In this document: positions 1-64,000 of the stretch, piece after piece | Layout of the letters: each line of letters starts with the position of its first letter | Numbering within the stretch: the stretch's first letter is position 1 | Assembly (NCBI RefSeq): GCF_008000935.1 | Contig: NZ_CP042831.1 | Span: 2,976,001-3,040,000 of the forward strand | Length of the DNA: 64,000 nucleotides | Source of the DNA: Flavobacterium alkalisoli | GTDB taxonomy: Bacteria; Bacteroidota; Bacteroidia; Flavobacteriales; Flavobacteriaceae | Direction of reading: 5' to 3' | Notes under the pieces: generated by a model | What the model was told of the DNA's origin: nothing | Databases searched by the model: none | What the model saw: the letters and a program-made list of their open reading frames with translations, nothing else | Made by a program: the position numbers and the translations under genes

Positions 1-343
1 TACCGGCTATAGGCGTTGTTAATGTACCTCTTGAATCTGGGGTAAAGCGGTTTTGTTCCACATACATCCATACAAAATCCAAATCCTGCGGACTGTTGTT
101 ATGATATGTCATGGTAAGCTTTCCTTTTAAAATGTTGTTCACATCATCAAGTTCGGCTTCAATTACATAGTCAGCCCCGTTTTGCCAGTATTCCGGCCCC
201 GGTACTCCTGATGCAGCCCTGTAAACATTGCCGCGCCTGTACATAAAATCGTCAAACTTATCCTGATTGTTTGGCTCAGCCTCCTGAGCAAATGATGCAA
301 ACCCCATAAGGCACACCAGTAAGGTACAATAGATTCTTTTCAT
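1..343 (-). CDS. M1-family metallopeptidase, N-terminal part (cut by window edge)
   Basis: Reading leftward from an ATG at 343, the frame stays open to the window edge and gives about 114 residues. It opens with a signal peptide (MKRIYCTLLVCLMGFASFAQ), then a segment resembling the entry strand of Bacteroidota M1 aminopeptidase-like proteins (PEYWQNGADYVIEAELDD, then TMTYHNNSPQDLDFVWMY). In that family the N-terminal beta domain precedes a zinc HExxH catalytic domain, which would lie outside this window. The protein is therefore likely an exported zinc peptidase, but no catalytic residue is visible. A -7 box lies about 57 bases upstream. The family call rests on the N-terminal pattern only. 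Confidence 0.7.
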   Translation of the reverse strand, partial: MKRIYCTLLVCLMGFASFAQEAEPNNQDKFDDFMYRRGNVYRAASGVPGPEYWQNGADYVIEAELDDVNNILKGKLTMTYHNNSPQDLDFVWMYVEQNRFTPDSRGTLTTPIAG

Positions 344-399
344 TAATAATGTTTAGTTTTTCAGTTGATATAAGCTCATTAAAAACAAAAGCTTTAAAG

Positions 400-407
400 C
401 AAAAATA
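400..407 (-). promoter_or_regulatory. Candidate -7 box for the M1 peptidase gene
   Basis: CAAAAATA on the plus strand reads TATTTTTG on the minus strand, an exact match to the Bacteroidota TAnnTTTG box, 57 bases before the ATG. No clear TTG -33 element is seen. Confidence 0.4.
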
Positions 408-494
408 AGTAACAGACTTTATAAAAAGTATATGAGGAAGAAATTTCCTTAAATTTTTAATAGTTAAAATAAACTTTAAAAATGAAGTTTTAAG

Positions 495-502
495 TACTTT
501 TG
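495..502 (+). promoter_or_regulatory. -7 box of ccsBA (TACTTTTG)
   Basis: TACTTTTG matches TAnnTTTG and lies 33 bases before the ATG at 536. Its terminal TTG is the apparent start codon of the longest reading frame (500), which argues that the longer start is false. Confidence 0.55.
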
Positions 503-535
503 CAACAATTTAAAAACAATATTTTCCACTCTAAC

Positions 536-3500
536 ATGGATAAAGTATTCTCCTTCCTTTCTTCTACACGCTTAATGGCCGTTCTTTTTATAGTTTTTGC
601 AGCTGCTATGGGAATAGGCACTTTTATAGAAGACGCATACAATACAGAAACTGCAAGATTGTATATCTACAACGCAAGATGGTTTGAAGTCATTATGCTT
701 GTTTTCATAATTAACTTTATAGGTAATATAAAACGCTACCAGCTCCATAAAAAAGAAAAATGGGCTACATTACTGCTTCACCTTTCTTTTATTTTAATTA
801 TTCTGGGTGCTTTTGTTACACGTTATATCAGTTATGAAGGAATGATGCCGATAAGGGAAGGGGAGACAGAGAATCATTTCTATTCTGATAAAACATACCT
901 TACTGTTCTTGTAGACGGTGAGTATAAGGGAGAGATGAGAAGAAGGACTTTTTCTAAAGAACTCCTTATGACTCCCGAAGGTGATAAGCCTTGGTTTATA
1001 GGAATGCTGGGAAGTAATCATTTCTCTATAAACGAGAAATTTGACGAAACTCCTTTTTCTATAGAGTACAAAGATTTTTTACTTGGCGCTAAAGATACCA
1101 TTGTTCAAGATAAAGATGGTGTAAATTATATTAAAATGGTAGAAGCCGGAGACGGTGGCCGCCATGAGCATTACCTTAAAGAAGGCGAGGTTCAGAGTAT
1201 TCACAATATACTCTTTGCTTTTAACAAGCCAACAGAAGGTGCGGTAAACATTAATTCTGTTCAGGATATTTACACTATTAACTCTGCTTTTGGAGGTAAT
1301 TTTATGCGAATGGCCGACAGAATGGAGGGCGTTGTATATGCCGATTCGATACAGCCATTAATGTTCAGGTCTCTTTATAATGTTGCAGGATCCCAGTTTG
1401 TATTCCCTGATGCTCCTATAAAAGGGAAAATGGTTTACAAATCTAATGGAGACTATAAAACTAAAGAAGATGCCGCTCTTACGGTTACTATTAAAAATGA
1501 AGGGGTAGAAAAGGATGTAACCCTTTTAGGCGGTAAACAAAAAATGGGAGTGCCACAATCAATAAAAATTGGAAATCTAGAATATACTCTTATTTATGGC
1601 AGTAAAACTTACGAACTTCCATTTGATATAAAACTTAATGATTTTATTGCGGAAAAGTACCCCGGTACAGAATCGAGCTATGCTTCATTTGAAAGTAAAG
1701 TGACTGTATTAGATAAAGAAGAAAATAACACTTTTAATACCCGTATTTATATGAACCATGTACTGGACTACAGAGGTTATCGCTTTTTCCAGGCAGGATT
1801 TGATCCGGATGAAAAAGGAACAAAACTATCTGTTAACCATGATTTTTGGGGCACATGGATTAGCTATATAGGTTATTTTTTACTGTATTTAGGTTTAATG
1901 GGGATATTATTTACTAAGGATACGCGCTTTGGCGATCTTAAGAGAAAGCTTGATAAAGTAAGGGCTAAGAAACTGGAGGAAGCTAAAGCTATCAGTTTGA
2001 TGGTGTTGCTTTTACTAGGCTTTACAGGGTATTCTCAGCATGTTCATGAGGTTCCTAGTGAAAAACAGATAGATTCTATAATAAGTGCTTATAAAGTAAG
2101 TAAGGAACATGCTGCTAAATTTGGTCGTGTAATTATACAGGATGCGGGAGGTAGGATGAAGCCTGTAAACACTTTTGCTTCAGAACTTTTAAGGAAAGTG
2201 AGTAAAAAAGATACTTACAAGGATATGAATGCCGATCAGGTATTTTTATCTATAACTCACCTGCCGGAAGTTTGGTATAATGCACCTATAATTTACCTAA
2301 AGAGAGGGAACGACAGCCTTAGGATTGTAGCAGGATTAGAAAAAGATGCTGAATATGCTTCTTTAGCTAATTTCTTTGATCAGCAGGGTAACTATAAGCT
2401 TTCCCAAACCTTAGAAAGAGCTTATAGGGAAACAGTACCTAATCAGTTTGATAAGGACTATATGGATATTGATAAAAGAATAAACCTTTTATATTCTGCC
2501 CTTAGCGGAAGTGTCCTGAAAGTATTCCCTGTTCCTAACGACCCTAATAACAAATGGGTTTCTTATAATGAAGCCGGAGAAATTAAAAATGAAGATTTAC
2601 AAAAGGCTAAGAATATACTACCTTTCTATGTACAGGCAATAGAAAAGGCATCTCAGGATAAAGATTATACTCTGGCAAACAGTGTGGTAGAAGGACTTAC
2701 AAATTATCAGCACAAATTTGGAGGCGAAGTGATGCCAGGTGATGATAAGGTAAGTGCGGAAATAGCATATAATAAATATGACATTTTTAAAAATCTTTAC
2801 AAAATGTATGCATGTGTAGGGATTTTAATGTTTGTATTTGTAATAATTAAAATATTTAAATCCCGAAAATGGGTAAACAAAACTGTTAAGATTTTCCATG
2901 TTATAACAATAGTTTTATTTGTATTACACACAGCCGGACTTATTGCCCGTTGGTATGTATCCGGGCATGCACCGTGGAGTAATGCTTATGAGTCGGTTAT
3001 ATTTGTAGGGTGGTCAACAATGTTTTTTGGTTTGGCATTTGGACGCAAATCTGAACTTACAGTACCTGCAACCGCATTTGTAGCTGCAATAGTACTTTGG
3101 GTAGCACACCAGAGCTGGACAGACCCTGAAATAGGTAACCTTGTTCCTGTACTAAACTCTTACTGGTTAATGATTCACGTAGCAGTAATTGTAGGTAGCT
3201 ACGGTCCGTTTACATTAGGTATGGTATTAGGTCTTGTGGCTATGTTATTAATGCTGTCTACTAATAGTAAGAATAAAAAGATAATGAGCCTTAATATCAA
3301 GGAAATAACATATATCAACGAAATGGCCTTAACAGTTGGTTTGGTAATGTTAACCATTGGTAACTTCCTTGGCGGACAATGGGCAAATGAGAGTTGGGGA
3401 CGTTACTGGGGTTGGGACCCGAAAGAAACCTGGGCACTGGTAAGTATCATGGTTTATGCGTTTGTTATACACATGCGTTTTGTTCCAAAACTAAGAGGAC

Positions 3501-3709
3501 TTTGGATATTCAACTTCTTTAGTGTATTGGCTTATGCCTCTATATTAATGACATACTTCGGTGTGAATTTCTATCTTACAGGATTACACTCTTACGCGAG
3601 CGGAGAGGTAAGGACCCCAATGTATTTCTTCTGGATGGCTCTGGGAGTTTTAATTCTTGGAGGATTCTCATTTGTTCAGTACTGGAAACATTTAAGAAAG
3701 AATAAATAA
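536..3709 (+). CDS. ccsA: Cytochrome c biogenesis fusion protein CcsBA (ResB-CcsA)
   Basis: System II cytochrome c synthetase that carries heme across the inner membrane and attaches it to apocytochromes on the periplasmic side. I start it at ATG 536 (1057 residues) because the alternative TTG at 500 falls inside the promoter box. The ResB half (about residues 1-470) has N-terminal membrane segments, a large periplasmic domain and a closing membrane helix. A hydrophobic segment near residue 490 ends in GYSQ and looks like a signal peptide. The C-terminal CcsA half, from about residue 770, is multi-spanning and holds the heme-binding tryptophan-rich motif WGWDPKETWALV near residue 960. In many bacteria the two halves are separate genes; the fusion is usual in Bacteroidota and Epsilonproteobacteria. 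The gene ends at a strong terminator. Confidence 0.93.
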   Translation: MDKVFSFLSSTRLMAVLFIVFAAAMGIGTFIEDAYNTETARLYIYNARWFEVIMLVFIINFIGNIKRYQLHKKEKWATLLLHLSFILIILGAFVTRYISYEGMMPIREGETENHFYSDKTYLTVLVDGEYKGEMRRRTFSKELLMTPEGDKPWFIGMLGSNHFSINEKFDETPFSIEYKDFLLGAKDTIVQDKDGVNYIKMVEAGDGGRHEHYLKEGEVQSIHNILFAFNKPTEGAVNINSVQDIYTINSAFGGNFMRMADRMEGVVYADSIQPLMFRSLYNVAGSQFVFPDAPIKGKMVYKSNGDYKTKEDAALTVTIKNEGVEKDVTLLGGKQKMGVPQSIKIGNLEYTLIYGSKTYELPFDIKLNDFIAEKYPGTESSYASFESKVTVLDKEENNTFNTRIYMNHVLDYRGYRFFQAGFDPDEKGTKLSVNHDFWGTWISYIGYFLLYLGLMGILFTKDTRFGDLKRKLDKVRAKKLEEAKAISLMVLLLLGFTGYSQHVHEVPSEKQIDSIISAYKVSKEHAAKFGRVIIQDAGGRMKPVNTFASELLRKVSKKDTYKDMNADQVFLSITHLPEVWYNAPIIYLKRGNDSLRIVAGLEKDAEYASLANFFDQQGNYKLSQTLERAYRETVPNQFDKDYMDIDKRINLLYSALSGSVLKVFPVPNDPNNKWVSYNEAGEIKNEDLQKAKNILPFYVQAIEKASQDKDYTLANSVVEGLTNYQHKFGGEVMPGDDKVSAEIAYNKYDIFKNLYKMYACVGILMFVFVIIKIFKSRKWVNKTVKIFHVITIVLFVLHTAGLIARWYVSGHAPWSNAYESVIFVGWSTMFFGLAFGRKSELTVPATAFVAAIVLWVAHQSWTDPEIGNLVPVLNSYWLMIHVAVIVGSYGPFTLGMVLGLVAMLLMLSTNSKNKKIMSLNIKEITYINEMALTVGLVMLTIGNFLGGQWANESWGRYWGWDPKETWALVSIMVYAFVIHMRFVPKLRGLWIFNFFSVLAYASILMTYFGVNFYLTGLHSYASGEVRTPMYFFWMALGVLILGGFSFVQYWKHLRKNK

Positions 3710-3712
3710 AAT

Positions 3713-3740
3713 AAAAGCCCCTTGTTAAAGGGGCTTTTTT
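3713..3740. terminator. Bidirectional terminator between ccsBA and the K+ channel gene
   Basis: An 11-bp perfect stem (AAAAGCCCCTT at 3713-3723, AAGGGGCTTTT at 3728-3738) with a 4-base loop. T-runs flank it on both strands, and it lies between convergent genes. Confidence 0.9.
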
Positions 3741-4056
3741 AATGCTTTTTATGTCGTTTGTTTCGGGTTTCGCTGTAGTGGTTTTGTACTGTATTAATAA
3801 ACTGAAGTATAATACCTATGCCCAGAATGATGTATATAATGGTAAAAATTTTACCCAGATCTGTTTGAGGAGAAAAATCACCAAAACCTATGGTAGTTAA
3901 GGTAACTACAGAAAAATATAATGAATCTATAATACCCCAGCCTTCAATGTAATGGTAGGATACTGTTCCTATTATTAAAATTATCATTGTAGTATATAGA
4001 AGATCCCTGTATTCCCTGTTTTTTAAGAAACTGAATATAGTATGAAAAAAGAACAT
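3739..4056 (-). CDS. Small two-helix potassium channel (Ion_trans_2 family)
   Basis: This 105-residue protein has the minimal K+ channel plan: a first membrane helix (about 19-35), a pore loop with the selectivity filter TTIGFGD at residues 54-60, and a second helix (about 68-88). A short basic C-terminal tail (RNKRHKKH) follows. It has no RCK/TrkA-N regulatory domain, so it would form a simple tetrameric pore like KcsA. The filter carries GFG rather than the commoner GYG, a known variant in prokaryotic channels. It converges on ccsBA and its stop codon lies in the shared terminator. The fold is certain, the physiological role is not. Confidence 0.85.
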   Translation of the reverse strand: MFFFHTIFSFLKNREYRDLLYTTMIILIIGTVSYHYIEGWGIIDSLYFSVVTLTTIGFGDFSPQTDLGKIFTIIYIILGIGIILQFINTVQNHYSETRNKRHKKH

Positions 4057-4144
4057 TGGCAGCGATGTTTGGTTAGTAAGTTTAAATATACTGAATTCTT
4101 TAGCTTAACCGATTTTTTATTTAATTTTACAGTAAAATAAAATC

Positions 4145-4750
4145 ATGAAACAAATTGCAATACTAGCATTAGGGCTAATCGCTTTTACAAGTTGTAAAAA
4201 CAATACTCAGAAAGAAACGGCAGCGACTACAGAGGCTGCTCAAACCATAGAAAATACAGAGTCCATGACTAAAGAAAACATATACCAGTTTAAAGTAAAA
4301 GACCTTTATGGTGAAGATTTTGACTTCTCAACCCTTAAAGGGAAAAAAGTAATAGTTGTAAATACAGCTTCTAAATGCGGGCTTACGCCACAGTATGAAG
4401 AACTTGAAGCACTTTACAAAGAATATCAGGATAAAGGACTTGTTATTGTAGGTTTCCCGGCAAATAACTTTGCAAGACAGGAACCTGGTTCTAACGAAGA
4501 GATAGCTTCATTTTGCCAGAAAAACTACGGCGTTACGTTCCCTATGATGTCTAAAATCTCTGTAAAAGGAGATGATATGGCTCCGATTTACCATTTTCTT
4601 ACAGAAAAAAGTAAAAACGGACTTCAGGACAGCGAAGTGGAGTGGAATTTCCAAAAGTACCTTATCAACGAAAATGGTGAACTTGTAAAGGTTGTTAGTC
4701 CGCGTACTACACCTAAGGATCCTGAAATTGTAAACTGGATCAAATCATAA
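4145..4750 (+). CDS. Glutathione-peroxidase-family thiol peroxidase, lipoprotein
   Basis: The protein reduces hydroperoxides through a catalytic cysteine. A lipoprotein signal peptide (lipobox ending at Cys17) is followed by an acidic and threonine-rich linker to about residue 45, then the thioredoxin-fold GPx domain. The motif NTASKCGLTPQY has Cys78 where selenoenzymes carry selenocysteine, and the downstream WNFQKYL supplies the catalytic Trp-Asn. Bacterial Cys-GPx enzymes usually take electrons from thioredoxin. Membrane anchoring implies action in the periplasm. After the lipid cysteine there is no SDDD-like surface export signal (it reads CKNNTQ), so it probably faces the periplasm. It stands 43 bases before menD. 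Confidence 0.9.
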   Translation: MKQIAILALGLIAFTSCKNNTQKETAATTEAAQTIENTESMTKENIYQFKVKDLYGEDFDFSTLKGKKVIVVNTASKCGLTPQYEELEALYKEYQDKGLVIVGFPANNFARQEPGSNEEIASFCQKNYGVTFPMMSKISVKGDDMAPIYHFLTEKSKNGLQDSEVEWNFQKYLINENGELVKVVSPRTTPKDPEIVNWIKS

Positions 4751-4793
4751 TAAGCCTTTGGCTTAATTCCCGCATTAATAAAGAACGACTTAA

Positions 4794-6449
4794 ATGATGT
4801 ACCCTAAAATACCTTTAGCCCAAAGCATTATTGAAATATGCAGGGTTAAAGGCGTTACTGATATTGTAATATCTCCTGGATCACGTAATGCTCCTCTTAC
4901 CATAGGTTTTGCTAATAATCCGGCTTTTAAATGCTACAGTATTGCCGATGAGCGCTGTGCTGCTTTTTTTGCCACTGGCATGGCCCAACAGCTTAAAAAG
5001 CCTGTTGCTGTGGTTTGTACTTCAGGGTCGGCATTACTGAATTATTATCCTGCCGTTGCTGAAGCGTTTTACAGTCAGATACCATTAATCGTTATCTCTG
5101 CCGACAGGCCTCATGATAAAATTGATATAGGTGACGGACAAACCATCCGTCAGGAAAATGTTTATGCAAATCATATTATCTATTCAGCAAACCTGTTGGA
5201 GGAAGCTTCTCACGAGAACGATAATAAGATAAATGTGGCTATAGAAAAAGCTATTAGTGAGAAGGGCCCTGTGCATATAAATGCTCCTTTTGAAGAACCT
5301 TTGTATGATTTGGTTGAAGAGCTATCTGTTACTCCAAACATTCAGGACATTGCTTTTGAAAACCATTTTGCAGAGGATTTAAGTCCTTATGTTGAGAAAT
5401 GGAATATAGCCAAAAAGAAACTGGTACTGGTAGGCGTTAATGATCCTAACTCAATAGATGCTGCTATAATTGAACGTTTGGCGGAAGATCCATCTGTAGT
5501 AGTTATGACTGAAACAACATCAAACCTTCATCATAAAAACTTCCTTAATAGTATTGATGTTATTATAACTCCTTTTACTGAGGAGGATTTTAAGGCATTT
5601 AGCCCGGAAATCCTTCTGACTTTTGGAGGCATGGTGGTTTCTAAACGTATTAAAGCCTTTTTAAGGACATATAAGCCACATGAACACTGGCATATAGATA
5701 CTTTAAGGGCTTATGATACTTTTGATGCTTTAACTAAACATTTTATAGCAGAACCAAACGCATTTTTAAACCGTTTTTTACCTGCTACCAATAATGTTGA
5801 AAGCAGCTATAACAAAAGAGCTCTGGAAGTAAAAGCCTACAGAAAACTGAAGCATGAAGAATACCTTACGGATGTTCCGTTTAGTGATTTTAAGGTATTT
5901 GAAAAATTATTACCGGTGTTACCGGATAATAGTCAATTGCAGATAAGTAACAGTTCGGCAATACGCTATGCACAGCTTTTTGATATAAAGTCTACCGTAG
6001 AAGTATTTTGTAACAGGGGTACAAGCGGTATAGATGGCAGTACATCTACAGCTATTGGTGCCGCTTTGGCAAGCGGTAAAGAAACCATAATGCTTACAGG
6101 AGATATTAGCTTCTTCTATGACAGTAATGCATTATGGAACAGCTATATTCCTAAAGATTTTAAAATAATACTTATTAATAACGGAGGTGGTGGTATCTTT
6201 AGGATATTACCGGGTCATCAGGAAAATCAGGTATTTAATACCTATTTTGAAACTGAACATAATCAGACCGCAGAGCATTTAGCTAAAATGTTTGGATTTG
6301 AATACCATACTGCTACTAATGAACCTGAACTGGAAAGTCAATTTCAAAGTTTCTTCAGTAATTCGGGACAACCAAAAATACTGGAGATATTTACTCCTGT
6401 AAAGCTTAATGACAAAATACTTAAAGAATATTTTAAAGCACTGGCTTAA
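4794..6449 (+). CDS. menD: 2-succinyl-5-enolpyruvyl-6-hydroxy-3-cyclohexene-1-carboxylate synthase (MenD)
   Basis: A thiamine-diphosphate enzyme that joins isochorismate and 2-oxoglutarate in menaquinone synthesis. Its 551 residues match the family length. Visible marks are the N-terminal SPGSRNAPL segment, the TPP-activating glutamate in ADERCAAFF, TSGSALLNYYPAV, and the cofactor region GDISFFYDSNALWN with NNGGGGIFRILPG downstream in the C-terminal third. Two adjacent ATGs (4794 and 4797) make the exact start uncertain by one codon. It is the first men gene of the interleaved cluster that continues with menB, menA and menC. Confidence 0.95.
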   Translation: MMYPKIPLAQSIIEICRVKGVTDIVISPGSRNAPLTIGFANNPAFKCYSIADERCAAFFATGMAQQLKKPVAVVCTSGSALLNYYPAVAEAFYSQIPLIVISADRPHDKIDIGDGQTIRQENVYANHIIYSANLLEEASHENDNKINVAIEKAISEKGPVHINAPFEEPLYDLVEELSVTPNIQDIAFENHFAEDLSPYVEKWNIAKKKLVLVGVNDPNSIDAAIIERLAEDPSVVVMTETTSNLHHKNFLNSIDVIITPFTEEDFKAFSPEILLTFGGMVVSKRIKAFLRTYKPHEHWHIDTLRAYDTFDALTKHFIAEPNAFLNRFLPATNNVESSYNKRALEVKAYRKLKHEEYLTDVPFSDFKVFEKLLPVLPDNSQLQISNSSAIRYAQLFDIKSTVEVFCNRGTSGIDGSTSTAIGAALASGKETIMLTGDISFFYDSNALWNSYIPKDFKIILINNGGGGIFRILPGHQENQVFNTYFETEHNQTAEHLAKMFGFEYHTATNEPELESQFQSFFSNSGQPKILEIFTPVKLNDKILKEYFKALA

Positions 6450-6499
6450 AGAGTTTTGTAGCGCAAAACTTCGTACATTTATAACATATAACAGCTCAA

Positions 6500-7333
6500 A
6501 TGATAGAGATAGGACAATATAATACGCTTAAAATAGAAAGAGACACCAGTGTAGGACTGTATTTAACAGACGGCAGTAAAGACGTACTGCTTCCTAATAA
6601 ATATGTGCCTCGCAAATTTGAAATGGGAGATGAACTGGCTGTATTTGTATATCTTGATCATGAGGAAAGGCTTGTAGCTACAACCTTAAAGCCTTATATA
6701 ACCCTTAATGATTTTGCTTACTTAAGGGTAAGTTATATTAATAAATTTGGGGCTTTCGTTGACTGGGGTCTGGAAAAGGACTTATTTGTGCCTTTTAGGG
6801 AACAGGCGAGACCAATGGAAAAAAGTAAGCGTTACCTAATCCATATGTATATTGATGAAAAAACAGGCAGACTTGTAGGTTCCAGTAAGCTAAGCCGTTT
6901 CCTTGATAATGAAGAGCTTTCTGTTGAAGTAGGAGAGGAAGTTGACCTTATTGTTTCTCATATTACCGATATGGGTATTAATGTAATTATCAATGGTAAA
7001 CATAAAGGGCTTCTTTACAAAGATGAAGTATATGAAGAGCTTAGGACAGGTGATCGTGTGAATGGATTTATTAAAGCCATAAGGCCTGATAATAAGATAG
7101 ATGTTTCTTTACAAAAAGCAGGAGTTGAGGGTATTGAGCCTAATGCCGAAAAGATACTTGAGGAGCTTCGTGATAGTCGGGGTTTTTTACGTCTTACTGA
7201 TGACAGCCATCCTGAAGATATAAAATCGGTTCTTAAGATGAGTAAAAAGGCTTTTAAAAAAGCAATTGGTTCATTATACAAACAAAGGCTTATAGAAATA
7301 AAAGAAGACGGTATTTATCTTATAAAAGACTGA
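6500..7333 (+). CDS. S1-like RNA-binding protein, CvfB family
   Basis: The 277-residue protein has the CvfB layout: several consecutive S1/OB-fold modules (SYINKFGAFVDWGLEKDLFVP near residue 80, then SHITDMGINVIINGKHKGLLY near residue 155) and a C-terminal winged helix (about 215-277, MSKKAFKKAIGSLYKQRLI). In Staphylococcus aureus CvfB binds RNA and affects virulence-factor expression; the role here is unknown beyond RNA binding. It lies 50 bases after menD and 10 bases before the ygiD-like gene, so the three are probably cotranscribed. Confidence 0.85.
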   Translation: MIEIGQYNTLKIERDTSVGLYLTDGSKDVLLPNKYVPRKFEMGDELAVFVYLDHEERLVATTLKPYITLNDFAYLRVSYINKFGAFVDWGLEKDLFVPFREQARPMEKSKRYLIHMYIDEKTGRLVGSSKLSRFLDNEELSVEVGEEVDLIVSHITDMGINVIINGKHKGLLYKDEVYEELRTGDRVNGFIKAIRPDNKIDVSLQKAGVEGIEPNAEKILEELRDSRGFLRLTDDSHPEDIKSVLKMSKKAFKKAIGSLYKQRLIEIKEDGIYLIKD

Positions 7334-7343
7334 TTCAACCATT

Positions 7344-8174
7344 ATGTCATTACATAATTTTAAAAACTGGACAGATAATCTTAACGAACAGGATGAAAAA
7401 TTACCTGTATTGTTTATTGGTCACGGTTCTCCTATGAATGGCATAGAGGATAACGAGTTTTCTCAAACATGGTCTAAAATGGGACAGGGGATAACCCGCC
7501 CCAAGGCTGTTATTGTAGTTTCCGCTCACTGGCTTACCAGAGGAACACACATAACAGCAATGGAAGACCCGAAAACAATTCACGATTTTGGCGGTTTTCC
7601 TCAGGAATTGTTTGATGTTCAGTATTCTGCTAAAGGAAATCCAGAACTGGCTAAAGAAACAGCAAAACTTATTACAAGCACACAGGTAGGTTTAGACCAC
7701 GATTGGGGATTAGATCATGGTACCTGGACAGTAGTAAGGCATATGTACCCTAATGCTGATATTCCGGTATTACAGTTAAGTATAGATTATAGCAAGCCTG
7801 CTTCCTATCACTATGAACTTGCTAAACAACTTTCTTCATTACGTAAAAAAGGCGTACTGATTATTGGTAGTGGAAACATGGTTCACAACCTTAGGATGAT
7901 TGACTGGAAAAAGTTAAACGAACCTGATTATGGCTTTGACTGGGCTATAGAAATGAATAATGTCTTTAAGGAAAAGATAGCAGACGGAAACCATAAAGCC
8001 CTTATGGATTATGAAAGTCTGAATAAAGCTGCCAAGTTAGCCATACCAACACCAGATCATTACTATCCTTTAATGTATATCCTAGGCTTACAGGATAATA
8101 AAGACGATTTAAGTTTCTTTAATGATAAAATGGTAGGAGGTTCCCTTAATATGACTTCTGTAAAAATTGGTTAA
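7344..8174 (+). CDS. ygiD: 4,5-DOPA dioxygenase extradiol family protein (YgiD/LigB type)
   Basis: This is a class III ring-cleavage dioxygenase fold of 276 residues. Metal-ligand and catalytic histidines are visible in FIGHGSPMN (His27), VSAHWL, LDHGTWTVVRH and the SGNMVHNLR segment. The family includes plant betalain DODA and E. coli YgiD, which open catechol rings with non-heme iron or zinc-bound sites; the natural bacterial substrate is generally unknown. It starts 10 bases after the cvfB-like gene. No neighbour suggests a catechol substrate; the aromatic operon of this window lies 23 kb away. Confidence 0.88.
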   Translation: MSLHNFKNWTDNLNEQDEKLPVLFIGHGSPMNGIEDNEFSQTWSKMGQGITRPKAVIVVSAHWLTRGTHITAMEDPKTIHDFGGFPQELFDVQYSAKGNPELAKETAKLITSTQVGLDHDWGLDHGTWTVVRHMYPNADIPVLQLSIDYSKPASYHYELAKQLSSLRKKGVLIIGSGNMVHNLRMIDWKKLNEPDYGFDWAIEMNNVFKEKIADGNHKALMDYESLNKAAKLAIPTPDHYYPLMYILGLQDNKDDLSFFNDKMVGGSLNMTSVKIG

Positions 8175-8179
8175 ACCAA

Positions 8180-9376
8180 TTAATCAAACAAATCCTCATC
8201 GGCATCTTTCATTGGATATACCCCAAACAAAGGAGCCAGTTTAGAAACCTTATAAGGCTTATAGCTGAATTTATTAGACAGTGCTATAATAGTTACCGTA
8301 TCTTTTTTAAGGGTAACATATGATGAAGTATTACCATGCCACCATCCGTTATGGTAAAAGAGTTTTTCGCCGGTTTTCCATTCACGAAGGCGAATGCCTA
8401 AGCCATAATTCTTAACTCCTTTGCTCTCATAGCTATAACCTTTAAACACCTGCTTTACAAGCTCAGGGTTTAAAAAGTCGTGAGAATAGGTAGCCATATC
8501 AAACTTCAGTAAATCTCTTGGAGTTGAATAGATATTCTTATCACCATATACATCATCAAGAAAATCAAAACCGTACAGTACATTATTGCCTTTATAAGAA
8601 CGGCTGGCTGTTTCTTTGTCCTCTTCATAATTAAATACATAAGTATCGTTCATTTCTAGAGGGTCAAAAATTATCTTTTTCATGGCATCCCTGTAATTCA
8701 TTTTTGTAACCTTTTCAATTACAAGAGCCAGCATAGCGTAATTAGTATTGCAATAACCAAACTTTTTGTCCGGTTTAAAGTAAAGATCAAATTTGTGTTT
8801 AGCCATAAGGTCAAGAATATCCTGATTATGCAGCATACTACGATCCCAAATCTTACTGTCATCACAAAAATAAGCGTAGTTTGGTAATCCGCTTCTGTGG
8901 TTCAAAAGCATTTTTATAGTAATATCCTCATAAGGAAATTCAGGAAATAGGGTGTTTACCTTTTGATCCAGTTCCAGCTTTTTAAAATCAATAAGCTTAA
9001 GCACAACAGCAGCCGTTAAAACCTTACTAACCGAAGCCAGATGTAGGGGTGTATGTGAATTGATTTCTTCTTTAGTACTTCTGTTCGCCAGTCCTCCATA
9101 GGTTTCATATAATATTTCACCGTTTTTGGCAACCAAAAATCCTCCGCTTAAATTATCTTTAGGCCATATATTATTGTAAAAGTTATCAATACTGGCTTTT
9201 TTAGAGTTTATATAGCTTTGTGGTACTTTGTTTAATTTTATATCAAGAGGCTTAATTCTTAAAACAGTATCTTTTTCTACTTTCTTTACATGTTGGGCTA
9301 TTACAGGCTTATCTTTTTTACATGATGTTGCTGCAGTAAATAATAGTATAAAAGGTATAAATCTTAAAAACTTCAT
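8180..9376 (-). CDS. Serine hydrolase, beta-lactamase family, lipoprotein
   Basis: The protein (398 residues) has a lipoprotein signal ending at Cys19 (TSCKKDK) and a class C beta-lactamase/DD-peptidase-like domain. The nucleophile motif SVSK (Ser115, Lys118), the Tyr-x-Asn element in YCNTNY near residue 208, and HNG near residue 341 in place of the KTG box are all present. Such proteins act as esterases, D-amino-peptidases or cell-wall enzymes, and only a minority hydrolyse beta-lactams. It is convergent with the ygiD-like gene (5 bases apart). A -7 box lies about 47 bases upstream. Confidence 0.88.
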   Translation of the reverse strand: MKFLRFIPFILLFTAATSCKKDKPVIAQHVKKVEKDTVLRIKPLDIKLNKVPQSYINSKKASIDNFYNNIWPKDNLSGGFLVAKNGEILYETYGGLANRSTKEEINSHTPLHLASVSKVLTAAVVLKLIDFKKLELDQKVNTLFPEFPYEDITIKMLLNHRSGLPNYAYFCDDSKIWDRSMLHNQDILDLMAKHKFDLYFKPDKKFGYCNTNYAMLALVIEKVTKMNYRDAMKKIIFDPLEMNDTYVFNYEEDKETASRSYKGNNVLYGFDFLDDVYGDKNIYSTPRDLLKFDMATYSHDFLNPELVKQVFKGYSYESKGVKNYGLGIRLREWKTGEKLFYHNGWWHGNTSSYVTLKKDTVTIIALSNKFSYKPYKVSKLAPLFGVYPMKDADEDLFD

Positions 9377-9422
9377 TCTTTATATTTCTGTATTCTATAT
9401 GTGAGGAAAAAGCGTGGAAGCG

Positions 9423-9430
9423 CAAATATA
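9423..9430 (-). promoter_or_regulatory. Candidate -7 box for the serine hydrolase gene
   Basis: CAAATATA on the plus strand reads TATATTTG on the minus strand, an exact TAnnTTTG match 47 bases before the ATG at 9376. Confidence 0.4.
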
Positions 9431-9613
9431 AATAATTGAAACTTTTTTACCCCTCTTTTTTATCAAGGTTAACAATTTAAACTATAGTTTTATTGTACTG
9501 AACCCCTAAGTTTTTGAGATAAAGTAAATTATATAAAGAGACTTTTTTCATTAGGCTTATTTTATTGGCAAATGCAAAAAATGGCTTATTTTTACGGGAA
9601 ATATTATACAAAT

Positions 9614-10456
9614 ATGAGTACTATAGACTGGAAAACCGTAAAGGAATTTGAAGATATAACCTATAAAAAATGTAACGGCGTTGCCCGTATAGCCTTTAAC
9701 AGACCCGATGTAAGGAATGCTTTCAGGCCTAAAACCACCAGCGAACTTTTTGAAGCTTTTCTTGATGCCAGAGAAGATACCTCGATAGGAGTTGTATTAC
9801 TTTCTGCAGAAGGCCCTTCTTCCAAAGACGGGGTTTATTCATTTTGTAGCGGGGGTGACCAAAAGGCACGTGGACATCAAGGTTATGTAGGTGATGACGG
9901 TATGCACAGGCTTAATATTCTTGAAGTACAACGTTTAATACGCTTTATGCCCAAAGTGGTTATCGCGGTTGTTCCCGGTTGGGCAGTAGGAGGAGGACAT
10001 AGCCTTCACGTAGTTTGCGACCTTACCCTTGCCAGTAAAGAACACGCCATATTTAAACAGACTGATGCTGATGTTACCAGTTTTGACGGTGGATACGGTT
10101 CGGCTTACCTGGCTAAAATGGTAGGGCAAAAACGTGCCCGTGAAATATTCTTTTTAGGAAGAAACTATTCGGCTCAGGAAGCTTATGAGATGGGAATGGT
10201 AAATGCTGTTATCCCTCATGCTGAACTTGAAGATACTGCCTATGAATGGGCGCAGGAAATATTAGATAAATCTCCAACATCTATTAAGATGCTTAAGTTT
10301 GCCTTTAACCTTACTGATGACGGAATGGTAGGACAACAGGTATTTGCCGGAGAAGCTACCCGTTTAACTTACATGACAGAAGAGGCTAAAGAAGGCCGTG
10401 ATGCTTTCCTTGAAAAGAGAAAACCTAACTTTAGGGATATCAAATGGATACCATAA
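9614..10456 (+). CDS. menB: 1,4-dihydroxy-2-naphthoyl-CoA synthase (MenB)
   Basis: A crotonase-fold enzyme that cyclises o-succinylbenzoyl-CoA in menaquinone synthesis. From ATG 9614 it gives 280 residues, the usual length. An in-frame ATG at 9572 would add 14 residues without family resemblance and overlaps a near-consensus promoter-like TATTTTTA at 9587. Family marks include FNRPDVRNAFRP, the oxyanion-hole segment FCSGGDQKARG, the signature GWAVGGGHSLHVVCDLT and the DVTSFDGGYGS active-site stretch. Its last 13 bases overlap the start of the next gene, so it heads a transcription unit with the two PH-domain genes and menA. Confidence 0.95.
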   Translation: MSTIDWKTVKEFEDITYKKCNGVARIAFNRPDVRNAFRPKTTSELFEAFLDAREDTSIGVVLLSAEGPSSKDGVYSFCSGGDQKARGHQGYVGDDGMHRLNILEVQRLIRFMPKVVIAVVPGWAVGGGHSLHVVCDLTLASKEHAIFKQTDADVTSFDGGYGSAYLAKMVGQKRAREIFFLGRNYSAQEAYEMGMVNAVIPHAELEDTAYEWAQEILDKSPTSIKMLKFAFNLTDDGMVGQQVFAGEATRLTYMTEEAKEGRDAFLEKRKPNFRDIKWIP

Positions 10457-10986
10457 ATAACGAATTTGAAAATAATGTTATAGATACTGCTTCCTTGCCT
10501 AAATTTGAGGAAGCAGCTCTTACTGTATTACAGCCTGATTACAGGAAAATAATGTTCTTTAATGTGGCGCTTATTTATATAATAGTTGCTATAGCAGGGG
10601 GAGCAGCTTTATATTTTATAGAACAGGCGAGAGATTATATAATCCCGGCAATTATAATATATACTGTCTTTCTCTTTATAAGCATAGTACTTACTAACTT
10701 AAGTTTTAAGAACAGGGGATTTGCTTTTCGTAATCATGATGTTATTTACAAAAGTGGCGTTATAGCTACTACAACTACAATTATCCCTTATAACAGGGTA
10801 CAGCACGTTGCTTTGCACGAGGGTATCCTTTCGAGAAAATTCGGACTTGCCTCAGTAGAGGTATTTACTGCCGGTGGTGACAGTAGCGATATAAAAATAT
10901 CAGGTATAGAAAAACAACATGCTGAAAATATAAAGCAGCTTTTAGTTGGAAAAATATTAAAGCAGGAGAACACAAATGAAGAGTGA
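10444..10986 (+). CDS. Bacterial PH-domain membrane protein (YdbS-like)
   Basis: This 180-residue protein has two membrane helices near residues 33-75 followed by one bacterial pleckstrin-homology domain (bPH2, formerly DUF304), recognisable by NHDVIYKSGVIATTTTIIPY, RVQHVALHEG and FGLASVEVFTAGG. It overlaps menB by 13 bases and the next gene by 11, and the partner is a larger protein of the same family. Paired YdbS/YdbT genes are widespread; in Bacillus subtilis they are linked to resistance to antimicrobial compounds. Function here is unknown. Confidence 0.85.
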   Translation: MDTINNEFENNVIDTASLPKFEEAALTVLQPDYRKIMFFNVALIYIIVAIAGGAALYFIEQARDYIIPAIIIYTVFLFISIVLTNLSFKNRGFAFRNHDVIYKSGVIATTTTIIPYNRVQHVALHEGILSRKFGLASVEVFTAGGDSSDIKISGIEKQHAENIKQLLVGKILKQENTNEE

Positions 10987-12490
10987 TTTCAGTAAACCGC
11001 AACGACAGTCTTTAGTAGGTGTTGTGGTTATGTTTGCCGACACTTTTCAGGGAGCAATACGTGCTTTATGGCCTATTCTTATAGTTTGGATTTTTAGATT
11101 TAAAGATCTTAATAAACTTTCTGTTTTAGCAGGAGCTGGTGCTATTATCGTTTTGGTTGGCATTATAGCATACCTTAAGTACCTTAACTTCACCTTTTTT
11201 CTTGATGAGAAAAACGAGGAGTTTGTTATCCGTAAAGGAATTTTAAATAAGAGCAGACTAGCAATCCCTTTAGATAAAATACAGCAGGTAAATATCAATC
11301 AGTCACTTATACAAAGAATAATTAATGTTTATGCTTTAGAAGTTGACACTGCAGGTAGTAGTAAAAAAGAGGTTTCCATAAGGGCTATCGATCATAATCT
11401 TGCACTTTTACTCAAGGAAAGATTGCTGGAAAACGAAAATGAAGTTACTGAAAACAGTGATATTTCCGAAGAAGGAGAGGTAAAGATCAGACAGTACGAA
11501 AAAGAACATCCTTTTATTCAGATAAGCTTTATTACGCTTTTAAAAACAGGTATCACATCAAACTACACACGCAGTTTTGCCTTACTTTTCGCCTTTTTTA
11601 TCTCTATATATCAATATATTGAAGATATAATTCAGGCAACAGGTTATGAAGAAGACCCTTTAAAGGAGTATATAAACGCCGAGTTGTTCCTTAGGTTTAT
11701 AACTACTATTGTCATTATCATATTAGTACTTACATTGGTAGTAAACCTTTTACGCACTATTATCAAGTATTTTGATTTTAAAATCACTCGCAAACAAAAC
11801 TCTCTGTTGCTTTCTTTTGGATTAATAAACACTAAGAGTACTATTATTCGCCCTGAAAAGGTACAGATTCTTGCTGTTGGGAGAAACTTCTTTCAGAAGA
11901 AACTAAAAATACAGGATATTAGGATACGTCAGGCATATAACCAGACATCTAATAAGGACCATTTAAAATCGGCTATTGAAATACCCGGTTGTAATGATAG
12001 TGAAAAAGATGCCGTGATGCAGTTCCTTTTAGGTAAAATACCTGAAAAGGGGCTTGGTTTAAGACCTAGTATACGTAAAGTAATATTTCAGATAGTAAAA
12101 GCAATTCTTATCCCTTCAGGAATTTATTTCTTTTTAGTTTACCTGTCGCCGGAAATGATAGATTATGTAATGTTCCTTGCTGTATATGTACTTTTTGTAA
12201 GTATCATTATTTTCTTTTCTTTCAGGAATTACAGACTCTTTGTAAATAATGATTTCATTATAAAGCAAAGCGGAGCATGGGATATAAGCACAGAGATACT
12301 GGCACCTCACAAAATTCAGGGAGTTAGCCTTACACAATACTTTTGGCATAAAAATTATGATATAGGAATCGTAACTTTGCATACGGCCGGAGGCAATCTT
12401 ACTTTTGGATTAACAGGATATATAAAGCTAAAAGAATTGGTTAATTATTGGTTGTATCAGGTAGAGACAACCGATAAGAACTGGATGTAA
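10976..12490 (+). CDS. PH-domain membrane protein with repeated bPH2 modules (YdbT-like)
   Basis: A 504-residue membrane protein with three bPH2-type modules, each introduced by one or two membrane helices. The modules are marked by FVIRKGILNKSRLAIPLDKIQQV (near 85), NSLLLSFGLINTKSTIIRPEKVQ (near 275) and FIIKQSGAWDISTEILAPHKIQGV (near 425). It overlaps the YdbS-like gene by 11 bases, implying translational coupling and a joint complex. menA follows after 29 bases. No enzymatic motif is seen. The pair is lodged between menB and menA, but nothing in it points to quinone chemistry. Confidence 0.85.
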   Translation: MKSDFSKPQRQSLVGVVVMFADTFQGAIRALWPILIVWIFRFKDLNKLSVLAGAGAIIVLVGIIAYLKYLNFTFFLDEKNEEFVIRKGILNKSRLAIPLDKIQQVNINQSLIQRIINVYALEVDTAGSSKKEVSIRAIDHNLALLLKERLLENENEVTENSDISEEGEVKIRQYEKEHPFIQISFITLLKTGITSNYTRSFALLFAFFISIYQYIEDIIQATGYEEDPLKEYINAELFLRFITTIVIIILVLTLVVNLLRTIIKYFDFKITRKQNSLLLSFGLINTKSTIIRPEKVQILAVGRNFFQKKLKIQDIRIRQAYNQTSNKDHLKSAIEIPGCNDSEKDAVMQFLLGKIPEKGLGLRPSIRKVIFQIVKAILIPSGIYFFLVYLSPEMIDYVMFLAVYVLFVSIIIFFSFRNYRLFVNNDFIIKQSGAWDISTEILAPHKIQGVSLTQYFWHKNYDIGIVTLHTAGGNLTFGLTGYIKLKELVNYWLYQVETTDKNWM

Positions 12491-12519
12491 TATTAAAATT
12501 AATTTTTTCGACTATACAA

Positions 12520-13422
12520 ATGGCAAATGCAAAAGCCTGGCTTGAAGCCGCACGATTAAGAACTTTACCATTATCAGTATCAGGGATACTTGTAGGTAGT
12601 TTTTATGCTTTTTCACAAGGAATGAAAAACTGGAGCATATTTGCTTTCGCATTACTAACTACTTTAGGTTTACAGGTGCTTTCAAACTTTGCAAATGATT
12701 ATGGAGACGGCGTAAAGGGTACCGATAACGAAAATCGTATTGGCCCTCAGCGTGCTATACAAAGTGGTGCTATTACTGTTGGTGCTATGAAAAAGGGTAT
12801 TGTAATAACATCATTATTAACCCTTGTGGCTGCAGTAATGCTTATTTACCTGTCTTTTGGTAAAGAGAATCTTACGTACTCACTATTCTTTTTCTTTTTA
12901 GGATTGGCGGCAATTGCTGCAGCCATAAAATATACTGTAGGTAACTCCGCTTACGGTTATAAAGGGCTGGGAGATTTGTTTGTATTTATCTTTTTCGGCC
13001 TTGTAAGTGTTTTAGGTTGCTATTTCTTATTTGCAAAGCAGCTGGATATTTTAATTGTACTTCCGGCAATATCAATAGGGTTATTAAGTGTAGCCGTATT
13101 AAACCTAAACAATATGCGCGATCAGGTTTCCGATACTATGTCGGGTAAAAACACGTTGGTGGTGAAAATGGGGGCTAAAAAAGCTAAAATATATCATTAT
13201 ACAATAATCTTAACAGCATTGTTTTTAACGCTGCTATTTGCTATCTTGTATAACTTTAAACCGTTACAGTACCTGTTTTTAATAGCCTATGTTCCGTTTT
13301 TACTTCACATAAAAACAGTTAGCAAAAATACTGTTCCCCGTGAACTTGATCCGGAACTGAAGAAGGTAGCCTTAGGTACTTTTTTATTGTCGGTTTTACT
13401 TAGTATTGTTTTACAGTTTTAA
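12520..13422 (+). CDS. menA: 1,4-dihydroxy-2-naphthoate polyprenyltransferase (MenA)
   Basis: An integral membrane UbiA-family prenyltransferase that attaches the isoprenoid tail to 1,4-dihydroxy-2-naphthoate, giving demethylmenaquinone. The 300 residues contain about eight or nine membrane helices. The first Asp-rich motif is NDYGDGVKGTD (residues 59-69) with GPQRAIQSG after it. The second polar loop is LNNMRDQVSDTMSGKNTL (near 195-215). Its position after menB and the PH genes fits the pathway. The divalent-metal and prenyl-diphosphate ligands of the family are all present. Confidence 0.95.
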   Translation: MANAKAWLEAARLRTLPLSVSGILVGSFYAFSQGMKNWSIFAFALLTTLGLQVLSNFANDYGDGVKGTDNENRIGPQRAIQSGAITVGAMKKGIVITSLLTLVAAVMLIYLSFGKENLTYSLFFFFLGLAAIAAAIKYTVGNSAYGYKGLGDLFVFIFFGLVSVLGCYFLFAKQLDILIVLPAISIGLLSVAVLNLNNMRDQVSDTMSGKNTLVVKMGAKKAKIYHYTIILTALFLTLLFAILYNFKPLQYLFLIAYVPFLLHIKTVSKNTVPRELDPELKKVALGTFLLSVLLSIVLQF

Positions 13423-13449
13423 AAATAGACAACATACAACCATAAAATT

Positions 13450-14127
13450 ATGAAGATAACATATTACGGACATGCGAGCCTTGGAATAAAAGTAGGAGGC
13501 AAAAATATAATTGTCGATCCTTTTATTACGGCTAACGAACTGGCTAAACATATTGACATCATGGAGCTTAAAGCTGATTATATTTTAATCACTCATGCTC
13601 ACGGAGACCACATTCTTGACGTAGAGGCTATTGCACAAAACACAGGCGCTACAATTGTTTCTAATGCCGAGATTGCAGGGTATTATGAAAAGAAAGGTTT
13701 TAAAACGCACCCAATGAATCATGGCGGAAGCTGGAACTTTGATTTTGGTAAAGTAAAATATGTTACTGCTATCCACTCAAGCTCTTTCCCTGACGGAACT
13801 TATGGTGGTAATCAGGGTGGTTTTGTAATTGAAGGTGAGCATAAAAATATTTATATCGCCGGAGATACGGCTCTTACTTATGATATGAAATTGATTCCGC
13901 TTCGTACAAAGTTAGACTTAGCCATATTGCCTATTGGCAGCAACTTTACAATGGATGTTGAAGATGCCATAATCGCTTCAGATTTCCTTGAATGTGATAA
14001 AGTACTGGGTTACCATTATGATACGTTTGGCTACATTAAAATTGATCATGAAGATGCCAAAAAGAAATTCTATGATAAGGATAAAGACTTAATGCTTTTG
14101 GAAATAGGTGGGTCTTTAGAATTATAA
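13450..14127 (+). CDS. UPF0173-type metal-dependent hydrolase (metallo-beta-lactamase fold)
   Basis: A 225-residue stand-alone metallo-beta-lactamase-fold protein. The metal site HAHGDH is at residues 49-54, later ligands lie in IHSSSFPDG and AGDTALTYDM, and a final histidine in LGYHYDTFGYI. It matches the UPF0173/YtkL group by length and by the N-terminal MKITYYGHASLGI pattern, where the substrate is unknown. It starts 27 bases after menA. Its last codons form the outer edge of the left inverted repeat of the next gene, so whatever inserted there did so exactly at this stop codon. Confidence 0.88.
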   Translation: MKITYYGHASLGIKVGGKNIIVDPFITANELAKHIDIMELKADYILITHAHGDHILDVEAIAQNTGATIVSNAEIAGYYEKKGFKTHPMNHGGSWNFDFGKVKYVTAIHSSSFPDGTYGGNQGGFVIEGEHKNIYIAGDTALTYDMKLIPLRTKLDLAILPIGSNFTMDVEDAIIASDFLECDKVLGYHYDTFGYIKIDHEDAKKKFYDKDKDLMLLEIGGSLEL

Positions 14128-14152
14128 ATTTTGAATTAAGAATTAGGAATTG
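14120..14152 (+). repeat. Left arm of imperfect inverted repeat flanking the four-helix-bundle gene
   Basis: A 33-base arm; its inner 27 bases (14126-14152) match the reverse complement of 14487-14513 at 23 of 27 positions, and the six outer bases match at five. It is built from near-tandem GAATTA units spaced 7-8 bases apart. It contains the upstream stop codon (14125-14127) and the TTG start codon of the enclosed gene (14150-14152). Confidence 0.8.
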
Positions 14153-14503
14153 AAAACAGATAATGCTGTACAAATCAAAAGTTATGCTTTTGCTGTAAGG
14201 ATAGTTAATGTGTATAAATACATAATTCAAAATCATCAGGAATATGTTCTATCTAAGCAATTATTAAGAAGTGGTACTTCAATTGGAGCCAATGTTGAAG
14301 AAGCTTTAGGTGGACATAGTCAAAAAGATTTTTTACATAAACTTTCTATTTCTTATAAAGAAGCAAGGGAAACAGCGTATTGGATTAAGTTATTACGTGA
14401 TACACATTATTTAGATAATCAACAAAGTCAAAGTTTGTTAAATGATGTTGATGAATTATTAAGAATAATTGGAAGTATCCAAAAGACAATTCGTAATTCA
14501 TAA
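14150..14503 (+). CDS. Four helix bundle protein, 23S rRNA intervening-sequence protein family
   Basis: A 117-residue all-helical protein matching the four helix bundle family (TIGR02436/PF05635). Marks are FAVRIVNVYKYI, the conserved LSKQLLRSGTSIGANVEEA segment (about 37-55), the KDFLHKLSISYKEARETAYW helix (about 61-80) and LLRIIGSIQKTIR at the end. Relatives are encoded inside intervening sequences of 23S rRNA genes in some bacteria, occur free-standing in Bacteroidota, and resemble Avd of diversity-generating retroelements. The only suitable start is TTG, and both start and stop codons lie within the flanking inverted repeats. It interrupts the men region between the hydrolase gene and menC. 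No reverse transcriptase or transposase is nearby. Biochemical function unknown; nucleic-acid binding is a family inference. Confidence 0.85.
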   Translation: MKTDNAVQIKSYAFAVRIVNVYKYIIQNHQEYVLSKQLLRSGTSIGANVEEALGGHSQKDFLHKLSISYKEARETAYWIKLLRDTHYLDNQQSQSLLNDVDELLRIIGSIQKTIRNS

Positions 14504-14519
14504 TTTGAAATTTTTAATT
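14487..14519 (+). repeat. Right arm of imperfect inverted repeat flanking the four-helix-bundle gene
   Basis: The reverse complement reads as spaced GAATTA-like units and pairs with 14120-14152 (28 of 33 positions identical). It contains the gene's stop codon (14501-14503) and ends 5 bases before the menC ATG. Confidence 0.8.
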
Positions 14520-14524
14520 AAATA

Positions 14525-15559
14525 ATGAAAGCTTCATACAAAAAATATATACTAAAATTTAAACGCCCCAGCGGAACTTCGCGGGGCGTTCTTACTGAAA
14601 AGGAAACCTGGTTTCTACTTTTAGAAGAAAATGGTAAAACCGGAATAGGGGAGTGTGGTATACTGCGAACCCTTAGTATTGATGACCGGCCCGATTATGA
14701 AGAGAAACTTAAATGGGTTTGTGATAATATCAGCTTAGGTAAGGATAAACTATGGGAAGAACTTATTGAGTTCCCATCTATTCAGTTTGGTGTGGAAATG
14801 GCTTTTCAGTCACTTCAGTCAGAAGATTCATTTTTACTTTTCCCTTCTCAATTTACTTCCGGACAAGAAAACATCTCCATAAACGGACTAGTATGGATGG
14901 GAGAAGAACCGTTTATGAAGGAGCAGATTGAGGATAAACTGAAGCAGGGATTCAATTGTATAAAGCTTAAAATAGGCGCTATCGATTTTACAAGAGAACT
15001 AGCTCTTTTAGAATTTATAAGAGATAATTTTAGCGCTGAACAAATTGAAATAAGAGTTGATGCTAACGGTGCCTTTACTTCAAGTGAAGCATTAGGTAAA
15101 TTAAACCAATTATCAAAATTTCAATTACATAGTATTGAACAGCCAATCAAACAAAATCAAATAGACAGTATGACTGAGTTATGTAAAGAGACTCCGCTGC
15201 CTATTGCCCTTGATGAAGAACTTATTGGTGTTTTTGGTAAAGAAGACAAGGAAAACCTGTTACAGAAAATAAAGCCACAATACATTATTTTAAAGCCCAG
15301 CCTTATTGGAGGCTTTAAAGGCAGCATGGAATGGATTGAATTGGCCGAAAAATATAATATCGGTTGGTGGATAACATCTGCACTGGAAAGTAATATTGGA
15401 CTTAATGCTATAGCCCAATGGACATTTACCTTAAACAATCCTATGCCACAGGGATTAGGAACCGGCGGATTATATACCAATAATTTTGATTGTCCACTTG
15501 AAGTAAAACAAGGTCAATTAATTTATAATAAAGAACTTAGCTGGAATGTAAATTTGTAA
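14525..15559 (+). CDS. menC: o-Succinylbenzoate synthase (MenC), enolase superfamily
   Basis: MenC dehydrates SHCHC to o-succinylbenzoate in menaquinone synthesis. The 344-residue protein has the enolase-superfamily barrel with the catalytic KxK lysines in CIKLKIGA (near 150) and metal ligands in RVDANGAF, SIEQPI and ALDEEL. The second catalytic lysine is in ILKPSLIGG (near 258), and SALESNIGLNAIAQW lies near the C-terminus. It starts 5 bases after the right inverted repeat, so its translation signals abut the repeat. menE does not follow, although it often does in relatives; an AraC gene comes next instead. Confidence 0.93.
   Translation: MKASYKKYILKFKRPSGTSRGVLTEKETWFLLLEENGKTGIGECGILRTLSIDDRPDYEEKLKWVCDNISLGKDKLWEELIEFPSIQFGVEMAFQSLQSEDSFLLFPSQFTSGQENISINGLVWMGEEPFMKEQIEDKLKQGFNCIKLKIGAIDFTRELALLEFIRDNFSAEQIEIRVDANGAFTSSEALGKLNQLSKFQLHSIEQPIKQNQIDSMTELCKETPLPIALDEELIGVFGKEDKENLLQKIKPQYIILKPSLIGGFKGSMEWIELAEKYNIGWWITSALESNIGLNAIAQWTFTLNNPMPQGLGTGGLYTNNFDCPLEVKQGQLIYNKELSWNVNL
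15549..15556 (+). promoter_or_regulatory. Candidate -7 box for the AraC gene, inside the menC 3' end
   Basis: TAAATTTG matches TAnnTTTG and lies 27 bases before the ATG at 15584, overlapping the last menC codons. Confidence 0.35.
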
Positions 15560-15583
15560 CTTTAAGCCGGATAATTTCTTACC

Positions 15584-16399
15584 ATGAATTATAAAACCTA
15601 CATACCTACAGAAAACCTGAACCCATATGTTCGTTTTTTCTGGTCTTTGGATAACAGTATGGAGATTGCTCCATTACAGAGTTTCAGAGCAATGGCCGAT
15701 GGTTGCCCCGGTATTATATTTCAACATCCTGATGATGGTTGTTTTTATCAAAAGGAAAAAGCACTGCCTCAGATATTCCTTTACGGACAATCAACAAAAT
15801 TTACAGAACTTACCTTAAAAGGTAAAATGAATGCTATAGGTATTTATCTTCACCCAAGTTCGTTAAAACTTATTTTCGGACTTAATCCCGAAGAGCTTAC
15901 CGATTCCTGTCTTGATGTAAATGAACTTTGTAAAAAAACCGGGTTTTCTCTTTTAGAACAGCTTAATGATGCCAAAACTGTTAAACAACGTATAGAAATT
16001 CTTTCTGTATTTCTTTTTCTGCATATCAAGGCTAATGATTTTAATAAAAATGAAGTCATGGCTTATGCATTATCAGCCATCATGCGATCGGGAGGAAACA
16101 TTATACTTCGAGATTTACAGGAACAGTTACAGATGTCTGAACGCACATTTGAAAGAAAGTTTAAAGAATATGTTGGTATTACCCCTAAACTGTTTACAAG
16201 AATATGCCGTTTTCAGTCTTCACTCAATCAAATGAGGAATAATACTTTTGAAAAGCTCTCTGATGTTGCTTTTCAAAATGATTATTCAGATCAGTCTCAT
16301 TTTATAAGATCTTTCAGAGAATTTGCAGGTTTTTCCCCTAACCAGTATCAGAACTTTTCTAAAGAAGTGGTAGAAAACCTGTCTCAACTAAAAAAATAA
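15584..16399 (+). CDS. AraC-family transcriptional regulator
   Basis: A 271-residue regulator. The N-terminal sensor half begins YIPTENLNPYVRFFWSLD and resembles the DUF6597-type domain found in many Bacteroidota AraC proteins. The C-terminal half (about 160-262) carries the double helix-turn-helix, with LQEQLQMSERTFERKFKEYVG (first HTH) and DVAFQNDYSDQSHFIRSFREFAGFSPNQY (AraC signature). It probably controls the adjacent NAD(P)-binding gene 77 bases downstream, a common arrangement, but no operator can be assigned. The sensed ligand is unknown. Confidence 0.9.
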   Translation: MNYKTYIPTENLNPYVRFFWSLDNSMEIAPLQSFRAMADGCPGIIFQHPDDGCFYQKEKALPQIFLYGQSTKFTELTLKGKMNAIGIYLHPSSLKLIFGLNPEELTDSCLDVNELCKKTGFSLLEQLNDAKTVKQRIEILSVFLFLHIKANDFNKNEVMAYALSAIMRSGGNIILRDLQEQLQMSERTFERKFKEYVGITPKLFTRICRFQSSLNQMRNNTFEKLSDVAFQNDYSDQSHFIRSFREFAGFSPNQYQNFSKEVVENLSQLKK

Positions 16400-16441
16400 C
16401 CTACTGTCGGGTTTATTCTATTTTAAGGATTATGCCTGCCA

Positions 16442-16449
16442 TAATTTTG
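16442..16449 (+). promoter_or_regulatory. -7 box for the NAD(P)-binding oxidoreductase gene
   Basis: TAATTTTG, an exact TAnnTTTG match, 27 bases before the ATG at 16477, in the gap after the AraC gene. Confidence 0.45.
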
Positions 16450-16476
16450 GCATTATTAATCAAAAAAGGATAAACT

Positions 16477-17115
16477 ATGAACTTAATTATTTTTGGAGCT
16501 TCCGGAGGAACAGGGAAGCTTTTAACTCATCAGGCATTACAAAACGGATACAATGTAACAGCTTATGTGCGCACTCCTGAAAACTTCACTCTTAAGCATC
16601 CTAGACTTAAAGTAGCAAAAGGAGATATCTTAAATGCAATAGAGGTAGAACATGCTATTTACGGCCATGATGCTGTTTTATCCTGTATAGGTTCACCGGC
16701 AAACAAAATAGGGGTTATACGTTCACAGGGAACGAAAAATATTATCACTGCAATGCAGAAAGCAGGAATAAAACGCTTTATATGCCAAACCTCTTTAGGT
16801 TATGGAGACAGTGTAAAGACACTTGACAGGACTCCCTGGTACTTTAAACACCTTATAGTTCCTTACATACTAAAAAAAGGCTTTGCCGATCATGCTTTGC
16901 AGGAAAAACATATAAAAGAAAGTAACCTGGATTGGGTAATTGCAAGGCCTGGAAATCTTACTGATGGTAATCATACAGGCAGATACCAGCATGGTTTTGC
17001 TGCAGACTCTAAAAATATTCAGGTAAAAATATCAAGGGCAGATGTAGCAGATTTTATGCTGAAACAAATAGAAAGCGATACCTACCTGAGAAAAACTCCC
17101 GGGTTATCTTATTAA
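16477..17115 (+). CDS. NAD(P)-binding atypical SDR oxidoreductase
   Basis: A 212-residue Rossmann protein of the atypical short-chain dehydrogenase type (NAD(P)H-binding, NmrA/BVR-B-like). The nucleotide-binding loop is GASGGTGK (residues 7-14), and VAKGDILNAIEVEHAIYGHDAV gives the second strand acid and the following helix. VIARPGNLTDG marks the C-terminal substrate region. Members act as quinone or flavin-type reductases or as redox sensors without catalysis, so the substrate is open. It follows a divergent-type regulator pattern with the AraC gene and ends at a strong terminator. Confidence 0.85.
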   Translation: MNLIIFGASGGTGKLLTHQALQNGYNVTAYVRTPENFTLKHPRLKVAKGDILNAIEVEHAIYGHDAVLSCIGSPANKIGVIRSQGTKNIITAMQKAGIKRFICQTSLGYGDSVKTLDRTPWYFKHLIVPYILKKGFADHALQEKHIKESNLDWVIARPGNLTDGNHTGRYQHGFAADSKNIQVKISRADVADFMLKQIESDTYLRKTPGLSY

Positions 17116-17117
17116 AT

Positions 17118-17144
17118 AAAAAACAGCCATTTGGCTGTTTTTTT
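17118..17144. terminator. Bidirectional terminator between convergent genes
   Basis: An AAACAGCC/GGCTGTTT stem with a 4-base loop, extended by A-T pairs, with T-runs on both strands. It separates the oxidoreductase and the acyl-CoA oxidase-like gene. Confidence 0.9.
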
Positions 17145-17145
17145 A

Positions 17146-19449
17146 TTATGCTTCTTTAGATTTGGTAGTTACAATAGGAGCGAGGCAATTTTCAGGGATA
17201 TTGAAAGCATCAACCAACGGAACAGCATCTCTTCTTATTTCCCAACACAACTGGCTAAACAGTTTACGGAGTGCTTTTGTTTTACTTCCTTCCATATAAC
17301 CCTGTTCCAGATACCATGACTTATTCTCAAGTAATTTATTTACAGCAAAAAGATTATATAATCTTGTAAGCACCTCTTTTAAAGACTCATCAGCTTTTTC
17401 TAACTGTTGCTGAAACTGTTCTAAAAATACCCTGTCAAGATAAGCATAAGCTATCTGTAACATGTGGGGATGCATTATATTTGCTGCATCAAAAGTGTCC
17501 AGGCCATCATCTACCAGTTTTTTAAACCTTCTGGCAGCCGAACCAACAAGCTCTTTTTCCCTGTATTTAAAAGCGTGTAAATGAAACTCTGCATCTTTTA
17601 GGTGTTTGTCATCTGTGTTTCTTGTAGCAAAAGGGTTTTTCTCTGTAACAGCTGTTTTTGCCTGATCCAACACATAACTGAAAATTGTGGCAATATTCAT
17701 TTCACCAAACTGTTTACGGAATTCCCCTAAGCGGTTTTTAGCCACTAATTGCATCAAAACTGTGTTATCCCCTTCAAAAGTGGTATAGATTTCTGTATCG
17801 TTTTTTAAATCATCCAAACGATTTTCAGAAAGATATCCTTTACCGCCACAAGCTTCACGACATTCCTGAAGAGTATCTCTGGTATTCCAAGAAGAATATG
17901 ATTTCATTCCGGCAGCAAGAGCCTCAATTTCCTGCATATCATATTCTGTCCTGTTTAAAAAACGTTGAGTCAAATACTGTAATCCAAAATGCATTGCATA
18001 AGCATTAGCCAGATAAGGCATTAATCGCTGCTGATGCATCCTGTAATTTAGTATTGGCACTTCAAATCCGCCGTCAGGGCCAAATTGCCTTCTGTTATCC
18101 CCATATTTTATAGCAATAGCTAATCCTGTTTTTGCAGCCGCTAATGCTGATCGAGGTATACCTATACGGCCACCTACAAGTGTTCCCAGCATTGTAAAGA
18201 ACCTACGGTTATCACTCGGTATAGAAGTTACAAATTCTCCTTTTTCATTTACCTGAGCAAAGCGGTCCAGCATATTGTCATAAGGAATTTCTACATTATC
18301 AAAATAGATAATGCCGTTATCAACTCCGTTAAGCCCCATCTTATGACCGCAATCTTTAATGCGTACACCATTTAATACATTTCTTTCCTTATCTCTTATG
18401 GGGACTATAAAAGCATTTACACCATAATCATGGTCATCAATAATAAGCTTAGCAAAAACAGTAACCATTTCACCATGTACAGCTGCATTACCTATATATT
18501 CCTTGCGATCATACTCGGTAGGGGTAGTAATGGTAAAAGATCTGGTTTCATGATTATAAGTTGCAGTGGTTTGTATACCTTTTACATTAGACCCATGATG
18601 GGTTTCTGTCATAGCAAAACCACCCGGTATTTCGAGTTTACCAATATCGTTCAGGTATTTTTTAAAATGTTTTTCAGTCCCAAGAAACATAACACTCATT
18701 CCCCACAAACCAAACTGAACCCCGAACTTTATAACAAGGCTTAGATCATGGTAGCTAAGCGTTTCCATAATTGTAAAATATCCTTCGATATCTCCCGAGC
18801 CTCCATATTTTTTTGGATAAGCATAAGAACCATAGCCTTCTTTGGCTAATATCTTACACCATTCCAAAACCTTTTCTCTGTAAACAGCAGTGTCTGTTGA
18901 AGTTTCAAAAGCGAATTCAGGACTATTAATAATTCCTTTAATCCTGTTTATAACAGGAGCCTGATCTCCATCAAGCAAAGCAGTCATTTTTTGTGCACTG
19001 AAACTCTCTACTGTCTCATGTTTATTGGTAATGGTATCACGTGTTTCACACAGGCCTGAAATCACTTCCTGGCTCATAATACCTAAATCCGATTCAAGCT
19101 GAGCAAAAGAACTTTCAAACTTCTGTATATCCTCTTTAGTGTAAACCTGCCTGTCGGCATTGGCAATTAAAAAACCAAGTTGGGTTAAACTACCCGGCTT
19201 CTTATTGTTTTTTAACGCACGGTTTATGAGGTCTTTCCAATGAAAAAGTTCAGATCTTCCGGGAGGGGTATTTAAATCTATCTTTGATTTAAGAAACTCT
19301 TTTTCGGCTTTAGTAAAGCTATCCTGATTATTTATAAAGTTGTTGAGTGCCTTAAATTCGTCTTTGGTTAAAATATCATCCTGCCAAGCTAAATAGATAA
19401 CAGGTAGGAGTATTGAAAGCTTGGGGTCATTTAGAAAAGTAATATTCAT
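17146..19449 (-). CDS. Acyl-CoA dehydrogenase/oxidase-like flavoprotein
   Basis: A 767-residue FAD enzyme for the first, double-bond-forming step of fatty acyl-CoA oxidation. It is longer than classic acyl-CoA dehydrogenases (about 380-600). It carries acyl-CoA-oxidase-like marks: FAMTETHHGSNVKGIQTTATY near residue 276, an extended N-terminal helical region (1-150) and a C-terminal RRDAVPLVDAFNIPE segment. DNRRQFGPDGG and CREACGGKGYLSENRL are the shared family motifs, and YTTFEGDNTVLMQLVAKN the late FAD segment. Similar long proteins are common in Flavobacteriaceae. Whether it uses oxygen or an electron-transfer flavoprotein cannot be read from sequence. No beta-oxidation partner lies next to it. 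Confidence 0.88.
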   Translation of the reverse strand: MNITFLNDPKLSILLPVIYLAWQDDILTKDEFKALNNFINNQDSFTKAEKEFLKSKIDLNTPPGRSELFHWKDLINRALKNNKKPGSLTQLGFLIANADRQVYTKEDIQKFESSFAQLESDLGIMSQEVISGLCETRDTITNKHETVESFSAQKMTALLDGDQAPVINRIKGIINSPEFAFETSTDTAVYREKVLEWCKILAKEGYGSYAYPKKYGGSGDIEGYFTIMETLSYHDLSLVIKFGVQFGLWGMSVMFLGTEKHFKKYLNDIGKLEIPGGFAMTETHHGSNVKGIQTTATYNHETRSFTITTPTEYDRKEYIGNAAVHGEMVTVFAKLIIDDHDYGVNAFIVPIRDKERNVLNGVRIKDCGHKMGLNGVDNGIIYFDNVEIPYDNMLDRFAQVNEKGEFVTSIPSDNRRFFTMLGTLVGGRIGIPRSALAAAKTGLAIAIKYGDNRRQFGPDGGFEVPILNYRMHQQRLMPYLANAYAMHFGLQYLTQRFLNRTEYDMQEIEALAAGMKSYSSWNTRDTLQECREACGGKGYLSENRLDDLKNDTEIYTTFEGDNTVLMQLVAKNRLGEFRKQFGEMNIATIFSYVLDQAKTAVTEKNPFATRNTDDKHLKDAEFHLHAFKYREKELVGSAARRFKKLVDDGLDTFDAANIMHPHMLQIAYAYLDRVFLEQFQQQLEKADESLKEVLTRLYNLFAVNKLLENKSWYLEQGYMEGSKTKALRKLFSQLCWEIRRDAVPLVDAFNIPENCLAPIVTTKSKEA

Positions 19450-19734
19450 CTTATTTCGATTAATCCTTAAAAATAGGCATTTTCCTATGCTTTATGTTTA
19501 AAATAGTGTTAATTATAGCCTCAATTAAGCAGTTAAACACGATATTATAATTACTTCTAAACAAGTAGATTATGTTAAAGTTTTCTATGTAACATTTTGT
19601 GAATGACCTGCTTAAAGTTAAAGTTTCTAAATTGGAGATTATTTAATACACTTTTAGATAAAAATTACGAAATAAGTTAATAACTTAGGAGTAGATAAAA
19701 ACAAACATTTAATACCGTTAAATTATAAATTGCC

Positions 19735-19932
19735 ATGGAACGCATAATTACAACACAGTCGGGAGGGGTGGATGCCATGAGAACAGTTTCTTATGAAAAG
19801 GCTGCTGCACAACAGGAAAAGGAAGCTCAAAAGAATGAAGTACTATCTTGTAATCAGTTACTAAAAAACTTACTTAAAACAAATTTGAGACTTTTAAAAA
19901 TTAACGATATAAGTACATTTTTACTTTTTTAA
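19735..19932 (+). CDS. Possible small protein of unknown function
   Basis: A 65-codon frame. The first half (MERIITTQSGGVDAMRTVSY, then Ala/Gln/Glu/Lys-rich) has coding-like composition. The second half becomes very AT-rich and Leu/Lys-dominated, as if the frame had run on past its proper end or lost a longer downstream part. It precedes the acidic protein gene on the same strand by 17 bases. The preceding 285 bases, back to the acyl-CoA oxidase-like gene, hold no other feature I can support. I do not recognise the protein and cannot exclude chance. Confidence 0.3.
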   Translation: MERIITTQSGGVDAMRTVSYEKAAAQQEKEAQKNEVLSCNQLLKNLLKTNLRLLKINDISTFLLF

Positions 19933-19949
19933 AAACAAAAAATGATGCT

Positions 19950-20300
19950 ATGGATGAGGAAATGAAAAGAAATAATGAAGAAGAGAAATCTAAAACACCA
20001 AAGCAAAAAAACGAAACGGCTAAATTAGATAACCCCAATAAATACCTGGCTATGGAACAGCCGGGTGTAAGCTATACCAAAGAAGATAATCATACGGCAA
20101 ACTCTGACAGGGTAAACCCTAATGACTACAATGGTAAAGATGAGTGGGATGAAGAAGGTGGTAACAGCAAAAATTCTGATGCTTTTAATCAGGATGACAC
20201 TATTCTTAATGATAATCTTGATTTAGACGAAGATCAAAACAAATCAATATCAAGTGATGATGACGACTTTGAGGAATCAAATGAACGTTATACCAACTAA
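19950..20300 (+). CDS. Acidic, low-complexity hypothetical protein
   Basis: A 116-residue hydrophilic protein (112 if it starts at the in-frame ATG 19962) with no signal peptide or membrane helix. It is rich in Asp, Glu, Asn and Lys and ends in an Asp/Ser/Glu run (SSDDDDFEESNERYTN). It looks intrinsically disordered. Segments such as NPNKYLAMEQPGVSYTKED and VNPNDYNGKDEWDEEGG look like conserved short blocks within a flexible chain. It is followed by a strong terminator. I do not recognise a family with an assigned role. Confidence 0.6.
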   Translation: MDEEMKRNNEEEKSKTPKQKNETAKLDNPNKYLAMEQPGVSYTKEDNHTANSDRVNPNDYNGKDEWDEEGGNSKNSDAFNQDDTILNDNLDLDEDQNKSISSDDDDFEESNERYTN

Positions 20301-20317
20301 GAATCCAAGTAATCCTT

Positions 20318-20325
20318 TATATTTG
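20318..20325 (+). promoter_or_regulatory. -7 box of the CDF transporter gene, directly before a terminator hairpin
   Basis: TATATTTG, an exact TAnnTTTG match, 43 bases before the ATG at 20368. The expected start site falls inside the left arm of the following hairpin, so the new transcript would lack the full stem. Confidence 0.4.
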
Positions 20326-20357
20326 TCCCTGATATTTTAAAATATCAGGGATTTTTT
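20326..20357 (+). terminator. Terminator after the acidic protein gene
   Basis: A perfect 26-base palindrome (TCCCTGATATTTT at 20326-20338 with its complement at 20339-20351), then a run of T. Confidence 0.85.
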
Positions 20358-20367
20358 ATATCGTACA

Positions 20368-21309
20368 ATGACAGGAAACTCTAAAATAGCCATATACGGG
20401 GCTCTGGCAGCCAATTTAGCAATTGCAGTAGTAAAATTTGTAGCAGCTTCAGTAACAGGAAGCTCAGCCATGATATCAGAAGGTATCCACAGTACTGTAG
20501 ACAGCGGCAATTCGTTGCTTCTATTATTAGGTATGAAGCGAAGCCAAAAGCCAGCTGACAGGACCCACCCGTTTGGTCATGGTAAGGAAATTTACTTCTG
20601 GTCTTTAATTGTTGCAATCCTTGTATTCTCTTTAGGTGGTGGTATGTCTGTTTATGAAGGGATAACCCATTTACAGCATCCTGTAGAGCTTAAAGATCCG
20701 TTTTGGAATTACATTGTACTTTTTTCGTCTATTATTTTTGAAGGAGCTTCACTTTTTTACGCTATAAGACAGTTTAACAAAAGTAGGGGAGAACTTGGTT
20801 TCTGGAAAGAAGTAAGCCTTAGTAAAGATCCCGGGCTTTTTGCAGTTATTTATGAAGAAAGCGCTGCTATTATAGGGTTGTTAATAGCCTTGGCCGGAGT
20901 ATTTTTAGGGCACTACTTAAACAATCCATTATATGATGCGCTGGCATCAATGCTTATTGGATTGGTACTGATTATCGTTGCCATAATAATGGTTAAGGAA
21001 AGTAAAGGACTTTTGGTAGGGGAAAGCGCAGATAGCGAAATAGTAAAAGGTATTTACAGACTTGTAGAAAGTGACAATCGTGTAAAAACCTTATATTTTC
21101 CTTTAACCATGCATTTGGCACCAGACGAAATTTTACTTGCTCTGGATGTTGAATTTCAAAGTGATATGACAGTTGAAAATCTTTTCAGTACCATTAAACA
21201 ACTGGAAGACGAAATAAAAAAGAAATTCCCTACAGTAAAAAAGATATATATAGAAGCTAAAAACTTTGGAGGTCAGGAACGTCCATGGATGATAGAAAGT
21301 ACGGATTAA
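20368..21309 (+). CDS. Cation diffusion facilitator (CDF) transporter
   Basis: A 313-residue metal/proton antiporter with six membrane helices in the first 210 residues and a C-terminal cytoplasmic domain (about 215-313). CDF marks are SEGIHSTVDSGNSLLLLLG (helix II, His/Asp metal site), DRTHPFGHGKEIYFWSL and the helix V segment LYDALASMLIGLVLI. The metal-site pair reads H..D in helix II and D in helix V, as in zinc, iron or manganese exporters; the exact metal is not decidable here. It is a single gene between a terminator and a convergent hypothetical gene. Confidence 0.92.
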   Translation: MTGNSKIAIYGALAANLAIAVVKFVAASVTGSSAMISEGIHSTVDSGNSLLLLLGMKRSQKPADRTHPFGHGKEIYFWSLIVAILVFSLGGGMSVYEGITHLQHPVELKDPFWNYIVLFSSIIFEGASLFYAIRQFNKSRGELGFWKEVSLSKDPGLFAVIYEESAAIIGLLIALAGVFLGHYLNNPLYDALASMLIGLVLIIVAIIMVKESKGLLVGESADSEIVKGIYRLVESDNRVKTLYFPLTMHLAPDEILLALDVEFQSDMTVENLFSTIKQLEDEIKKKFPTVKKIYIEAKNFGGQERPWMIESTD

Positions 21310-21311
21310 AC

Positions 21312-22025
21312 TTATAGATCATAATACTCTTCAGGATTTATTGAAAGTTGTCTGGCATTGTTATCAGGGTTTTTCAAAAAATCCTGCATTCTTAATTCAC
21401 TCTCTTTACACGCTTCTATTATAGATATATTTTTGCATACAAAATCCTTAAGCGTTTCATTAGGAATGTTGTGATGATGCTTTCTAAACATCCTGAAATT
21501 GAAAATTAAAGAATCTATTGTATGAATAAATCCATAAAATGACCACCACCCTAAAAGAAAAGTTTTAATAGAAGCATTACGTACTTGTTTATTCAGGCAA
21601 TGAGGACAAGCGATTTTAAATTTAACCCTATATACACAGCCAAATAAAAAACTTATTACATATTTATAATTAGTAGCATTTAAATTTGTGCTTCTTTTAT
21701 AACAAGAAGGACAACGCTGTTTCTGAATTATTTTACAATAATTAATGATTTCTAATTCTGTAGGTCTTAATAATTTTCTATCTAAAAAATCTAAAAGTTC
21801 CTCGGGAAGTTTTCTGTTTATAATTTCCTGCTTAAGTACAGGAATTACTTCAGGCCTTAAAGCCCTTGCCTCAAACTTTGCAATATCTTTTATTTTAGTG
21901 TCACTCAGTGACCTGTAATGATTTTTTATTATTTCTAAATCCAATGGAATATTCGATTTTAAGATTCTTAAAAAACTACTGAGGGAGATATACTGAAAAA
22001 ACAGCCCCTTTATCAGGTTCTCCAT
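21312..22025 (-). CDS. Hypothetical protein with two CxxC pairs and a membrane-associated segment
   Basis: A 237-residue protein that I do not recognise. Two cysteine pairs (CPSC near 105 and CPHC near 140) look like a zinc ribbon split by about 30 residues. A hydrophobic Trp-rich stretch follows (FLLGWWSFYGFIHTIDSLIF, about 155-175), and there is a helical N-terminal half. Its ATG lies within the 3' end of the histidine kinase gene in another frame (50-base overlap). A TTG at 21944 would avoid the overlap but lose 27 residues. The overlap suggests translational coupling, hence a possible output or partner of the kinase. Confidence 0.7.
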   Translation of the reverse strand: MENLIKGLFFQYISLSSFLRILKSNIPLDLEIIKNHYRSLSDTKIKDIAKFEARALRPEVIPVLKQEIINRKLPEELLDFLDRKLLRPTELEIINYCKIIQKQRCPSCYKRSTNLNATNYKYVISFLFGCVYRVKFKIACPHCLNKQVRNASIKTFLLGWWSFYGFIHTIDSLIFNFRMFRKHHHNIPNETLKDFVCKNISIIEACKESELRMQDFLKNPDNNARQLSINPEEYYDL

Positions 22026-23283
22026 GAGCAGTTATTATACCATTATGATTTTCAACTATTTTTTTAACTATAGTAAGACCTATGCCGGTACCTTCATATT
22101 TTGAACGTTGATGGAGACTTTGAAAGAGTTCAAATATTTTAGCACTGTATTTTTGTTCAAATCCAATTCCGTTATCTTCTATAGTTATACAGCAGTATTC
22201 AACATTAGGAATTAGATTGTCTATATCAAAAGATTTTCCTAAACCTATTTTATCAGATACTTTTATTATTGGTTTATTATTGGTTTTTATAAACTTTAAA
22301 GCATTGCTTATAAGATTAAATAAAAGCTGCTTAACCTGGAAATCAAGAGCATTAATTTTATGTTTTACATCTATAACAATATTTGCCTCTTTCCGTCTTA
22401 TAACTTCTTCTAAATCTTGTATAATCTCTTTAGTTATTGAATTTAAATCAATATTTTTAAAGTTGTTTTCATCAGGATTTGTTTTAGAGTATTTGAGCAG
22501 ATCACTTATTAACTCCTGCATTTTTGCTGCAGACATTCTAATTCGATTAAAATAGTCTTTACCTCTTTCTGTAAGATTATCTATTTCCCTTTCCTCGATT
22601 AAAGATGCTATTGTTTGTATTTTACGTAATGGCTCCTGTAAATCGTGGCTGGAAATATAATTAAAAGACTGTAACTCCTTATTTATTTTTATTAGCTCTT
22701 TATTGCTTTTTTCCAGTTGTTGGGTACGTTCAAAGACTTTTTTCTCTAACTGAATATTAAAAACCTTTTCTGCGATAAATTGTGATTCTATATTTCTTAC
22801 CGAATCTAACGTATTAAGATGAAAGGAAATAAGGCTTGCAAAAAGTTTAAACATCCCCGTAACAGCTTCAGATGTAACTATATTTGGGTTTGGGTCAATA
22901 GCACATAATGTACCGAAAAAGCTTCCATCATTTTTAAATATGGGGATAGAAATATAACTTTGAAAACCATACATTAAAGGTGTATGATGAGAACAAAAAT
23001 GTGGATGATCTTTTACAGAATCTATAATAACACCTTCACCTGATTGTCTAATCTCATCACAAATTGTAGTTTTAATTTCAAGTTCATCACCTGGTTTTAA
23101 TCCAAAACCAATATCATCACGCACACTACATGTTATCCAATGCTCCTCAGTTACACGTGCTACCGCCGCAAATCCCATCCCTGTTGTTTGACAAATAACA
23201 TTAAGCATAATAGGTATAGCCGAAATTTGACTAATGTCATTGATATCTTTTTGAAGATGCAAAGGCAAATGTTTCATGTGCAT
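21976..23283 (-). CDS. GAF-domain sensor histidine kinase
   Basis: A 435-residue cytoplasmic kinase with no membrane helix. A GAF domain (about 20-165, with ITCSVRDDIGFGLKPGDELE and ISIPIFKNDGSFFGTLCAIDP) is followed by a coiled coil (about 170-205) and a HisKA dimerisation domain with the phospho-acceptor in SSHDLQEPLRKIQ (near 215). The HATPase domain has N box LLFNLISNALKF, G1 IEDNGIGF and G2 GTGIGLTIVKKIVENH. GAF-type sensors of this form resemble phytochrome-like kinases, but no chromophore cysteine can be assigned. No response regulator is adjacent; the downstream overlapping gene is a zinc-ribbon-like hypothetical. Confidence 0.9.
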   Translation of the reverse strand: MHMKHLPLHLQKDINDISQISAIPIMLNVICQTTGMGFAAVARVTEEHWITCSVRDDIGFGLKPGDELEIKTTICDEIRQSGEGVIIDSVKDHPHFCSHHTPLMYGFQSYISIPIFKNDGSFFGTLCAIDPNPNIVTSEAVTGMFKLFASLISFHLNTLDSVRNIESQFIAEKVFNIQLEKKVFERTQQLEKSNKELIKINKELQSFNYISSHDLQEPLRKIQTIASLIEEREIDNLTERGKDYFNRIRMSAAKMQELISDLLKYSKTNPDENNFKNIDLNSITKEIIQDLEEVIRRKEANIVIDVKHKINALDFQVKQLLFNLISNALKFIKTNNKPIIKVSDKIGLGKSFDIDNLIPNVEYCCITIEDNGIGFEQKYSAKIFELFQSLHQRSKYEGTGIGLTIVKKIVENHNGIITAHGEPDKGAVFSVYLPQ

Positions 23284-23670
23284 TGGTTATAAAAACTAAA
23301 AATACCACAAATTCTCTTCACCCACAATTATTATTATTTTGTGATTAAGCAAACAACTTACTGTCATCTATATACTTTTTTGTATCTCTCCAAAGTCTTG
23401 AGTTCAAGAAAATAGTTCTTTAGTTTTTTTAACTAGTAAAATTATAAACTATTCATATTATTTGAATAAAAACTATGGTTAAAACCAATAACTGTATAAA
23501 CAAAACCTTTTGAATATCAATAAATAAGGGTTCAATTATATTTAATTTTGCAGCACAAGTTAATAATAACAATAAAATAAATTTAGCGAAAACCTTTTAG
23601 GTTAAATAATACTTCTGCTACTTGTTAAAAGGATATAAATTTTAAATTTGTTTAAGTAAAAACTTACTAT
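23284..23670. other. 387-base AT-rich divergent intergenic region
   Basis: It separates the histidine kinase (minus) and thioesterase (plus) genes. Besides the thioesterase promoter I see a second plus-strand TAATTTTG at 23543-23550, which could be an upstream promoter with a leader of about 115 bases. No reading frame or stable hairpin stands out. Confidence 0.5.
23622..23650 (+). promoter_or_regulatory. Two-part Bacteroidota promoter of the thioesterase gene
   Basis: TTG at 23622-23624, an 18-base spacer, and TAAATTTG at 23643-23650. Both elements and the spacing fit the -33/-7 consensus; the ATG is 21 bases downstream. Confidence 0.6.
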
Positions 23671-24069
23671 ATGAAGTTCCACACAAGAAAATGGGTTAAG
23701 CCCGAAGATTTAAATGCTAACGGTACATTGTTTGGGGGGAAGCTATTGGCATGGATTGATGAGGAAGCTGCTTTATACTCTATAATTCAGCTTGAAAACC
23801 AACGTGTAGTTACCAAACACATGTCTGAAATCAATTTTATGAGCTCAGCACAGCAGGGCGATATCGTTGAGATAGGTATTGATGTGGTTCGTTTTGGTAC
23901 TACTTCCTTAGTATTAAAATGTGAGGTACGTAATAAAATGACTCATGAAAAGATTATAACGGTAGATAATATTACTATGGTAAATCTTGATAGTTTTGGC
24001 AAACCGGCACCACATGGAAAAACTAAAATAGAGTATGTAAAAGACCGTATAGCGGCCAACAACCGTTAA
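23671..24069 (+). CDS. Acyl-CoA thioesterase, hotdog fold (YciA-like)
   Basis: A 132-residue single-hotdog protein that hydrolyses acyl-CoA thioesters. The segment DLNANGTLFGGKLLAWIDE (about 13-31) gives the Asn and Asp/Glu active-site region of the YciA/BFIT group. HMSEINFMSSAQQGDIVEIG and the basic C-terminal stretch complete the fold. YciA-type enzymes act on a broad range of CoA esters and help recover CoA. It has its own two-part promoter and overlaps the convergent mscS-like gene by 4 bases. Confidence 0.9.
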   Translation: MKFHTRKWVKPEDLNANGTLFGGKLLAWIDEEAALYSIIQLENQRVVTKHMSEINFMSSAQQGDIVEIGIDVVRFGTTSLVLKCEVRNKMTHEKIITVDNITMVNLDSFGKPAPHGKTKIEYVKDRIAANNR

Positions 24070-25325
24070 TTATCTGGCTCTACAAAAGCAGCCTTGTTAC
24101 TGTTTGAAGGAAGTTCAAATATTTCAAGTCCAAAATAAGGTACTGCAGCTATTATGTGGTCAAATATATCGGCCATTATATACTCATAATTTACCCAACG
24201 TTTATCGGATGTAAAAGCATAAATCTCGATGGGTATGCCTTTTTCAGTTGGCTGAAGGTGCCTGCACATCATGGTCATGTCCTTATTGATTGCCGGATGA
24301 TTTTCTATATACTGATTTATATATTTCCTAAACAACCCTAAATTAGTAAGGTTACGCCCGTTAATAGATATACTCTTATCCGCAGCATTAAGGCTATTAA
24401 ACTTATCAATATCAGCCTGACGATGGTCTATATAAGACTGCAGCATTTGTATCTTCCTGAATTTTTCAATCTCTTCTCCGGTAACAAAGCGTACGCTGTT
24501 TGCTTTTATAAGTATATGTCTTTTAATTCTTCGCCCTCCGGAGTTGACCATACCTCTCCAGTTTTTAAAAGAATCAGAAATCAGGCTATATGTTGGCAGG
24601 GTGGTGGTCGTGTTGTCAAAGTTTCTAACCTTTACTGTAGCAAGGTTAATTTCAATAACATCACCATCGGCACCGTATTTTTCAATAGTTATCCAGTCGC
24701 CAATACGCACCATATCATTAACACTCACCTGGATACTGGCTACAAAACCGAGTATGGTATCCCTGAATATCAATAATATAATCGCCGAAATTGCACCTAA
24801 AGCTCCTAATAGCGCGCCTATTTCAACCCCAAAAAGCATTAATATTACAGAGATTATGGCAAACATCCATAAGATGATCATCATAACCTGTATGTAACTA
24901 TCTATAGGCTTGTCACTATAAGTCGGTTTTGTTTTTAAATAGTCTTTTACAGAGTGCAGTATGCTTCTTATAATCCACAGAAAAAGAAGAATGATAAACG
25001 TTTTCATCCCTTTTTCAAAAACAGCTTCCCAATATTTAAAGTTTTTAAGAGCTACAGGAAGCGTTTGGTAAATAAATAGGGTAGGCACTAAATGGGCAAC
25101 ATATTTGGTAGCCCTGTTTTCAACTAAAAAGTCGTCAAAAGCAGTTTTTGTCCTTTTAGCCAAAACACTAAAAGCAGCAACCAGTATTTTTTTAGAAATA
25201 AAATCAAGGATAAGTGCTACCAGTACAATAACTACAATATTAATCATAAGATTACCGTATGTAGCTGTTGTTCGGCTAAAATCTAAATCTCTTAATATTT
25301 TATATGCCCAGTTAAATGCGTCCAT
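24066..25325 (-). CDS. Mechanosensitive ion channel, MscS family
   Basis: A 419-residue membrane protein with about five helices in the first 200 residues. The pore-lining helix contains EIGALLGALGAISAIILLIFRD (about 165-188), rich in Gly/Ala as in MscS TM3. The beta domain follows, with VNDMVRIGDWITIEKYGADGDVIEINLATVKVRNFD, then a long C-terminal cytoplasmic part. The insert after the beta domain (about 270-340, with ADKSINGRNLTNLGLFRKYI) matches the YbdG-like subgroup rather than small MscS. It would open under membrane tension to release solutes. It starts immediately after the DUF3817 stop codon, so the two are cotranscribed. Confidence 0.9.
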   Translation of the reverse strand: MDAFNWAYKILRDLDFSRTTATYGNLMINIVVIVLVALILDFISKKILVAAFSVLAKRTKTAFDDFLVENRATKYVAHLVPTLFIYQTLPVALKNFKYWEAVFEKGMKTFIILLFLWIIRSILHSVKDYLKTKPTYSDKPIDSYIQVMMIILWMFAIISVILMLFGVEIGALLGALGAISAIILLIFRDTILGFVASIQVSVNDMVRIGDWITIEKYGADGDVIEINLATVKVRNFDNTTTTLPTYSLISDSFKNWRGMVNSGGRRIKRHILIKANSVRFVTGEEIEKFRKIQMLQSYIDHRQADIDKFNSLNAADKSISINGRNLTNLGLFRKYINQYIENHPAINKDMTMMCRHLQPTEKGIPIEIYAFTSDKRWVNYEYIMADIFDHIIAAVPYFGLEIFELPSNSNKAAFVEPDN

Positions 25326-25601
25326 TTATGCGTTTGAAGATTGTTTAAAGTATTTATTTTCAATATAAAAAGTACCAAAAGGAATTACCGATGCCACACA
25401 AACAATCAGCAACTTTTTTACAGGCCACTTTTCTTCACTAAAAAGCATAATTGCCAAAACAATATAAGTAATAAAAAGCATTCCGTGAGCCATACCTATT
25501 ATACGTACTAATTGATCAACTCTATATACATATGCAAAGAACAATAAAACTAATAGAGATATACCTTCAAGTGTTGCAATTATCTTAAAAAACTTTACCA
25601 T
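25326..25601 (-). CDS. DUF3817 small membrane protein
   Basis: A 91-residue membrane protein with three hydrophobic segments. The family marks are ATLEGISLLVLLF near the N-terminus and IGMAHGMLFITYIVLAI in the middle. I start it at the ATG at 25601; the longest frame starts at a TTG (25619) that lies inside an exact -7 box. DUF3817 proteins are often annotated as integral membrane proteins and resemble the YdzA group; function unknown. The mscS-like gene follows directly (TAA then ATG), suggesting a shared membrane role. Confidence 0.85.
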   Translation of the reverse strand: MVKFFKIIATLEGISLLVLLFFAYVYRVDQLVRIIGMAHGMLFITYIVLAIMLFSEEKWPVKKLLIVCVASVIPFGTFYIENKYFKQSSNA

Positions 25602-25616
25602 AATTTTAATTTTGGG

Positions 25617-25624
25617 CAAAGGTA
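25617..25624 (-). promoter_or_regulatory. -7 box of the DUF3817-mscS operon
   Basis: CAAAGGTA on the plus strand reads TACCTTTG on the minus strand. It lies 16 bases before the ATG at 25601 and overlaps the spurious TTG start. Confidence 0.5.
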
Positions 25625-25671
25625 CTAATTAAGAACAATTCTAAAAAGCCAGAAAAAGTTAATTGTACAAA

Positions 25672-25699
25672 TAAAAAAAGCTGTTTGTTTCCAAACAGC
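25672..25699 (-). terminator. Terminator of the 123-residue hypothetical gene
   Basis: On the minus strand an 8-bp stem GCTGTTTG/CAAACAGC with a 4-base loop is followed by seven T. It ends transcription before the DUF3817 promoter. Confidence 0.85.
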
Positions 25700-25730
25700 C
25701 CTAATTATATAACTAATGATGTAAATTATT

Positions 25731-26102
25731 TTAAAACTCCTGAAAAGCTTTATTATATTCCTTTAAATCTAAAAGATTGTTCTTCTTGCTTAAATCACTA
25801 AATAATGATAAAAGATACTCTAAACTTTCAATATTGTTTTCAGTACTTGTATTCTCTTCAGTAATAAGTTCTGTTTCTTCGTCTACAGGCTCATCATCCG
25901 GAATAGGTATTAAGAAAGCACCATTTTCTTCCAGGTGTTCATAGGTTAGGCGTATAGCTTTTACTAATACCGGGTTTTGTTCTTCAAGCGCATATTCGCG
26001 CAGTCTTTTCAGGTCGGCAATCATTGTTTCAGCAACAAAACCATTTTTAAACAGATCAACCTGTATTTTTTTGATCAGTTTTTGTGCACTCGGATTTTCC
26101 AC
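25731..26102 (-). CDS. Hypothetical protein, acidic middle, helical ends
   Basis: A 123-residue soluble protein without signal or membrane helix. The N-terminal half (about 5-60) is helical, with KKIQVDLFKNGFVAETMIADL and REYALEEQNPVLVKAIRLTYEHLEE. An acidic linker follows (PDDEPVDEETELITEEN), then a C-terminal helix pair. It looks like a conserved Flavobacteriaceae protein of unknown function. It has its own -7 box and terminator, is monocistronic, and is divergent from the DUF6155 gene. Confidence 0.75.
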   Translation of the reverse strand: MENPSAQKLIKKIQVDLFKNGFVAETMIADLKRLREYALEEQNPVLVKAIRLTYEHLEENGAFLIPIPDDEPVDEETELITEENTSTENNIESLEYLLSLFSDLSKKNNLLDLKEYNKAFQEF

Positions 26103-26141
26103 AGTTTATAGCGATTTAGTTTTGAACTTATTTAAGGACTG

Positions 26142-26149
26142 CAAAAATA
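26142..26149 (-). promoter_or_regulatory. -7 box of the 123-residue hypothetical gene
   Basis: CAAAAATA on the plus strand reads TATTTTTG on the minus strand, 40 bases before the ATG at 26102. Confidence 0.45.
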
Positions 26150-26188
26150 CTACTTTATCTAATTTTTCCATATCTTTTTTTTAAATAA

Positions 26189-26219
26189 TTGCCTTAGCCG
26201 TTTTTAAACCTTATTTTTG
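26189..26219 (+). promoter_or_regulatory. Two-part promoter of the DUF6155 gene
   Basis: TTG at 26189-26191, a 20-base spacer and TATTTTTG at 26212-26219. The ATG is at 26238; the longest frame's TTG start (26217) is part of this box. Confidence 0.6.
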
Positions 26220-26237
26220 AGCTATATAAAGCGTTTT

Positions 26238-26750
26238 ATGAGCAAAAGAGACCTTAAAAAATACCTTTCGGGATTAACTAAAGATCAACTTGAAGAACAA
26301 TTCATCGAAATGTACGACAAATTTAGTGAAGTAAAAACTTACTATAATTTTGTTTTTAACCCCAAAGAAGATAAGCTGGAACAGGAAGCGAAAGTGAAAA
26401 TTTCAAATGAATATTTTCCTGTAAAAAGTAAGAAGGCAAAGATGCGAAGGTCTGTTGCACAAAAATACATCAAACATTTTATAGCTCTTGGTGCCGATCC
26501 TTATATGATAGCCGATATAATGTTGTTTAATCTGGAAATAGCACAAAGCTATTCAGCAGAAAGACAAATAGGATACTCCTCATTTTACAAGAGCATGCTT
26601 AACTCTTATAAACAAGTAACCGATTTTGTTATTACCAATGGCATGGCTCAGGATTTTAAAAAGAGATTAAAGTCCATTCATGATGAGGCTTTTGTACAGC
26701 ATTGGGAAAACCGAAAGGAATTTGAAAGGATATATGATAATTTTGAATAG
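26238..26750 (+). CDS. DUF6155 family protein
   Basis: A 170-residue soluble protein from ATG 26238, chosen because the upstream TTG belongs to the promoter. Marks include KKYLSGLTKDQLEEQFIEMY at the start and VKTYYNFVFNPKEDKLEQEA near 32. AKMRRSVAQKYIKHFIALGADP near 73 is followed by two long helices. The charged, helical character and the FNPKED segment fit DUF6155, a Bacteroidota/Firmicutes family without known function. It converges with the endonuclease V gene, one base apart. Confidence 0.8.
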   Translation: MSKRDLKKYLSGLTKDQLEEQFIEMYDKFSEVKTYYNFVFNPKEDKLEQEAKVKISNEYFPVKSKKAKMRRSVAQKYIKHFIALGADPYMIADIMLFNLEIAQSYSAERQIGYSSFYKSMLNSYKQVTDFVITNGMAQDFKKRLKSIHDEAFVQHWENRKEFERIYDNFE

Positions 26751-26751
26751 C

Positions 26752-27462
26752 CTATAGGAACAGATTAGTCTGTATATCTGCCATATGATAACCTGACTGA
26801 AGCTTACCAACTCTAAACAGGTTTACTTTTTCATGTGCCAGTCGTGTAGGTTCTGGTATCCTGTGTTTAAGCACACAATGCTTCATAACATCTAAGGAAT
26901 CTTCAACTGTTATTTTATGTCCCGGCGAAATATATACAGGTTTAACACCTGTTTTAGTGCGAAGCGCATAGCCCAACAACTCTCCTGAATTATAAATCTC
27001 ACTGGTGTTAAACTTTTCCAAACCAAGCGGGTCATACTTACCAAACAACATATTTTTAGCACAACCAATAGTTGTTACATCTGCCAAAACTCCAAAATGA
27101 GAAGCAATACCCATTCGTCTGGGATGTGTAATTCCCTGTCCGTCCAAAACAAGTAAATCCGGTTTAACAGGCAATTGGTTCCAGGCCAGCATTAAAGCCG
27201 GGACTTCTCTAAAACCCAAATATTGTGGTACATAAGGGAAAGATGTCTTAGCAACTACCAGAGAATAAGACTGTAAAACCATTTGCGGATAGCTTAAAAC
27301 AACAACCCCTGCATATACTATATCAGTATCTTTATTATGTGAAATATCGCCTCCTGCTATAGTAGTAATATTTTTGTTGTATGTTTGCAGTACCAACTTA
27401 TACCTAAGTTCATTTTGAAGTGCAGTAGCCTCTGCAATGGAAATGTTGTTATAATTTAGCAT
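26752..27462 (-). CDS. nfi: Endonuclease V (deoxyinosine 3' endonuclease)
   Basis: A DNA repair nuclease that nicks one base 3' of deaminated adenine (inosine). The 236-residue protein shows GGDISHNKDTDIVYAGVVVL (first metal Asp), FREVPALMLAWNQLPVKPDLLVLDGQG (catalytic Glu and second Asp) and HPRRMGIASHFGV, all hallmarks of Nfi. The YVSPGH-like part reads PVYISPGHKI. The PYVPQYLGFRE segment is the strand-separating wedge region. It lies near the helicase gene but in the opposite direction. Assignment is secure. Confidence 0.95.
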   Translation of the reverse strand: MLNYNNISIAEATALQNELRYKLVLQTYNKNITTIAGGDISHNKDTDIVYAGVVVLSYPQMVLQSYSLVVAKTSFPYVPQYLGFREVPALMLAWNQLPVKPDLLVLDGQGITHPRRMGIASHFGVLADVTTIGCAKNMLFGKYDPLGLEKFNTSEIYNSGELLGYALRTKTGVKPVYISPGHKITVEDSLDVMKHCVLKHRIPEPTRLAHEKVNLFRVGKLQSGYHMADIQTNLFL

Positions 27463-27596
27463 AAAACCACTTTAAAATTAGCTAAAAATACGAATTAATA
27501 ACCCCCATTAAAGTCTTGGTAATGCTAATGTTTCCCTAAATTTAGGTATAGTGAAAGATTATGATTTTTTAAACAGAAATATGGACCCCAATCCAT

Positions 27597-27604
27597 TATT
27601 TTTG
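27597..27604 (+). promoter_or_regulatory. -7 box of the helicase gene
   Basis: TATTTTTG, an exact TAnnTTTG match, 17 bases before the ATG at 27621, which implies a very short leader. Confidence 0.45.
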
Positions 27605-27620
27605 GTATTTATCGAACCGT

Positions 27621-29144
27621 ATGGAAAGAGAATTAAAGGAAGAAGACAGGAAAGAGCTGTACCAATATCAAAAAGAGGATATCGATGCTATTTTTGACAC
27701 GTTTGAAGGTAAGCCTGACAACTATCATTTGCTCTACCAGCTCCCAACAGGAGGTGGGAAGACTGTTATTTTCTCAGAAATAGCACGCCGTTATACAGAA
27801 AAATACAAACATAAGGTACTGGTTTTAACCCACAGAATTGAGCTTAGTAAGCAAACTTCGCAAATGCTTAAAGGATTTGGAGTTAAAAATGCTATTATAG
27901 ACAGTAATGTAAAGGAACTTCCTGAAGATAATGATTATACCTGTTATGTTGCAATGGTGGAAACCCTTAACAACAGGTTAAAGGACAAAAAATTCCATAT
28001 GAATGACGTGGGCCTTGTAATAGTGGATGAAGCACATTACAATTCCTTTCGAAAATTATTTGCCTTTTTCAAAAACTCACTGTTTTTAGGTGTTACAGCA
28101 ACTCCGTTAAGTTCAAACATCGATTTACCGATGTATGAAACTTATGACGAACTTATAGTAGGGGAGCCTATACAATCACTTATAAAAAAGGGATACCTGG
28201 CCAATGCTGCCATGTATGATTATGATGTTGAACTTACTTCCCTTAAACTTGGTATTAACGGAGATTATACGGTTGCATCTTCAGATGAGCTATATTCACG
28301 TGCCAATATGCAGGATTTGCTGCTACAGGCTTATACTTACAGGGCAAGAGGTAAAAAAACGCTTATATTCAATAATGGTATCTATACCTCGCTTTATGTG
28401 TATGAAACATTTAAGGCTGCTGGTTTACCAATAAAACACCTTGATAACAGGACTCCTGAAATGGAGCGTAAAAAAATATTAAGCTGGTTTAAAAATACAC
28501 CTGATGCAATTTTAACGTCGGTATCAATCTTAACAACCGGTTTTGACGAGCCTACTGTTGAGACAATTATCCTTAACAGGGCAACCCGTTCGTTAACGCT
28601 TTATTTCCAGATGATAGGTCGTGGTTCTAGAAAACTACCTAATAAAGATATTTTTACAGTAATAGACCTTGGTAATAATGCCCAACGCTTTGGTTTATGG
28701 AGCGACCCGATAGACTGGCAGTATATTTTCCGTAATCCGGAAGCATTTTTAGACAGTATACGCTCTGATGCCGATATTGAAAGCTACCATGTTTATACCA
28801 TGCCGGAAGAAATTCGTGAGCAATTTGCAAATTCGGATGATATTACCTTTGATGTGGAAGACGAATTTAAAGTAGCTGCAGAACTAAAAATGAAGCCAAA
28901 AACTGTAATAGACAAATCGATATTACAACATGCACAAATGTGTATTGATAATAGCGATACATTACCGGAGGCTAAAAAACTGGCCAAACTTCTTGAAGGA
29001 GATATTGAATACAGGGTGAAGGAATACTCAAAACTATTAACCAGAACCACTAAAAACTACAGGGAATGGTTAATGGAAGACTATAAAACACGCTTAAGTG
29101 CTATGATTGGTAAGTTATACCGAAAATATGCCATGGGAGAATAA
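27621..29144 (+). CDS. DEAD/DEAH-box (superfamily 2) helicase
   Basis: A 507-residue SF2 helicase. Walker A is PTGGGKT (residues 42-48), Walker B is VDEAH near 136, motif III is GVTATP near 155, and the C-terminal RecA domain has ILTTGFDEPTVE and QMIGRGSRKLPNKD (motif VI). It is about the size of the RadD/YejH group (E. coli RadD is a SF2 protein in double-strand break repair) and like it begins with a Q-motif-like YQYQKEDIDAI. The C-terminal 100 residues are charged and helical. The exact role is not determined. It converges on the DUF763 gene. Confidence 0.88.
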   Translation: MERELKEEDRKELYQYQKEDIDAIFDTFEGKPDNYHLLYQLPTGGGKTVIFSEIARRYTEKYKHKVLVLTHRIELSKQTSQMLKGFGVKNAIIDSNVKELPEDNDYTCYVAMVETLNNRLKDKKFHMNDVGLVIVDEAHYNSFRKLFAFFKNSLFLGVTATPLSSNIDLPMYETYDELIVGEPIQSLIKKGYLANAAMYDYDVELTSLKLGINGDYTVASSDELYSRANMQDLLLQAYTYRARGKKTLIFNNGIYTSLYVYETFKAAGLPIKHLDNRTPEMERKKILSWFKNTPDAILTSVSILTTGFDEPTVETIILNRATRSLTLYFQMIGRGSRKLPNKDIFTVIDLGNNAQRFGLWSDPIDWQYIFRNPEAFLDSIRSDADIESYHVYTMPEEIREQFANSDDITFDVEDEFKVAAELKMKPKTVIDKSILQHAQMCIDNSDTLPEAKKLAKLLEGDIEYRVKEYSKLLTRTTKNYREWLMEDYKTRLSAMIGKLYRKYAMGE

Positions 29145-29145
29145 A

Positions 29146-30363
29146 CTAAAACAAAGACATCTGACCTGAAGAAGGTTTATCTTTTTTAGGCGGCTGGGCT
29201 TTTCCAAATATAGTTCTGCCTCCGTATTTGTATGACTCATCCCTTTCTTTTTGAATAAGAGCATCAAAATTTTCGTTTGGTGTAAAGTTCTTTTCTGCGT
29301 CAATAGAAATCTCAGAGAGCTTTTTAATAGCATGAATTTTATCGCTATTACCTATTTTTGCCCTGCTTATGGCTGTTTGTAATGTATTAATAGTCTCATC
29401 AAATACTTTAACAGGTACAGGAAACGGATGCCCGTCTTTACCACCATGAGCAAAAGAGAATCTGGCAGGATCTTCAAATCGGGTAGGGGTACCATAAATA
29501 ACTTCGCTTACCAAAGCTAACGATTGTAATGCTCTTGGCCCCATTCCTTTCAACATAAGAAGGCTTTCAAAATCCTGAGGCTGGTTTTCATGAGTTACCC
29601 AAAGCATAGCGCCAAGCCTTTTCATGTTGACATCTTTCATCCTTATATCATGATGATTAGGCATCACCAAGTGATTTACTTCTTTAAGTACTCTATCTGG
29701 GTTTTCATTCGCAATTAGCAATGATTTTTCTCTGGCTAAAGAAGCATTGTTTGCTGTTAAGTTAAGGATCTTCCCTTGATTTCTTCCGTAAATAAAAGTA
29801 TGAGGCTCGTTTATGAATGACTGTAAATCTTTTGAATGCCAGTGATATCTTCTTGCCATTCCGTTACTGTTATTCATTCCCTGCTGGATTACGCACCAAC
29901 CACCTTTATCAGTCACAATGAAATTATGCTGATAGAGTTGAAATCCGTCCTGAATAGCAGTATTATCAACCTTTGCAGTTAACTTGCTAAACCCGGCAAG
30001 TTCAGTACCGTTTAATCCTGTTCTTTCACCCACAAAAAGCAATTCATCAGGAGTTTTCATAGAATGCTTACCCTTGCCACCACAAATATATATTCCCAAT
30101 TCTTTTGAATGCGGATTAACCGATTTCTTAAGGGCTCCAAGTACAGAGGTTGTTATTCCTGATGAATGCCAGTCCATACCCATAACAGCACCAAAGCTTT
30201 GAAACCAAAAAGGATCGGCAAGTTTACTTATTACTTCTTCTGTTGAGAATTCCATTGCAATGGTCTCAACAATAGCAAGCCCGAGCTTTGCCATCCTTTC
30301 GGATAACCAAAGAGGTACATGTCCGTTATGTAACGGTAAATCTGCTGAGCCTGATCGTTTCAT
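29146..30363 (-). CDS. DUF763 family protein
   Basis: A 405-residue protein that matches DUF763 across its length. It starts MKRSGSADLPLHNGHVPLWL, has FGAVMGMDWHSSGITTSVLGAL near 60 and GIYICGGKGKHSMKTPDELL near 90. MLKGMGPRALQSLALVSEVIYGTP near 275 looks like a helix-hairpin-helix DNA-binding element, and DPARFSFAHGGKDGHPFPV follows. The family is found in bacteria and archaea, and its function is unknown; the helix-hairpin-helix hints at DNA binding. Its neighbours (helicase, endonuclease V) are DNA-related but are on separate transcripts. Confidence 0.88.
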   Translation of the reverse strand: MKRSGSADLPLHNGHVPLWLSERMAKLGLAIVETIAMEFSTEEVISKLADPFWFQSFGAVMGMDWHSSGITTSVLGALKKSVNPHSKELGIYICGGKGKHSMKTPDELLFVGERTGLNGTELAGFSKLTAKVDNTAIQDGFQLYQHNFIVTDKGGWCVIQQGMNNSNGMARRYHWHSKDLQSFINEPHTFIYGRNQGKILNLTANNASLAREKSLLIANENPDRVLKEVNHLVMPNHHDIRMKDVNMKRLGAMLWVTHENQPQDFESLLMLKGMGPRALQSLALVSEVIYGTPTRFEDPARFSFAHGGKDGHPFPVPVKVFDETINTLQTAISRAKIGNSDKIHAIKKLSEISIDAEKNFTPNENFDALIQKERDESYKYGGRTIFGKAQPPKKDKPSSGQMSLF

Positions 30364-30398
30364 TAATTGTTAAGTGAAGTAAGAACTGTAAAAATACA

Positions 30399-30435
30399 AA
30401 ACCGCCGTGTTACATAATGTTAAACACGGCGGTTT
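30399..30435 (-). terminator. Strong terminator between the NUDIX and DUF763 genes
   Basis: A perfect 13-bp stem (30399-30411 with 30423-30435) with an 11-base loop. On the minus strand the right arm is followed by TTTTGTATTTTT, so it ends the NUDIX transcript before the DUF763 gene. Confidence 0.85.
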
Positions 30436-30455
30436 GTTATAATGTTATAACTATT

Positions 30456-31040
30456 TTACACCAAATCATTAATCTTTGCATATTGCAGTAGCATAATTGT
30501 TTTAGCATCCTTAATTTCTCCCGATTCAACCATTTGAAGCGCCTGAGTAAACGGAATTTCTAGAACCTCTATATTTTCATATTCACCCTCAACACCGCCT
30601 CCTTCACTTATTTTCATATCATCGGCATAGGCTCCCGTAAAAAAGTAAATAATCTCGGTTACTGATCCCGGGGACATATAAACTTCCATTATTTTTTTTA
30701 CTTCTGTAATCTTGTATCCGGTTTCTTCCTGTGTTTCGCGTTTTATGCATTCTTCAGGATCATTTTCATCCAAAACTCCTGCACAGGCCTCAATCATCAT
30801 GCCGTCCTCATTACCGTTAAACCAGGTAGGTATACGCAATTGCCTTGTGAGTATAACAGTACCTTTTTCTTTACTATACAGCAGGATAACAGCTCCATTT
30901 CCGCGATCATAAACTTCGCGCTCCTGTTGTTGCCATGTACCATCATTGAGCTTAAAGTCATACTTAACTTTACGTAATTCTCCCCAATTATCCGATAAAA
31001 GGTTGGAAGAGATGATTTTTATATTCTTTTCCTTTTCCAT
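30456..31040 (-). CDS. NUDIX hydrolase (ADP-ribose/GDP-mannose pyrophosphatase-like)
   Basis: A 194-residue NUDIX enzyme from ATG 31040; the longer frame to 31088 runs back through the promoter and terminator hairpin and is unlikely. The NUDIX box is visible as GVLDENDPEECIKRETQEETG near residues 103-123, with the catalytic REtqEE. Upstream, EREVYDRGNGAVILLYSKEKGTVILTRQ resembles NudK/NudF enzymes that split GDP-mannose or ADP-ribose. It follows the aromatic operon but is separated from it by a hairpin and a -7 box. Confidence 0.88.
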   Translation of the reverse strand: MEKEKNIKIISSNLLSDNWGELRKVKYDFKLNDGTWQQQEREVYDRGNGAVILLYSKEKGTVILTRQLRIPTWFNGNEDGMMIEACAGVLDENDPEECIKRETQEETGYKITEVKKIMEVYMSPGSVTEIIYFFTGAYADDMKISEGGGVEGEYENIEVLEIPFTQALQMVESGEIKDAKTIMLLQYAKINDLV

Positions 31041-31044
31041 TATA

Positions 31045-31052
31045 CAAAAATA
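31045..31052 (-). promoter_or_regulatory. -7 box of the NUDIX gene (near-leaderless)
   Basis: CAAAAATA on the plus strand reads TATTTTTG on the minus strand. It lies only 5 bases before the ATG at 31040, so the transcript would begin at or next to the start codon. The box also forms part of the T-rich tail of the upstream terminator. Confidence 0.4.
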
Positions 31053-31054
31053 AA

Positions 31055-31076
31055 ATCCCCTCTTTAAAGAGGGGAT
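31055..31076 (-). terminator. Terminator of the aromatic degradation operon
   Basis: A perfect palindrome ATCCCCTCTTTAAAGAGGGGAT, followed on the minus strand by TTTATTTTT. It lies 25 bases after the maleate isomerase stop codon. Confidence 0.8.
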
Positions 31077-31101
31077 AAGTATATTCAAATATAACTATAT
31101 T

Positions 31102-31857
31102 TTAATATTTTCCGCTTAATAAAGCGCCACCCATAGGTACTTTAGTATCTAATCCAAGTTTTTTAAGCATTTCGTATGTAGTACATACAGCTGCCGATGT
31201 TACCGGAATGCCCACTTCTTTCTCTATGGCATCAATCGCTTCAAGTGAAGGCATCTGTACACAGGCCGAAGCAACTATAACATCTACACCTTCAAGGTTA
31301 AGTCTCTTGTAGATTTCAAGAAGGTTTTTAGGATCCTGGGCAGCAACCTCAAGATTGTCCGGAATTTCAAGTGCAACATAGTCTACCACTTCAAATCCCT
31401 GATGCTCGATATAATCAACAACCATTTCAGTTAATGGTTTCATATACGGAGTAATTACAGCTACTTTTTTGGCACCTAATACTTTTAATCCGTTTATAAG
31501 AGCCCCTGCACTCGTAACAATAGGAGCAGGGGCATCATTTTTTACAGTTTCCTCGTAAAGATTTGTTTCAGATACACAGTGGTAACCACGCCCCATGCTC
31601 ATAATAGCAACAAGGCAGGCATAACCCATTACATCTACACGTGCATCAGATAATTCCTGAGCACATTTCAGACTCTGGGCATCCATGGCTTCTAACTCTT
31701 CTTTGGTTACTTTTTTCATTCTCATTCTACTGGAATGAAAAGTAAAACGCTCTGGCGCAATTGTCTCTCGAGAACGTAAAAGGGCAGGTATTTCAGTTTC
31801 CATAGTTACGTTTGAGCTTGGAACTATCTGACCTATTCTATATACTTTATTACTCAT
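31102..31857 (-). CDS. Maleate cis-trans isomerase (Asp/Glu racemase superfamily)
   Basis: Converts maleate to fumarate without cofactors. The 251-residue protein begins with the family signature PSSNVTMETEIPALL. It has the two catalytic cysteines expected for maleate isomerase, Cys81 in GYACLVAIMSMG and Cys199 in VASACVQMPS, plus the VTSAGALINGLKVLGAKKVAV strand. It is the last gene of the eight-gene operon and lies 27 bases after the FAH-family gene. It implies that ring cleavage and hydrolysis give maleate rather than fumarylpyruvate. The related arylmalonate decarboxylases have only one of the two cysteines. Confidence 0.88.
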   Translation of the reverse strand: MSNKVYRIGQIVPSSNVTMETEIPALLRSRETIAPERFTFHSSRMRMKKVTKEELEAMDAQSLKCAQELSDARVDVMGYACLVAIMSMGRGYHCVSETNLYEETVKNDAPAPIVTSAGALINGLKVLGAKKVAVITPYMKPLTEMVVDYIEHQGFEVVDYVALEIPDNLEVAAQDPKNLLEIYKRLNLEGVDVIVASACVQMPSLEAIDAIEKEVGIPVTSAAVCTTYEMLKKLGLDTKVPMGGALLSGKY

Positions 31858-31884
31858 TATTTAAAGTTAAACTTTAAGTCGTTA

Positions 31885-32802
31885 TTATAAGCTTTCTGAA
31901 TCTACAATAGTATTTTTTAGTGTACCGATACCTTCAATAGTTGCCTCAACAACATCGCCTGGCCACATAAATTCCTGAGGAGTTCTTCCTGCACCTACAC
32001 CAGCCGGTGTTCCGGTAGCGATAATGTCTCCTGTTTCAAGAGTAAACACTGTACTTAAATCATGTATCAGGTCATTAATATTGAAAAGCATGAACTTGGT
32101 ATTGGAATTTTGTTTTTCAACACCGTTAACAGTTAGTGATAGGTTTAGGTTGTGCGGATCGGGTATTTCATCTTTAGTAACCAATACTGGCCCCATAGGA
32201 GCAAAAGTATCCTGACCTTTAGAAACAATCCATTGTCCGGCACGACGGCAATCTCTTGCACTGATGTCGTTTATTATCGTATAACCGTAAACATAGTCTA
32301 AGGCATTTTCTTTAGCTATGTTTTTACCACCTTTACCAAGAATAACTGCTAACTCAACCTCATAATCAAGTTGCTGTGTTACGTTTTGGTTGTGAATTAT
32401 ATTAGTATTTGTACCGGTTACTGCTGTAGTAGGCTTAGAAAAGATCACAGGTTGCTGCGGAAGCTCTTTAGAAGTATCTAAAGAACGTGCCGATTCTGCA
32501 ACGTGCTCAGTATAATTAAGGCCAATACCAAATATGTTCTTTCTCGGTTTTGGTATAGGAGCAAGTATCGTAGCATTTGAAATTGGAACAGAACACTCTA
32601 AAAGTTCTTCTTCTGTTGCAGTGTTTACTAATTGCGTTGCCTGCTTAACGCCGTGCTCACCTAAATCAATAAAATCAAGCATATTGTTAGGAAGCGGGCT
32701 CTTTTTTAAATGACCCAGCTTTTCGGCGTCAATTATAATATTACCTTCAATAAAACCAAGGCTTGAAGGCGCATGGTTTATTCTGTAAGTTACTAATTTC
32801 AT
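31885..32802 (-). CDS. Fumarylacetoacetate-hydrolase-family protein, probable maleylpyruvate-type hydrolase
   Basis: A 305-residue FAH-fold enzyme that splits a C-C bond in beta-diketo acids. Metal and substrate motifs are IFGIGLNYTEHVAES (near 90), QQLDYEVELAVILGKGG (metal Glu residues near 145), GYTIINDISARD and TGDIIATGTPAGVGAGR near the C-terminus. In a gentisate-type pathway it would cleave the ring-opened product into pyruvate plus maleate (or maleamate). No glutathione-dependent maleylpyruvate isomerase is in the operon, and maleate isomerase follows. It lies 22 bases after the dioxygenase gene. Confidence 0.88.
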   Translation of the reverse strand: MKLVTYRINHAPSSLGFIEGNIIIDAEKLGHLKKSPLPNNMLDFIDLGEHGVKQATQLVNTATEEELLECSVPISNATILAPIPKPRKNIFGIGLNYTEHVAESARSLDTSKELPQQPVIFSKPTTAVTGTNTNIIHNQNVTQQLDYEVELAVILGKGGKNIAKENALDYVYGYTIINDISARDCRRAGQWIVSKGQDTFAPMGPVLVTKDEIPDPHNLNLSLTVNGVEKQNSNTKFMLFNINDLIHDLSTVFTLETGDIIATGTPAGVGAGRTPQEFMWPGDVVEATIEGIGTLKNTIVDSESL

Positions 32803-32824
32803 TATTATTTATTCGTTTGTATTC

Positions 32825-33931
32825 TTATTGTTCTATTTCCTGGTGTCCTTCCGGATGTGCTTTTTCCTGATACAACCCTAGTGATTCTATTACAGGTAGG
32901 TCGTTAAACGAGAATAGGCATGCATCTTCAGTTTCAGAAAGATTTACGTGTTCGTGATAAACCCACGAAGGTACACAGAAAATATCTCTTTCTTTCCAGT
33001 CATATCGTTTTCCTCCAATTATAGAGTAACCTTTTCCTTTTGCGCACTGATACACAAAAGAACCTGTGTGTTTATGAGCTTTTGTTTGCTCTCCGGGGCG
33101 TAACATCTGAATAGAAGCACCCATTGTCTGCATTACATGGCCTCCGGTTACCGGATTGGTATAATGCATAAGTATTCCGTCATAAGGCGAACCTTCCTTA
33201 ACTTTTGCAGCATCCTGTAATGCAGGGTAAACCTGCTTCCATGAGTATTTAAAAAGGGGAGAGTAGGGCTTATTCCATTCCTGATCTGCAGGAACTAAAC
33301 CTGCACCACCATAAGTTAACGGAGAATAGTTTATTGGTTTTTCTAATGGTTGCTTTCCGTCAAAAACAGCATAATCATTCGCTTCAAGTGCATTTACTAA
33401 CGGAATATCAAGTCCGTCTTGCCAAATACAGGTCTTTCCGCCTTCTTCTACACCGTGCTCATGCCATGTACTGTTAGGAGTAATAACAAAATCGTTGACC
33501 TCCAGCATTATTTTATTACCGTCTACTACTGTATAGCCGCCTTCACCTTCCATAATAAAACGTAGGGCAGAAGCTTTATGCCTGTGAGCTGATGTGCTTT
33601 CACCTGGCCTTGTAACCTGAATACCTGTATAAAGCCATCCCACAGCAGCACTAACATCCCTTCGTTTGTCATTTACAAGATAAACGACACGTCTGCCGGC
33701 CTGTTCTGGTGTTACCAACTCTGAAGATTTTAAAACCAGCTCCCTTAAATCCTCATAACGCCAAAGCATTGGAACAGAAGAGGGGCGAGGCTCCCAAGGC
33801 TCAATATCATTTGCAACGGTCCATAAAGCACCGGCACCAAGTTTGTTTAATTCAGCATAGTAGGCTTCTAATTCCGGAGTGTCCTGTACTCTTGCGCGTC
33901 CCAGTACACTGTCATCGTATTTTGTATCCAT
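32825..33931 (-). CDS. Gentisate 1,2-dioxygenase-like ring-cleaving bicupin
   Basis: A 368-residue bicupin iron enzyme that opens a ring bearing ortho carboxyl and hydroxyl (or amino) groups. The N-terminal cupin has the ligand histidines in AHRHKASALRFIMEGEG (His116, His118) and TWHEHG (His157, His159). The C-terminal cupin repeats the pattern in KAHKHTGSFVY and VYHEHVN. LWRYEDLRELVL and VNDKRRDVSAAVGWLYTGIQ are typical of gentisate dioxygenases. Known relatives also act on 5-substituted salicylates or on 5-hydroxyanthranilate-like substrates, so the exact substrate depends on the upstream CoA-ligase. Confidence 0.9.
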   Translation of the reverse strand: MDTKYDDSVLGRARVQDTPELEAYYAELNKLGAGALWTVANDIEPWEPRPSSVPMLWRYEDLRELVLKSSELVTPEQAGRRVVYLVNDKRRDVSAAVGWLYTGIQVTRPGESTSAHRHKASALRFIMEGEGGYTVVDGNKIMLEVNDFVITPNSTWHEHGVEEGGKTCIWQDGLDIPLVNALEANDYAVFDGKQPLEKPINYSPLTYGGAGLVPADQEWNKPYSPLFKYSWKQVYPALQDAAKVKEGSPYDGILMHYTNPVTGGHVMQTMGASIQMLRPGEQTKAHKHTGSFVYQCAKGKGYSIIGGKRYDWKERDIFCVPSWVYHEHVNLSETEDACLFSFNDLPVIESLGLYQEKAHPEGHQEIEQ

Positions 33932-33959
33932 ACTAATAGTATTTTAAGTTGTTTGTTGT

Positions 33960-34931
33960 TTAATCTTCCTGATTATCAATAAAGGTAATGTTTTTTCGCG
34001 GGGCGGTATTTACCTTTAAATCAAATATATCAAAGCGGTTATAATGACCTAATATGTCATGCATTTGTTTTGGCTGAATACATTTAGACAAATCAATATC
34101 AGCATACACAATACCTTCATCATCTATAAGCGGTTCACCAATAACAGCTCCGTTAGGCCCTATAACACCCGTAAAGGCACTGTTTTTTCTTGTAAGCAGT
34201 TCTTCTACATTCGGCACGTCTTCCTTCAGAACATCCATAATCTCCTTAGAAATGGTTGAACAGGACACAATGGTAAACAATTTACCTTCAAATGAGTGTG
34301 CAGCAGCCCTTATTTTAATAGCTTCTGCCATATTATAATCAGGCGGCGCTACCGGTAAGGAAATATAATTCGCAATATGTATTAATTCTCCCTGAGTAAG
34401 CAGTGTAAAACGGGCAAGGGTATTGGTATTCTCACCACAGGCTAATGTACCAATTGGTCCAATACCCGTATTATATACTTTGAGAGACGATCCGTCACCA
34501 CCTGTCCAGGTGAGCTTCTCTGCCCACGTAGGTACAAGCTTCCTGTGTTTACCTATCAGGTTACCTTTGTTATCAATAATAAGGTTGGTGTTATACAATT
34601 CGCCAAAGCTTTGTCCGCGCTCATTTACACCAATAACCACATGACAATTGTGCTCTTTAGCTGCTTCACAAATCCTGTTTACCTCAGGCCCGGGAACAGC
34701 AATAGAGTTTTTATATAAAAGCTCGTACCATTTGCTTCCCTGTACCGGAGTCATAATCCAGTTCCAGTAAGGATAACCTGCTACAAATACTTCAGGAAAA
34801 GCAACTAAAGATACTCCGTTTCCTGCAGCTTCGGCAATAATTGAACAGGCTTTGTCTGCTGTGGCTTCTGCATTAAGAAAAACAGGAGCAGCCTGAACGG
34901 CAGCAGCTTTAAATTTTGGTAATTCTAACAT
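33960..34931 (-). CDS. Nitrilase-superfamily hydrolase (nitrilase or amidase)
   Basis: A 323-residue carbon-nitrogen hydrolase of the true-nitrilase branch. The Glu-Lys-Cys triad is visible as Glu47 (AFPEVFVAGYPYWNW), Lys131 (HRKLVPTWAEKLTW) and Cys165 (ACGENTNTLARFTLL). It lies between the thioesterase gene (14 bases after it) and the dioxygenase gene (28 bases before it), inside the aromatic operon. A pure salicylate-to-gentisate route needs no C-N hydrolase. If the substrate carries an amino group, ring opening gives an amide that this enzyme could hydrolyse. Either that, or it releases the aromatic acid from a nitrile; the sequence alone does not decide. Confidence 0.88.
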   Translation of the reverse strand: MLELPKFKAAAVQAAPVFLNAEATADKACSIIAEAAGNGVSLVAFPEVFVAGYPYWNWIMTPVQGSKWYELLYKNSIAVPGPEVNRICEAAKEHNCHVVIGVNERGQSFGELYNTNLIIDNKGNLIGKHRKLVPTWAEKLTWTGGDGSSLKVYNTGIGPIGTLACGENTNTLARFTLLTQGELIHIANYISLPVAPPDYNMAEAIKIRAAAHSFEGKLFTIVSCSTISKEIMDVLKEDVPNVEELLTRKNSAFTGVIGPNGAVIGEPLIDDEGIVYADIDLSKCIQPKQMHDILGHYNRFDIFDLKVNTAPRKNITFIDNQED

Positions 34932-34945
34932 TGTATTTCGAATTA

Positions 34946-35374
34946 TTAATTCTCTGTTTTATATCTTTCTAACACTACTCTCATAGCATCAGTAAACGGA
35001 CTCGCTTTAATATCACCTCTGTCATTCAGGAAATCTACCTTTACAAGTGTAACTTCTCCTTCAAGGCAGATTGAACCGTCTTCATGTTCAAATTTAAATC
35101 CGCATACCATAGACGAACCTCCTATGTTTTTTAACCAAAGGTATTTGGTAAGCTCATCACCCAAACGGGCCGCTTTTTTAAACTGTACTTTTAGATCAAC
35201 CGTTGGTATACCTCCGGTTTTATGGATATTTTTGAAAGGTAATTCTAAAGCCTCCTCATAAAAGTCTTCAACAAGGCAGTTAAGCATTTCCAGAAAACGA
35301 GGGTAAAAAACTATACCTGCATAATCTACATGCTGAAAACGTACTTTTTCTTTTTTAATAAATGCTCTTTCCAT
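34946..35374 (-). CDS. Hotdog acyl-CoA thioesterase, 4-hydroxybenzoyl-CoA thioesterase type
   Basis: A 142-residue hotdog enzyme. The catalytic Asp17 lies in VRFQHVDYAGIVFYPRFLEM, the classical 4-HBA-CoA thioesterase (YbgC/FcbC) pattern in which aspartate activates water. In the operon it would release the hydroxylated aromatic acid from CoA after ring hydroxylation, before the cupin dioxygenase. Its ATG overlaps the ligase stop codon (TAATG), so the two are translationally coupled. Confidence 0.9.
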   Translation of the reverse strand: MERAFIKKEKVRFQHVDYAGIVFYPRFLEMLNCLVEDFYEEALELPFKNIHKTGGIPTVDLKVQFKKAARLGDELTKYLWLKNIGGSSMVCGFKFEHEDGSICLEGEVTLVKVDFLNDRGDIKASPFTDAMRVVLERYKTEN

Positions 35375-36993
35375 TAAGCCTGTACCGTATTTTTTAATTT
35401 AAATCGCTGTATTTTACCTGTTTCGGTTTTAGGTAATACATCAACATACTTTATTTCTCTTGGATATTTATATGGGGCAGCAGCCTCCTTAAACCAATCC
35501 TGAATAGCTTTTGTAAGTTCGTCGCAGGCCTTTGATTTGTCTTTTAGTACTATATAAGCACAAACAAGCATACCGCGATTTTCATCCGGAAGCCCTACAA
35601 CAGCACATTCTGCTACATTCTCATTGGTAAGTAAAACGCTTTCCACTTCGATAGCAGAAATATTATAACCTGATGAGATAATCATATCATCACCCCGGGC
35701 AACAAACCAAAAATATCCTTCTTTATCCTTACGGAAAATATCTCCTGTAACATTCCAACCTCCCTGAACATATTCCATTTGTTTTTCCGGACTGTTAAGG
35801 TACTTACATCCTGTAATTCCTCTCACTGCCAGTCGGCCCTCTGTACCATCTTCAACATCGTTGCCATCAGCATCAATAATTTTTGCCTCATAGCCCCTAA
35901 TTGGTAATCCGGTAGCTCCAATACGCATGTTTTCCTCATTAGAGGATATAAAGATATGCAGTATTTCGGTAGAGCCAATACCATCTATAATTTTAAGACC
36001 TGTAGCTTTGTACCAGTCTTCCCAAACCTTTACAGGAAGCGTCTCTCCCGCCGAAACACATTTGCGAAGGGATGAAATATCATAATCCTGAACCTTTTGG
36101 GTTAGTACCCTCCAGGCAGTAGGAGCGGTAAAGCAAATAGTTATCTTATAATCCTGAATAGCCTGTAGAAGCAACTCAGGAGCCGGTTTTTCAATCAAAA
36201 AGGTTGAAGCTCCAAAATAGAACGGAAACAATACCAATCCTCCTAATCCAAAGGTAAACCCAAGTGGCGGACTACCCGTAAAGACATCATCCGGAGTAGG
36301 TTGTAATGAGTATTTAGGGAAAGCTTCACAAATCAGCAAAATATCTTTGTGATAATGTGATGTCATCTTCGGTTTTCCGGTAGTACCCGATGTAAAACCT
36401 ATAATAGATAATGAACCTGATTTAGTAGCGTAATTATTAAAGGTTTTGGACTTATTTGCCATAAGGGTTTCCAGTTTAGAAATCCCTTTCCCCGAACCGT
36501 CAAAAGTAATAACCTGCTTTAGGAACGGGCTCTTTACAGCCATCATTTCCTCTTCAAGCCTGTAATCACATAATGCATGAGATATTTCGGCACTTTCTAC
36601 CATTACTGTAAGCTCTTTTTCCCTTAAAAGGGGCATAGTGGCTACTACAATACCTCCTGCTTTTAATACTGCAAACCAGCAGGCAACATACATAGGATTA
36701 TTAGCCGAACGAATAAGTACCCTATTACCAGGAACAAGGCCTAAATTTTCAGTCAATACATGAGCTATCTGGTTTGCTTTTTCATATAAATCCTTATAGG
36801 TCCATTCTGTATCAAAAGTGCGTATGGCAACCTTATTTCCGTTACCTCCGGCAATATGCCTGTCTAAAAGCCTTTCCACACAATTTAAATCCTCCGGAAA
36901 CTCAAAATCAGAATGCCCTGTAAAACACTCGGCATGTAATTCCTGAGAAGGTAAATGATCGTGTGCAAAATTATCTTCGTAATGTTTCATCAC
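35374..36993 (-). CDS. Aromatic acid:CoA ligase (2-aminobenzoate/salicylate-CoA ligase-like)
   Basis: A 539-residue ANL-superfamily adenylate-forming ligase that activates an aromatic acid with ATP and CoA. Motifs include GFTSGTTGKPKMTSHYHKD (P-loop), GSPPLGFTFGLGGLVLFPFYFG, DGIGSTEILHIFISS (A5), TGDIFRKDKEGYFWFVARGDDMI (A7-A8) and the final catalytic lysine in PKTETGKIQRFKLK. The GSTEILHIFIS and SPPLGFTFGLG segments are those of benzoate and 2-aminobenzoate CoA ligases rather than of MenE or long-chain ligases. It lies 12 bases after the monooxygenase gene. Confidence 0.88.
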   Translation of the reverse strand: MMKHYEDNFAHDHLPSQELHAECFTGHSDFEFPEDLNCVERLLDRHIAGGNGNKVAIRTFDTEWTYKDLYEKANQIAHVLTENLGLVPGNRVLIRSANNPMYVACWFAVLKAGGIVVATMPLLREKELTVMVESAEISHALCDYRLEEEMMAVKSPFLKQVITFDGSGKGISKLETLMANKSKTFNNYATKSGSLSIIGFTSGTTGKPKMTSHYHKDILLICEAFPKYSLQPTPDDVFTGSPPLGFTFGLGGLVLFPFYFGASTFLIEKPAPELLLQAIQDYKITICFTAPTAWRVLTQKVQDYDISSLRKCVSAGETLPVKVWEDWYKATGLKIIDGIGSTEILHIFISSNEENMRIGATGLPIRGYEAKIIDADGNDVEDGTEGRLAVRGITGCKYLNSPEKQMEYVQGGWNVTGDIFRKDKEGYFWFVARGDDMIISSGYNISAIEVESVLLTNENVAECAVVGLPDENRGMLVCAYIVLKDKSKACDELTKAIQDWFKEAAAPYKYPREIKYVDVLPKTETGKIQRFKLKNTVQA

Positions 36994-37005
36994 TATAATG
37001 CTTTA

Positions 37006-39318
37006 TTACTTTTTATGAGTTAAAGGTTTAAGTGCTTTTTTCATTCCTTCCATCATTTTGCGTTCACCTGCCCTATACGGGTAAAGGTGAGAAGTAGCAA
37101 AAGAATAAGGTTTTGGTATCCCTAAACCGTCTAAATTATCAGCCTTATGCTGTTCATAAGCCTGTGCATTCCTAACAAAGGAAGGATCTAACAGTAATGT
37201 TTTTCCAAGTGCAACCAAATCGGCTCTACCATTAAGTAAAATGGTATTGATCTGGTCTATATCCTGAATGTATCCCGCAGTTATTGTAGGTACATTTACT
37301 TCATTTCTAACCATATCAGAGAATGGGGTTTGCCACATTCTTCCCACTGCTGGTTTTTGATTTTCTACCGTTAATCCGGTAGAAACATTTATGATATCAG
37401 CTCCGGCTTCTTTAAAAGCTTCGGCTATTTTTACAACATCGTTTTCAGTAATTCCGTTCTCTGCCCAGTCACAAGCAGAAATTCTTACACTCATAGGTTT
37501 GTTTGGATTGAAAGCAGCTCTCATTTCCCTAAATACCCTTATAGGAAACTTCAGTCTGTTTTCTATGCTTCCGCCAAACTCATCGGTACGTGTATTAGTT
37601 AACGGTGAAAGGAATGATGCCAACAGGAATCCGTGATGAGCCTGTAATTCAATCATATCGAACCCCGCTTTATCTGCATTTTGTACAGCTGTTACAAACT
37701 CAGAAGTTATAATATCCATATCTTCCTGAGTCATCTCTTCAGGCATTTCCATTTTATTGTTAAACGGAATAGGGGAGGCCGACATTAATCCCCATGCATT
37801 TTCTAATGGCTCATTATTGCCTTCCCAAGGGAATTTTACAGCTCCTTTTCTGCCTGAGTGGCCTATTTGCATTCCTATTTTAGAAGTACTGTTTAAGTGT
37901 ACAAAATCGGTAATTCTTTCCCAGGCTGCAACTTGTTCTTCAGACCATATCCCCGGACACCCTAAAGTAACCCTACCTGTAGGGGATATAGCTGTAGCTT
38001 CGGTAAGGATTAACCCTATACCGCCAACAGCCCTTGAACCATAGTGCATAAGGTGCCAGTCGTTTACAAGTCCGTCCATTGCAGAATATTGTTCCATCGG
38101 GCTCATAACAATCCTGTTGTCCAACTTCATTTTCCTTAATCGGAAAGGTGTAAAAGCGGCAGAAGTTTTAAGGTTCTCGTTTTCTGTTCTTGTATTAAAT
38201 TCTTCCAGAACTTTTTGTGTAAAGGATGAATCCCTTAGTGCAAGGTTTTCAAAAGTTACTTTTTTAGCCCTTGTCATTACACTAAAGGCAAACTGCATAA
38301 AATCATGCTTAATATGCCTGTCCATATTTTCAAACCATTCAAGAGAAACATTTGCAGCATGCTGAATAACCTCTACACGGTTTCTTCTCAGCTTCTCGTA
38401 GTTCTCAAAAACAACTTTTGTGTCTGTTCTGTATTTTATTACCGAATCGGCCAGAGCAATAGCACATTCCATAGCCAGTTTAGTACCTGAACCGATAGAG
38501 TAGTGGGCAGTTGCCTTAGCATCTCCCAATAATACTATATTGTCTTTACTCCAGTTTTTATTGGTAACCGCAGGGAATTGTCTCCAGTGTGACCTGTTTG
38601 AAATCAATGAATGTCCGTCAAGTTCTTCCTTAAATATCTCTGATATTTTGGCTATGGTATCCTGCTCATCAGTAACGCTAAAGCCAGCTTTTTGCCATGT
38701 CTCATCAGTAGTTTCAAATATCCAGGTACTCATACCTTCTTCATACTGATATGTATGTGCTACAAAAGTTCCGTGTGGTGTTTCCCTAAAGAAATAAGTA
38801 AAAGCATCAAGCGGCCTGGTAGAACCTAACCATACAAAACGATTGTTCTGCATCTTCACTTCAGTACCAAATTCTGCAGCAAATTTATCTCTTATACTGC
38901 TGTTAATACCATCGGCTGCCACTATAATATCCGAATCACTAAACTGTGAAACATCATCTACGTTCGCTTCAAAATTTAACTTTACGCCTTCTTCCCGGCA
39001 TCTTTGCTGTAATAACTGCAAAAGGGTTTTACGGGAACATCCGCAAAAACCGTTGCCTGTTATTCGTACTTTTTCACCATTTCGGGCAACATCGAGCTCA
39101 TCCCAATAAGCAAACCTGCTTCTTATAAGATCATACGACTGAGGGTCGCGGGTTAGGAATTCGCTTAAAGTTTCATCTGAAAATACTACCCCAAAGCCAA
39201 AGGAATCATCCGCTTTGTTACGTTCATAAACGGTAATATCACAATCAGGGATTGCTTTCTTGGTTAATATCGAAAAGTATAAACCGCCGGGTCCGCCGCC
39301 GATAACTGTTATTTTCAT
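37006..39318 (-). CDS. Bifunctional aroyl-CoA monooxygenase/old yellow enzyme (aminobenzoyl- or salicylyl-CoA type)
   Basis: A 770-residue two-domain flavoenzyme. The N-terminal half (about 1-390) is a class A FAD monooxygenase, with GGGPGGLYFSILTK at the start, IIVAADGINSSIRD near 155 and VLLGDAKATAHYSIGSGTKLA near 275. The C-terminal half (about 400-765) is an old-yellow-enzyme-type flavin domain with MSPMEQYSAMDGLVNDWHL, QIGHSGRKGA and ELQAHHGFLLASFLSPLTN. This fusion is known as 2-aminobenzoyl-CoA monooxygenase/reductase and as salicylyl-CoA 5-hydroxylase. In the operon it would place an oxygen para to the ortho substituent of the CoA ester. It is fused to the preceding gene by a TAATG overlap. 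Confidence 0.9.
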   Translation of the reverse strand: MKITVIGGGPGGLYFSILTKKAIPDCDITVYERNKADDSFGFGVVFSDETLSEFLTRDPQSYDLIRSRFAYWDELDVARNGEKVRITGNGFCGCSRKTLLQLLQQRCREEGVKLNFEANVDDVSQFSDSDIIVAADGINSSIRDKFAAEFGTEVKMQNNRFVWLGSTRPLDAFTYFFRETPHGTFVAHTYQYEEGMSTWIFETTDETWQKAGFSVTDEQDTIAKISEIFKEELDGHSLISNRSHWRQFPAVTNKNWSKDNIVLLGDAKATAHYSIGSGTKLAMECAIALADSVIKYRTDTKVVFENYEKLRRNRVEVIQHAANVSLEWFENMDRHIKHDFMQFAFSVMTRAKKVTFENLALRDSSFTQKVLEEFNTRTENENLKTSAAFTPFRLRKMKLDNRIVMSPMEQYSAMDGLVNDWHLMHYGSRAVGGIGLILTEATAISPTGRVTLGCPGIWSEEQVAAWERITDFVHLNSTSKIGMQIGHSGRKGAVKFPWEGNNEPLENAWGLMSASPIPFNNKMEMPEEMTQEDMDIITSEFVTAVQNADKAGFDMIELQAHHGFLLASFLSPLTNTRTDEFGGSIENRLKFPIRVFREMRAAFNPNKPMSVRISACDWAENGITENDVVKIAEAFKEAGADIINVSTGLTVENQKPAVGRMWQTPFSDMVRNEVNVPTITAGYIQDIDQINTILLNGRADLVALGKTLLLDPSFVRNAQAYEQHKADNLDGLGIPKPYSFATSHLYPYRAGERKMMEGMKKALKPLTHKK

Positions 39319-39926
39319 TATTGAGGTCTTTTTATTGAAAAAACTTCTCCCAGTTTAGCATAGTTAGAGCCTGCAAGTCTGGCTACAGGTCTATATACTT
39401 CAGGATTAATTTTATAATTATCTAATAATACGCTTTCATCAACGTGAAACATCACTACACGTCCTATCATAATGGTTGCCCCTCCGTGTTTGTGATCTTC
39501 AAGTGTATAATGATGTACCAGCTCACATTCAAAGTTTATAGGGCTTTCCAGTACTCTTGGTGCTTTTACCTTAATACCTGGAGCCTGTGTAACTCCTGCA
39601 TAATCAAACTCATTAACATCGGGAGGAAGAGAGGCAGAGCTTGTATTTACAGCTTCAACCAATTCTTCAACAGCCATATTTACCACAAACTGTTTTGTAG
39701 CGAGCACATTATTAAGAGTATCTTTATTAGAGTTTCCGGGCCTTACGGTAGAAAACATTACATGAGGCGGATCTTCGCCCACAACATTAAAAAAGGAAAA
39801 GGGAGCAAGATTTGGCACTCCGTCTTCACTTATTGTGGATATCCATCCTATAGGTCGTGGAATAACCGATCCGGTAAGGATTTTATAAACGTCACTTTGG
39901 CTTGTATGTGCCGGGTCAATTATCAT
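39318..39926 (-). CDS. Flavin reductase-like protein (DIM6/NTAB family)
   Basis: A 202-residue flavin-reductase-domain protein. RPIGWISTISEDGVPNLAPFSFFN (about 21-45) and DPPHVMFSTVRPGNSNKDTLNN are the FMN-binding loops of the family; FVVNMAVEELVEAVN follows. It is the first gene of the aromatic operon and is coupled by TAATG to the bifunctional monooxygenase. It might supply reduced flavin or act as an independent reductase, although class A monooxygenases reduce their own FAD. The upstream gap to acs (335 bases) presumably holds the operon promoter, but I find no exact -7 box on this strand. Confidence 0.85.
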   Translation of the reverse strand: MIIDPAHTSQSDVYKILTGSVIPRPIGWISTISEDGVPNLAPFSFFNVVGEDPPHVMFSTVRPGNSNKDTLNNVLATKQFVVNMAVEELVEAVNTSSASLPPDVNEFDYAGVTQAPGIKVKAPRVLESPINFECELVHHYTLEDHKHGGATIMIGRVVMFHVDESVLLDNYKINPEVYRPVARLAGSNYAKLGEVFSIKRPQ

Positions 39927-40158
39927 ATCGGTATTAATATATATTGCAAATAAAAGAAAAAAATATTATCATTTTTTACATATATATGTTATAAAAACAT
40001 AGTTTAAAAAAGAATAATTTAAATTTTGTTTCATTATCAGTTGTTATTTTACTGATCGACAGCAAATTTAAAATTTAAATAAACTTCAAAAAAATATATT
40101 TAAAATTATGTACTAAATAAAAAAAACGTGTTTTAAGTATATTTTTTACTTTATCGAG

Positions 40159-40172
40159 AAAATCATGATTTT
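40159..40172. promoter_or_regulatory. Perfect palindrome AAAATCATGATTTT, possible operator
   Basis: A 14-base perfect inverted repeat 37 bases upstream of the acs -7 box and 90 bases before its ATG, a position suited to an activator or repressor acting on acs. It could also serve the divergent operon. Confidence 0.35.
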
Positions 40173-40209
40173 TATCCGAAATGCCATACATAAGTGCACC
40201 TAATTATTG

Positions 40210-40217
40210 TATTTTTG
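40210..40217 (+). promoter_or_regulatory. -7 box of acs
   Basis: TATTTTTG, an exact TAnnTTTG match, 44 bases before the acs ATG at 40262. No TTG -33 element is found at the proper distance. Confidence 0.5.
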
Positions 40218-40261
40218 TTAGGACTTATTTGACTTTTAACAATTAAAACCGCATAATTAAG

Positions 40262-42169
40262 ATGAGTTACTATCAGGTAAAAAGTCTTGAACAATACTTT
40301 AAGCATTACAACAAATCAATAAGAGAACCCCGTAAATTTTGGGATAAAATAGCCGACGAAAACTTTACCTGGTACCAAAAATGGGATAAGGTCGTGGAGT
40401 TTGATATGCAGGAGGCTGATGTGAAATGGTTTTTAAATGCCAAAGTAAACATTACAAAAAACTGTATAGACAGGCACCTTGCTAAAAGGGGAGACAAAAC
40501 AGCTATTATATTTGAACCTAATGACCCTAAAGAGGAAGCACAACATATAACATATAATGAGTTATATGACAGGGTAACCAAAATGGCTAACGTATTAAAA
40601 GATCAGGGTATTAAAAAAGGAGACAGGGTATGTGTATACCTGCCGATGATACCTGAACTGGCCGTTACCGTTTTAGCCTGTGCAAGAATTGGTGCCGTGC
40701 ATTCGGTAATTTTTGCCGGTTTCTCAGCTTCTGCTGTTACCACAAGGGTGCTCGACTCACAATGTAAGCTTGTTGTTACTGCCGATGGAGGATACAGAGG
40801 AAACAAAACCATAGAACTTAAAAGCATAATTGATGAGGCTCTTGAAAAATGTGACTGTGTAGAGAAAACACTGGTTGTAAAAAGAACTAACAGCCCAGTT
40901 AAAATGAAAGAGGGACGTGACGAGTGGCTTCAGCCCCTTTTAGATGCTGCACAGCCTAACCACGTTGCTGAAATTATGGATGCTGAAGATCCGTTATTTA
41001 TACTTTATACTTCAGGTTCTACCGGTAAGCCTAAAGGTATGCTACACACTACAGCAGGCTATATGGTTTATAGCGCTTATACCTTTAAGAATATATTTAA
41101 TTACGAAGAGAATGATGTGTACTGGTGTACAGCTGATATAGGCTGGATAACAGGACACTCTTATATAGTTTATGGTCCGCTGTTAAACGGTGCAACAACT
41201 GTTATTTTTGAAGGTGTACCTTCTTATCCTGATTTCGGGCGTTTTTGGGAAGTAATAGACAAACACAAAGTAACCCAGTTCTATACCGCACCAACAGCTA
41301 TCCGCTCCCTTGCAAAAGAAAACTGGGAATGGGTAGATAAGTATAACCTTTCGTCTCTTAAAATAATAGGGTCTGTAGGCGAGCCTATTAATGAGGAAGC
41401 ATGGCACTGGTACAATGACCATGTTGGTAAAAAGAAATCTCCTATTGTGGATACCTGGTGGCAAACAGAAACAGGGGGTATAATGATATCGCCTATACCA
41501 TTTGTTACGCCAACCAAACCAACTTATGCTACTTTACCATTACCGGGAGTTCAACCTGTATTAATGGATGAAAGACGTAATGAAATTGAAGATAATCAGG
41601 TAGTAGGAAGCCTGTGTATTAAATTCCCGTGGCCGGGAATGGCACGAACTATTTGGGGTGATCATCAACGATTTAAAGAAACATACTTTACCGCTTACCC
41701 AGGTAAATATTTTACCGGAGACGGGGCCCTTAGAGATGAAGTAGGTTATTACCGTATTACCGGTAGGGTAGACGACGTGGTAATCGTATCTGGCCATAAT
41801 CTGGGAACAGCACCTATTGAAGATGCTATAAATGAACACCCCGCAGTTGCAGAATCTGCAATTGTTGGTTTCCCACATGATGTAAAAGGTAATGCACTTT
41901 ACGGATTTATTATTCTTAAAGAATCTGGTGAAGACCGAAACAGAGAAAACCTTAGAAAAGAAATTAACGAGCATATATCAAGCCACATAGGGCCTATTGC
42001 AAAACTGGATAAAATACAATTCGTTTCAGGATTACCTAAAACGCGTTCCGGAAAGATTATGCGTAGAATATTAAGAAAGATTGCTGAAGGCGACTTTTCT
42101 AACTTTGGAGACACAACAACATTGTTAAACCCTGAAATTGTAGACGAAATAAAAAATGAAAGATTATAA
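40262..42169 (+). CDS. acs: Acetyl-CoA synthetase (AMP-forming)
   Basis: Activates acetate to acetyl-CoA. The 635 residues fit Acs. Visible motifs are YTSGSTGKPKGMLHTTAGYM (P-loop, near 258), DIGWITGHSYIVYGPL, YTAPTAIRSL, DTWWQTETGGIMI (near 398), the hinge region ITGRVDDVVIVSGHNLGTAPIE, and the C-terminal TRSGKIMRRILRK with the acetylatable catalytic lysine near residue 612. Single gene with its own promoter. Together with the downstream exonuclease-fold and DUF294 genes it forms a neighbourhood also seen around acetate genes in Proteobacteria. It is regulated in many bacteria by lysine acetylation; no deacetylase is nearby. Confidence 0.96.
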   Translation: MSYYQVKSLEQYFKHYNKSIREPRKFWDKIADENFTWYQKWDKVVEFDMQEADVKWFLNAKVNITKNCIDRHLAKRGDKTAIIFEPNDPKEEAQHITYNELYDRVTKMANVLKDQGIKKGDRVCVYLPMIPELAVTVLACARIGAVHSVIFAGFSASAVTTRVLDSQCKLVVTADGGYRGNKTIELKSIIDEALEKCDCVEKTLVVKRTNSPVKMKEGRDEWLQPLLDAAQPNHVAEIMDAEDPLFILYTSGSTGKPKGMLHTTAGYMVYSAYTFKNIFNYEENDVYWCTADIGWITGHSYIVYGPLLNGATTVIFEGVPSYPDFGRFWEVIDKHKVTQFYTAPTAIRSLAKENWEWVDKYNLSSLKIIGSVGEPINEEAWHWYNDHVGKKKSPIVDTWWQTETGGIMISPIPFVTPTKPTYATLPLPGVQPVLMDERRNEIEDNQVVGSLCIKFPWPGMARTIWGDHQRFKETYFTAYPGKYFTGDGALRDEVGYYRITGRVDDVVIVSGHNLGTAPIEDAINEHPAVAESAIVGFPHDVKGNALYGFIILKESGEDRNRENLRKEINEHISSHIGPIAKLDKIQFVSGLPKTRSGKIMRRILRKIAEGDFSNFGDTTTLLNPEIVDEIKNERL

Positions 42170-42216
42170 ATAAATTCCAACATCCAACTAAAAACTAAAC
42201 AACAACCAAACCAACC

Positions 42217-42873
42217 ATGAACAAACACTTTACAGCACTATTGCTGCTTATTTCCTTTGCAGGATTTGGGCAGCGATATGAATTTGACACGTACTCTGAG
42301 TATCAGTTCAAAAAAGACGCGAAAACAGATGTAGACAAAACTTTCGAGTTTTCTAACTCAAAAGATAACAGCTACATACTGTCTGTTTTAGAAAAAGGCA
42401 AAAATGTAACAGTAACATTTTTGCATGCTTCGGGACAAAAGGCTATGCTTAAAATGTCTAAAGAAGAATTTTTTAATGAAGAGAGTATTATTGTAAACTG
42501 TTCTTCTACAGAAAAACAGGATTTAAGTAATGCTAAAAACTCTGTTATCAGTTTCGATTTCCAGAAACTAAATGATACTATTATCCGAAAAGATACTCTT
42601 CAGCATTATGTTATAAGATCTGTTGATCCGGGAGCTGCTAAAGAATCCGGTGAGAGGCATTTTATAATTCAAAAAAGTACTGAATTCCATCTTCCTAATG
42701 TAACTCCGGGCACTATTCCTTACTTCTGTTGGGCCTCAGGAAAAACACTACCGAGTGGGCTCTTCAGGCAAACCTATATTGTTAAGGACGAGGAACTCCT
42801 TGAAAAAATGATCCTGACAGATTATAAAAAACTAAAAAAAGTTCTTGTTATTGAGCGAGGCTGCAAATATTAA
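42217..42873 (+). CDS. Exported hypothetical protein
   Basis: A 218-residue protein with a clear signal peptide (MNKHFTALLLLISFAGFGQ) and no membrane helix after it, so it is periplasmic or outer-membrane-facing. The mature part is beta-rich with recurring polar stretches (YEFDTYSEYQFKKD, VTVTFLHASGQKAMLKM, NTIPYFCWASGKT-like region near 165). I do not recognise a family. It lies 47 bases after acs and 16 before the DinB-family gene, so it may be cotranscribed with acs. Confidence 0.7.
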   Translation: MNKHFTALLLLISFAGFGQRYEFDTYSEYQFKKDAKTDVDKTFEFSNSKDNSYILSVLEKGKNVTVTFLHASGQKAMLKMSKEEFFNEESIIVNCSSTEKQDLSNAKNSVISFDFQKLNDTIIRKDTLQHYVIRSVDPGAAKESGERHFIIQKSTEFHLPNVTPGTIPYFCWASGKTLPSGLFRQTYIVKDEELLEKMILTDYKKLKKVLVIERGCKY

Positions 42874-42889
42874 ATAAACAGCTATTAGT

Positions 42890-43342
42890 ATGAAGATATT
42901 TTTAAAAGAAATTTTTGAGTATACATATACTTTCAACAGTAAGGTAATTGACAGCTTACTGCAAAGTAAAGATGCTATTCCCGAAAAATCGTTAGTCCTA
43001 ATAAATCATACCATTAATGCTCACGAAATATGGAACAGCAGAATCGAGAAAAAAGATTGTAAAACGCAGGTTTGGGAAATGAGACCTGTAATAAACCTAA
43101 AGAAAATTAATGAAGCTAATTTTCAAAATTCAATACGAATAATCGATTCATTTAATTTAGAAGAAAAAATAAACTATTTTAACTCAAAAGGAGAGGAGTT
43201 TATAAACACAATAAGGGATATGCTTTTTCATGTTGTAAACCACTCAACTTATCACAGAGGGCAAATAGCGACCGATTCTAAAGTACATGGTTTAACACCA
43301 TTAGTTACCGATTATATTTTTTATAAAAGAGATAATTTATAA
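42890..43342 (+). CDS. DinB/YfiT-family putative metalloenzyme
   Basis: A 150-residue four-helix bundle of the DinB superfamily. The three metal-ligand histidines are placed as expected: one in INHTINAHEIWNSRI (about 45-50) and two in LFHVVNHSTYHRGQIA (about 112-125). Superfamily members include thiol-dependent S-transferases (bacillithiol, mycothiol) and proteins of unknown role. It ends 2 bases before the convergent exonuclease-fold gene. Substrate unknown. Confidence 0.85.
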   Translation: MKIFLKEIFEYTYTFNSKVIDSLLQSKDAIPEKSLVLINHTINAHEIWNSRIEKKDCKTQVWEMRPVINLKKINEANFQNSIRIIDSFNLEEKINYFNSKGEEFINTIRDMLFHVVNHSTYHRGQIATDSKVHGLTPLVTDYIFYKRDNL

Positions 43343-43344
43343 AC

Positions 43345-43950
43345 CTAAAAGCCCAGTTTAGCTTTTAATTTTAAAAATACAAGAGCGGTTGTGTATGCAT
43401 TACCAGATGCAGTTAAACGATCGCTCTTATTTATTTTTAAAGCATCGCATACTTCATCAAGACTTACCTGAGTATCCTCAACATGATGTTGCCATCTCTG
43501 GTACAGGGCATTGGTGTCCATAAAGCTATTTTTCAATCTTCCTAACTCCAAACGCTTAAGCGCCAGGTTAATCATCTCTATATCCAGATTGATATTATGG
43601 CTAACCAAAGTAGCATCTTTAATAAAATTAAGAAACTGTATCATGGCTTCGGCCTCTACATATTTCTCTTCTTCATCCTTAAAAACACCACTAAAAGCAA
43701 TGGATTGCGGATTAAATTTTTCCTGCCTGATAAAAATCTCAAAGAAATCTTTTATTTCTATAGCATTATCATTTATACCAATGGCACCAATGGAAAGTAT
43801 TACATCTTCACGCCAGTTAAGACCTGTAGTTTCCATATCAAAAACTACATAACGTTTATGTACTTCCTGTTTTTCTTCCTTTTCAAAATGAGCAAGATAA
43901 TTTTTCCAGAATTGTGGAAGGTTAGCCCCTATAAGCCAGTCTAATGCCAT
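43345..43950 (-). CDS. DEDD exonuclease-fold protein with altered third motif (DnaQ/PolC-like)
   Basis: A 201-residue 3'-5' exonuclease-fold protein. Exo I is intact (VVFDMETTGLNWRED, Asp-x-Glu near residue 38) and Exo II too (LVSHNINLDIEMI, Asp near 124). Exo III, normally HxAxxDA, reads LTASGNA near 182-188: the general-base histidine is Leu and the last metal aspartate is Asn. Activity is therefore doubtful. It is 8 bases downstream of the cNMP/CBS/DUF294 gene on the same strand. This pairing next to acetate genes is a recurring arrangement, and suggests a regulatory or small-nucleotide role rather than DNA proofreading. Confidence 0.8.
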   Translation of the reverse strand: MALDWLIGANLPQFWKNYLAHFEKEEKQEVHKRYVVFDMETTGLNWREDVILSIGAIGINDNAIEIKDFFEIFIRQEKFNPQSIAFSGVFKDEEEKYVEAEAMIQFLNFIKDATLVSHNINLDIEMINLALKRLELGRLKNSFMDTNALYQRWQHHVEDTQVSLDEVCDALKINKSDRLTASGNAYTTALVFLKLKAKLGF

Positions 43951-43958
43951 ACTATATA

Positions 43959-45878
43959 TTAATTGATATATGTAAGTGAAAAACGGTTTTTAATCAAGTC
44001 GTGTATCTCGTTTATAGGCTGAAAGCAATGTTTAAGTTTAAGTTTATCTGATTTCGATAAATCTTTTAAATTCAAATACTTACCATCTGAATTATTAATT
44101 AAACCTTCTTCAGTTCTAAAACGCATTAACACATTAAATGCGTCTGCACAGTTGTTGAATAATTCTTCATTTTCAGGTTCTATTTCAGCCAGCTTTTTAT
44201 AACGCTGGTAAGTACCTGTAAAGTCTACCAGATTATGACTCAAAGCTAAAACCCTGGCAGCATCTCCCAATGGTTCAAGAGCCCTGCTTTTAATATCGAA
44301 GCTATCTTTATGCTCACCATCATTTTCAACCAAAAACTGCCTGAAGAATCCTAACGGCGCCGGATTTTTTAATGTATCTGCGGCAAGATAAGCAAAAAAC
44401 TTCTTGTTGTGATCCATATTTTTAATAATGGTTTCGGTAATAACCTGTTCTATTTCAGGTATACCATATACAAAATCAAGATCAAAGAAAAGTGTACTTA
44501 ACTCAACACCTCTTTCTGCCGGAGTATTTATCCATGTATTATATTGTTTTATCCAATCGGTAACTGATTTACACCATCTTGGATTGTTAGCCATTACATC
44601 ATCAGGAGACATTTCATATCCCACATATTTAAGGGTATGCACAACTTTATCAGCCAGAACAAGGAAATAGCTTTTAACCATTTCATATTCGTTGGAGTCT
44701 ACATCTTCAAAAATTAATGCATTGTCCTGATCTGTAAGTAAAAGTTGTTCTTTTCTACCCTGACTACCTATATTTATCCATACAAAGCGGGCAGGAGGGG
44801 GAGTACCCATTTCCTGTACAGCAAGCTCGATGGCTCTTCTTGTTATGGCTACATTTATTTCGGATACTATATTTGTAATATGATAAACAGGAATGTTTTT
44901 ATCTATTGAGTTTTGAATCAATTCACTTAGTTTTTCCCTAACAACCTTTAACTCTTTACCTTCAGAAGCTCTCCTTGTTTGTTTAAGAAGTACACCTGGG
45001 GTATTAGATTGCGCTGCAACAACATCGTGTTCAGAAATTATACCAGTGATAAACGATTTCTCAGTTCCGTCTTTAGTAACACATAAATGACCTACATTAT
45101 GTTTAAGCATAAGCATTTGAGCTTCAGCAACAGATATGTTTTCAGGAACTGTTATAACCGGTGTTGTCATAATCTTATCGGCTGTAACATCTATAGGAAA
45201 AAGCCCTGTAGCTATTTTAGACCTTAAATCCCTATCTGTAATTATACCTATAGGCAGTTTGTCTCTTTGTATAATTACGCTCCCTATAGCACTGTTAGAC
45301 ATTGTTTTAGCAATGTACATAACCACATCGTCAAGATTGGCTGTAATAGGGTTCTTAGTATAAGCAATGGGCTGAAAATACTGTATATCTGTAGTATGTT
45401 CCGCAAATATCATATTTTCAGAAATCAGTTTACCGCTATGTTCCTTATCATAAGGGTTTCTTGTATGCGATGCAAAACTTTGAAGAAGGAATTTTAATAC
45501 TTCCGAATTTCCTGTAACTAAAGGCTCAAACGCAGCAATAGGAATAGCACATATAATGGACTCTTCACGAGCTTTTGCCGTCATTAAATAATGATTTTTG
45601 GCAAAAAAAGGTCTTAAGCCTAAGATATCGCCTTCATCACATTTATCAACTAATGTTTCCTCTGCGTCTGATGTAAGCGAAAGCCCTACAGCGCCACTTT
45701 TTACGACATAAAAATCCTTATGGGTGTCTTCACCACCTTTAAATAAAGTTTGGTTTTTTTCGAGATAAATTATCTTAGACTGATTAGCAATACTAAGCAA
45801 CTCTGAAAAAGTAAGACTACTGAAAGGGGGGAAGTACTTCAAAAAATTCGCAACATTCTCAGCAACAGGATTTTTCAT
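43959..45878 (-). CDS. cNMP-binding/CBS/DUF294 nucleotidyltransferase-like signalling protein
   Basis: A 639-residue soluble protein with three regions. The N-terminal cyclic-nucleotide-binding-like domain spans about 15-125 (FKGGEDTHKDFYVVKSGAVGL). Two CBS modules follow at about 180-300 (IIQRDKLPIGIITDRDLRSKI and KIMTTPVITVPENISVAEAQML). The DUF294 GlnD-like nucleotidyltransferase domain is near 360-390, with GSQGRKEQLLLTDQDNALIF keeping the Gly-Ser and the two metal aspartates. A helical DUF294_C domain ends it. The enzyme probably transfers a nucleotide to a protein in response to adenine nucleotides or cNMP; target unknown. It is followed by the exonuclease-fold gene 8 bases on. Location near acs suggests acetate or energy sensing. 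Confidence 0.88.
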   Translation of the reverse strand: MKNPVAENVANFLKYFPPFSSLTFSELLSIANQSKIIYLEKNQTLFKGGEDTHKDFYVVKSGAVGLSLTSDAEETLVDKCDEGDILGLRPFFAKNHYLMTAKAREESIICAIPIAAFEPLVTGNSEVLKFLLQSFASHTRNPYDKEHSGKLISENMIFAEHTTDIQYFQPIAYTKNPITANLDDVVMYIAKTMSNSAIGSVIIQRDKLPIGIITDRDLRSKIATGLFPIDVTADKIMTTPVITVPENISVAEAQMLMLKHNVGHLCVTKDGTEKSFITGIISEHDVVAAQSNTPGVLLKQTRRASEGKELKVVREKLSELIQNSIDKNIPVYHITNIVSEINVAITRRAIELAVQEMGTPPPARFVWINIGSQGRKEQLLLTDQDNALIFEDVDSNEYEMVKSYFLVLADKVVHTLKYVGYEMSPDDVMANNPRWCKSVTDWIKQYNTWINTPAERGVELSTLFFDLDFVYGIPEIEQVITETIIKNMDHNKKFFAYLAADTLKNPAPLGFFRQFLVENDGEHKDSFDIKSRALEPLGDAARVLALSHNLVDFTGTYQRYKKLAEIEPENEELFNNCADAFNVLMRFRTEEGLINNSDGKYLNLKDLSKSDKLKLKHCFQPINEIHDLIKNRFSLTYIN

Positions 45879-46060
45879 AATAAGGCTATTTGTGATTTAA
45901 AAATACTACTTTTTAACAATCATAGCAAGCAATTTTAAGCGAAACAATCCAATTGTTTGTTAAAAATTAATCGGTTACCCTTAAATAAACCTTAAAATAA
46001 AATTTGCTTTTAAATTAATGTTTTTAAATTTACAGGGTTAACAATCAAATTTATTAAAAC

Positions 46061-46567
46061 ATGAAAATTTCTAAAAAAATTGCTACGGTACTTTTAACTG
46101 TATTTTTTACAGTTTTAGCAGGTGCCCAGGAAAAACAACCTTTAAGTCCTTCGGCTTCATCAACAGGTGAAATTAATGGTGCAAACATTAATATTACATA
46201 TAGCAGTCCTTCTGCAAGAGGAAGAGAAATTTGGGGAGGCTTAGTTCCTTACGGTAAAGTTTGGAGAGCCGGAGCAAATGCACCTACAATGTTTGCTGTT
46301 GATAAAGATATTACTGTAGAAGGGAAAAAACTTCCTGCCGGTAAATATTCATTTTATGTAATTCCTGAAAAAGATAATTTTACAATAATTTTTGGTAAAG
46401 ACAGATCTATGCAGGCTTCAAAATATGATTCAGCTCAAGACCAATTAAGAGTTACTGTTAAGCCTAAACAGTCTGCGGCTAAAACTGAAAGTTTAAAATA
46501 CTCTATAAATGCTAACAATGTTACTTTAAGCTGGGATAACCTTGATATTCCAATCAGTATTAAATAA
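46061..46567 (+). CDS. DUF2911 exported protein
   Basis: A 168-residue protein with a signal peptide (MKISKKIATVLLTVFFTVLAGA) and the DUF2911 domain. The family marks are ITYSSPSARGREIWGGLVPYGKVWRAGANAPT (near 48-80) and DKDITVEGKKLPAGKYSFYVIP (near 87-108). DUF2911 is a Bacteroidota-rich beta-sandwich family of unknown function. It is monocistronic and ends at a terminator 25 bases downstream. Confidence 0.9.
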   Translation: MKISKKIATVLLTVFFTVLAGAQEKQPLSPSASSTGEINGANINITYSSPSARGREIWGGLVPYGKVWRAGANAPTMFAVDKDITVEGKKLPAGKYSFYVIPEKDNFTIIFGKDRSMQASKYDSAQDQLRVTVKPKQSAAKTESLKYSINANNVTLSWDNLDIPISIK

Positions 46568-46592
46568 GAAGAACAAAATACAAAGTATATAT

Positions 46593-46622
46593 AACACTGC
46601 TGATAAGGCAGTGTTTTTTTTG
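46593..46622 (+). terminator. Terminator of the DUF2911 gene
   Basis: A perfect 8-bp stem AACACTGC/GCAGTGTT (46593-46600 with 46608-46615) with a 7-base loop, then eight or more T. Confidence 0.9.
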
Positions 46623-46705
46623 ATCTAATATGAAACAGTAGTGGTGTTTTTAAATCTTTTATTTTACATAATGTATATTATAATTCAATTATAATACTTT
46701 TTAAT

Positions 46706-46795
46706 TTATTGTATATTGAGCTTATTACGACAATCTTTACTAAACTCTTCCTTAGCTTTATCTATAGTCTTTATACTTTCTAATGCGTCAGTCAT
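46706..46795 (-). pseudogene. Possible gene remnant: 29-codon coding-like stretch
   Basis: On the minus strand ATG at 46795 opens MTDALESIKTIDKAKEEF, and the frame ends LNIQ-stop at 46706. Upstream in the same frame TNKKCV looks coding too, then two stop codons follow. The composition is protein-like (alternating charged and hydrophobic helix) and unlike the AT-rich surroundings. It may be the C-terminal remnant of a lost gene or a small protein. I do not recognise it. Confidence 0.3.
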
Positions 46796-46801
46796 TACAC
46801 A

Positions 46802-46823
46802 TTTCTTATTAGTTTCTTATTAG
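46802..46823 (+). repeat. Perfect 11-base tandem duplication (TTTCTTATTAG)
   Basis: Two identical copies, 46802-46812 and 46813-46823, directly next to the remnant frame. A recent slippage or excision scar is possible. Confidence 0.8.
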
Positions 46824-46876
46824 CACAATGTGTTAATCAAAAATTGTGACCTATGCTAATCCAATGATTGAAATCT

Positions 46877-46884
46877 TACATTTG
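46877..46884 (+). promoter_or_regulatory. -7 box of the orphan small RNA (TACATTTG)
   Basis: An exact TAnnTTTG match with no reading frame downstream, only a hairpin terminator 18-62 bases on. A TTG at 46844-46846 is too far (30 bases) to be a standard -33 element. Confidence 0.5.
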
Positions 46885-46888
46885 TGGC

Positions 46889-46946
46889 ACATTAGTTAAA
46901 TCCTCTGCCAGTAACTTTTGGAGCATTAGTTGGCAGAGGTTTTTTT
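46889..46946 (+). ncRNA. Probable orphan small RNA of about 58 bases
   Basis: Between the -7 box at 46877-46884 and the T-run ending at 46946 there is no protein frame. The predicted transcript has an unpaired 5' leader, then a perfect 9-bp hairpin (CCTCTGCCA at 46902-46910, TGGCAGAGG at 46931-46939) with a 20-base loop, then T7. The 8-base word CATTAGTT occurs twice, once in the leader (46890) and once at the hairpin's 3' edge (46924). A trans-acting sRNA with seed in the leader or loop is plausible. It converges on the branched-chain E1 gene. The exact start is inferred from the usual 5-base distance to the box. Confidence 0.5.
46902..46946 (+). terminator. Intrinsic terminator of the orphan small RNA
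   Basis: A 9-bp stem with a 20-base loop and seven T on the plus strand only. On the minus strand it lacks a T-run, so it does not end the E1 transcript. Confidence 0.8.
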
Positions 46947-46961
46947 ATTGAAATAACTTAA

Positions 46962-48953
46962 CTAATATTCAAGTAATTCCTTAAGAGCAGTTTCAAACCT
47001 TGATTTAGGTAAATACTGATCTTCAAGGGCTTTTGTAAAAGGAATTGCGGTTTCTAAACTTCCTACACGTTTTACCGGAGCATCTAAATAATTGAAACAT
47101 TCTTCCATTATCATGGCAGAAATATCACTTGCCACACCTCCAAATAATGTATCTTCCTGTAGTATTATCGCTTTTCCTGTTTTTTTAACTGAATTGATTA
47201 TTGCTTCGGTATCCATTGGCTGAAGTGTCCTTAAATCAAGTAAATCCGCTTTTATATCAGGATTTTTGTCTAAAACTTCCAAAGCCCAATGTACACCTGC
47301 ACCAAATGATATAATAGTAACATCATTACCTTCTTTAATTAAAGATGCCTTGCCAAATGGTAACGTATAATAATCTTTTGGAACGTCCTGGTAAATACTT
47401 CTGTATAAGGCTTTATGTTCAAAGAACATTACCGGATTAGGATCATTAATAGCTGTAGCCAGTAATCCTTTTGCGTCATATGGAAATGCAGGATAAACTA
47501 CCTTTAATCCCGGGGTTTTGGTAAACCAGGCTTCATTTGTTTGTGAGTGAAACGGACCTGCCTGTACTCCTGCTCCGCATGGCATTCTAACAACAACATC
47601 TGCTTTTTCGTTCCATCTGTAGTGTACTTTTGCCAGATAATTTACAATGGGATTGAATCCTGTTGAAACAAAATCTGCAAACTGCATTTCTATAACCGAC
47701 TTATATCCGTTTATAGATAATCCCATACCTGCTGATACAATCGCAGATTCGCATATTGGAGTATTACGTACCCTGTCTTTTCCAAACTCATTTACAAAGC
47801 CGTCTGTAATTTTAAAAGCTCCTCCGTATTCAGCTATGTCCTGCCCCATTATAATTAGGTTTTCATGACGCTCCATAGATTGTTTTAAACCTTGTGATAT
47901 AGCATCAATCATCCTGACATTTTCAGAATCATTTTTAGAGTTAATTTCCTCAAAAATAAACTCTTTGTACACATCATTTAATTCTTCACTTAAAGAAGCC
48001 TCTATAGGTTCTTCATTAGATGCTTTTTGATAATTTTCATCAATTTCCTGCTTTAATTCGGCTCTTATTTGCTCATCCATAGCATCAGTTAAAAGGCCTT
48101 CTTCCTTTAAGAAATTTCTATAGTTATCTACCGGATCTTTAACAGCCCATAAGTCCATTAGTTCCTGCGGAACATATTTAGTGCCACTCGCCTCTTCATG
48201 ACCACGCATCCTGAAAGTTTTAAACTCTAACAATACAGGGCGTGGATTTTCTCTCATTGAGTCAACAATATCACTAAGCTGAGTGTACACTTCTAATATA
48301 TTATTACCATCTATAATATGAGATTCAATTCCGTAGCCAATTCCCTTGTCTGCAAGGTGTTCACAACGGTATTGCTCATTGGTTGGTGTAGATAATCCAT
48401 ATCCGTTATTTTCAATTACAAAAAGCACAGGTAACTCCCATACAGCGGCAATATTAAGAGCCTCGTGAAAATCTCCTTCACTTGTAGCGCCTTCTCCTGT
48501 GAAGACAGCAGTAACTTTACCATTTTTACTAAGTTTATTAGCAAGGGCAATCCCGTCGGCTACACCTAATTGAGGACCTAAATGGGAAATCATACCTATA
48601 ATCTTATATTCCTGAGTACCAAAGTGAAATGATCTGTCACGTCCTTTAGTAAAACCATTAGCTTTACCCTGCCATTGAGAAAAAAGTCTATATAATGGTA
48701 TATCCCTTCCTGTAAATACACCTAAGTTACGGTGCATAGGCAGTATATATTCGTCATTTTGTAAAACTGCTGTTACACCAACAGATATAGCTTCCTGTCC
48801 GATTCCGGAAAACCATTTGGATACTTTTCCCTGACGTATTAGGATAAGCATCTTCTCCTCTATCATCCTTGGTTTTAAAAGCTTCTTATATAATTCTATT
48901 AACTTATCATCAGTTAAATTTTTCCTGTCGAATTTTAATAATGTAGATGTCAT
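46962..48953 (-). CDS. 2-oxo acid dehydrogenase E1, fused alpha and beta subunits (branched-chain type)
   Basis: A 663-residue thiamine-diphosphate decarboxylase component. The alpha half (about 1-330) has MHRNLGVFTGRDI, the TPP-binding GEGATSEGDFHEALNIAAVW near 153 and VIENNGYGLSTPTNEQY. The beta half (about 340-663) has MGQDIAEYGGAFKITDGF, NTPICESAIVSAGMGLSI and the C-terminal VKKTGKAIILQEDTLFGG. In most bacteria alpha and beta are separate; the fused form is usual in Bacteroidota and resembles branched-chain 2-oxoacid (oxoisovalerate) E1. It decarboxylates valine, leucine and isoleucine keto acids for branched-chain acyl-CoA and fatty acids. E2 and E3 are not in this window. Confidence 0.92.
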   Translation of the reverse strand: MTSTLLKFDRKNLTDDKLIELYKKLLKPRMIEEKMLILIRQGKVSKWFSGIGQEAISVGVTAVLQNDEYILPMHRNLGVFTGRDIPLYRLFSQWQGKANGFTKGRDRSFHFGTQEYKIIGMISHLGPQLGVADGIALANKLSKNGKVTAVFTGEGATSEGDFHEALNIAAVWELPVLFVIENNGYGLSTPTNEQYRCEHLADKGIGYGIESHIIDGNNILEVYTQLSDIVDSMRENPRPVLLEFKTFRMRGHEEASGTKYVPQELMDLWAVKDPVDNYRNFLKEEGLLTDAMDEQIRAELKQEIDENYQKASNEEPIEASLSEELNDVYKEFIFEEINSKNDSENVRMIDAISQGLKQSMERHENLIIMGQDIAEYGGAFKITDGFVNEFGKDRVRNTPICESAIVSAGMGLSINGYKSVIEMQFADFVSTGFNPIVNYLAKVHYRWNEKADVVVRMPCGAGVQAGPFHSQTNEAWFTKTPGLKVVYPAFPYDAKGLLATAINDPNPVMFFEHKALYRSIYQDVPKDYYTLPFGKASLIKEGNDVTIISFGAGVHWALEVLDKNPDIKADLLDLRTLQPMDTEAIINSVKKTGKAIILQEDTLFGGVASDISAMIMEECFNYLDAPVKRVGSLETAIPFTKALEDQYLPKSRFETALKELLEY

Positions 48954-48976
48954 ATATTGGTTTGAGTAAACTTCTT

Positions 48977-48984
48977 CAAATGTA
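48977..48984 (-). promoter_or_regulatory. -7 box of the branched-chain E1 gene
   Basis: CAAATGTA on the plus strand reads TACATTTG on the minus strand, 24 bases before the ATG. A TTG at 49001-49003 is 16 bases further upstream, slightly short for the -33 element. Confidence 0.5.
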
Positions 48985-48990
48985 TAAAAA

Positions 48991-49016
48991 ATAACATTAT
49001 CAACTTTAAATGTTAT
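48991..49016. promoter_or_regulatory. Inverted repeat ATAACAT...ATGTTAT upstream of E1
   Basis: A 7-base perfect inverted repeat with a 12-base spacer, directly upstream of the -7 box, with another ATAACAT at about 49023-49029. It could be an operator for regulation by branched-chain metabolites. AT-rich sequence makes chance likely too. Confidence 0.3.
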
Positions 49017-49167
49017 ATAATTATAACATCAAACGTTTGAGAAAATTATATATCAACATTTTTATTAATCAAAAGTAACAAGTCTTTTCGATAACACCAT
49101 AAAAAATTATAATCATGTTTTAACCTTTCAACAGACTATTTTTTTCCTCAAAAGGATTAATTATTTC

Positions 49168-49175
49168 TACCTTTG
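49168..49175 (+). promoter_or_regulatory. -7 box of the oxygenase-sui1 unit
   Basis: TACCTTTG, an exact TAnnTTTG match, 52 bases before ATG 49227. The longest frame begins at the TTG inside it (49173). Confidence 0.5.
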
Positions 49176-49226
49176 TTATGTCTGGTTTCAGGCAAGATTA
49201 ATAAAACCCAATTTGTATTAAATAAT

Positions 49227-50174
49227 ATGCAAAACATCCCCAGTGTAGATTTGCGTGATTTCCTTTCGGATGACCCGAAACGCAAGCAAAAATTTGTAAA
49301 TGAAATCGGTAAAGCATATGAAGATATAGGCTTTGTAGCCTTAAAAGGGCATTTCCTGGATCAGGAACTTGTAGATAAGCTATATGCTTCTGTTAAAGAC
49401 TTTTTTAATCTTCCGCTGGAAACAAAAGAAAAGTATGAAGTTCCGGGAATTGGCGGGCAGCGCGGTTATGTTTCTTTTGGTAAAGAGCATGCTAAAGGCC
49501 GTAAGGAAGGCGACTTAAAAGAGTTTTGGCACTTTGGGCAGTATTTGAAATCAGATTCAAAATATAATGCTATCTATCCTCTAAATGTTGAAGTCACAGA
49601 ATTGCCTGAATTTAATTCAACAGGTGAAGAAGCTTATAAAATGCTTGAAAAAACAGGCATTTATGTACTTAGGGCATTATCTGTTTATTTAGGGATAGAC
49701 GAGTTCTATTTTGACAAATATGTGACTGAAGGTAACAGTATATTAAGGCCTATACACTACCCTCCTATTACTAATGAGCCTAAAGATGCGGTGCGTGCAG
49801 CAGCACATGGAGATATAAACCTTATTACACTTCTTATGGGTGCTCAGGGCCGTGGCCTACAGGTACAAAATCATGATGGCGAATGGATTGATGCTATAGC
49901 AGAACCCGATGAACTGGTTATAAATGTAGGAGATATGCTTTCAAGACATACGAATAACAGGCTTAAATCTACTATACATCAGGTAGTTAACCCACCAAGA
50001 GAATTATGGGGCACATCACGTTATTCTATTCCGTTTTTTATGCACCCTGTGGCAGACATGAAACTGAATTGCCTAGAAAACTGTATAAACGAAAACAACC
50101 CGAAACAATTTGATGATATAACAGCAGGAAATTTTTTGCATGAAAGGCTTGTGGAACTTGGGCTTATTAAATAG
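49227..50174 (+). CDS. 2-oxoglutarate/Fe(II)-dependent oxygenase, isopenicillin N synthase family
   Basis: A 315-residue non-heme iron oxygenase, starting at ATG 49227 (the upstream TTG is part of the promoter). The N-terminal DIOX_N part begins IPSVDLRDFLSDDP. The double-stranded beta helix carries the iron ligands His and Asp in AAHGDINLITLLMG near 200 and the distal His in STIHQVVNP near 260, with the 2-oxoglutarate arginine in GTSRYSIPFFMHP. Relatives include IPNS, ethylene-forming enzyme and gibberellin-type oxygenases; in bacteria the substrate is mostly unknown. It is followed 6 bases later by the SUI1 gene. Confidence 0.88.
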   Translation: MQNIPSVDLRDFLSDDPKRKQKFVNEIGKAYEDIGFVALKGHFLDQELVDKLYASVKDFFNLPLETKEKYEVPGIGGQRGYVSFGKEHAKGRKEGDLKEFWHFGQYLKSDSKYNAIYPLNVEVTELPEFNSTGEEAYKMLEKTGIYVLRALSVYLGIDEFYFDKYVTEGNSILRPIHYPPITNEPKDAVRAAAHGDINLITLLMGAQGRGLQVQNHDGEWIDAIAEPDELVINVGDMLSRHTNNRLKSTIHQVVNPPRELWGTSRYSIPFFMHPVADMKLNCLENCINENNPKQFDDITAGNFLHERLVELGLIK

Positions 50175-50180
50175 AAGATT

Positions 50181-50528
50181 ATGGGAAAGAAATTAAATAG
50201 TTTAGAGGATTTAGGAGGTTTTGTTTTCTCTACCAATAAGGACTTTGAGTTTGAAAATGAAGAAAGTATTGAGACTCCTGCAAACGGAGAACAAAGACTT
50301 GAAGCACACCTTGATAAAAAAAATCGTGGAGGAAAAGTTGCTACAGTTATAAAAGGTTTTGAGGGAAATGAAGAAGATCTTAAAACCCTTGCCAAAAAAC
50401 TAAAAACCCTTTGTGGTGTGGGCGGTACAGCTAAAGATGGTGAGATTATAATACAAGGTAACTTTAGAGATAAAATAATGGATTACCTTATTAAAGAAGG
50501 CTACAAAGTAAAACGTGTAGGCAGTTAA
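50181..50528 (+). CDS. yciH: SUI1/YciH-type translation initiation factor
   Basis: A 115-residue protein with the SUI1 domain in its C-terminal half (about 45-115). It is recognised by GGKVATVIKGFEGNEEDLKTLAKKLKTLCGVGG (conserved loop near 53-85) and GEIIIQGNFRDKIMDYLIKEGYKVKRVG. Bacterial YciH is a homologue of eIF1 that influences translation start-site fidelity under stress. It follows the oxygenase gene by 6 bases and is closed by a terminator. Confidence 0.88.
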   Translation: MGKKLNSLEDLGGFVFSTNKDFEFENEESIETPANGEQRLEAHLDKKNRGGKVATVIKGFEGNEEDLKTLAKKLKTLCGVGGTAKDGEIIIQGNFRDKIMDYLIKEGYKVKRVGS

Positions 50529-50550
50529 TAACTAATCAGATAATAATTTA

Positions 50551-50589
50551 AAATCCCTAAATGACATAACAGCACTTTAGGGATTTTTT
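50551..50589 (+). terminator. Terminator of the oxygenase-SUI1 unit
   Basis: A perfect 11-bp stem AAATCCCTAAA/TTTAGGGATTT (50551-50561 with 50576-50586) with a 14-base loop and a T-run. Confidence 0.85.
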
Positions 50590-50655
50590 ATAATACCAAA
50601 AGTTTTGAGACAGTAAATTCTATTAGTACCTTTATCTTTTTAACAGAGATAAATA

Positions 50656-51501
50656 ATGACTACATTAAAAATAGCCGGTGTTCCTGAGCATTTTAATCTG
50701 CCATGGCATTTAAGCATCAATAATAACGAATTCTCAAACAAAAATATTGATTTAAAATGGACCGATGTTCCTGAAGGTACAGGCAAACTTTGTCAAATGT
50801 TACGTAATGGAGATACTGATATTGCAGTAATTTTAACCGAAGGAATTATTAAAGATATTGCCGCAGGAAATCATTCTAAAATTGTTCAGGTATATGTAGC
50901 TTCCCCTCTTATTTGGGGGATACACGTCGCTGCAGGCTCACCCTATCAAACAATAGAAGACATTCAAAAAGGTAAAGTAGCTATAAGTCGTTATGGATCC
51001 GGATCTCATTTAATGGCTTTTGTAAATGCCGAAAATCAGGGTTGGGATACTTCTAAACTTGATTTTGAAATCATAAATACCATAGACGGTGCCGTTGAGT
51101 CTCTTACTAAAGGAAATACCGATTATTTTATGTGGGAACGCTTTATGACCAAACCTTTGGTAGATAAAGGGATATTCAGGCGAGTTGGTGACTGCCCTAC
51201 TCCATGGCCCTGCTTTGTAATTGCTGTAAGAAACGAAATTCTTGAAAATAACCCTGAGGCTATCGGTACAGTTCTTGAGGTAATCAATAACAAAACTGCT
51301 TCTTTTAAAAATATCGAGAACATAGATGCTGTTTTGGCTGACAAATACAATCAAAAAGTTGAAGATATAAGAGAATGGTTAAAACTAACCGAATGGTCGC
51401 AAACGAAACTCAATAAAACCACGTTTGATAAAGTGCAGGATCAGTTAGTTCGCTTACAGATAATTGAAAACAAAACATCTTATGAAGCAGTAACCGGATA
51501 A
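50656..51501 (+). CDS. Cytosolic periplasmic-binding-protein-like (SBP_bac/NMT1-type) protein
   Basis: A 281-residue type II periplasmic-binding-protein fold, but without any signal peptide (begins MTTLKIAGVPEHFNLPWHLS), so it should stay in the cytosol. The fold is seen from KIAGVPEHFNLPW, GTGKLCQMLRNGDTDIAVILTEG, YVASPLIWGIHVAAGSPY, QKGKVAISRYGSGSHLMA and TDYFMWERFMTKPLVDKG. Similar signal-less proteins, related to SsuA/ThiY-type folds, occur in bacteria and fungi (for example Ca3427 of Candida). No permease or ATPase is adjacent. It may be a ligand sensor or an enzyme on this scaffold. Confidence 0.82.
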   Translation: MTTLKIAGVPEHFNLPWHLSINNNEFSNKNIDLKWTDVPEGTGKLCQMLRNGDTDIAVILTEGIIKDIAAGNHSKIVQVYVASPLIWGIHVAAGSPYQTIEDIQKGKVAISRYGSGSHLMAFVNAENQGWDTSKLDFEIINTIDGAVESLTKGNTDYFMWERFMTKPLVDKGIFRRVGDCPTPWPCFVIAVRNEILENNPEAIGTVLEVINNKTASFKNIENIDAVLADKYNQKVEDIREWLKLTEWSQTKLNKTTFDKVQDQLVRLQIIENKTSYEAVTG

Positions 51502-51526
51502 AACCGTGTGTTTTATCGAATAAACA

Positions 51527-52459
51527 ATGGCAAAGATAAATTCCGAATCTATTAAAAAACTTAAAGAAAGGCTTCAAATCCGGAAGCCTTGGGATTCTAT
51601 TATCATCTTTGTACTAAACGTTCTTATTGCAATACCCCTTTTTATAATTCTGCATCAAAACCTTATAGACCCAAACTGGCCTTTACATTTGGACAGGGTT
51701 TTAATATTTATTGCATTAGTAGTTTCAATACAGCTGGTTTTAAGGCTTTTAAAAACGATTTTGATAGTTTGTATCTTCTTTTACCTTATAGCTTTAATTT
51801 ACGGGTCTATATTTGGGAAATATGGCTTTGTTGCCGTGTTTGAAGATTACAGGGCAATGGTTTTTGCCATGGCTGATGATCCAAACCCCGAAGATATAAT
51901 AATATCAAAACTCCTACCCTTTCCTAACAAGTCTAAAACCCTTGACGCGATAGATTACAATAACCCAAGAGTCAGAAATTTTGCTCTTGCCGCCACGAGA
52001 AAATATTTTAATGAGGTTAAAAGTAATCGGAAAGACAGACTAATGATTCAGTGTTTTGCGGTGTTTAAGGAAATACGTAATAAATGGAACTATGTAAATG
52101 ACCCTAAAGGAAGGGAATACATTGCATATGCTTCTGAATCTTTACAGCATTTTTCTGGCGATTGTGATGACCACGCTATACTTATGGCTGCCTGTATTAG
52201 GGCTATTGGAGGCACACCAAGACTTATTCATACCGGAGGGCACTTGTATCCGGAAATGCTGGTAGGCCATAAAGCAGACTTAGAGACAGCTAACTACCTT
52301 ATTAAAGAAGTTTTGTTTGTGGATGAAAGTAGAGGTAAGGAAATTCATTATCACATTGATGAACGCGGGCAAATATGGTTAAACCTCGATTATACAGCCA
52401 CATACCCGGGCGGACCTTTCATGTCGGAAGAAATTTTGGGTGCACTAACTTTAGAATAG
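51527..52459 (+). CDS. Membrane-anchored transglutaminase-like protein
   Basis: A 310-residue protein with two N-terminal membrane helices (about 25-47 and 55-95) and a transglutaminase-like cysteine domain. The catalytic region is seen as SGDCDDHAILMAACIRAIGG (Cys near 205), the later conserved His in TGGHLYPEML, and WLNLDYTATYPGGPF for the last part. Such proteins are proteases or protein-modifying enzymes rather than crosslinkers. It follows the binding-protein gene by 25 bases (probable operon) and converges with ung by direct abutment. Confidence 0.82.
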   Translation: MAKINSESIKKLKERLQIRKPWDSIIIFVLNVLIAIPLFIILHQNLIDPNWPLHLDRVLIFIALVVSIQLVLRLLKTILIVCIFFYLIALIYGSIFGKYGFVAVFEDYRAMVFAMADDPNPEDIIISKLLPFPNKSKTLDAIDYNNPRVRNFALAATRKYFNEVKSNRKDRLMIQCFAVFKEIRNKWNYVNDPKGREYIAYASESLQHFSGDCDDHAILMAACIRAIGGTPRLIHTGGHLYPEMLVGHKADLETANYLIKEVLFVDESRGKEIHYHIDERGQIWLNLDYTATYPGGPFMSEEILGALTLE

Positions 52460-53125
52460 TTACCAGTTAATCTCCTTCTTTCCTTTTTGTTTTAAAAATT
52501 CGTTGGTTTTACTAAAATGCTTGTTATTAAACCATAAGCCTCTGTTAGCACTCAATGGAGACGGGTGTCCTGTTTCCAGAACTAAATGCCTTTGCCTGTC
52601 AATACGTGCACCTTTCTTTTTGGCAAATCCACCCCACAAAAGGAAAACAACGTCTTTTTTCTCATCAGAAATTTTCTGAATAACGGCGTCGGTAAACGTT
52701 TCCCAACCCTTACCCTGATGACTTCCGGCTTCTGCCTGCCTAACCGTTAAAACAGCATTAAGTAAAAGTACTCCCTGATTGGCCCAGCGTTCTAAATTAC
52801 CTGTTTGAGGAAACGGTTTGCCCAAATCAGTTTCAATTTCCTTAAAAATATTGATTAAAGACGGTGGCATAGGAATACCATCATTAACAGAAAAACACAG
52901 CCCGTTGGCCTGTCCCGGGCCATGATAAGGATCCTGCCCTATTATCACTACTTCTACCTTATCAAAAGGACAATGGTCAAATGCAGAAAAAATATGGCCC
53001 CCTTTTGGATAACAGGTATGGTGTGCATATTCATCTTTAACAAAATCAATTAAAGAATTAAAGTATGGTTTTTCAAATTCGTTTTCCAGAACTTCTTTCC
53101 AGGAAGGATGTATTTTAACCAGCAT
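52460..53125 (-). CDS. ung: Uracil-DNA glycosylase, family 1
   Basis: Excises uracil from DNA. The 221-residue protein has GQDPYHGPGQANGLCFSV (catalytic Asp65 and uracil-specific pocket), the central LLLNAVLTVRQAEAGSHQGKGWETF, FLLWGG, and the minor-groove intercalation loop HPSPLSANRG with catalytic His near 187. All family-1 hallmarks are intact. It diverges from the mutS2 gene and has its own -7 box 17 bases before the ATG. Confidence 0.97.
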   Translation of the reverse strand: MLVKIHPSWKEVLENEFEKPYFNSLIDFVKDEYAHHTCYPKGGHIFSAFDHCPFDKVEVVIIGQDPYHGPGQANGLCFSVNDGIPMPPSLINIFKEIETDLGKPFPQTGNLERWANQGVLLLNAVLTVRQAEAGSHQGKGWETFTDAVIQKISDEKKDVVFLLWGGFAKKKGARIDRQRHLVLETGHPSPLSANRGLWFNNKHFSKTNEFLKQKGKKEINW

Positions 53126-53141
53126 TATTGTTTATTTTTCA

Positions 53142-53149
53142 CAAATATA
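53142..53149 (-). promoter_or_regulatory. -7 box of ung
   Basis: CAAATATA on the plus strand reads TATATTTG on the minus strand, 17 bases before the ATG at 53125. Confidence 0.5.
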
Positions 53150-53189
53150 ATTATTACCGCTTTAAAGCACTTATAAAGGTATTTTAAAG

Positions 53190-53222
53190 TTGTACATATA
53201 GTCTAAATATGTAGTATTTTTG
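53190..53222 (+). promoter_or_regulatory. Two-part promoter of the mutS2 gene
   Basis: TTG at 53190-53192, a 22-base spacer, and TATTTTTG at 53215-53222, 24 bases before the ATG at 53246. Confidence 0.6.
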
Positions 53223-53245
53223 TATAAAATTTCCTGAAATTTATA

Positions 53246-55414
53246 ATGATTAGTATTACAGATAAAACCCTTAAAGATTTAGAATTTAATACCGTACTGG
53301 AAGCTGTAGCAAGTAGTTGCACAACAGATGACGGAAAAGAAAAAGCAATGAATATTCCTCCCTTTAAAAGCAGGGAGGAATTAATGCTCTCTTTACAACA
53401 AACATCAGAATACGTATCTTCTTTTGATAATAACAATGCATTGCCCAATCATGGCTTTGAAACGATAGCCAATGAAATCAAGTTTCTTTCTATAGAAGAC
53501 AGCTATCTTGAAGCAGGTGGATTCAGGAAAATTTCCAACATATCCGAAACATCTAATACACTTATAAAATTCCTTGAAAAATTTCAGGACTATTACTCTT
53601 CACTTTATAAAAGAGCCACTGAAGTTGAGTACACAAAGGAAATAGTAAAAAATATTGACAAAGTAATAGATAAATATGGTGAAATAAAGGACGATGCTTC
53701 ACCTGAACTGCAAAATATCCGCAGGGAAATGAACCTGGTAAAAGGTAAAATAAACCAGAGCTTTGCCATGGCCCTTAGTCAGTATAACGGTTTAGGCTAT
53801 CTTGATGATATTCGTGAAAGTGTTGTGGAAAACCGCAGGGTACTTGCTGTTTTAGCTATGTACAGACGTAAGGTTAAAGGTTCTATTTTAGGAAGCTCTA
53901 AAACCGGGAGTATTACTTATATCGAGCCGGAAGCTACTTTGCGTTATTCCCGAGAACTTAATAACTATGAATATGAGGAAAAAGAGGAAATTAAACGTAT
54001 CCTTAGACAATTAAGCGATGTTATACGTCCTTATGTTCCTTTATTAAAAGATTATCAGGAGTTTTTAACTGATATAGATATTATTTCAGGTAAGGCTAAA
54101 TATGCCCGAAGAATAAATGGTATACTGCCTAAAATATCAAGTGAGAAAAGATTATTTTTTAGGGAAGCCTACCACCCTATCCTATTCCTGAATAACAAAC
54201 AGAAAAATAAACCCACTTTTCCTCAAACTATTGAGTTAACACAGGAAAACAGGATTATTGTAATATCAGGCCCTAACGCAGGTGGTAAGAGTATTACCCT
54301 AAAAACCATTGGTTTATTACAACTTATGCTACAGTGCGGTTTATTAATCCCTGTTCATGAGCGAAGTGAAACCTTTTTATTCGACAGAATAATGACAGAT
54401 ATTGGTGATAATCAATCTATTGAAAATCATCTAAGTACTTATAGTTACCGACTTAAAAACATGAATTACTTTTTAAGGAAGTGCAATGAAAAAACACTTT
54501 TCCTTATTGATGAGTTCGGTACCGGTTCAGACCCTGAACTAGGTGGTGCTTTGGCCGAAACATTCCTTGAAGAATTCTATCACAGAGAAGCTTTTGGTAT
54601 AATCACCACACATTACGCAAACCTTAAAATACTGGCTAATGAGCTTCCTTTTGCTACAAATGCAAATATGCTTTTTGATGAAAAGTCTCTGGAGCCAATG
54701 TATAAACTGATTTTAGGTCAGGCAGGTAGCTCCTTTACTTTTGAAGTAGCACAAAAAAATGGTATACCTTTTGGACTGATAAACAGAGCCAAAAAGAAAA
54801 TTGAAAAAGGTAAAGTACGTTTTGATAAAACAATTGCTAACCTGCAAAAAGAGCGTTCTAAGCTTGAGAAAACCTCACAAATATTAAAAGAAGAGGAAGG
54901 AAAAGCACGAGAAGAGAGTAAAAAAATGGAGAACATCAATACAAAAATCCAGCAAAAGCTTGAAAGCTATCAGGAATTGTATGATGCCAACCAACGCTTA
55001 ATTTATATGGGTCAAAAAATTGACGATATAAGTGAGAAATATTTCAATAATAAAAATAAGAAAGAGCTAATAGGTGAATTCCTTAAAATGGTTGAAATAG
55101 AAAACTCGAAACGCAAAAAACTTACCGCTAAAGAGCAAAAAGCTAAAGAGGTGGTAAAAAAGAAGGTTGAAACCGAGGTTAAACAAAAGGTCGAAGAAAT
55201 TCGTAAGGAGAAAAAAGAAAAGAAACTTAAGGAAAAAACCATTATTAAACCTAAAGCCATTTTAAAAATTGGCGACAGGGTAAGAATGATTGATGGTAAA
55301 GCTGTAGGTACTCTTGATAGTATCGAAAAAAACAAAGCAACAGTAAACTACGGCATTTTTACTTCTAAAGTTGATCTTGAGTCTCTTGAATTGGTTGAGG
55401 CCAAAAAGAAATAA
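53246..55414 (+). CDS. MutS2-family ATPase without Smr domain
   Basis: A 722-residue MutS2-type protein. It lacks the MutS mismatch-recognition domain at the N-terminus. It has the clamp/lever helices (about 50-300), the ATPase with Walker A SGPNAGGKSITLKTIG (near 342), LFDRIMTDIGDNQSI, Walker B LIDEFGTGSDP and the HYANLK dimer loop, then a long coiled coil (about 510-665). The C-terminus ends in a KOW-like part (IGDRVRMIDGKAVGTLDSI). The canonical C-terminal Smr nuclease domain (LDLRG) is absent, so it is about 60 residues shorter than classical MutS2. Role: recombination or ribosome rescue in other bacteria; nicking here is unlikely. Confidence 0.88.
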   Translation: MISITDKTLKDLEFNTVLEAVASSCTTDDGKEKAMNIPPFKSREELMLSLQQTSEYVSSFDNNNALPNHGFETIANEIKFLSIEDSYLEAGGFRKISNISETSNTLIKFLEKFQDYYSSLYKRATEVEYTKEIVKNIDKVIDKYGEIKDDASPELQNIRREMNLVKGKINQSFAMALSQYNGLGYLDDIRESVVENRRVLAVLAMYRRKVKGSILGSSKTGSITYIEPEATLRYSRELNNYEYEEKEEIKRILRQLSDVIRPYVPLLKDYQEFLTDIDIISGKAKYARRINGILPKISSEKRLFFREAYHPILFLNNKQKNKPTFPQTIELTQENRIIVISGPNAGGKSITLKTIGLLQLMLQCGLLIPVHERSETFLFDRIMTDIGDNQSIENHLSTYSYRLKNMNYFLRKCNEKTLFLIDEFGTGSDPELGGALAETFLEEFYHREAFGIITTHYANLKILANELPFATNANMLFDEKSLEPMYKLILGQAGSSFTFEVAQKNGIPFGLINRAKKKIEKGKVRFDKTIANLQKERSKLEKTSQILKEEEGKAREESKKMENINTKIQQKLESYQELYDANQRLIYMGQKIDDISEKYFNNKNKKELIGEFLKMVEIENSKRKKLTAKEQKAKEVVKKKVETEVKQKVEEIRKEKKEKKLKEKTIIKPKAILKIGDRVRMIDGKAVGTLDSIEKNKATVNYGIFTSKVDLESLELVEAKKK

Positions 55415-55419
55415 CAAAA

Positions 55420-55833
55420 ATGGAAAACTTACCAAGAGATAAAAAGATAATACTATTTGACGGGGTTTGTAATTTATGCGACTCTACCGTTCAGTTTATC
55501 ATTAAGCTAGATAAAAAAGATATCTTCAGGTTTGTTGCCCTTCAATCTGATCTGGGAGAAGAGATTGTAAATCATATTGGTATTGACAGGACTAAAACTG
55601 ACTCAATAATTTTATATGAGCCAGGTACGGCCTATTATTACAAAGCAGAAGCAGCAATTAAAATAGCTGCACAACTTGGAGGTCTTTTTACTTTAATGAA
55701 TATATTTACAATTCTGCCAAAATCTGTTTCAAATTCAGTATATGATTATATTGCCAAAAACAGATATAAATGGTATGGTAAAAAAGATGAATGCATGATT
55801 CCAACTCCTGAAATGAAAACTAAATTTCTTTAA
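55420..55833 (+). CDS. DCC-family thiol-disulfide oxidoreductase
   Basis: A 137-residue thioredoxin-fold protein with the DCC signature DGVCNLCDSTVQF (Cys17 and Cys20). The later family segment is YYYKAEAAIKIAAQLGGLF. It acts on disulfides in the cytosol or membrane periphery; the natural partner is unknown. It starts 5 bases after mutS2, so the two are cotranscribed. A terminator follows. Confidence 0.88.
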   Translation: MENLPRDKKIILFDGVCNLCDSTVQFIIKLDKKDIFRFVALQSDLGEEIVNHIGIDRTKTDSIILYEPGTAYYYKAEAAIKIAAQLGGLFTLMNIFTILPKSVSNSVYDYIAKNRYKWYGKKDECMIPTPEMKTKFL

Positions 55834-55855
55834 AAAATTAAACTTCAATAAATAA

Positions 55856-55883
55856 AAAAGTCCCGCTTAGCAGCGGGACTTTT
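55856..55883. terminator. Bidirectional terminator between DCC and T9SS genes
   Basis: A perfect 12-bp stem (55856-55867 with 55872-55883) with a 4-base loop and T-runs on both strands. Confidence 0.9.
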
Positions 55884-55902
55884 ATTTTATATCTATAAGA
55901 AA

Positions 55903-56862
55903 TTATTTCTTAACAATTTTCTTAGTTGTTGTACCTTGATCTGAAGATACATTCATTAAGTACATACCTGATGATAAATCAGATATATTAATTTGAGCTT
56001 CAGTAACACCGTTTAAGTTAACTGACTTAACAACACGTCCGTTAAGGTCAACAATCTCAACACCATTTACAAGAATGTTTTCAGCATTAGCAATGTTGAT
56101 TACATCAGATGCAGGGTTTGGATAGATTGAAAACTTAGATAAAAGTTGTTCGTTAACACCTAAAGTACCATCTAACATAACATTATCAATGTAGAAAGTA
56201 GTACCTGCCCAGTTATCGTGAAGTAAAACCATTTGATCTATAGCTGTACCACTAAAAGCAGTTCCTTCAAAAAGAAGTACATCATCCATTGTATAGTTGA
56301 TTGTGTTTGCCTGGAAATCATAATCAATGGTAACAGTATGCCATTCATTGCTAGTGTACTCAGCACCTTCAATTAATAATAAAGCTGGCTCATTTGTCTC
56401 AGAATCAATATCTACAACAGCTATAGTGTTATCAAAACGGAACTGAAGTCTAGATGTTAATGCATTTTGAGTATTTGATTGTAGAATTACTGCATAATCA
56501 GAACCTTCAGTCGTTTCGTCGCTATCTGTAGCAATATAGAAATCGAATGATAAAGATATAACATTGTAAGGAGCTGAAATAGCAGGACTAAAAGCCCCCA
56601 TATTAGCATTTTGTTGATTTCCGATAGCTGCATCTTTAGTAATGCTAACGGACATCGTTCCGTCTGAAGCCATAACATCATTAACTTCAACACCGGCAAT
56701 TGTTGTGCCTTGTTCGTCAATTTGTGTAAGTCCCCACTCATTTTGATCATTTAAAGAGCCTAAAGTATAACCTTCAGTCGTTTCAAATGAAATAGTTTCC
56801 TGAGCTTTAACCGTTAAAAAAGAACCTAATAAAAAGGCACCTAAAAGTAATTTTTTCTTCAT
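55903..56862 (-). CDS. T9SS-secreted protein with jelly-roll domain and sorting tail
   Basis: A 319-residue exported protein. A signal peptide (MKKKLLLGAFLLGSFLTVKA) is followed by a beta-sandwich region with the look of a LamG/laminin-type carbohydrate-binding jelly roll (EWHTVTIDYDFQANTINYTM near 175). Then comes a C-terminal type A sorting domain (about 243-319: FSIYPNPASDVINI, VEIVDLNGRVVKS, ISDLSSGMYLMNV). The tail is removed on export through the type IX system and the protein is attached to or released from the cell surface. It could bind polysaccharide; no enzymatic site is seen. Own promoter with TTG-19-TATTTTTG. Confidence 0.88.
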   Translation of the reverse strand: MKKKLLLGAFLLGSFLTVKAQETISFETTEGYTLGSLNDQNEWGLTQIDEQGTTIAGVEVNDVMASDGTMSVSITKDAAIGNQQNANMGAFSPAISAPYNVISLSFDFYIATDSDETTEGSDYAVILQSNTQNALTSRLQFRFDNTIAVVDIDSETNEPALLLIEGAEYTSNEWHTVTIDYDFQANTINYTMDDVLLFEGTAFSGTAIDQMVLLHDNWAGTTFYIDNVMLDGTLGVNEQLLSKFSIYPNPASDVINIANAENILVNGVEIVDLNGRVVKSVNLNGVTEAQINISDLSSGMYLMNVSSDQGTTTKKIVKK

Positions 56863-56886
56863 GATGATAGTTTTATAATTTTACCT

Positions 56887-56916
56887 CAAAAATAATAAAA
56901 AAAAAATCACCTCCAA
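56887..56916 (-). promoter_or_regulatory. Two-part promoter of the T9SS protein gene
   Basis: On the minus strand TTG (plus-strand CAA at 56914-56916), a 19-base spacer, then TATTTTTG (CAAAAATA at 56887-56894), 25 bases before the ATG. Confidence 0.6.
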
Positions 56917-57005
56917 TTTTTATTTAACTTTTCTTAATAAAAAAACATGGTATAATTAAACTTTTAATAATTATTTAGAAACCAAATAAACCTATTAACA
57001 GTAAT

Positions 57006-58070
57006 TTATGCTTTAAAAATATTATTCAATAAATAAAAATCAACAATTACCATAGCTGCCATTGCCTCTACAATTGGCACTGCTCTTGGAACTACACAGG
57101 GGTCATGCCTTCCCTTACCCTGCATTTTAACCATCTCTCCTTTACTATTAATTGTATCCTGTTCTTTCATTATTGTTGCTACGGGCTTAAACGCAACTCT
57201 AAAGTAAATATCCATCCCATTACTTATCCCACCCTGTATACCTCCTGAAAGGTTTGATTTGGTGCTTCCATCCGGATTAAATAAGTCATTATGCTCACTT
57301 CCTTTCATTTTAGCACCACAAAATCCGCTTCCATATTCAAAACCCTTTACAGCATTAATAGACAGCATTGCTTTGCCTAACTCTGCATGTAGTTTATCAA
57401 ATACCGGTTCGCCAAGCCCTACAGGAACATTTTGAATTACACATGTTATTGTACCTCCCACAGTATCTCCTTCTTTTCTTATCTCCTTAATATAGGCTTC
57501 CATTTTTTCTGCTGTGACTAAATCCGGACAGCGAACATCATTAGATTCGGTAAGAGAAAAATCCAATGCCTGATAAGGCTTATCTATAAATATATCTCCT
57601 ACCGAAGATACAAATGCATTAATTTTTATCTCAGGAATTATTTGTCTTGCTATAGCTCCGGCTACTACCCTGCTTATTGTTTCTCTTGCAGAACTCCTTC
57701 CTCCTCCTCTGTAATCCCTTATGCCATATTTTTTTTCATATACATAATCAGCATGAGAAGGCCTGTATACATCTGTTATATGAGAATAATCTTTAGATTT
57801 CTGATTTGTATTTTTTACAATAAAACCTATAGGTGTACCTGTAGTTTTCCCTTCAAATATGCCTGAAAGAAACTCCACTTCATCATTTTCCTTTCTTTGT
57901 GTTACTATAGCAGATTGCCCCGGCTTTCTGCGATCGAGTTCTTTTTGGATCGCATTAAGGTCTAATTCTATATTTGGCGGACATCCATCTACAACCCCTC
58001 CTATTGCTTCTCCGTGAGATTCTCCAAATGATGATAACCTATATATATTGCCAAAAGTATTTCCTGCCAT
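57006..58070 (-). CDS. aroC: Chorismate synthase
   Basis: Converts EPSP to chorismate with reduced FMN as cofactor, the last shikimate step. The 354-residue protein has family signatures [17 protein letters not shown] (start, first His), [19 protein letters not shown] (central loop) and [21 protein letters not shown] at the end. Chorismate feeds menaquinone and anthranilate, two themes of this window. -7 box 22 bases upstream. Secure. Confidence 0.97.
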
Positions 58071-58091
58071 GATTAAGTAATAGTTTGTTTA

Positions 58092-58099
58092 CAAATTTA
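58092..58099 (-). promoter_or_regulatory. -7 box of aroC
   Basis: CAAATTTA on the plus strand reads TAAATTTG on the minus strand, 22 bases before the ATG. Confidence 0.5.
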
Positions 58100-58205
58100 A
58101 TGTTTTATAATCCTTAATTAAATCAGATTTCAAAAAACCTAAAGTTAATGTTTAATTAACTGCCAGTTTAAGTTAATCCGTCTATTTTGCAATAAAACAT
58201 TCTTA

Positions 58206-59042
58206 ATGAAAAAAAGAATAGTTGATGTTGTAGTTCTTTCTGATGTACACTTAGGAACTTATGGGTGCCATGCAAAAGAACTTTTGGCTTATCTCTCTAC
58301 AATTAAGCCTAAAACACTTATCCTTAATGGTGATATAATTGATATCTGGCAATTCAGGAAATCTTATTTCCCAAAACCTCATATGAAAGTAGTAAAAAAA
58401 CTGCTTGACTTTGCTTCTAAAGGAACCCGCGTATACTACATTACAGGAAACCATGACGAAATGCTAAGAAAGTTTAGCGATACAACTATAGGAAACTTCT
58501 CTATAGTAGATAAAGTTGTGCTTGAACTTGACAATAAAAAAGCCTGGTTTTTTCACGGTGACGTATTTGACAGCTCGGTTAACCATGCTAAATGGATAGC
58601 TAAGCTTGGAGGAATTGGTTACGACTATCTTATACTATTAAACCGTTTTGTAAACTGGTGTCTTGTAAAAATGGGTAAAGAACCTTATTCCCTTTCAAAG
58701 AAAATTAAATCGGGAGTAAAAAAAGCTGTGAAGTTTATTTCTGACTTTGAGACTATAGCTGCAGATTTGGCAATTGAAAATCAATATGATTATGTTGTAT
58801 GCGGACACATACACGAACCTAAAATGCTTAAAAAGGAAAACAAGAAAGGTTCTGTTACTTATCTAAATTCCGGAGACTGGATAGAAAACCTTACTGCGCT
58901 TGAATACCATAAAAAAAGATGGAAACTATACCGTCATATGGATGAGATAAAAGTCCAGCTTAATGATGAAGAGGAGTATTTTGAAATGGAGACCCAGCTA
59001 AGCAATGAACTTATAGCATCGTTACTTTTTAATAAAAAATAA
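58206..59042 (+). CDS. UDP-2,3-diacylglucosamine diphosphatase-like metallophosphoesterase (LpxH family)
   Basis: A 278-residue calcineurin-type phosphoesterase. The metal motifs are SDVHLGTYGCH (residues near 12), LILNGDIIDIWQF, TGNHDEML, FFHGDVFD and CGHIHEPKML. It matches the LpxH/LpxH2 (UDP-2,3-diacylglucosamine hydrolase) group used in lipid A synthesis in many Bacteroidota, though some members are simple nucleotide or lipid phosphatases. It is about 30 residues longer than E. coli LpxH. Divergent from aroC. Confidence 0.85.
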   Translation: MKKRIVDVVVLSDVHLGTYGCHAKELLAYLSTIKPKTLILNGDIIDIWQFRKSYFPKPHMKVVKKLLDFASKGTRVYYITGNHDEMLRKFSDTTIGNFSIVDKVVLELDNKKAWFFHGDVFDSSVNHAKWIAKLGGIGYDYLILLNRFVNWCLVKMGKEPYSLSKKIKSGVKKAVKFISDFETIAADLAIENQYDYVVCGHIHEPKMLKKENKKGSVTYLNSGDWIENLTALEYHKKRWKLYRHMDEIKVQLNDEEEYFEMETQLSNELIASLLFNKK

Positions 59043-59050
59043 TCAGTAGC

Positions 59051-59058
59051 TATTTTTG
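59051..59058 (+). promoter_or_regulatory. -7 box of the surface lipoprotein gene
   Basis: TATTTTTG, an exact TAnnTTTG match, 35 bases before the ATG at 59093. Confidence 0.45.
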
Positions 59059-59092
59059 GTTTATATTAGTCTTCTAATTTTAACCAAAAACA

Positions 59093-59875
59093 ATGAAAAA
59101 AAATCACTACTTACTACTTATTTTTAGCTTATTTATTATATCATGCTCTTCAGATGATGACAGTTCTGCTTCATCAGGAGTAAACAATGCTATCCCCCTT
59201 TCAATAGGTAATTACTGGGTTTATGATGTAACTATGGAAGGAATCACCGGAAGGGATTCATTATATATTTCTAACGACACTACTATTAATGGTAATATTT
59301 ATAAAAAGTTTAAAACAAAATCATTCCCTTTTGGCTTTTATTCAACCTCACTACGAGGTAACGGATTAAGAAATACTGATGGCAAATTATACTTAAGTGG
59401 CGGTGTTGATACCGGCATACCTGATTTTCCTTTGGATCTTACTATTAGTGATTTTATAATTTTTGATACCAATGCAACAGCCGGCACACAGTTAACTTCT
59501 GTAAACGGAAGTACTCAACAACAATTAGAAGGTTTTAATATTGATATTACTTATACATTATCATCTGAGGCTGGAGAAAGTTATTCTTCGTTTACTACTC
59601 CAAATAATGAAGTCTATAATAATGTAAAAGAAAGTGTTGTAAAACTAAATATGCAGGTAAAAGTTTCTATACCTGATTTTCCGTTCCCTTATACCATATT
59701 ACCTGCTCAGGATGTGGTTGTATCAACGCAATATTATGCTGAAAACATCGGGATGATTCACACTTCAACCAATACTCAATATGCTTTAAGCAGCTTACCC
59801 ACAATTGAACTGCCTATTCCTCAATCTTATAGCGAACATCAGGAAGAAACTCTGTCTTCTTACAATGTTGAATAA
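59093..59875 (+). CDS. Surface-exported lipoprotein of unknown function
   Basis: A 260-residue lipoprotein. The signal peptide ends at a cysteine followed by SSDDDSS (Cys18), matching the acidic lipoprotein export signal that sends proteins to the outer face in Flavobacteriaceae/Bacteroides. The mature part begins with a short Ser/Ala linker, then a beta-rich domain (IPLSIGNYWVYDVTMEG). The YW-Y-x-V opening is common to a group of Bacteroidota lipoproteins of unknown role. No enzyme motif seen. Monocistronic. Confidence 0.8.
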   Translation: MKKNHYLLLIFSLFIISCSSDDDSSASSGVNNAIPLSIGNYWVYDVTMEGITGRDSLYISNDTTINGNIYKKFKTKSFPFGFYSTSLRGNGLRNTDGKLYLSGGVDTGIPDFPLDLTISDFIIFDTNATAGTQLTSVNGSTQQQLEGFNIDITYTLSSEAGESYSSFTTPNNEVYNNVKESVVKLNMQVKVSIPDFPFPYTILPAQDVVVSTQYYAENIGMIHTSTNTQYALSSLPTIELPIPQSYSEHQEETLSSYNVE

Positions 59876-59943
59876 GCCAAATCAGGCTTAAACAAAGATG
59901 TTAAATATTTGAAAAGATAGTATTCTTACAAAAAACAACATGG

Positions 59944-59951
59944 TATATTTG
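59944..59951 (+). promoter_or_regulatory. -7 box of the outer-membrane beta-barrel gene
   Basis: TATATTTG, an exact TAnnTTTG match, 26 bases before the ATG at 59977. Confidence 0.5.
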
Positions 59952-59976
59952 TTAAATAAATAACTAAAACAACATT

Positions 59977-60480
59977 ATGAAGAAACTATTTTTATCAGCT
60001 TTTTTACTACTAGGATTAGTATTAAGCACTAATGCACAGGATAGGCGAAATGCCTTAGGTTTAAGACTTGGAGAAAACGACGGATTTGGTTTTGAGGTTT
60101 CATATCAGCGTCTTTTAGCCAGTAATAACCGACTTGAGGTAGACTTAGGATGGAGAGATTCAGATAATTATGATGCTTTTAAAGTTGTTGGTTTATACCA
60201 ATGGGTATGGAACATTGAAGGTGGCTTTAACTGGTATGCCGGTGTAGGTGGTGGTTTTGGTACATGGAGTTTTGACAAAGACAATCGTCCTCCTTATTAT
60301 GACGGAGACGATGACAGCGGATTCTATGCACTACTTGCAGGAGATATTGGTATTGAGTACAACTTTGATATACCATTACAATTGTCTTTAGACTTTAGAC
60401 CTGAGATTTATTTTGCCGATGATTTCCGCGAAGATGACTTCGGACCAGATATCGCTCTAGGTGTTCGTTACAGATTCTAA
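59977..60480 (+). CDS. Small outer-membrane beta-barrel protein
   Basis: A 167-residue protein with a signal peptide (MKKLFLSAFLLLGLVLSTNAQ) and alternating polar/hydrophobic strands. It ends in a phenylalanine after an aromatic strand (DIALGVRYRF), the usual mark of a beta-barrel handed to BAM. Strand examples are FGFEVSYQRLLASNNRLEVD, WYAGVGGGFGTWSF and LSLDFRPEIYF, which suggest about eight strands. An Asp/Tyr-rich external loop (RPPYYDGDDDSG) may bind cations. Function unknown. Confidence 0.8.
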   Translation: MKKLFLSAFLLLGLVLSTNAQDRRNALGLRLGENDGFGFEVSYQRLLASNNRLEVDLGWRDSDNYDAFKVVGLYQWVWNIEGGFNWYAGVGGGFGTWSFDKDNRPPYYDGDDDSGFYALLAGDIGIEYNFDIPLQLSLDFRPEIYFADDFREDDFGPDIALGVRYRF

Positions 60481-60496
60481 TAAGCTTAATAACAAT

Positions 60497-60530
60497 AAAA
60501 AAAAGCCCTGTATTAACAGGGCTTTTTTTT
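60497..60530. terminator. Bidirectional terminator after the beta-barrel gene
   Basis: An AGCCCTGT/ACAGGGCT stem with a 4-base loop, extended by A-T pairs, with T-runs on both strands. Confidence 0.9.
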
Positions 60531-60811
60531 ATTGTTTATTTATATTTGACTCTCATTAATCAACCTTATAAAATTATGAAACAGGTTGTTATTACTTCAA
60601 TTAACTTAACCTGATTAACCTACTTACGTTCAACTTATCATATACGCTACTGGTAATTATTTTTTACAGTATTGTATACTTATAAAAGCCTATAGATATA
60701 ACACTTGTGATTTATATTGAGATACTAAAGGGCTTAGTGCTATTTTGGTTTAGATCACTTAACATAAGTCTTATATCACTAGTAAGCTATTTAATAACTG
60801 GGCTTTTGAAA
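60531..60811. other. Gap between the beta-barrel terminator and the LRR gene
   Basis: 281 AT-rich bases between convergent genes. I see no promoter with a frame behind it, no stable hairpin and no RNA signature. An open frame at 60707 starts at a TTG and is mostly low-complexity. Confidence 0.5.
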
Positions 60812-63800
60812 TTATTTTTTTATGATTTTTTCAAATTTAGTCCCTCTGTCTGTTATGATCTTAAGATAATATATTCCTTGTATTTTAGTGCTTAACTCAA
60901 GTACAGTATTTGTATCATTAACCAAAGCGATCTGTAGTAATCTACCATTACTATCATAAACCTCAATTGAACTTATATTATCAACAGATGCTATATTCAC
61001 AAAATCTTCAGCAGGGTTTGGATATACTTTTATAAAACTATCCATTTCAAAATCATCTATCCCTGCAAGGACATCAAACATAGTGACAGCCTCATTCGTC
61101 ATTATAGGCCAGTTATAATCAAAGAATATATTTGCTTTTTGAACAACCGAATCACCTGCTTCAAGCGTATTTAATGTTTTAATCTTATATGCAACATTAC
61201 CTCTTTCCTGTGGTCCTAAATTAATATTCTCAAATTTATATTCTACCATATTTCCTTCAATCCTAATAACAACTTCATGTGATGCATCAATTAATTCTAA
61301 GGTAGTAATATCAAATAAAGAAAGATCAATTAATTCTATGACATTTACATTAACTGCCTGAGCATTACCAATATTTTCAAAATTAATGTTATAATGAAGG
61401 TAATCACCAATATTTTCAACAGAGACTATTTCTCCTTCCATACAAATTATCTCATTAGGATCAAATGAACCTACTACAACTTCGTTATAAATAAATTCGT
61501 TGTCTTGAGGAGTTTCATCAGTATCCGGGTCTAAATCAACACTAACAGTATAAGTCAATACGTCATTAATATTTACCGCAGGGTTTTCCATTGGCCCATT
61601 AACATTAAAAACAACATTTATACTACGTTTTTCAAATGGAAGTAAATCAGTGAAATTCCATTCAATTGTACCATTATTGTTGTTATCCTGTAAAGGATTT
61701 GCCGAAACTAAATCCATCACATCATTCTCGTAATTAATCGAAACACTGCCTGAAAGTATTGTGTTACCCTTATTACTATAAGTAATTTTGTAAGAAGCAT
61801 CCATACCAGGTTGTGCCGGCTCCAAACTTATTATGTTTATTTCAGCATCAGGGTGAGATCCGTTTGCTGTAATACAAAAATCCTGAATTTGAGATAAACC
61901 ATTTTCACTTGAAAAATTAATTGTTGCAGACGTAGGAGTTGCTGTAAACCAATCATTTTCAAATTCCGGGAGTATATTATAACTACCGGCACCAACATAA
62001 AATTTGTATTCTCCTGAAGGGTTTGTAAATGTAGCTCCGCTATTAGTACTTTCCGTTACACCTATTTTAATAAAATCACTTAAATAAGTAAATTCTTCAC
62101 AATTATTATCCCCGTTATCAAAAGTAAGTATACCGCTAATTGTATTGTAATTACCTCCTCCATCCGGACAATAAGTGCTTACATAGGCATCATTAGGACT
62201 AATATCCTCAAAAATGTAAAACTCTTCATCCTCATCAATACAAATATATGGATGATTCATGTTGTTATACATATTAAAATAGACATAACCAACAGATCCG
62301 TTTTTCAAGTTAATATATGATAAGCCTGTACAATATTGCAGGTGAAGACGATTAAGGGATGGACAACCACTTAAATCTAAATACTCCAGAGATTCACAGT
62401 GCCTAAACCAAACCTTAAGCAAAAGAGGCATTTGACCAATTTGTAACGATGTTAATAAAGGGGTTCCTTCAGCACCACCACAAGTTAATTCAGTTAAATT
62501 AGGTAAATCATTCAATATTATTGTAGTTAAACTTACACAGTTGCTAAAATTCAGCACAGTAACATTTTCTAATCCTGAACAATCTATTTCCTGTAATAAT
62601 CCACAACTTTCAACTTCAAAAGTATGCAACTCAGGATGAGTTCCTAAAGCAATTGAAGATATGTTAGGGGAATTTACAGCATTAAATATCTCTATATTTT
62701 CTAATGCCGTAAGATCTAATGATTCAACAAAAGTACCATACATAATAAGTGATTCTAAACTCAATAAACCCGAAACATCAAGAGTAGTTATTGGGCAAAG
62801 TGTACAATCAAGACTTATAAGATTACTAAGGTTACCCAAGGTTAAAGTGTTTAAACTCTCTGCTCTGTAACAATTTAAATCAATTAAACTAACTGCTTCA
62901 CTAACATCCAGAGATTGCAATAATGATTGTTTACATGATAACTTTTCTAAAGAAGACAAACCATCTAAATTGATTTGTGTAAATATAGTATTATCAAAGT
63001 AAAGCTCTTTAAGACCTGTAATGTTTGAAATATTAACTGATACTATGTTGCTATTAGATATATTTAAGGTTTCTAAAGTTTCTATATAAGTAAAATCATA
63101 AGGTGATGTTAATGCAGAACAGCCACTCAAGTCTATGTGCTTAATATTGTTATTATCCTCACAATTAAATACAGTTAAAGAGGTACAGCCCGGCAAATAA
63201 ACTTCTTCGAGGTTTTGCAATCCGGATGTGTTTACACTAGTCAGTCCAGTACAAAATCCACTATCTATTTTTTTTAAATTTGTAAGATTAGTACAGTCAA
63301 GCTGCGATAAAGAAGTATAAGAACAGTTGATTTCTTCAAGACTTATAAGTCCCGATAAGTTTAATGGTATAGGACTGTTGTATGAATTCTCAATATCTAA
63401 AACTTTAAGATTCTGTAAGTTATTTATAGTTAATGATGCTAAGTTTTCACAATCACACTTTAAATGCTCTAAGTTAGTGAGTGTTGAACAATCGAGAGAA
63501 ACTAATTCATCTGTACGAAGATACACTTCTTCAAGATTAGGAAGTACTGACAAATCAATGAAAGAAAAATCAAATTCGATTGTAATAACACGTATATTCA
63601 CAAATGCTTCTAAACCATCAAAAGAATCCATTCCACTCCAACCCATAAAAACATGAGGAAAAGATAACTCCCAAACTGCAGCAGCCTCTATCATATCTAT
63701 TTCATTGTCGTTATTTGCATCAATAGTAATACATTCACCCAAACTATTCTTTGCATAACCATAATCTGAATAAATACTACATTCAGATTCGTCAATCAGA

Positions 63801-63910
63801 GTAAGAAAATATTTAAAATTAGGATCAGTAAAATCAATTGTTTGAGAATACAAACCTCCTGATAACAACAATAATAGTAGGTATAGTAATTTTATTCCAA
63901 AGATCTTCAT
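60812..63910 (-). CDS. Large leucine-rich-repeat T9SS surface protein
   Basis: A 1032-residue exported protein. After the signal peptide (MKIFGIKLLYLLLLLLSGGLYS) there is a cap with Ca-binding-like DANNDNEIDMIEAA (about 60-73). About 20 leucine-rich repeats of 20-24 residues follow (about 100-560), of the type NLTNLKKIDSGFCTGLTSVN and SLEELNCSYTSLSQLDCTNL. Then comes a spacer with carboxypeptidase-regulatory-like beta domains, the DUF7619 domain (about 800-950, SFDPNEIICMEGEIV and NIFFDYNWPIMTNEAVT), and the T9SS type A tail (KVYPNPAEDFVNI to the end). It is likely an adhesin or binding protein on the cell surface. Regular repeat spacing means copy-number variation is possible. Confidence 0.9.
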   Translation of the reverse strand: MKIFGIKLLYLLLLLLSGGLYSQTIDFTDPNFKYFLTLIDESECSIYSDYGYAKNSLGECITIDANNDNEIDMIEAAAVWELSFPHVFMGWSGMDSFDGLEAFVNIRVITIEFDFSFIDLSVLPNLEEVYLRTDELVSLDCSTLTNLEHLKCDCENLASLTINNLQNLKVLDIENSYNSPIPLNLSGLISLEEINCSYTSLSQLDCTNLTNLKKIDSGFCTGLTSVNTSGLQNLEEVYLPGCTSLTVFNCEDNNNIKHIDLSGCSALTSPYDFTYIETLETLNISNSNIVSVNISNITGLKELYFDNTIFTQINLDGLSSLEKLSCKQSLLQSLDVSEAVSLIDLNCYRAESLNTLTLGNLSNLISLDCTLCPITTLDVSGLLSLESLIMYGTFVESLDLTALENIEIFNAVNSPNISSIALGTHPELHTFEVESCGLLQEIDCSGLENVTVLNFSNCVSLTTIILNDLPNLTELTCGGAEGTPLLTSLQIGQMPLLLKVWFRHCESLEYLDLSGCPSLNRLHLQYCTGLSYINLKNGSVGYVYFNMYNNMNHPYICIDEDEEFYIFEDISPNDAYVSTYCPDGGGNYNTISGILTFDNGDNNCEEFTYLSDFIKIGVTESTNSGATFTNPSGEYKFYVGAGSYNILPEFENDWFTATPTSATINFSSENGLSQIQDFCITANGSHPDAEINIISLEPAQPGMDASYKITYSNKGNTILSGSVSINYENDVMDLVSANPLQDNNNNGTIEWNFTDLLPFEKRSINVVFNVNGPMENPAVNINDVLTYTVSVDLDPDTDETPQDNEFIYNEVVVGSFDPNEIICMEGEIVSVENIGDYLHYNINFENIGNAQAVNVNVIELIDLSLFDITTLELIDASHEVVIRIEGNMVEYKFENINLGPQERGNVAYKIKTLNTLEAGDSVVQKANIFFDYNWPIMTNEAVTMFDVLAGIDDFEMDSFIKVYPNPAEDFVNIASVDNISSIEVYDSNGRLLQIALVNDTNTVLELSTKIQGIYYLKIITDRGTKFEKIIKK

Positions 63911-64000
63911 GTTTTTTTGATTTAATTAATTAGTTGGTTGGTGTAATTCATATTAATCTGCCAAAATAAAAACTCATAATTCTAATGAAATAATTACTCA
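63911..64000. other. Upstream region of the LRR gene (window edge)
   Basis: 90 bases, AT-rich. No exact -7 box for the LRR gene is visible; any promoter may be non-consensus or further upstream. Confidence 0.4.

Follow-up and report, generated by a model that had tools for sequence, protein, structure and literature searches.

A four-helix-bundle gene between inverted arrays of a seven-nucleotide word in Flavobacterium alkalisoli, a candidate member of a REPtron-like family of mobile elements

The DNA analysed (the window) is a stretch of 64,000 nucleotides of Flavobacterium alkalisoli (contig NZ_CP042831.1, positions 2,976,001 to 3,040,000). In it, a gene for a protein of 117 amino acids (window positions 14150-14503, forward strand, TTG start) lies between the gene of a UPF0173-type metal-dependent hydrolase (13450-14127, forward strand; NF001911, 232 bits, cut-off 144) and a menC-like gene (14525-15559, forward strand; TIGR01927, 122.8 bits, slightly below the cut-off of 130.55). 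The neighbouring menA gene scores above the cut-off of TIGR00751. As an earlier note on this DNA had proposed, the protein between the hydrolase and menC genes belongs to the four-helix-bundle (4HB) family of 23S rRNA intervening sequences (IVSs), with scores of 109 bits for TIGR02436 (cut-off 24) and 98.3 bits for PF05635 (cut-off 33.8). The TTG start is backed by an ATG at the aligned place in a relative (L116). The nearest solved structures are 2RLD and 2GSC, both of five chains, and the named relatives of the protein are mostly from Flavobacterium and from other Bacteroidota.

The gene is enclosed by two 33-base arms. The left arm (14120-14152, forward strand) is made up of five AATT units at a spacing of 7 nt and contains the stop codon of the hydrolase gene (14125-14127) as well as the TTG at 14150. 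The right arm (14487-14519, reverse strand) is an inverted array of the word; it contains the 4HB stop codon (14501-14503) and ends 5 nt before the menC ATG at 14525. Read from the sequence, the units are AATTATA, AATTTTG, AATTAAG, AATTAGG and AATTG in the left arm, and AATTAAA, AATTTCA, AATTATG, AATTACG and AATTG in the right arm. In an ungapped alignment 28 of the 33 positions are inverted-identical. When the two 60-nt flanks were dinucleotide-shuffled 5000 times, the local alignment score of the arms (41) was never reached (mean 16.0, sd 2.8, maximum 34). The arms described in the earlier note, and the codons that they enclose, are confirmed. An exact-seed repeat search (seed 9) did not detect the pair, its longest exact run being 6. 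What the earlier note overlooked is the main point, namely that each arm is built as an array of words 7-8 nt long, which differ between 4HB clades.

No other such unit was found in the 64-kb window besides 14120-14519. The unit lies outside the 23S rRNA gene, and the genome's own 23S rRNA had no blastn match to the collected 4HB loci, this unit included. No HuH (Y1) transposase was found in the unit, all NCBIfam matches at E ≤ 0.001 being of the 4HB type. There is no reverse transcriptase beside it among the menA, hydrolase and menC-like genes.

The comparison of the junction between relatives that the earlier note had called for was restricted to the 7 of 30 hydrolase-gene loci with a menC-like gene within 600 nt. 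Two of the seven junctions are filled, that of the window (gap 397) and that of genome G118 (gap 415), which carries AATTACG arms and a 4HB gene 71% identical to the window copy. The other five are without a 4HB gene. In the two nearest relatives (hydrolase identity 96% and 92%) the unit is absent and the stop and start codons overlap as TAATG (gap -1); the remaining three have gaps of 2, 39 and 69. Relatives thus differ at this site, and empty sites have a precise boundary. The window genome and one of the genomes with an empty site (G024) are neighbours on a sufC-sufD tree. The 71% identity between the window and G118 copies is close to the 76.7% between the 4HB copies of the same two genomes at the suf locus, and the G118 copy may be either an independent insertion or an old shared insertion with precise losses elsewhere. 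A clear target duplication, of the kind that marks a classical IS or MITE, was not found at the men site: the unit in the window is flanked by TAA at either end, that in L116 is not.

The second 4HB copy of the window genome, the suf copy, occupies the sufC-sufD junction and has inverted arms with AAAGTC words. It has one in-frame stop near the start (L001, around 1480-1857), and relatives are intact at the same junction. When this junction was surveyed in the 30 best-matching genomes (L143-L172), a 4HB gene with AAAGTC words (type A) was found in 11 and one with GTTTCAAG words (type B) in seven. Nine genomes have no 4HB gene but 49-87 nt, mostly with inverted word-like repeats, and three are near-empty, with a gap of 1-9 nt. 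One type-A copy (L162) aligns in two pieces. On a sufC+sufD tree of the 30 genomes the state changes 14 times, compared with a mean of 15.6 and a minimum of 11 for shuffled labels. The sufC-sufD junction is a hot spot, where the two 4HB types, gene-less and near-empty forms alternate among close relatives. The dN values at this junction are far below dS in all 21 type-B pairs (dN 0.013-0.060, dS 0.26-0.85) and in the 13 type-A pairs giving a value (dN 0-0.214, dS 0.19-3.25); the protein is therefore maintained by purifying selection.

PF05635 was found in 146 of 150 sampled Flavobacterium genomes and was absent from four. From 267 HMM matches in 256 loci, 248 unique copies with full flanks were obtained, which come from many phyla. 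Inverted arms at z > 3 flank 212 of these 248 copies and 12 of 207 control genes; 175 copies exceed z > 5, and 36 have no arms at z > 3. In direct orientation the flanks align at z > 3 in 47 of the 248. The loci of the 150-genome search are the highest-scoring matches, and a census of nine complete single-contig Flavobacterium genomes with no top-score cut was made to remove this bias. It used 70 of 72 matches at E < 0.001, a copy under the cut-off (G135) and a fragment (G010) being excluded, and found arms at z > 3 in 64 of the 70, with one in-frame stop among the 72. Free-standing 4HB genes elsewhere thus mostly have inverted repeats, as the earlier note had expected. A null built from arms cross-paired between loci was abandoned as too strict (only 17 of 83 copies lay above its 95th percentile), because the loci share the word. 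It had also left out one locus on the other strand. Later comparisons relied on control genes and on dinucleotide shuffles instead. In genome G146 (G146:C1:75743-76599; L031/L300) two 4HB genes with equal profile scores lie 545 nt apart on one strand, and are probably a tandem duplicate.

The best lag in 191 arm pairs was 7 in 122, 8 in 48, 9 in eight and 10 in four, nine pairs having none. A word of the AATTACG/GAATTA type is common to both arms in 67 of the 75 copies of cluster 2, to which the men unit belongs. Other clusters have words of the TTAGACTT, TTAGCTA, AAAGTC, GTTTCAAG, GGTTGTC, GTATTAAG and CTAAGGTT types. Word similarity rises with protein identity among copies with z > 3 and arms of at least 14 nt at non-homologous sites (500 permutations): the Mantel r is 0.236 in Flavobacterium (n = 119; permutation maximum 0.086) and 0.514 in all copies (n = 212; permutation maximum 0.054). 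In the cross-phylum sample alone, nearly all of it one clade (n = 76), the test is weak, its value being reached by 7 of 500 permutations. The median match of an arm to its own partner, compared with arms of other elements of the same cluster, is 38.5 against 18 in cluster 10, 46 against 19 in cluster 11 and 32 against 18 in cluster 8; in cluster 2 the two hardly differ (41 and 37). What the protein is coupled to is thus a word, and the two ends of an element change in step.

Most of the 4HB genes show a lock to the sense orientation. Among copies with both neighbours, 233 of 243 are on the same strand as both and none is antisense to both; in the nine-genome census 69 of 70 lie sense between co-directional genes. 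Among all genes in 800 kb of two genomes, by comparison, only 276 of 499 are flanked on both sides by genes of the same strand (Fisher p 1.8e-15). The arm starts a median of 1 nt from the upstream stop codon (within 15 nt in 169 of 198 copies) and ends a median of 9 nt before the downstream start (within 15 nt in 127 of 198). The precise insertion at gene boundaries stated in the earlier note holds as a description of the site. As a property of the insertion process it may be mostly a survival filter, since any insertion that survives in a compact operon would sit at a gene boundary.

Inverted arrays with a lag of 7 or 8 occur also without the gene. Nineteen, most of them sharing their words with 4HB arms, came to light in two Flavobacterium genomes, over 800 kb that contain no 4HB match. 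They lie in co-directional (12), convergent (5) and divergent (2) gaps, a distribution that resembles that of all gaps, of which 236 of 355 are co-directional (Fisher p 0.81), and differs from that of the gene-bearing copies (p 5e-5). Their best match to a 4HB arm has a mean of 0.70 when the polarity is the same, of 0.33 when it is opposite and of 0.27 after shuffling. The same polarity is better in 16 of the 19 and not better in three, whereas for other inverted repeats it is better in 37 of 57, with means of 0.33 and 0.28. The men word shows no excess of dispersed copies over control in the genome of the window: the pattern (at most 2 mismatches) has nine matches, four of them at the unit, and the control pattern has seven. 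Two identical AATT-type stretches, similar to the men word with 2 mismatches, lie 147 nt apart on one strand of G000 (L175/L176; G000:C1:2439955 and 2440102) and could be a gene-less relic or chance.

Among the pattern matches listed in a search of GTDB contigs, 499 of 586 proved to be relatives, and the closest 80 of these include MAGs named Pirellulaceae, Cyanobacteria, Desulfobulbaceae, KSB1, Caldithrix, Gemmatimonadota and Gammaproteobacteria. Many of these listed cross-phylum copies have the same AATTA(C/G)G words, and in several copies the G+C content of the gene is much lower than that of the flanks, e.g. 48.6 against 66.0% or 36.4 against 55.3%. The cross-phylum chromosomal copies are from MAGs, for which binning is a caveat; complete plasmids of isolates also have the arms, and this removes the caveat for the architecture. 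A 4HB match was found in 26 plasmid and two phage records, all below 60% identity. Copies were fetched from eight of the 26 plasmid records (Bernardetia, five Nostocales, Euhalothece and Treponema saccharophilum), and all eight have inverted arms at z > 10 with lag 7; in Nostoc sp. C052 the inverted repeat is perfect over 39 bp. Three of the eight (Euhalothece, Nostoc TCL26-01 and Anabaena cylindrica) lie antisense to the genes on both sides, and in two the upstream gene is on the opposite strand, which speaks against sense orientation as a general rule. Spread by plasmids or phages was considered: plasmid carriage occurs, but in these 26 + 2 records a vector for the subfamily of the men unit was not found. 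Some of the Nostoc and other cyanobacterial plasmids with 4HB genes are typed conjugative, and such plasmids are a possible route of spread.

Two of the plasmid copies (L445 and L446; Nostoc sp. TCL26-01, Anabaena cylindrica PCC 7122) occupy the interval between cas2 and cas1 in antisense orientation, and their 4HB genes are again framed by inverted word arrays. Eighteen 23S_rRNA_IVP genes, of the same family as the men 4HB gene and likewise among cas genes, are reported in cas loci and read as CRISPR-associated in the account of PMC3936711. As the copies seen here carry inverted word arrays, they look like insertions.

These sequence comparisons support the reading of the earlier note that this is a small unit with no recognisable transposase, mobile over evolutionary time; what speaks for it are the empty relatives, the arms elsewhere and the turnover at sufC-sufD. 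We consider it somewhat more probable than its opposite (about 0.55) that the men unit belongs to a REPtron-like family of mobile DNA elements in which the 4HB protein recognises the word arrays and catalysis comes from outside. Such elements would measure approximately 0.4-0.6 kb, with the 4HB gene framed on either side by an array of a 7-8 nt word, the two arrays being inverted. Several results count against this reading: no sign of recent movement among the copies compared, no clear target duplication at the men site, no excess of dispersed men words in the window genome, 36 of 248 copies with no arms at z > 3, three gene-less arrays that match no 4HB word better in the same polarity, and the MAG origin of the cross-phylum chromosomal copies. 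We infer that the protein, like its solved pentameric relatives, would bind several tandem words per end as DNA, pair the two ends and so mark gene-bearing and gene-less copies, the latter being non-autonomous kin. An unlinked enzyme of the host or of a guest would then cut and join the marked copies, with a division of labour as in REPtrons and an end-recognition protein without known nuclease fold. The structure of Xcc0516 is described as five four-helix bundles in a title cited in PMC3936711. Five chains and the five words in each men arm are at most a hint that each subunit reads a single word; the number of units per arm varies in other elements. In Flavobacterium the 4HB gene would be without an effective promoter of its own, and it is proposed that for this reason the copies keeping a working gene are those inserted sense in an operon gap. 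The sense lock fits such a need for host transcription better than it fits RNA-mediated insertion.

Movement through an RNA stem, the other route offered in the earlier note, is not supported. In this alternative the unit is the mRNA counterpart of a 23S IVS: the arm stem would be cut between cistrons by RNase III-like cleavage, reverse transcription would spread the element, and the 4HB protein, related to Avd, would chaperone the RNA. The orientation of the gene-bearing copies between co-directional genes is what such an element would show, the PF05635 family resembles Avd according to the account in PMC10053308, and IVSs with terminal inverted repeats around an S23p ORF are described in PMC4990558. 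The folding check proposed earlier confirmed that the arms pair in the predicted transcript (z -2.7), but the DNA folds as well (z -2.9). If a stem in the sense RNA were selected, transition mismatches between the arms should favour sense G-U pairs; they favour antisense wobble pairs instead (236 against 152; 87 loci against 40; p 2e-5). This asymmetry gives no support to a sense-RNA stem as the reason for the arms, and it is no proof of a DNA route either, as A-richness before start codons could cause it. The sense lock as a mark of RNA-mediated insertion is weakened because the gene-less arrays, found in all three types of gap, are without it and because three plasmid copies, all cyanobacterial, are antisense. 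With no reverse transcriptase next to the men unit either, we regard the RNA element as quite unlikely.

Two further explanations concern the use of the unit to the host. The 4HB protein may bind its own arrays, in DNA or mRNA, and tune the adjacent genes, spread being secondary, much as MacGregor proposed for putative binders of TAACTGA heptamers; PMC4679880, in its discussion of the heptamers, considers a regulatory network as well as a repeat-binding protein that is itself mobile. The location of the arrays at intercistronic junctions, a median of 9 nt from start codons, would suit a regulatory module, and so would purifying selection and the coupling of word and protein. This is nevertheless improbable, as arrays are not conserved at orthologous sites: the sufC-sufD states change about as often as shuffled labels, and the men site is empty in the nearest relatives. 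It is very doubtful that the gene is an ordinary passenger, of use to the host and carried around by horizontal transfer and homologous recombination, and that its slippage-prone end repeats are incidental. Short tandem repeats can grow by slippage, and recent transposition was not seen: among 1712 pairs with non-homologous flanks, no copies at different sites exceed 86.4% identity of the gene DNA, and the pair with this value lies 2.8 kb apart on one contig. The passenger explanation, however, leaves unaccounted for the same word, inverted, in both arms, the words that follow the protein at unrelated sites, and the gene-less arrays sharing words and polarity. The REPtron-like mobile element accordingly remains the preferred reading.

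If the coupling of word and protein reflects binding, the words offer a testable target for PF05635 proteins and a proposed source for the heptamer arrays described since the STRR work. It would also add a type of mobile element with no recognisable transposase, present in 146 of 150 sampled Flavobacterium genomes, and a large natural repertoire of small proteins, every one with a short nucleic-acid word of its own. In REPtrons (RAYT/TnpA-REP) the gene is flanked by its own repeats, gene-less copies are dispersed and the repeat type is coupled to the protein clade. The 4HB gene lies similarly between inverted cognate word arrays whose type tracks the protein, and gene-less copies are present in the 800 kb of two relatives, although the men word in its own genome is not above control. 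The two systems differ in the protein, a four-helix bundle as against a HuH nuclease, and in the repeats, which in the 4HB elements are heptamer arrays with several word families per genome. From DGRs, with their Avd protein, the men unit differs in having no adjacent reverse transcriptase.

STRR and TAACTGA repeats resemble the 4HB arms in being tandem words of 7 nt, the men arms having five units of this length and 122 of 191 arm pairs a lag of 7. According to the descriptions in PMC4679880 and PMC2408588 such words occur in intergenic regions across Cyanobacteria and Bacteroidota; these descriptions link no 4HB gene to the repeats, and the term 'helix bundle' is absent from the main text of PMC4679880. 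The discussion of the heptamers in the same paper suggests that a heptamer-binding protein could itself be a mobile element and notes that no exchange mechanism was found. Among open-licence PMC papers, subscription journals being largely outside this search, none was found that joins 4HB genes to flanking word arrays. In our material TAACTGA arrays were present in 14 of 247 genomes, and two of 30 loci have a 4HB gene (L314 and L327). In L314 (around 1480-1960 of the reverse strand) the array lies directly upstream of the gene. These two loci are the same place, so that the link is one case, and the other loci examined had no 4HB gene; TAACTGA arrays were therefore rejected as ends of 4HB elements in this material. 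We offer only as a tentative extension, with a chance well short of even, that there is a mobile class whose sole gene is that of an oligomeric 4HB protein, reading a clade-specific 7-8 nt word in tandem at both ends, at about one word for each subunit, with borrowed catalysis; this class may include the STRR/TAACTGA repeats of cyanobacteria and Bacteroidota as its ends or gene-less derivatives and the 23S IVSs as its rRNA-resident branch.

The 23S IVSs exist with and without an ORF, like the gene-bearing and gene-less arrays described here. Their ORF-bearing form has an S23p/IVP ORF, of the same protein family as the men 4HB gene, between terminal inverted repeats. It was in these intervening sequences that PF05635 proteins were first noticed; the account in PMC4990558 lists their role as unknown and quotes the ideas that IVSs are remnants of transposition or are mobile. 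The 23S IVSs are located inside 23S rRNA, whereas the men unit stands between protein genes, and, set against the IVSs, the arms of the 4HB elements are tandem words of 7-8 nt that are tied to the protein clade.
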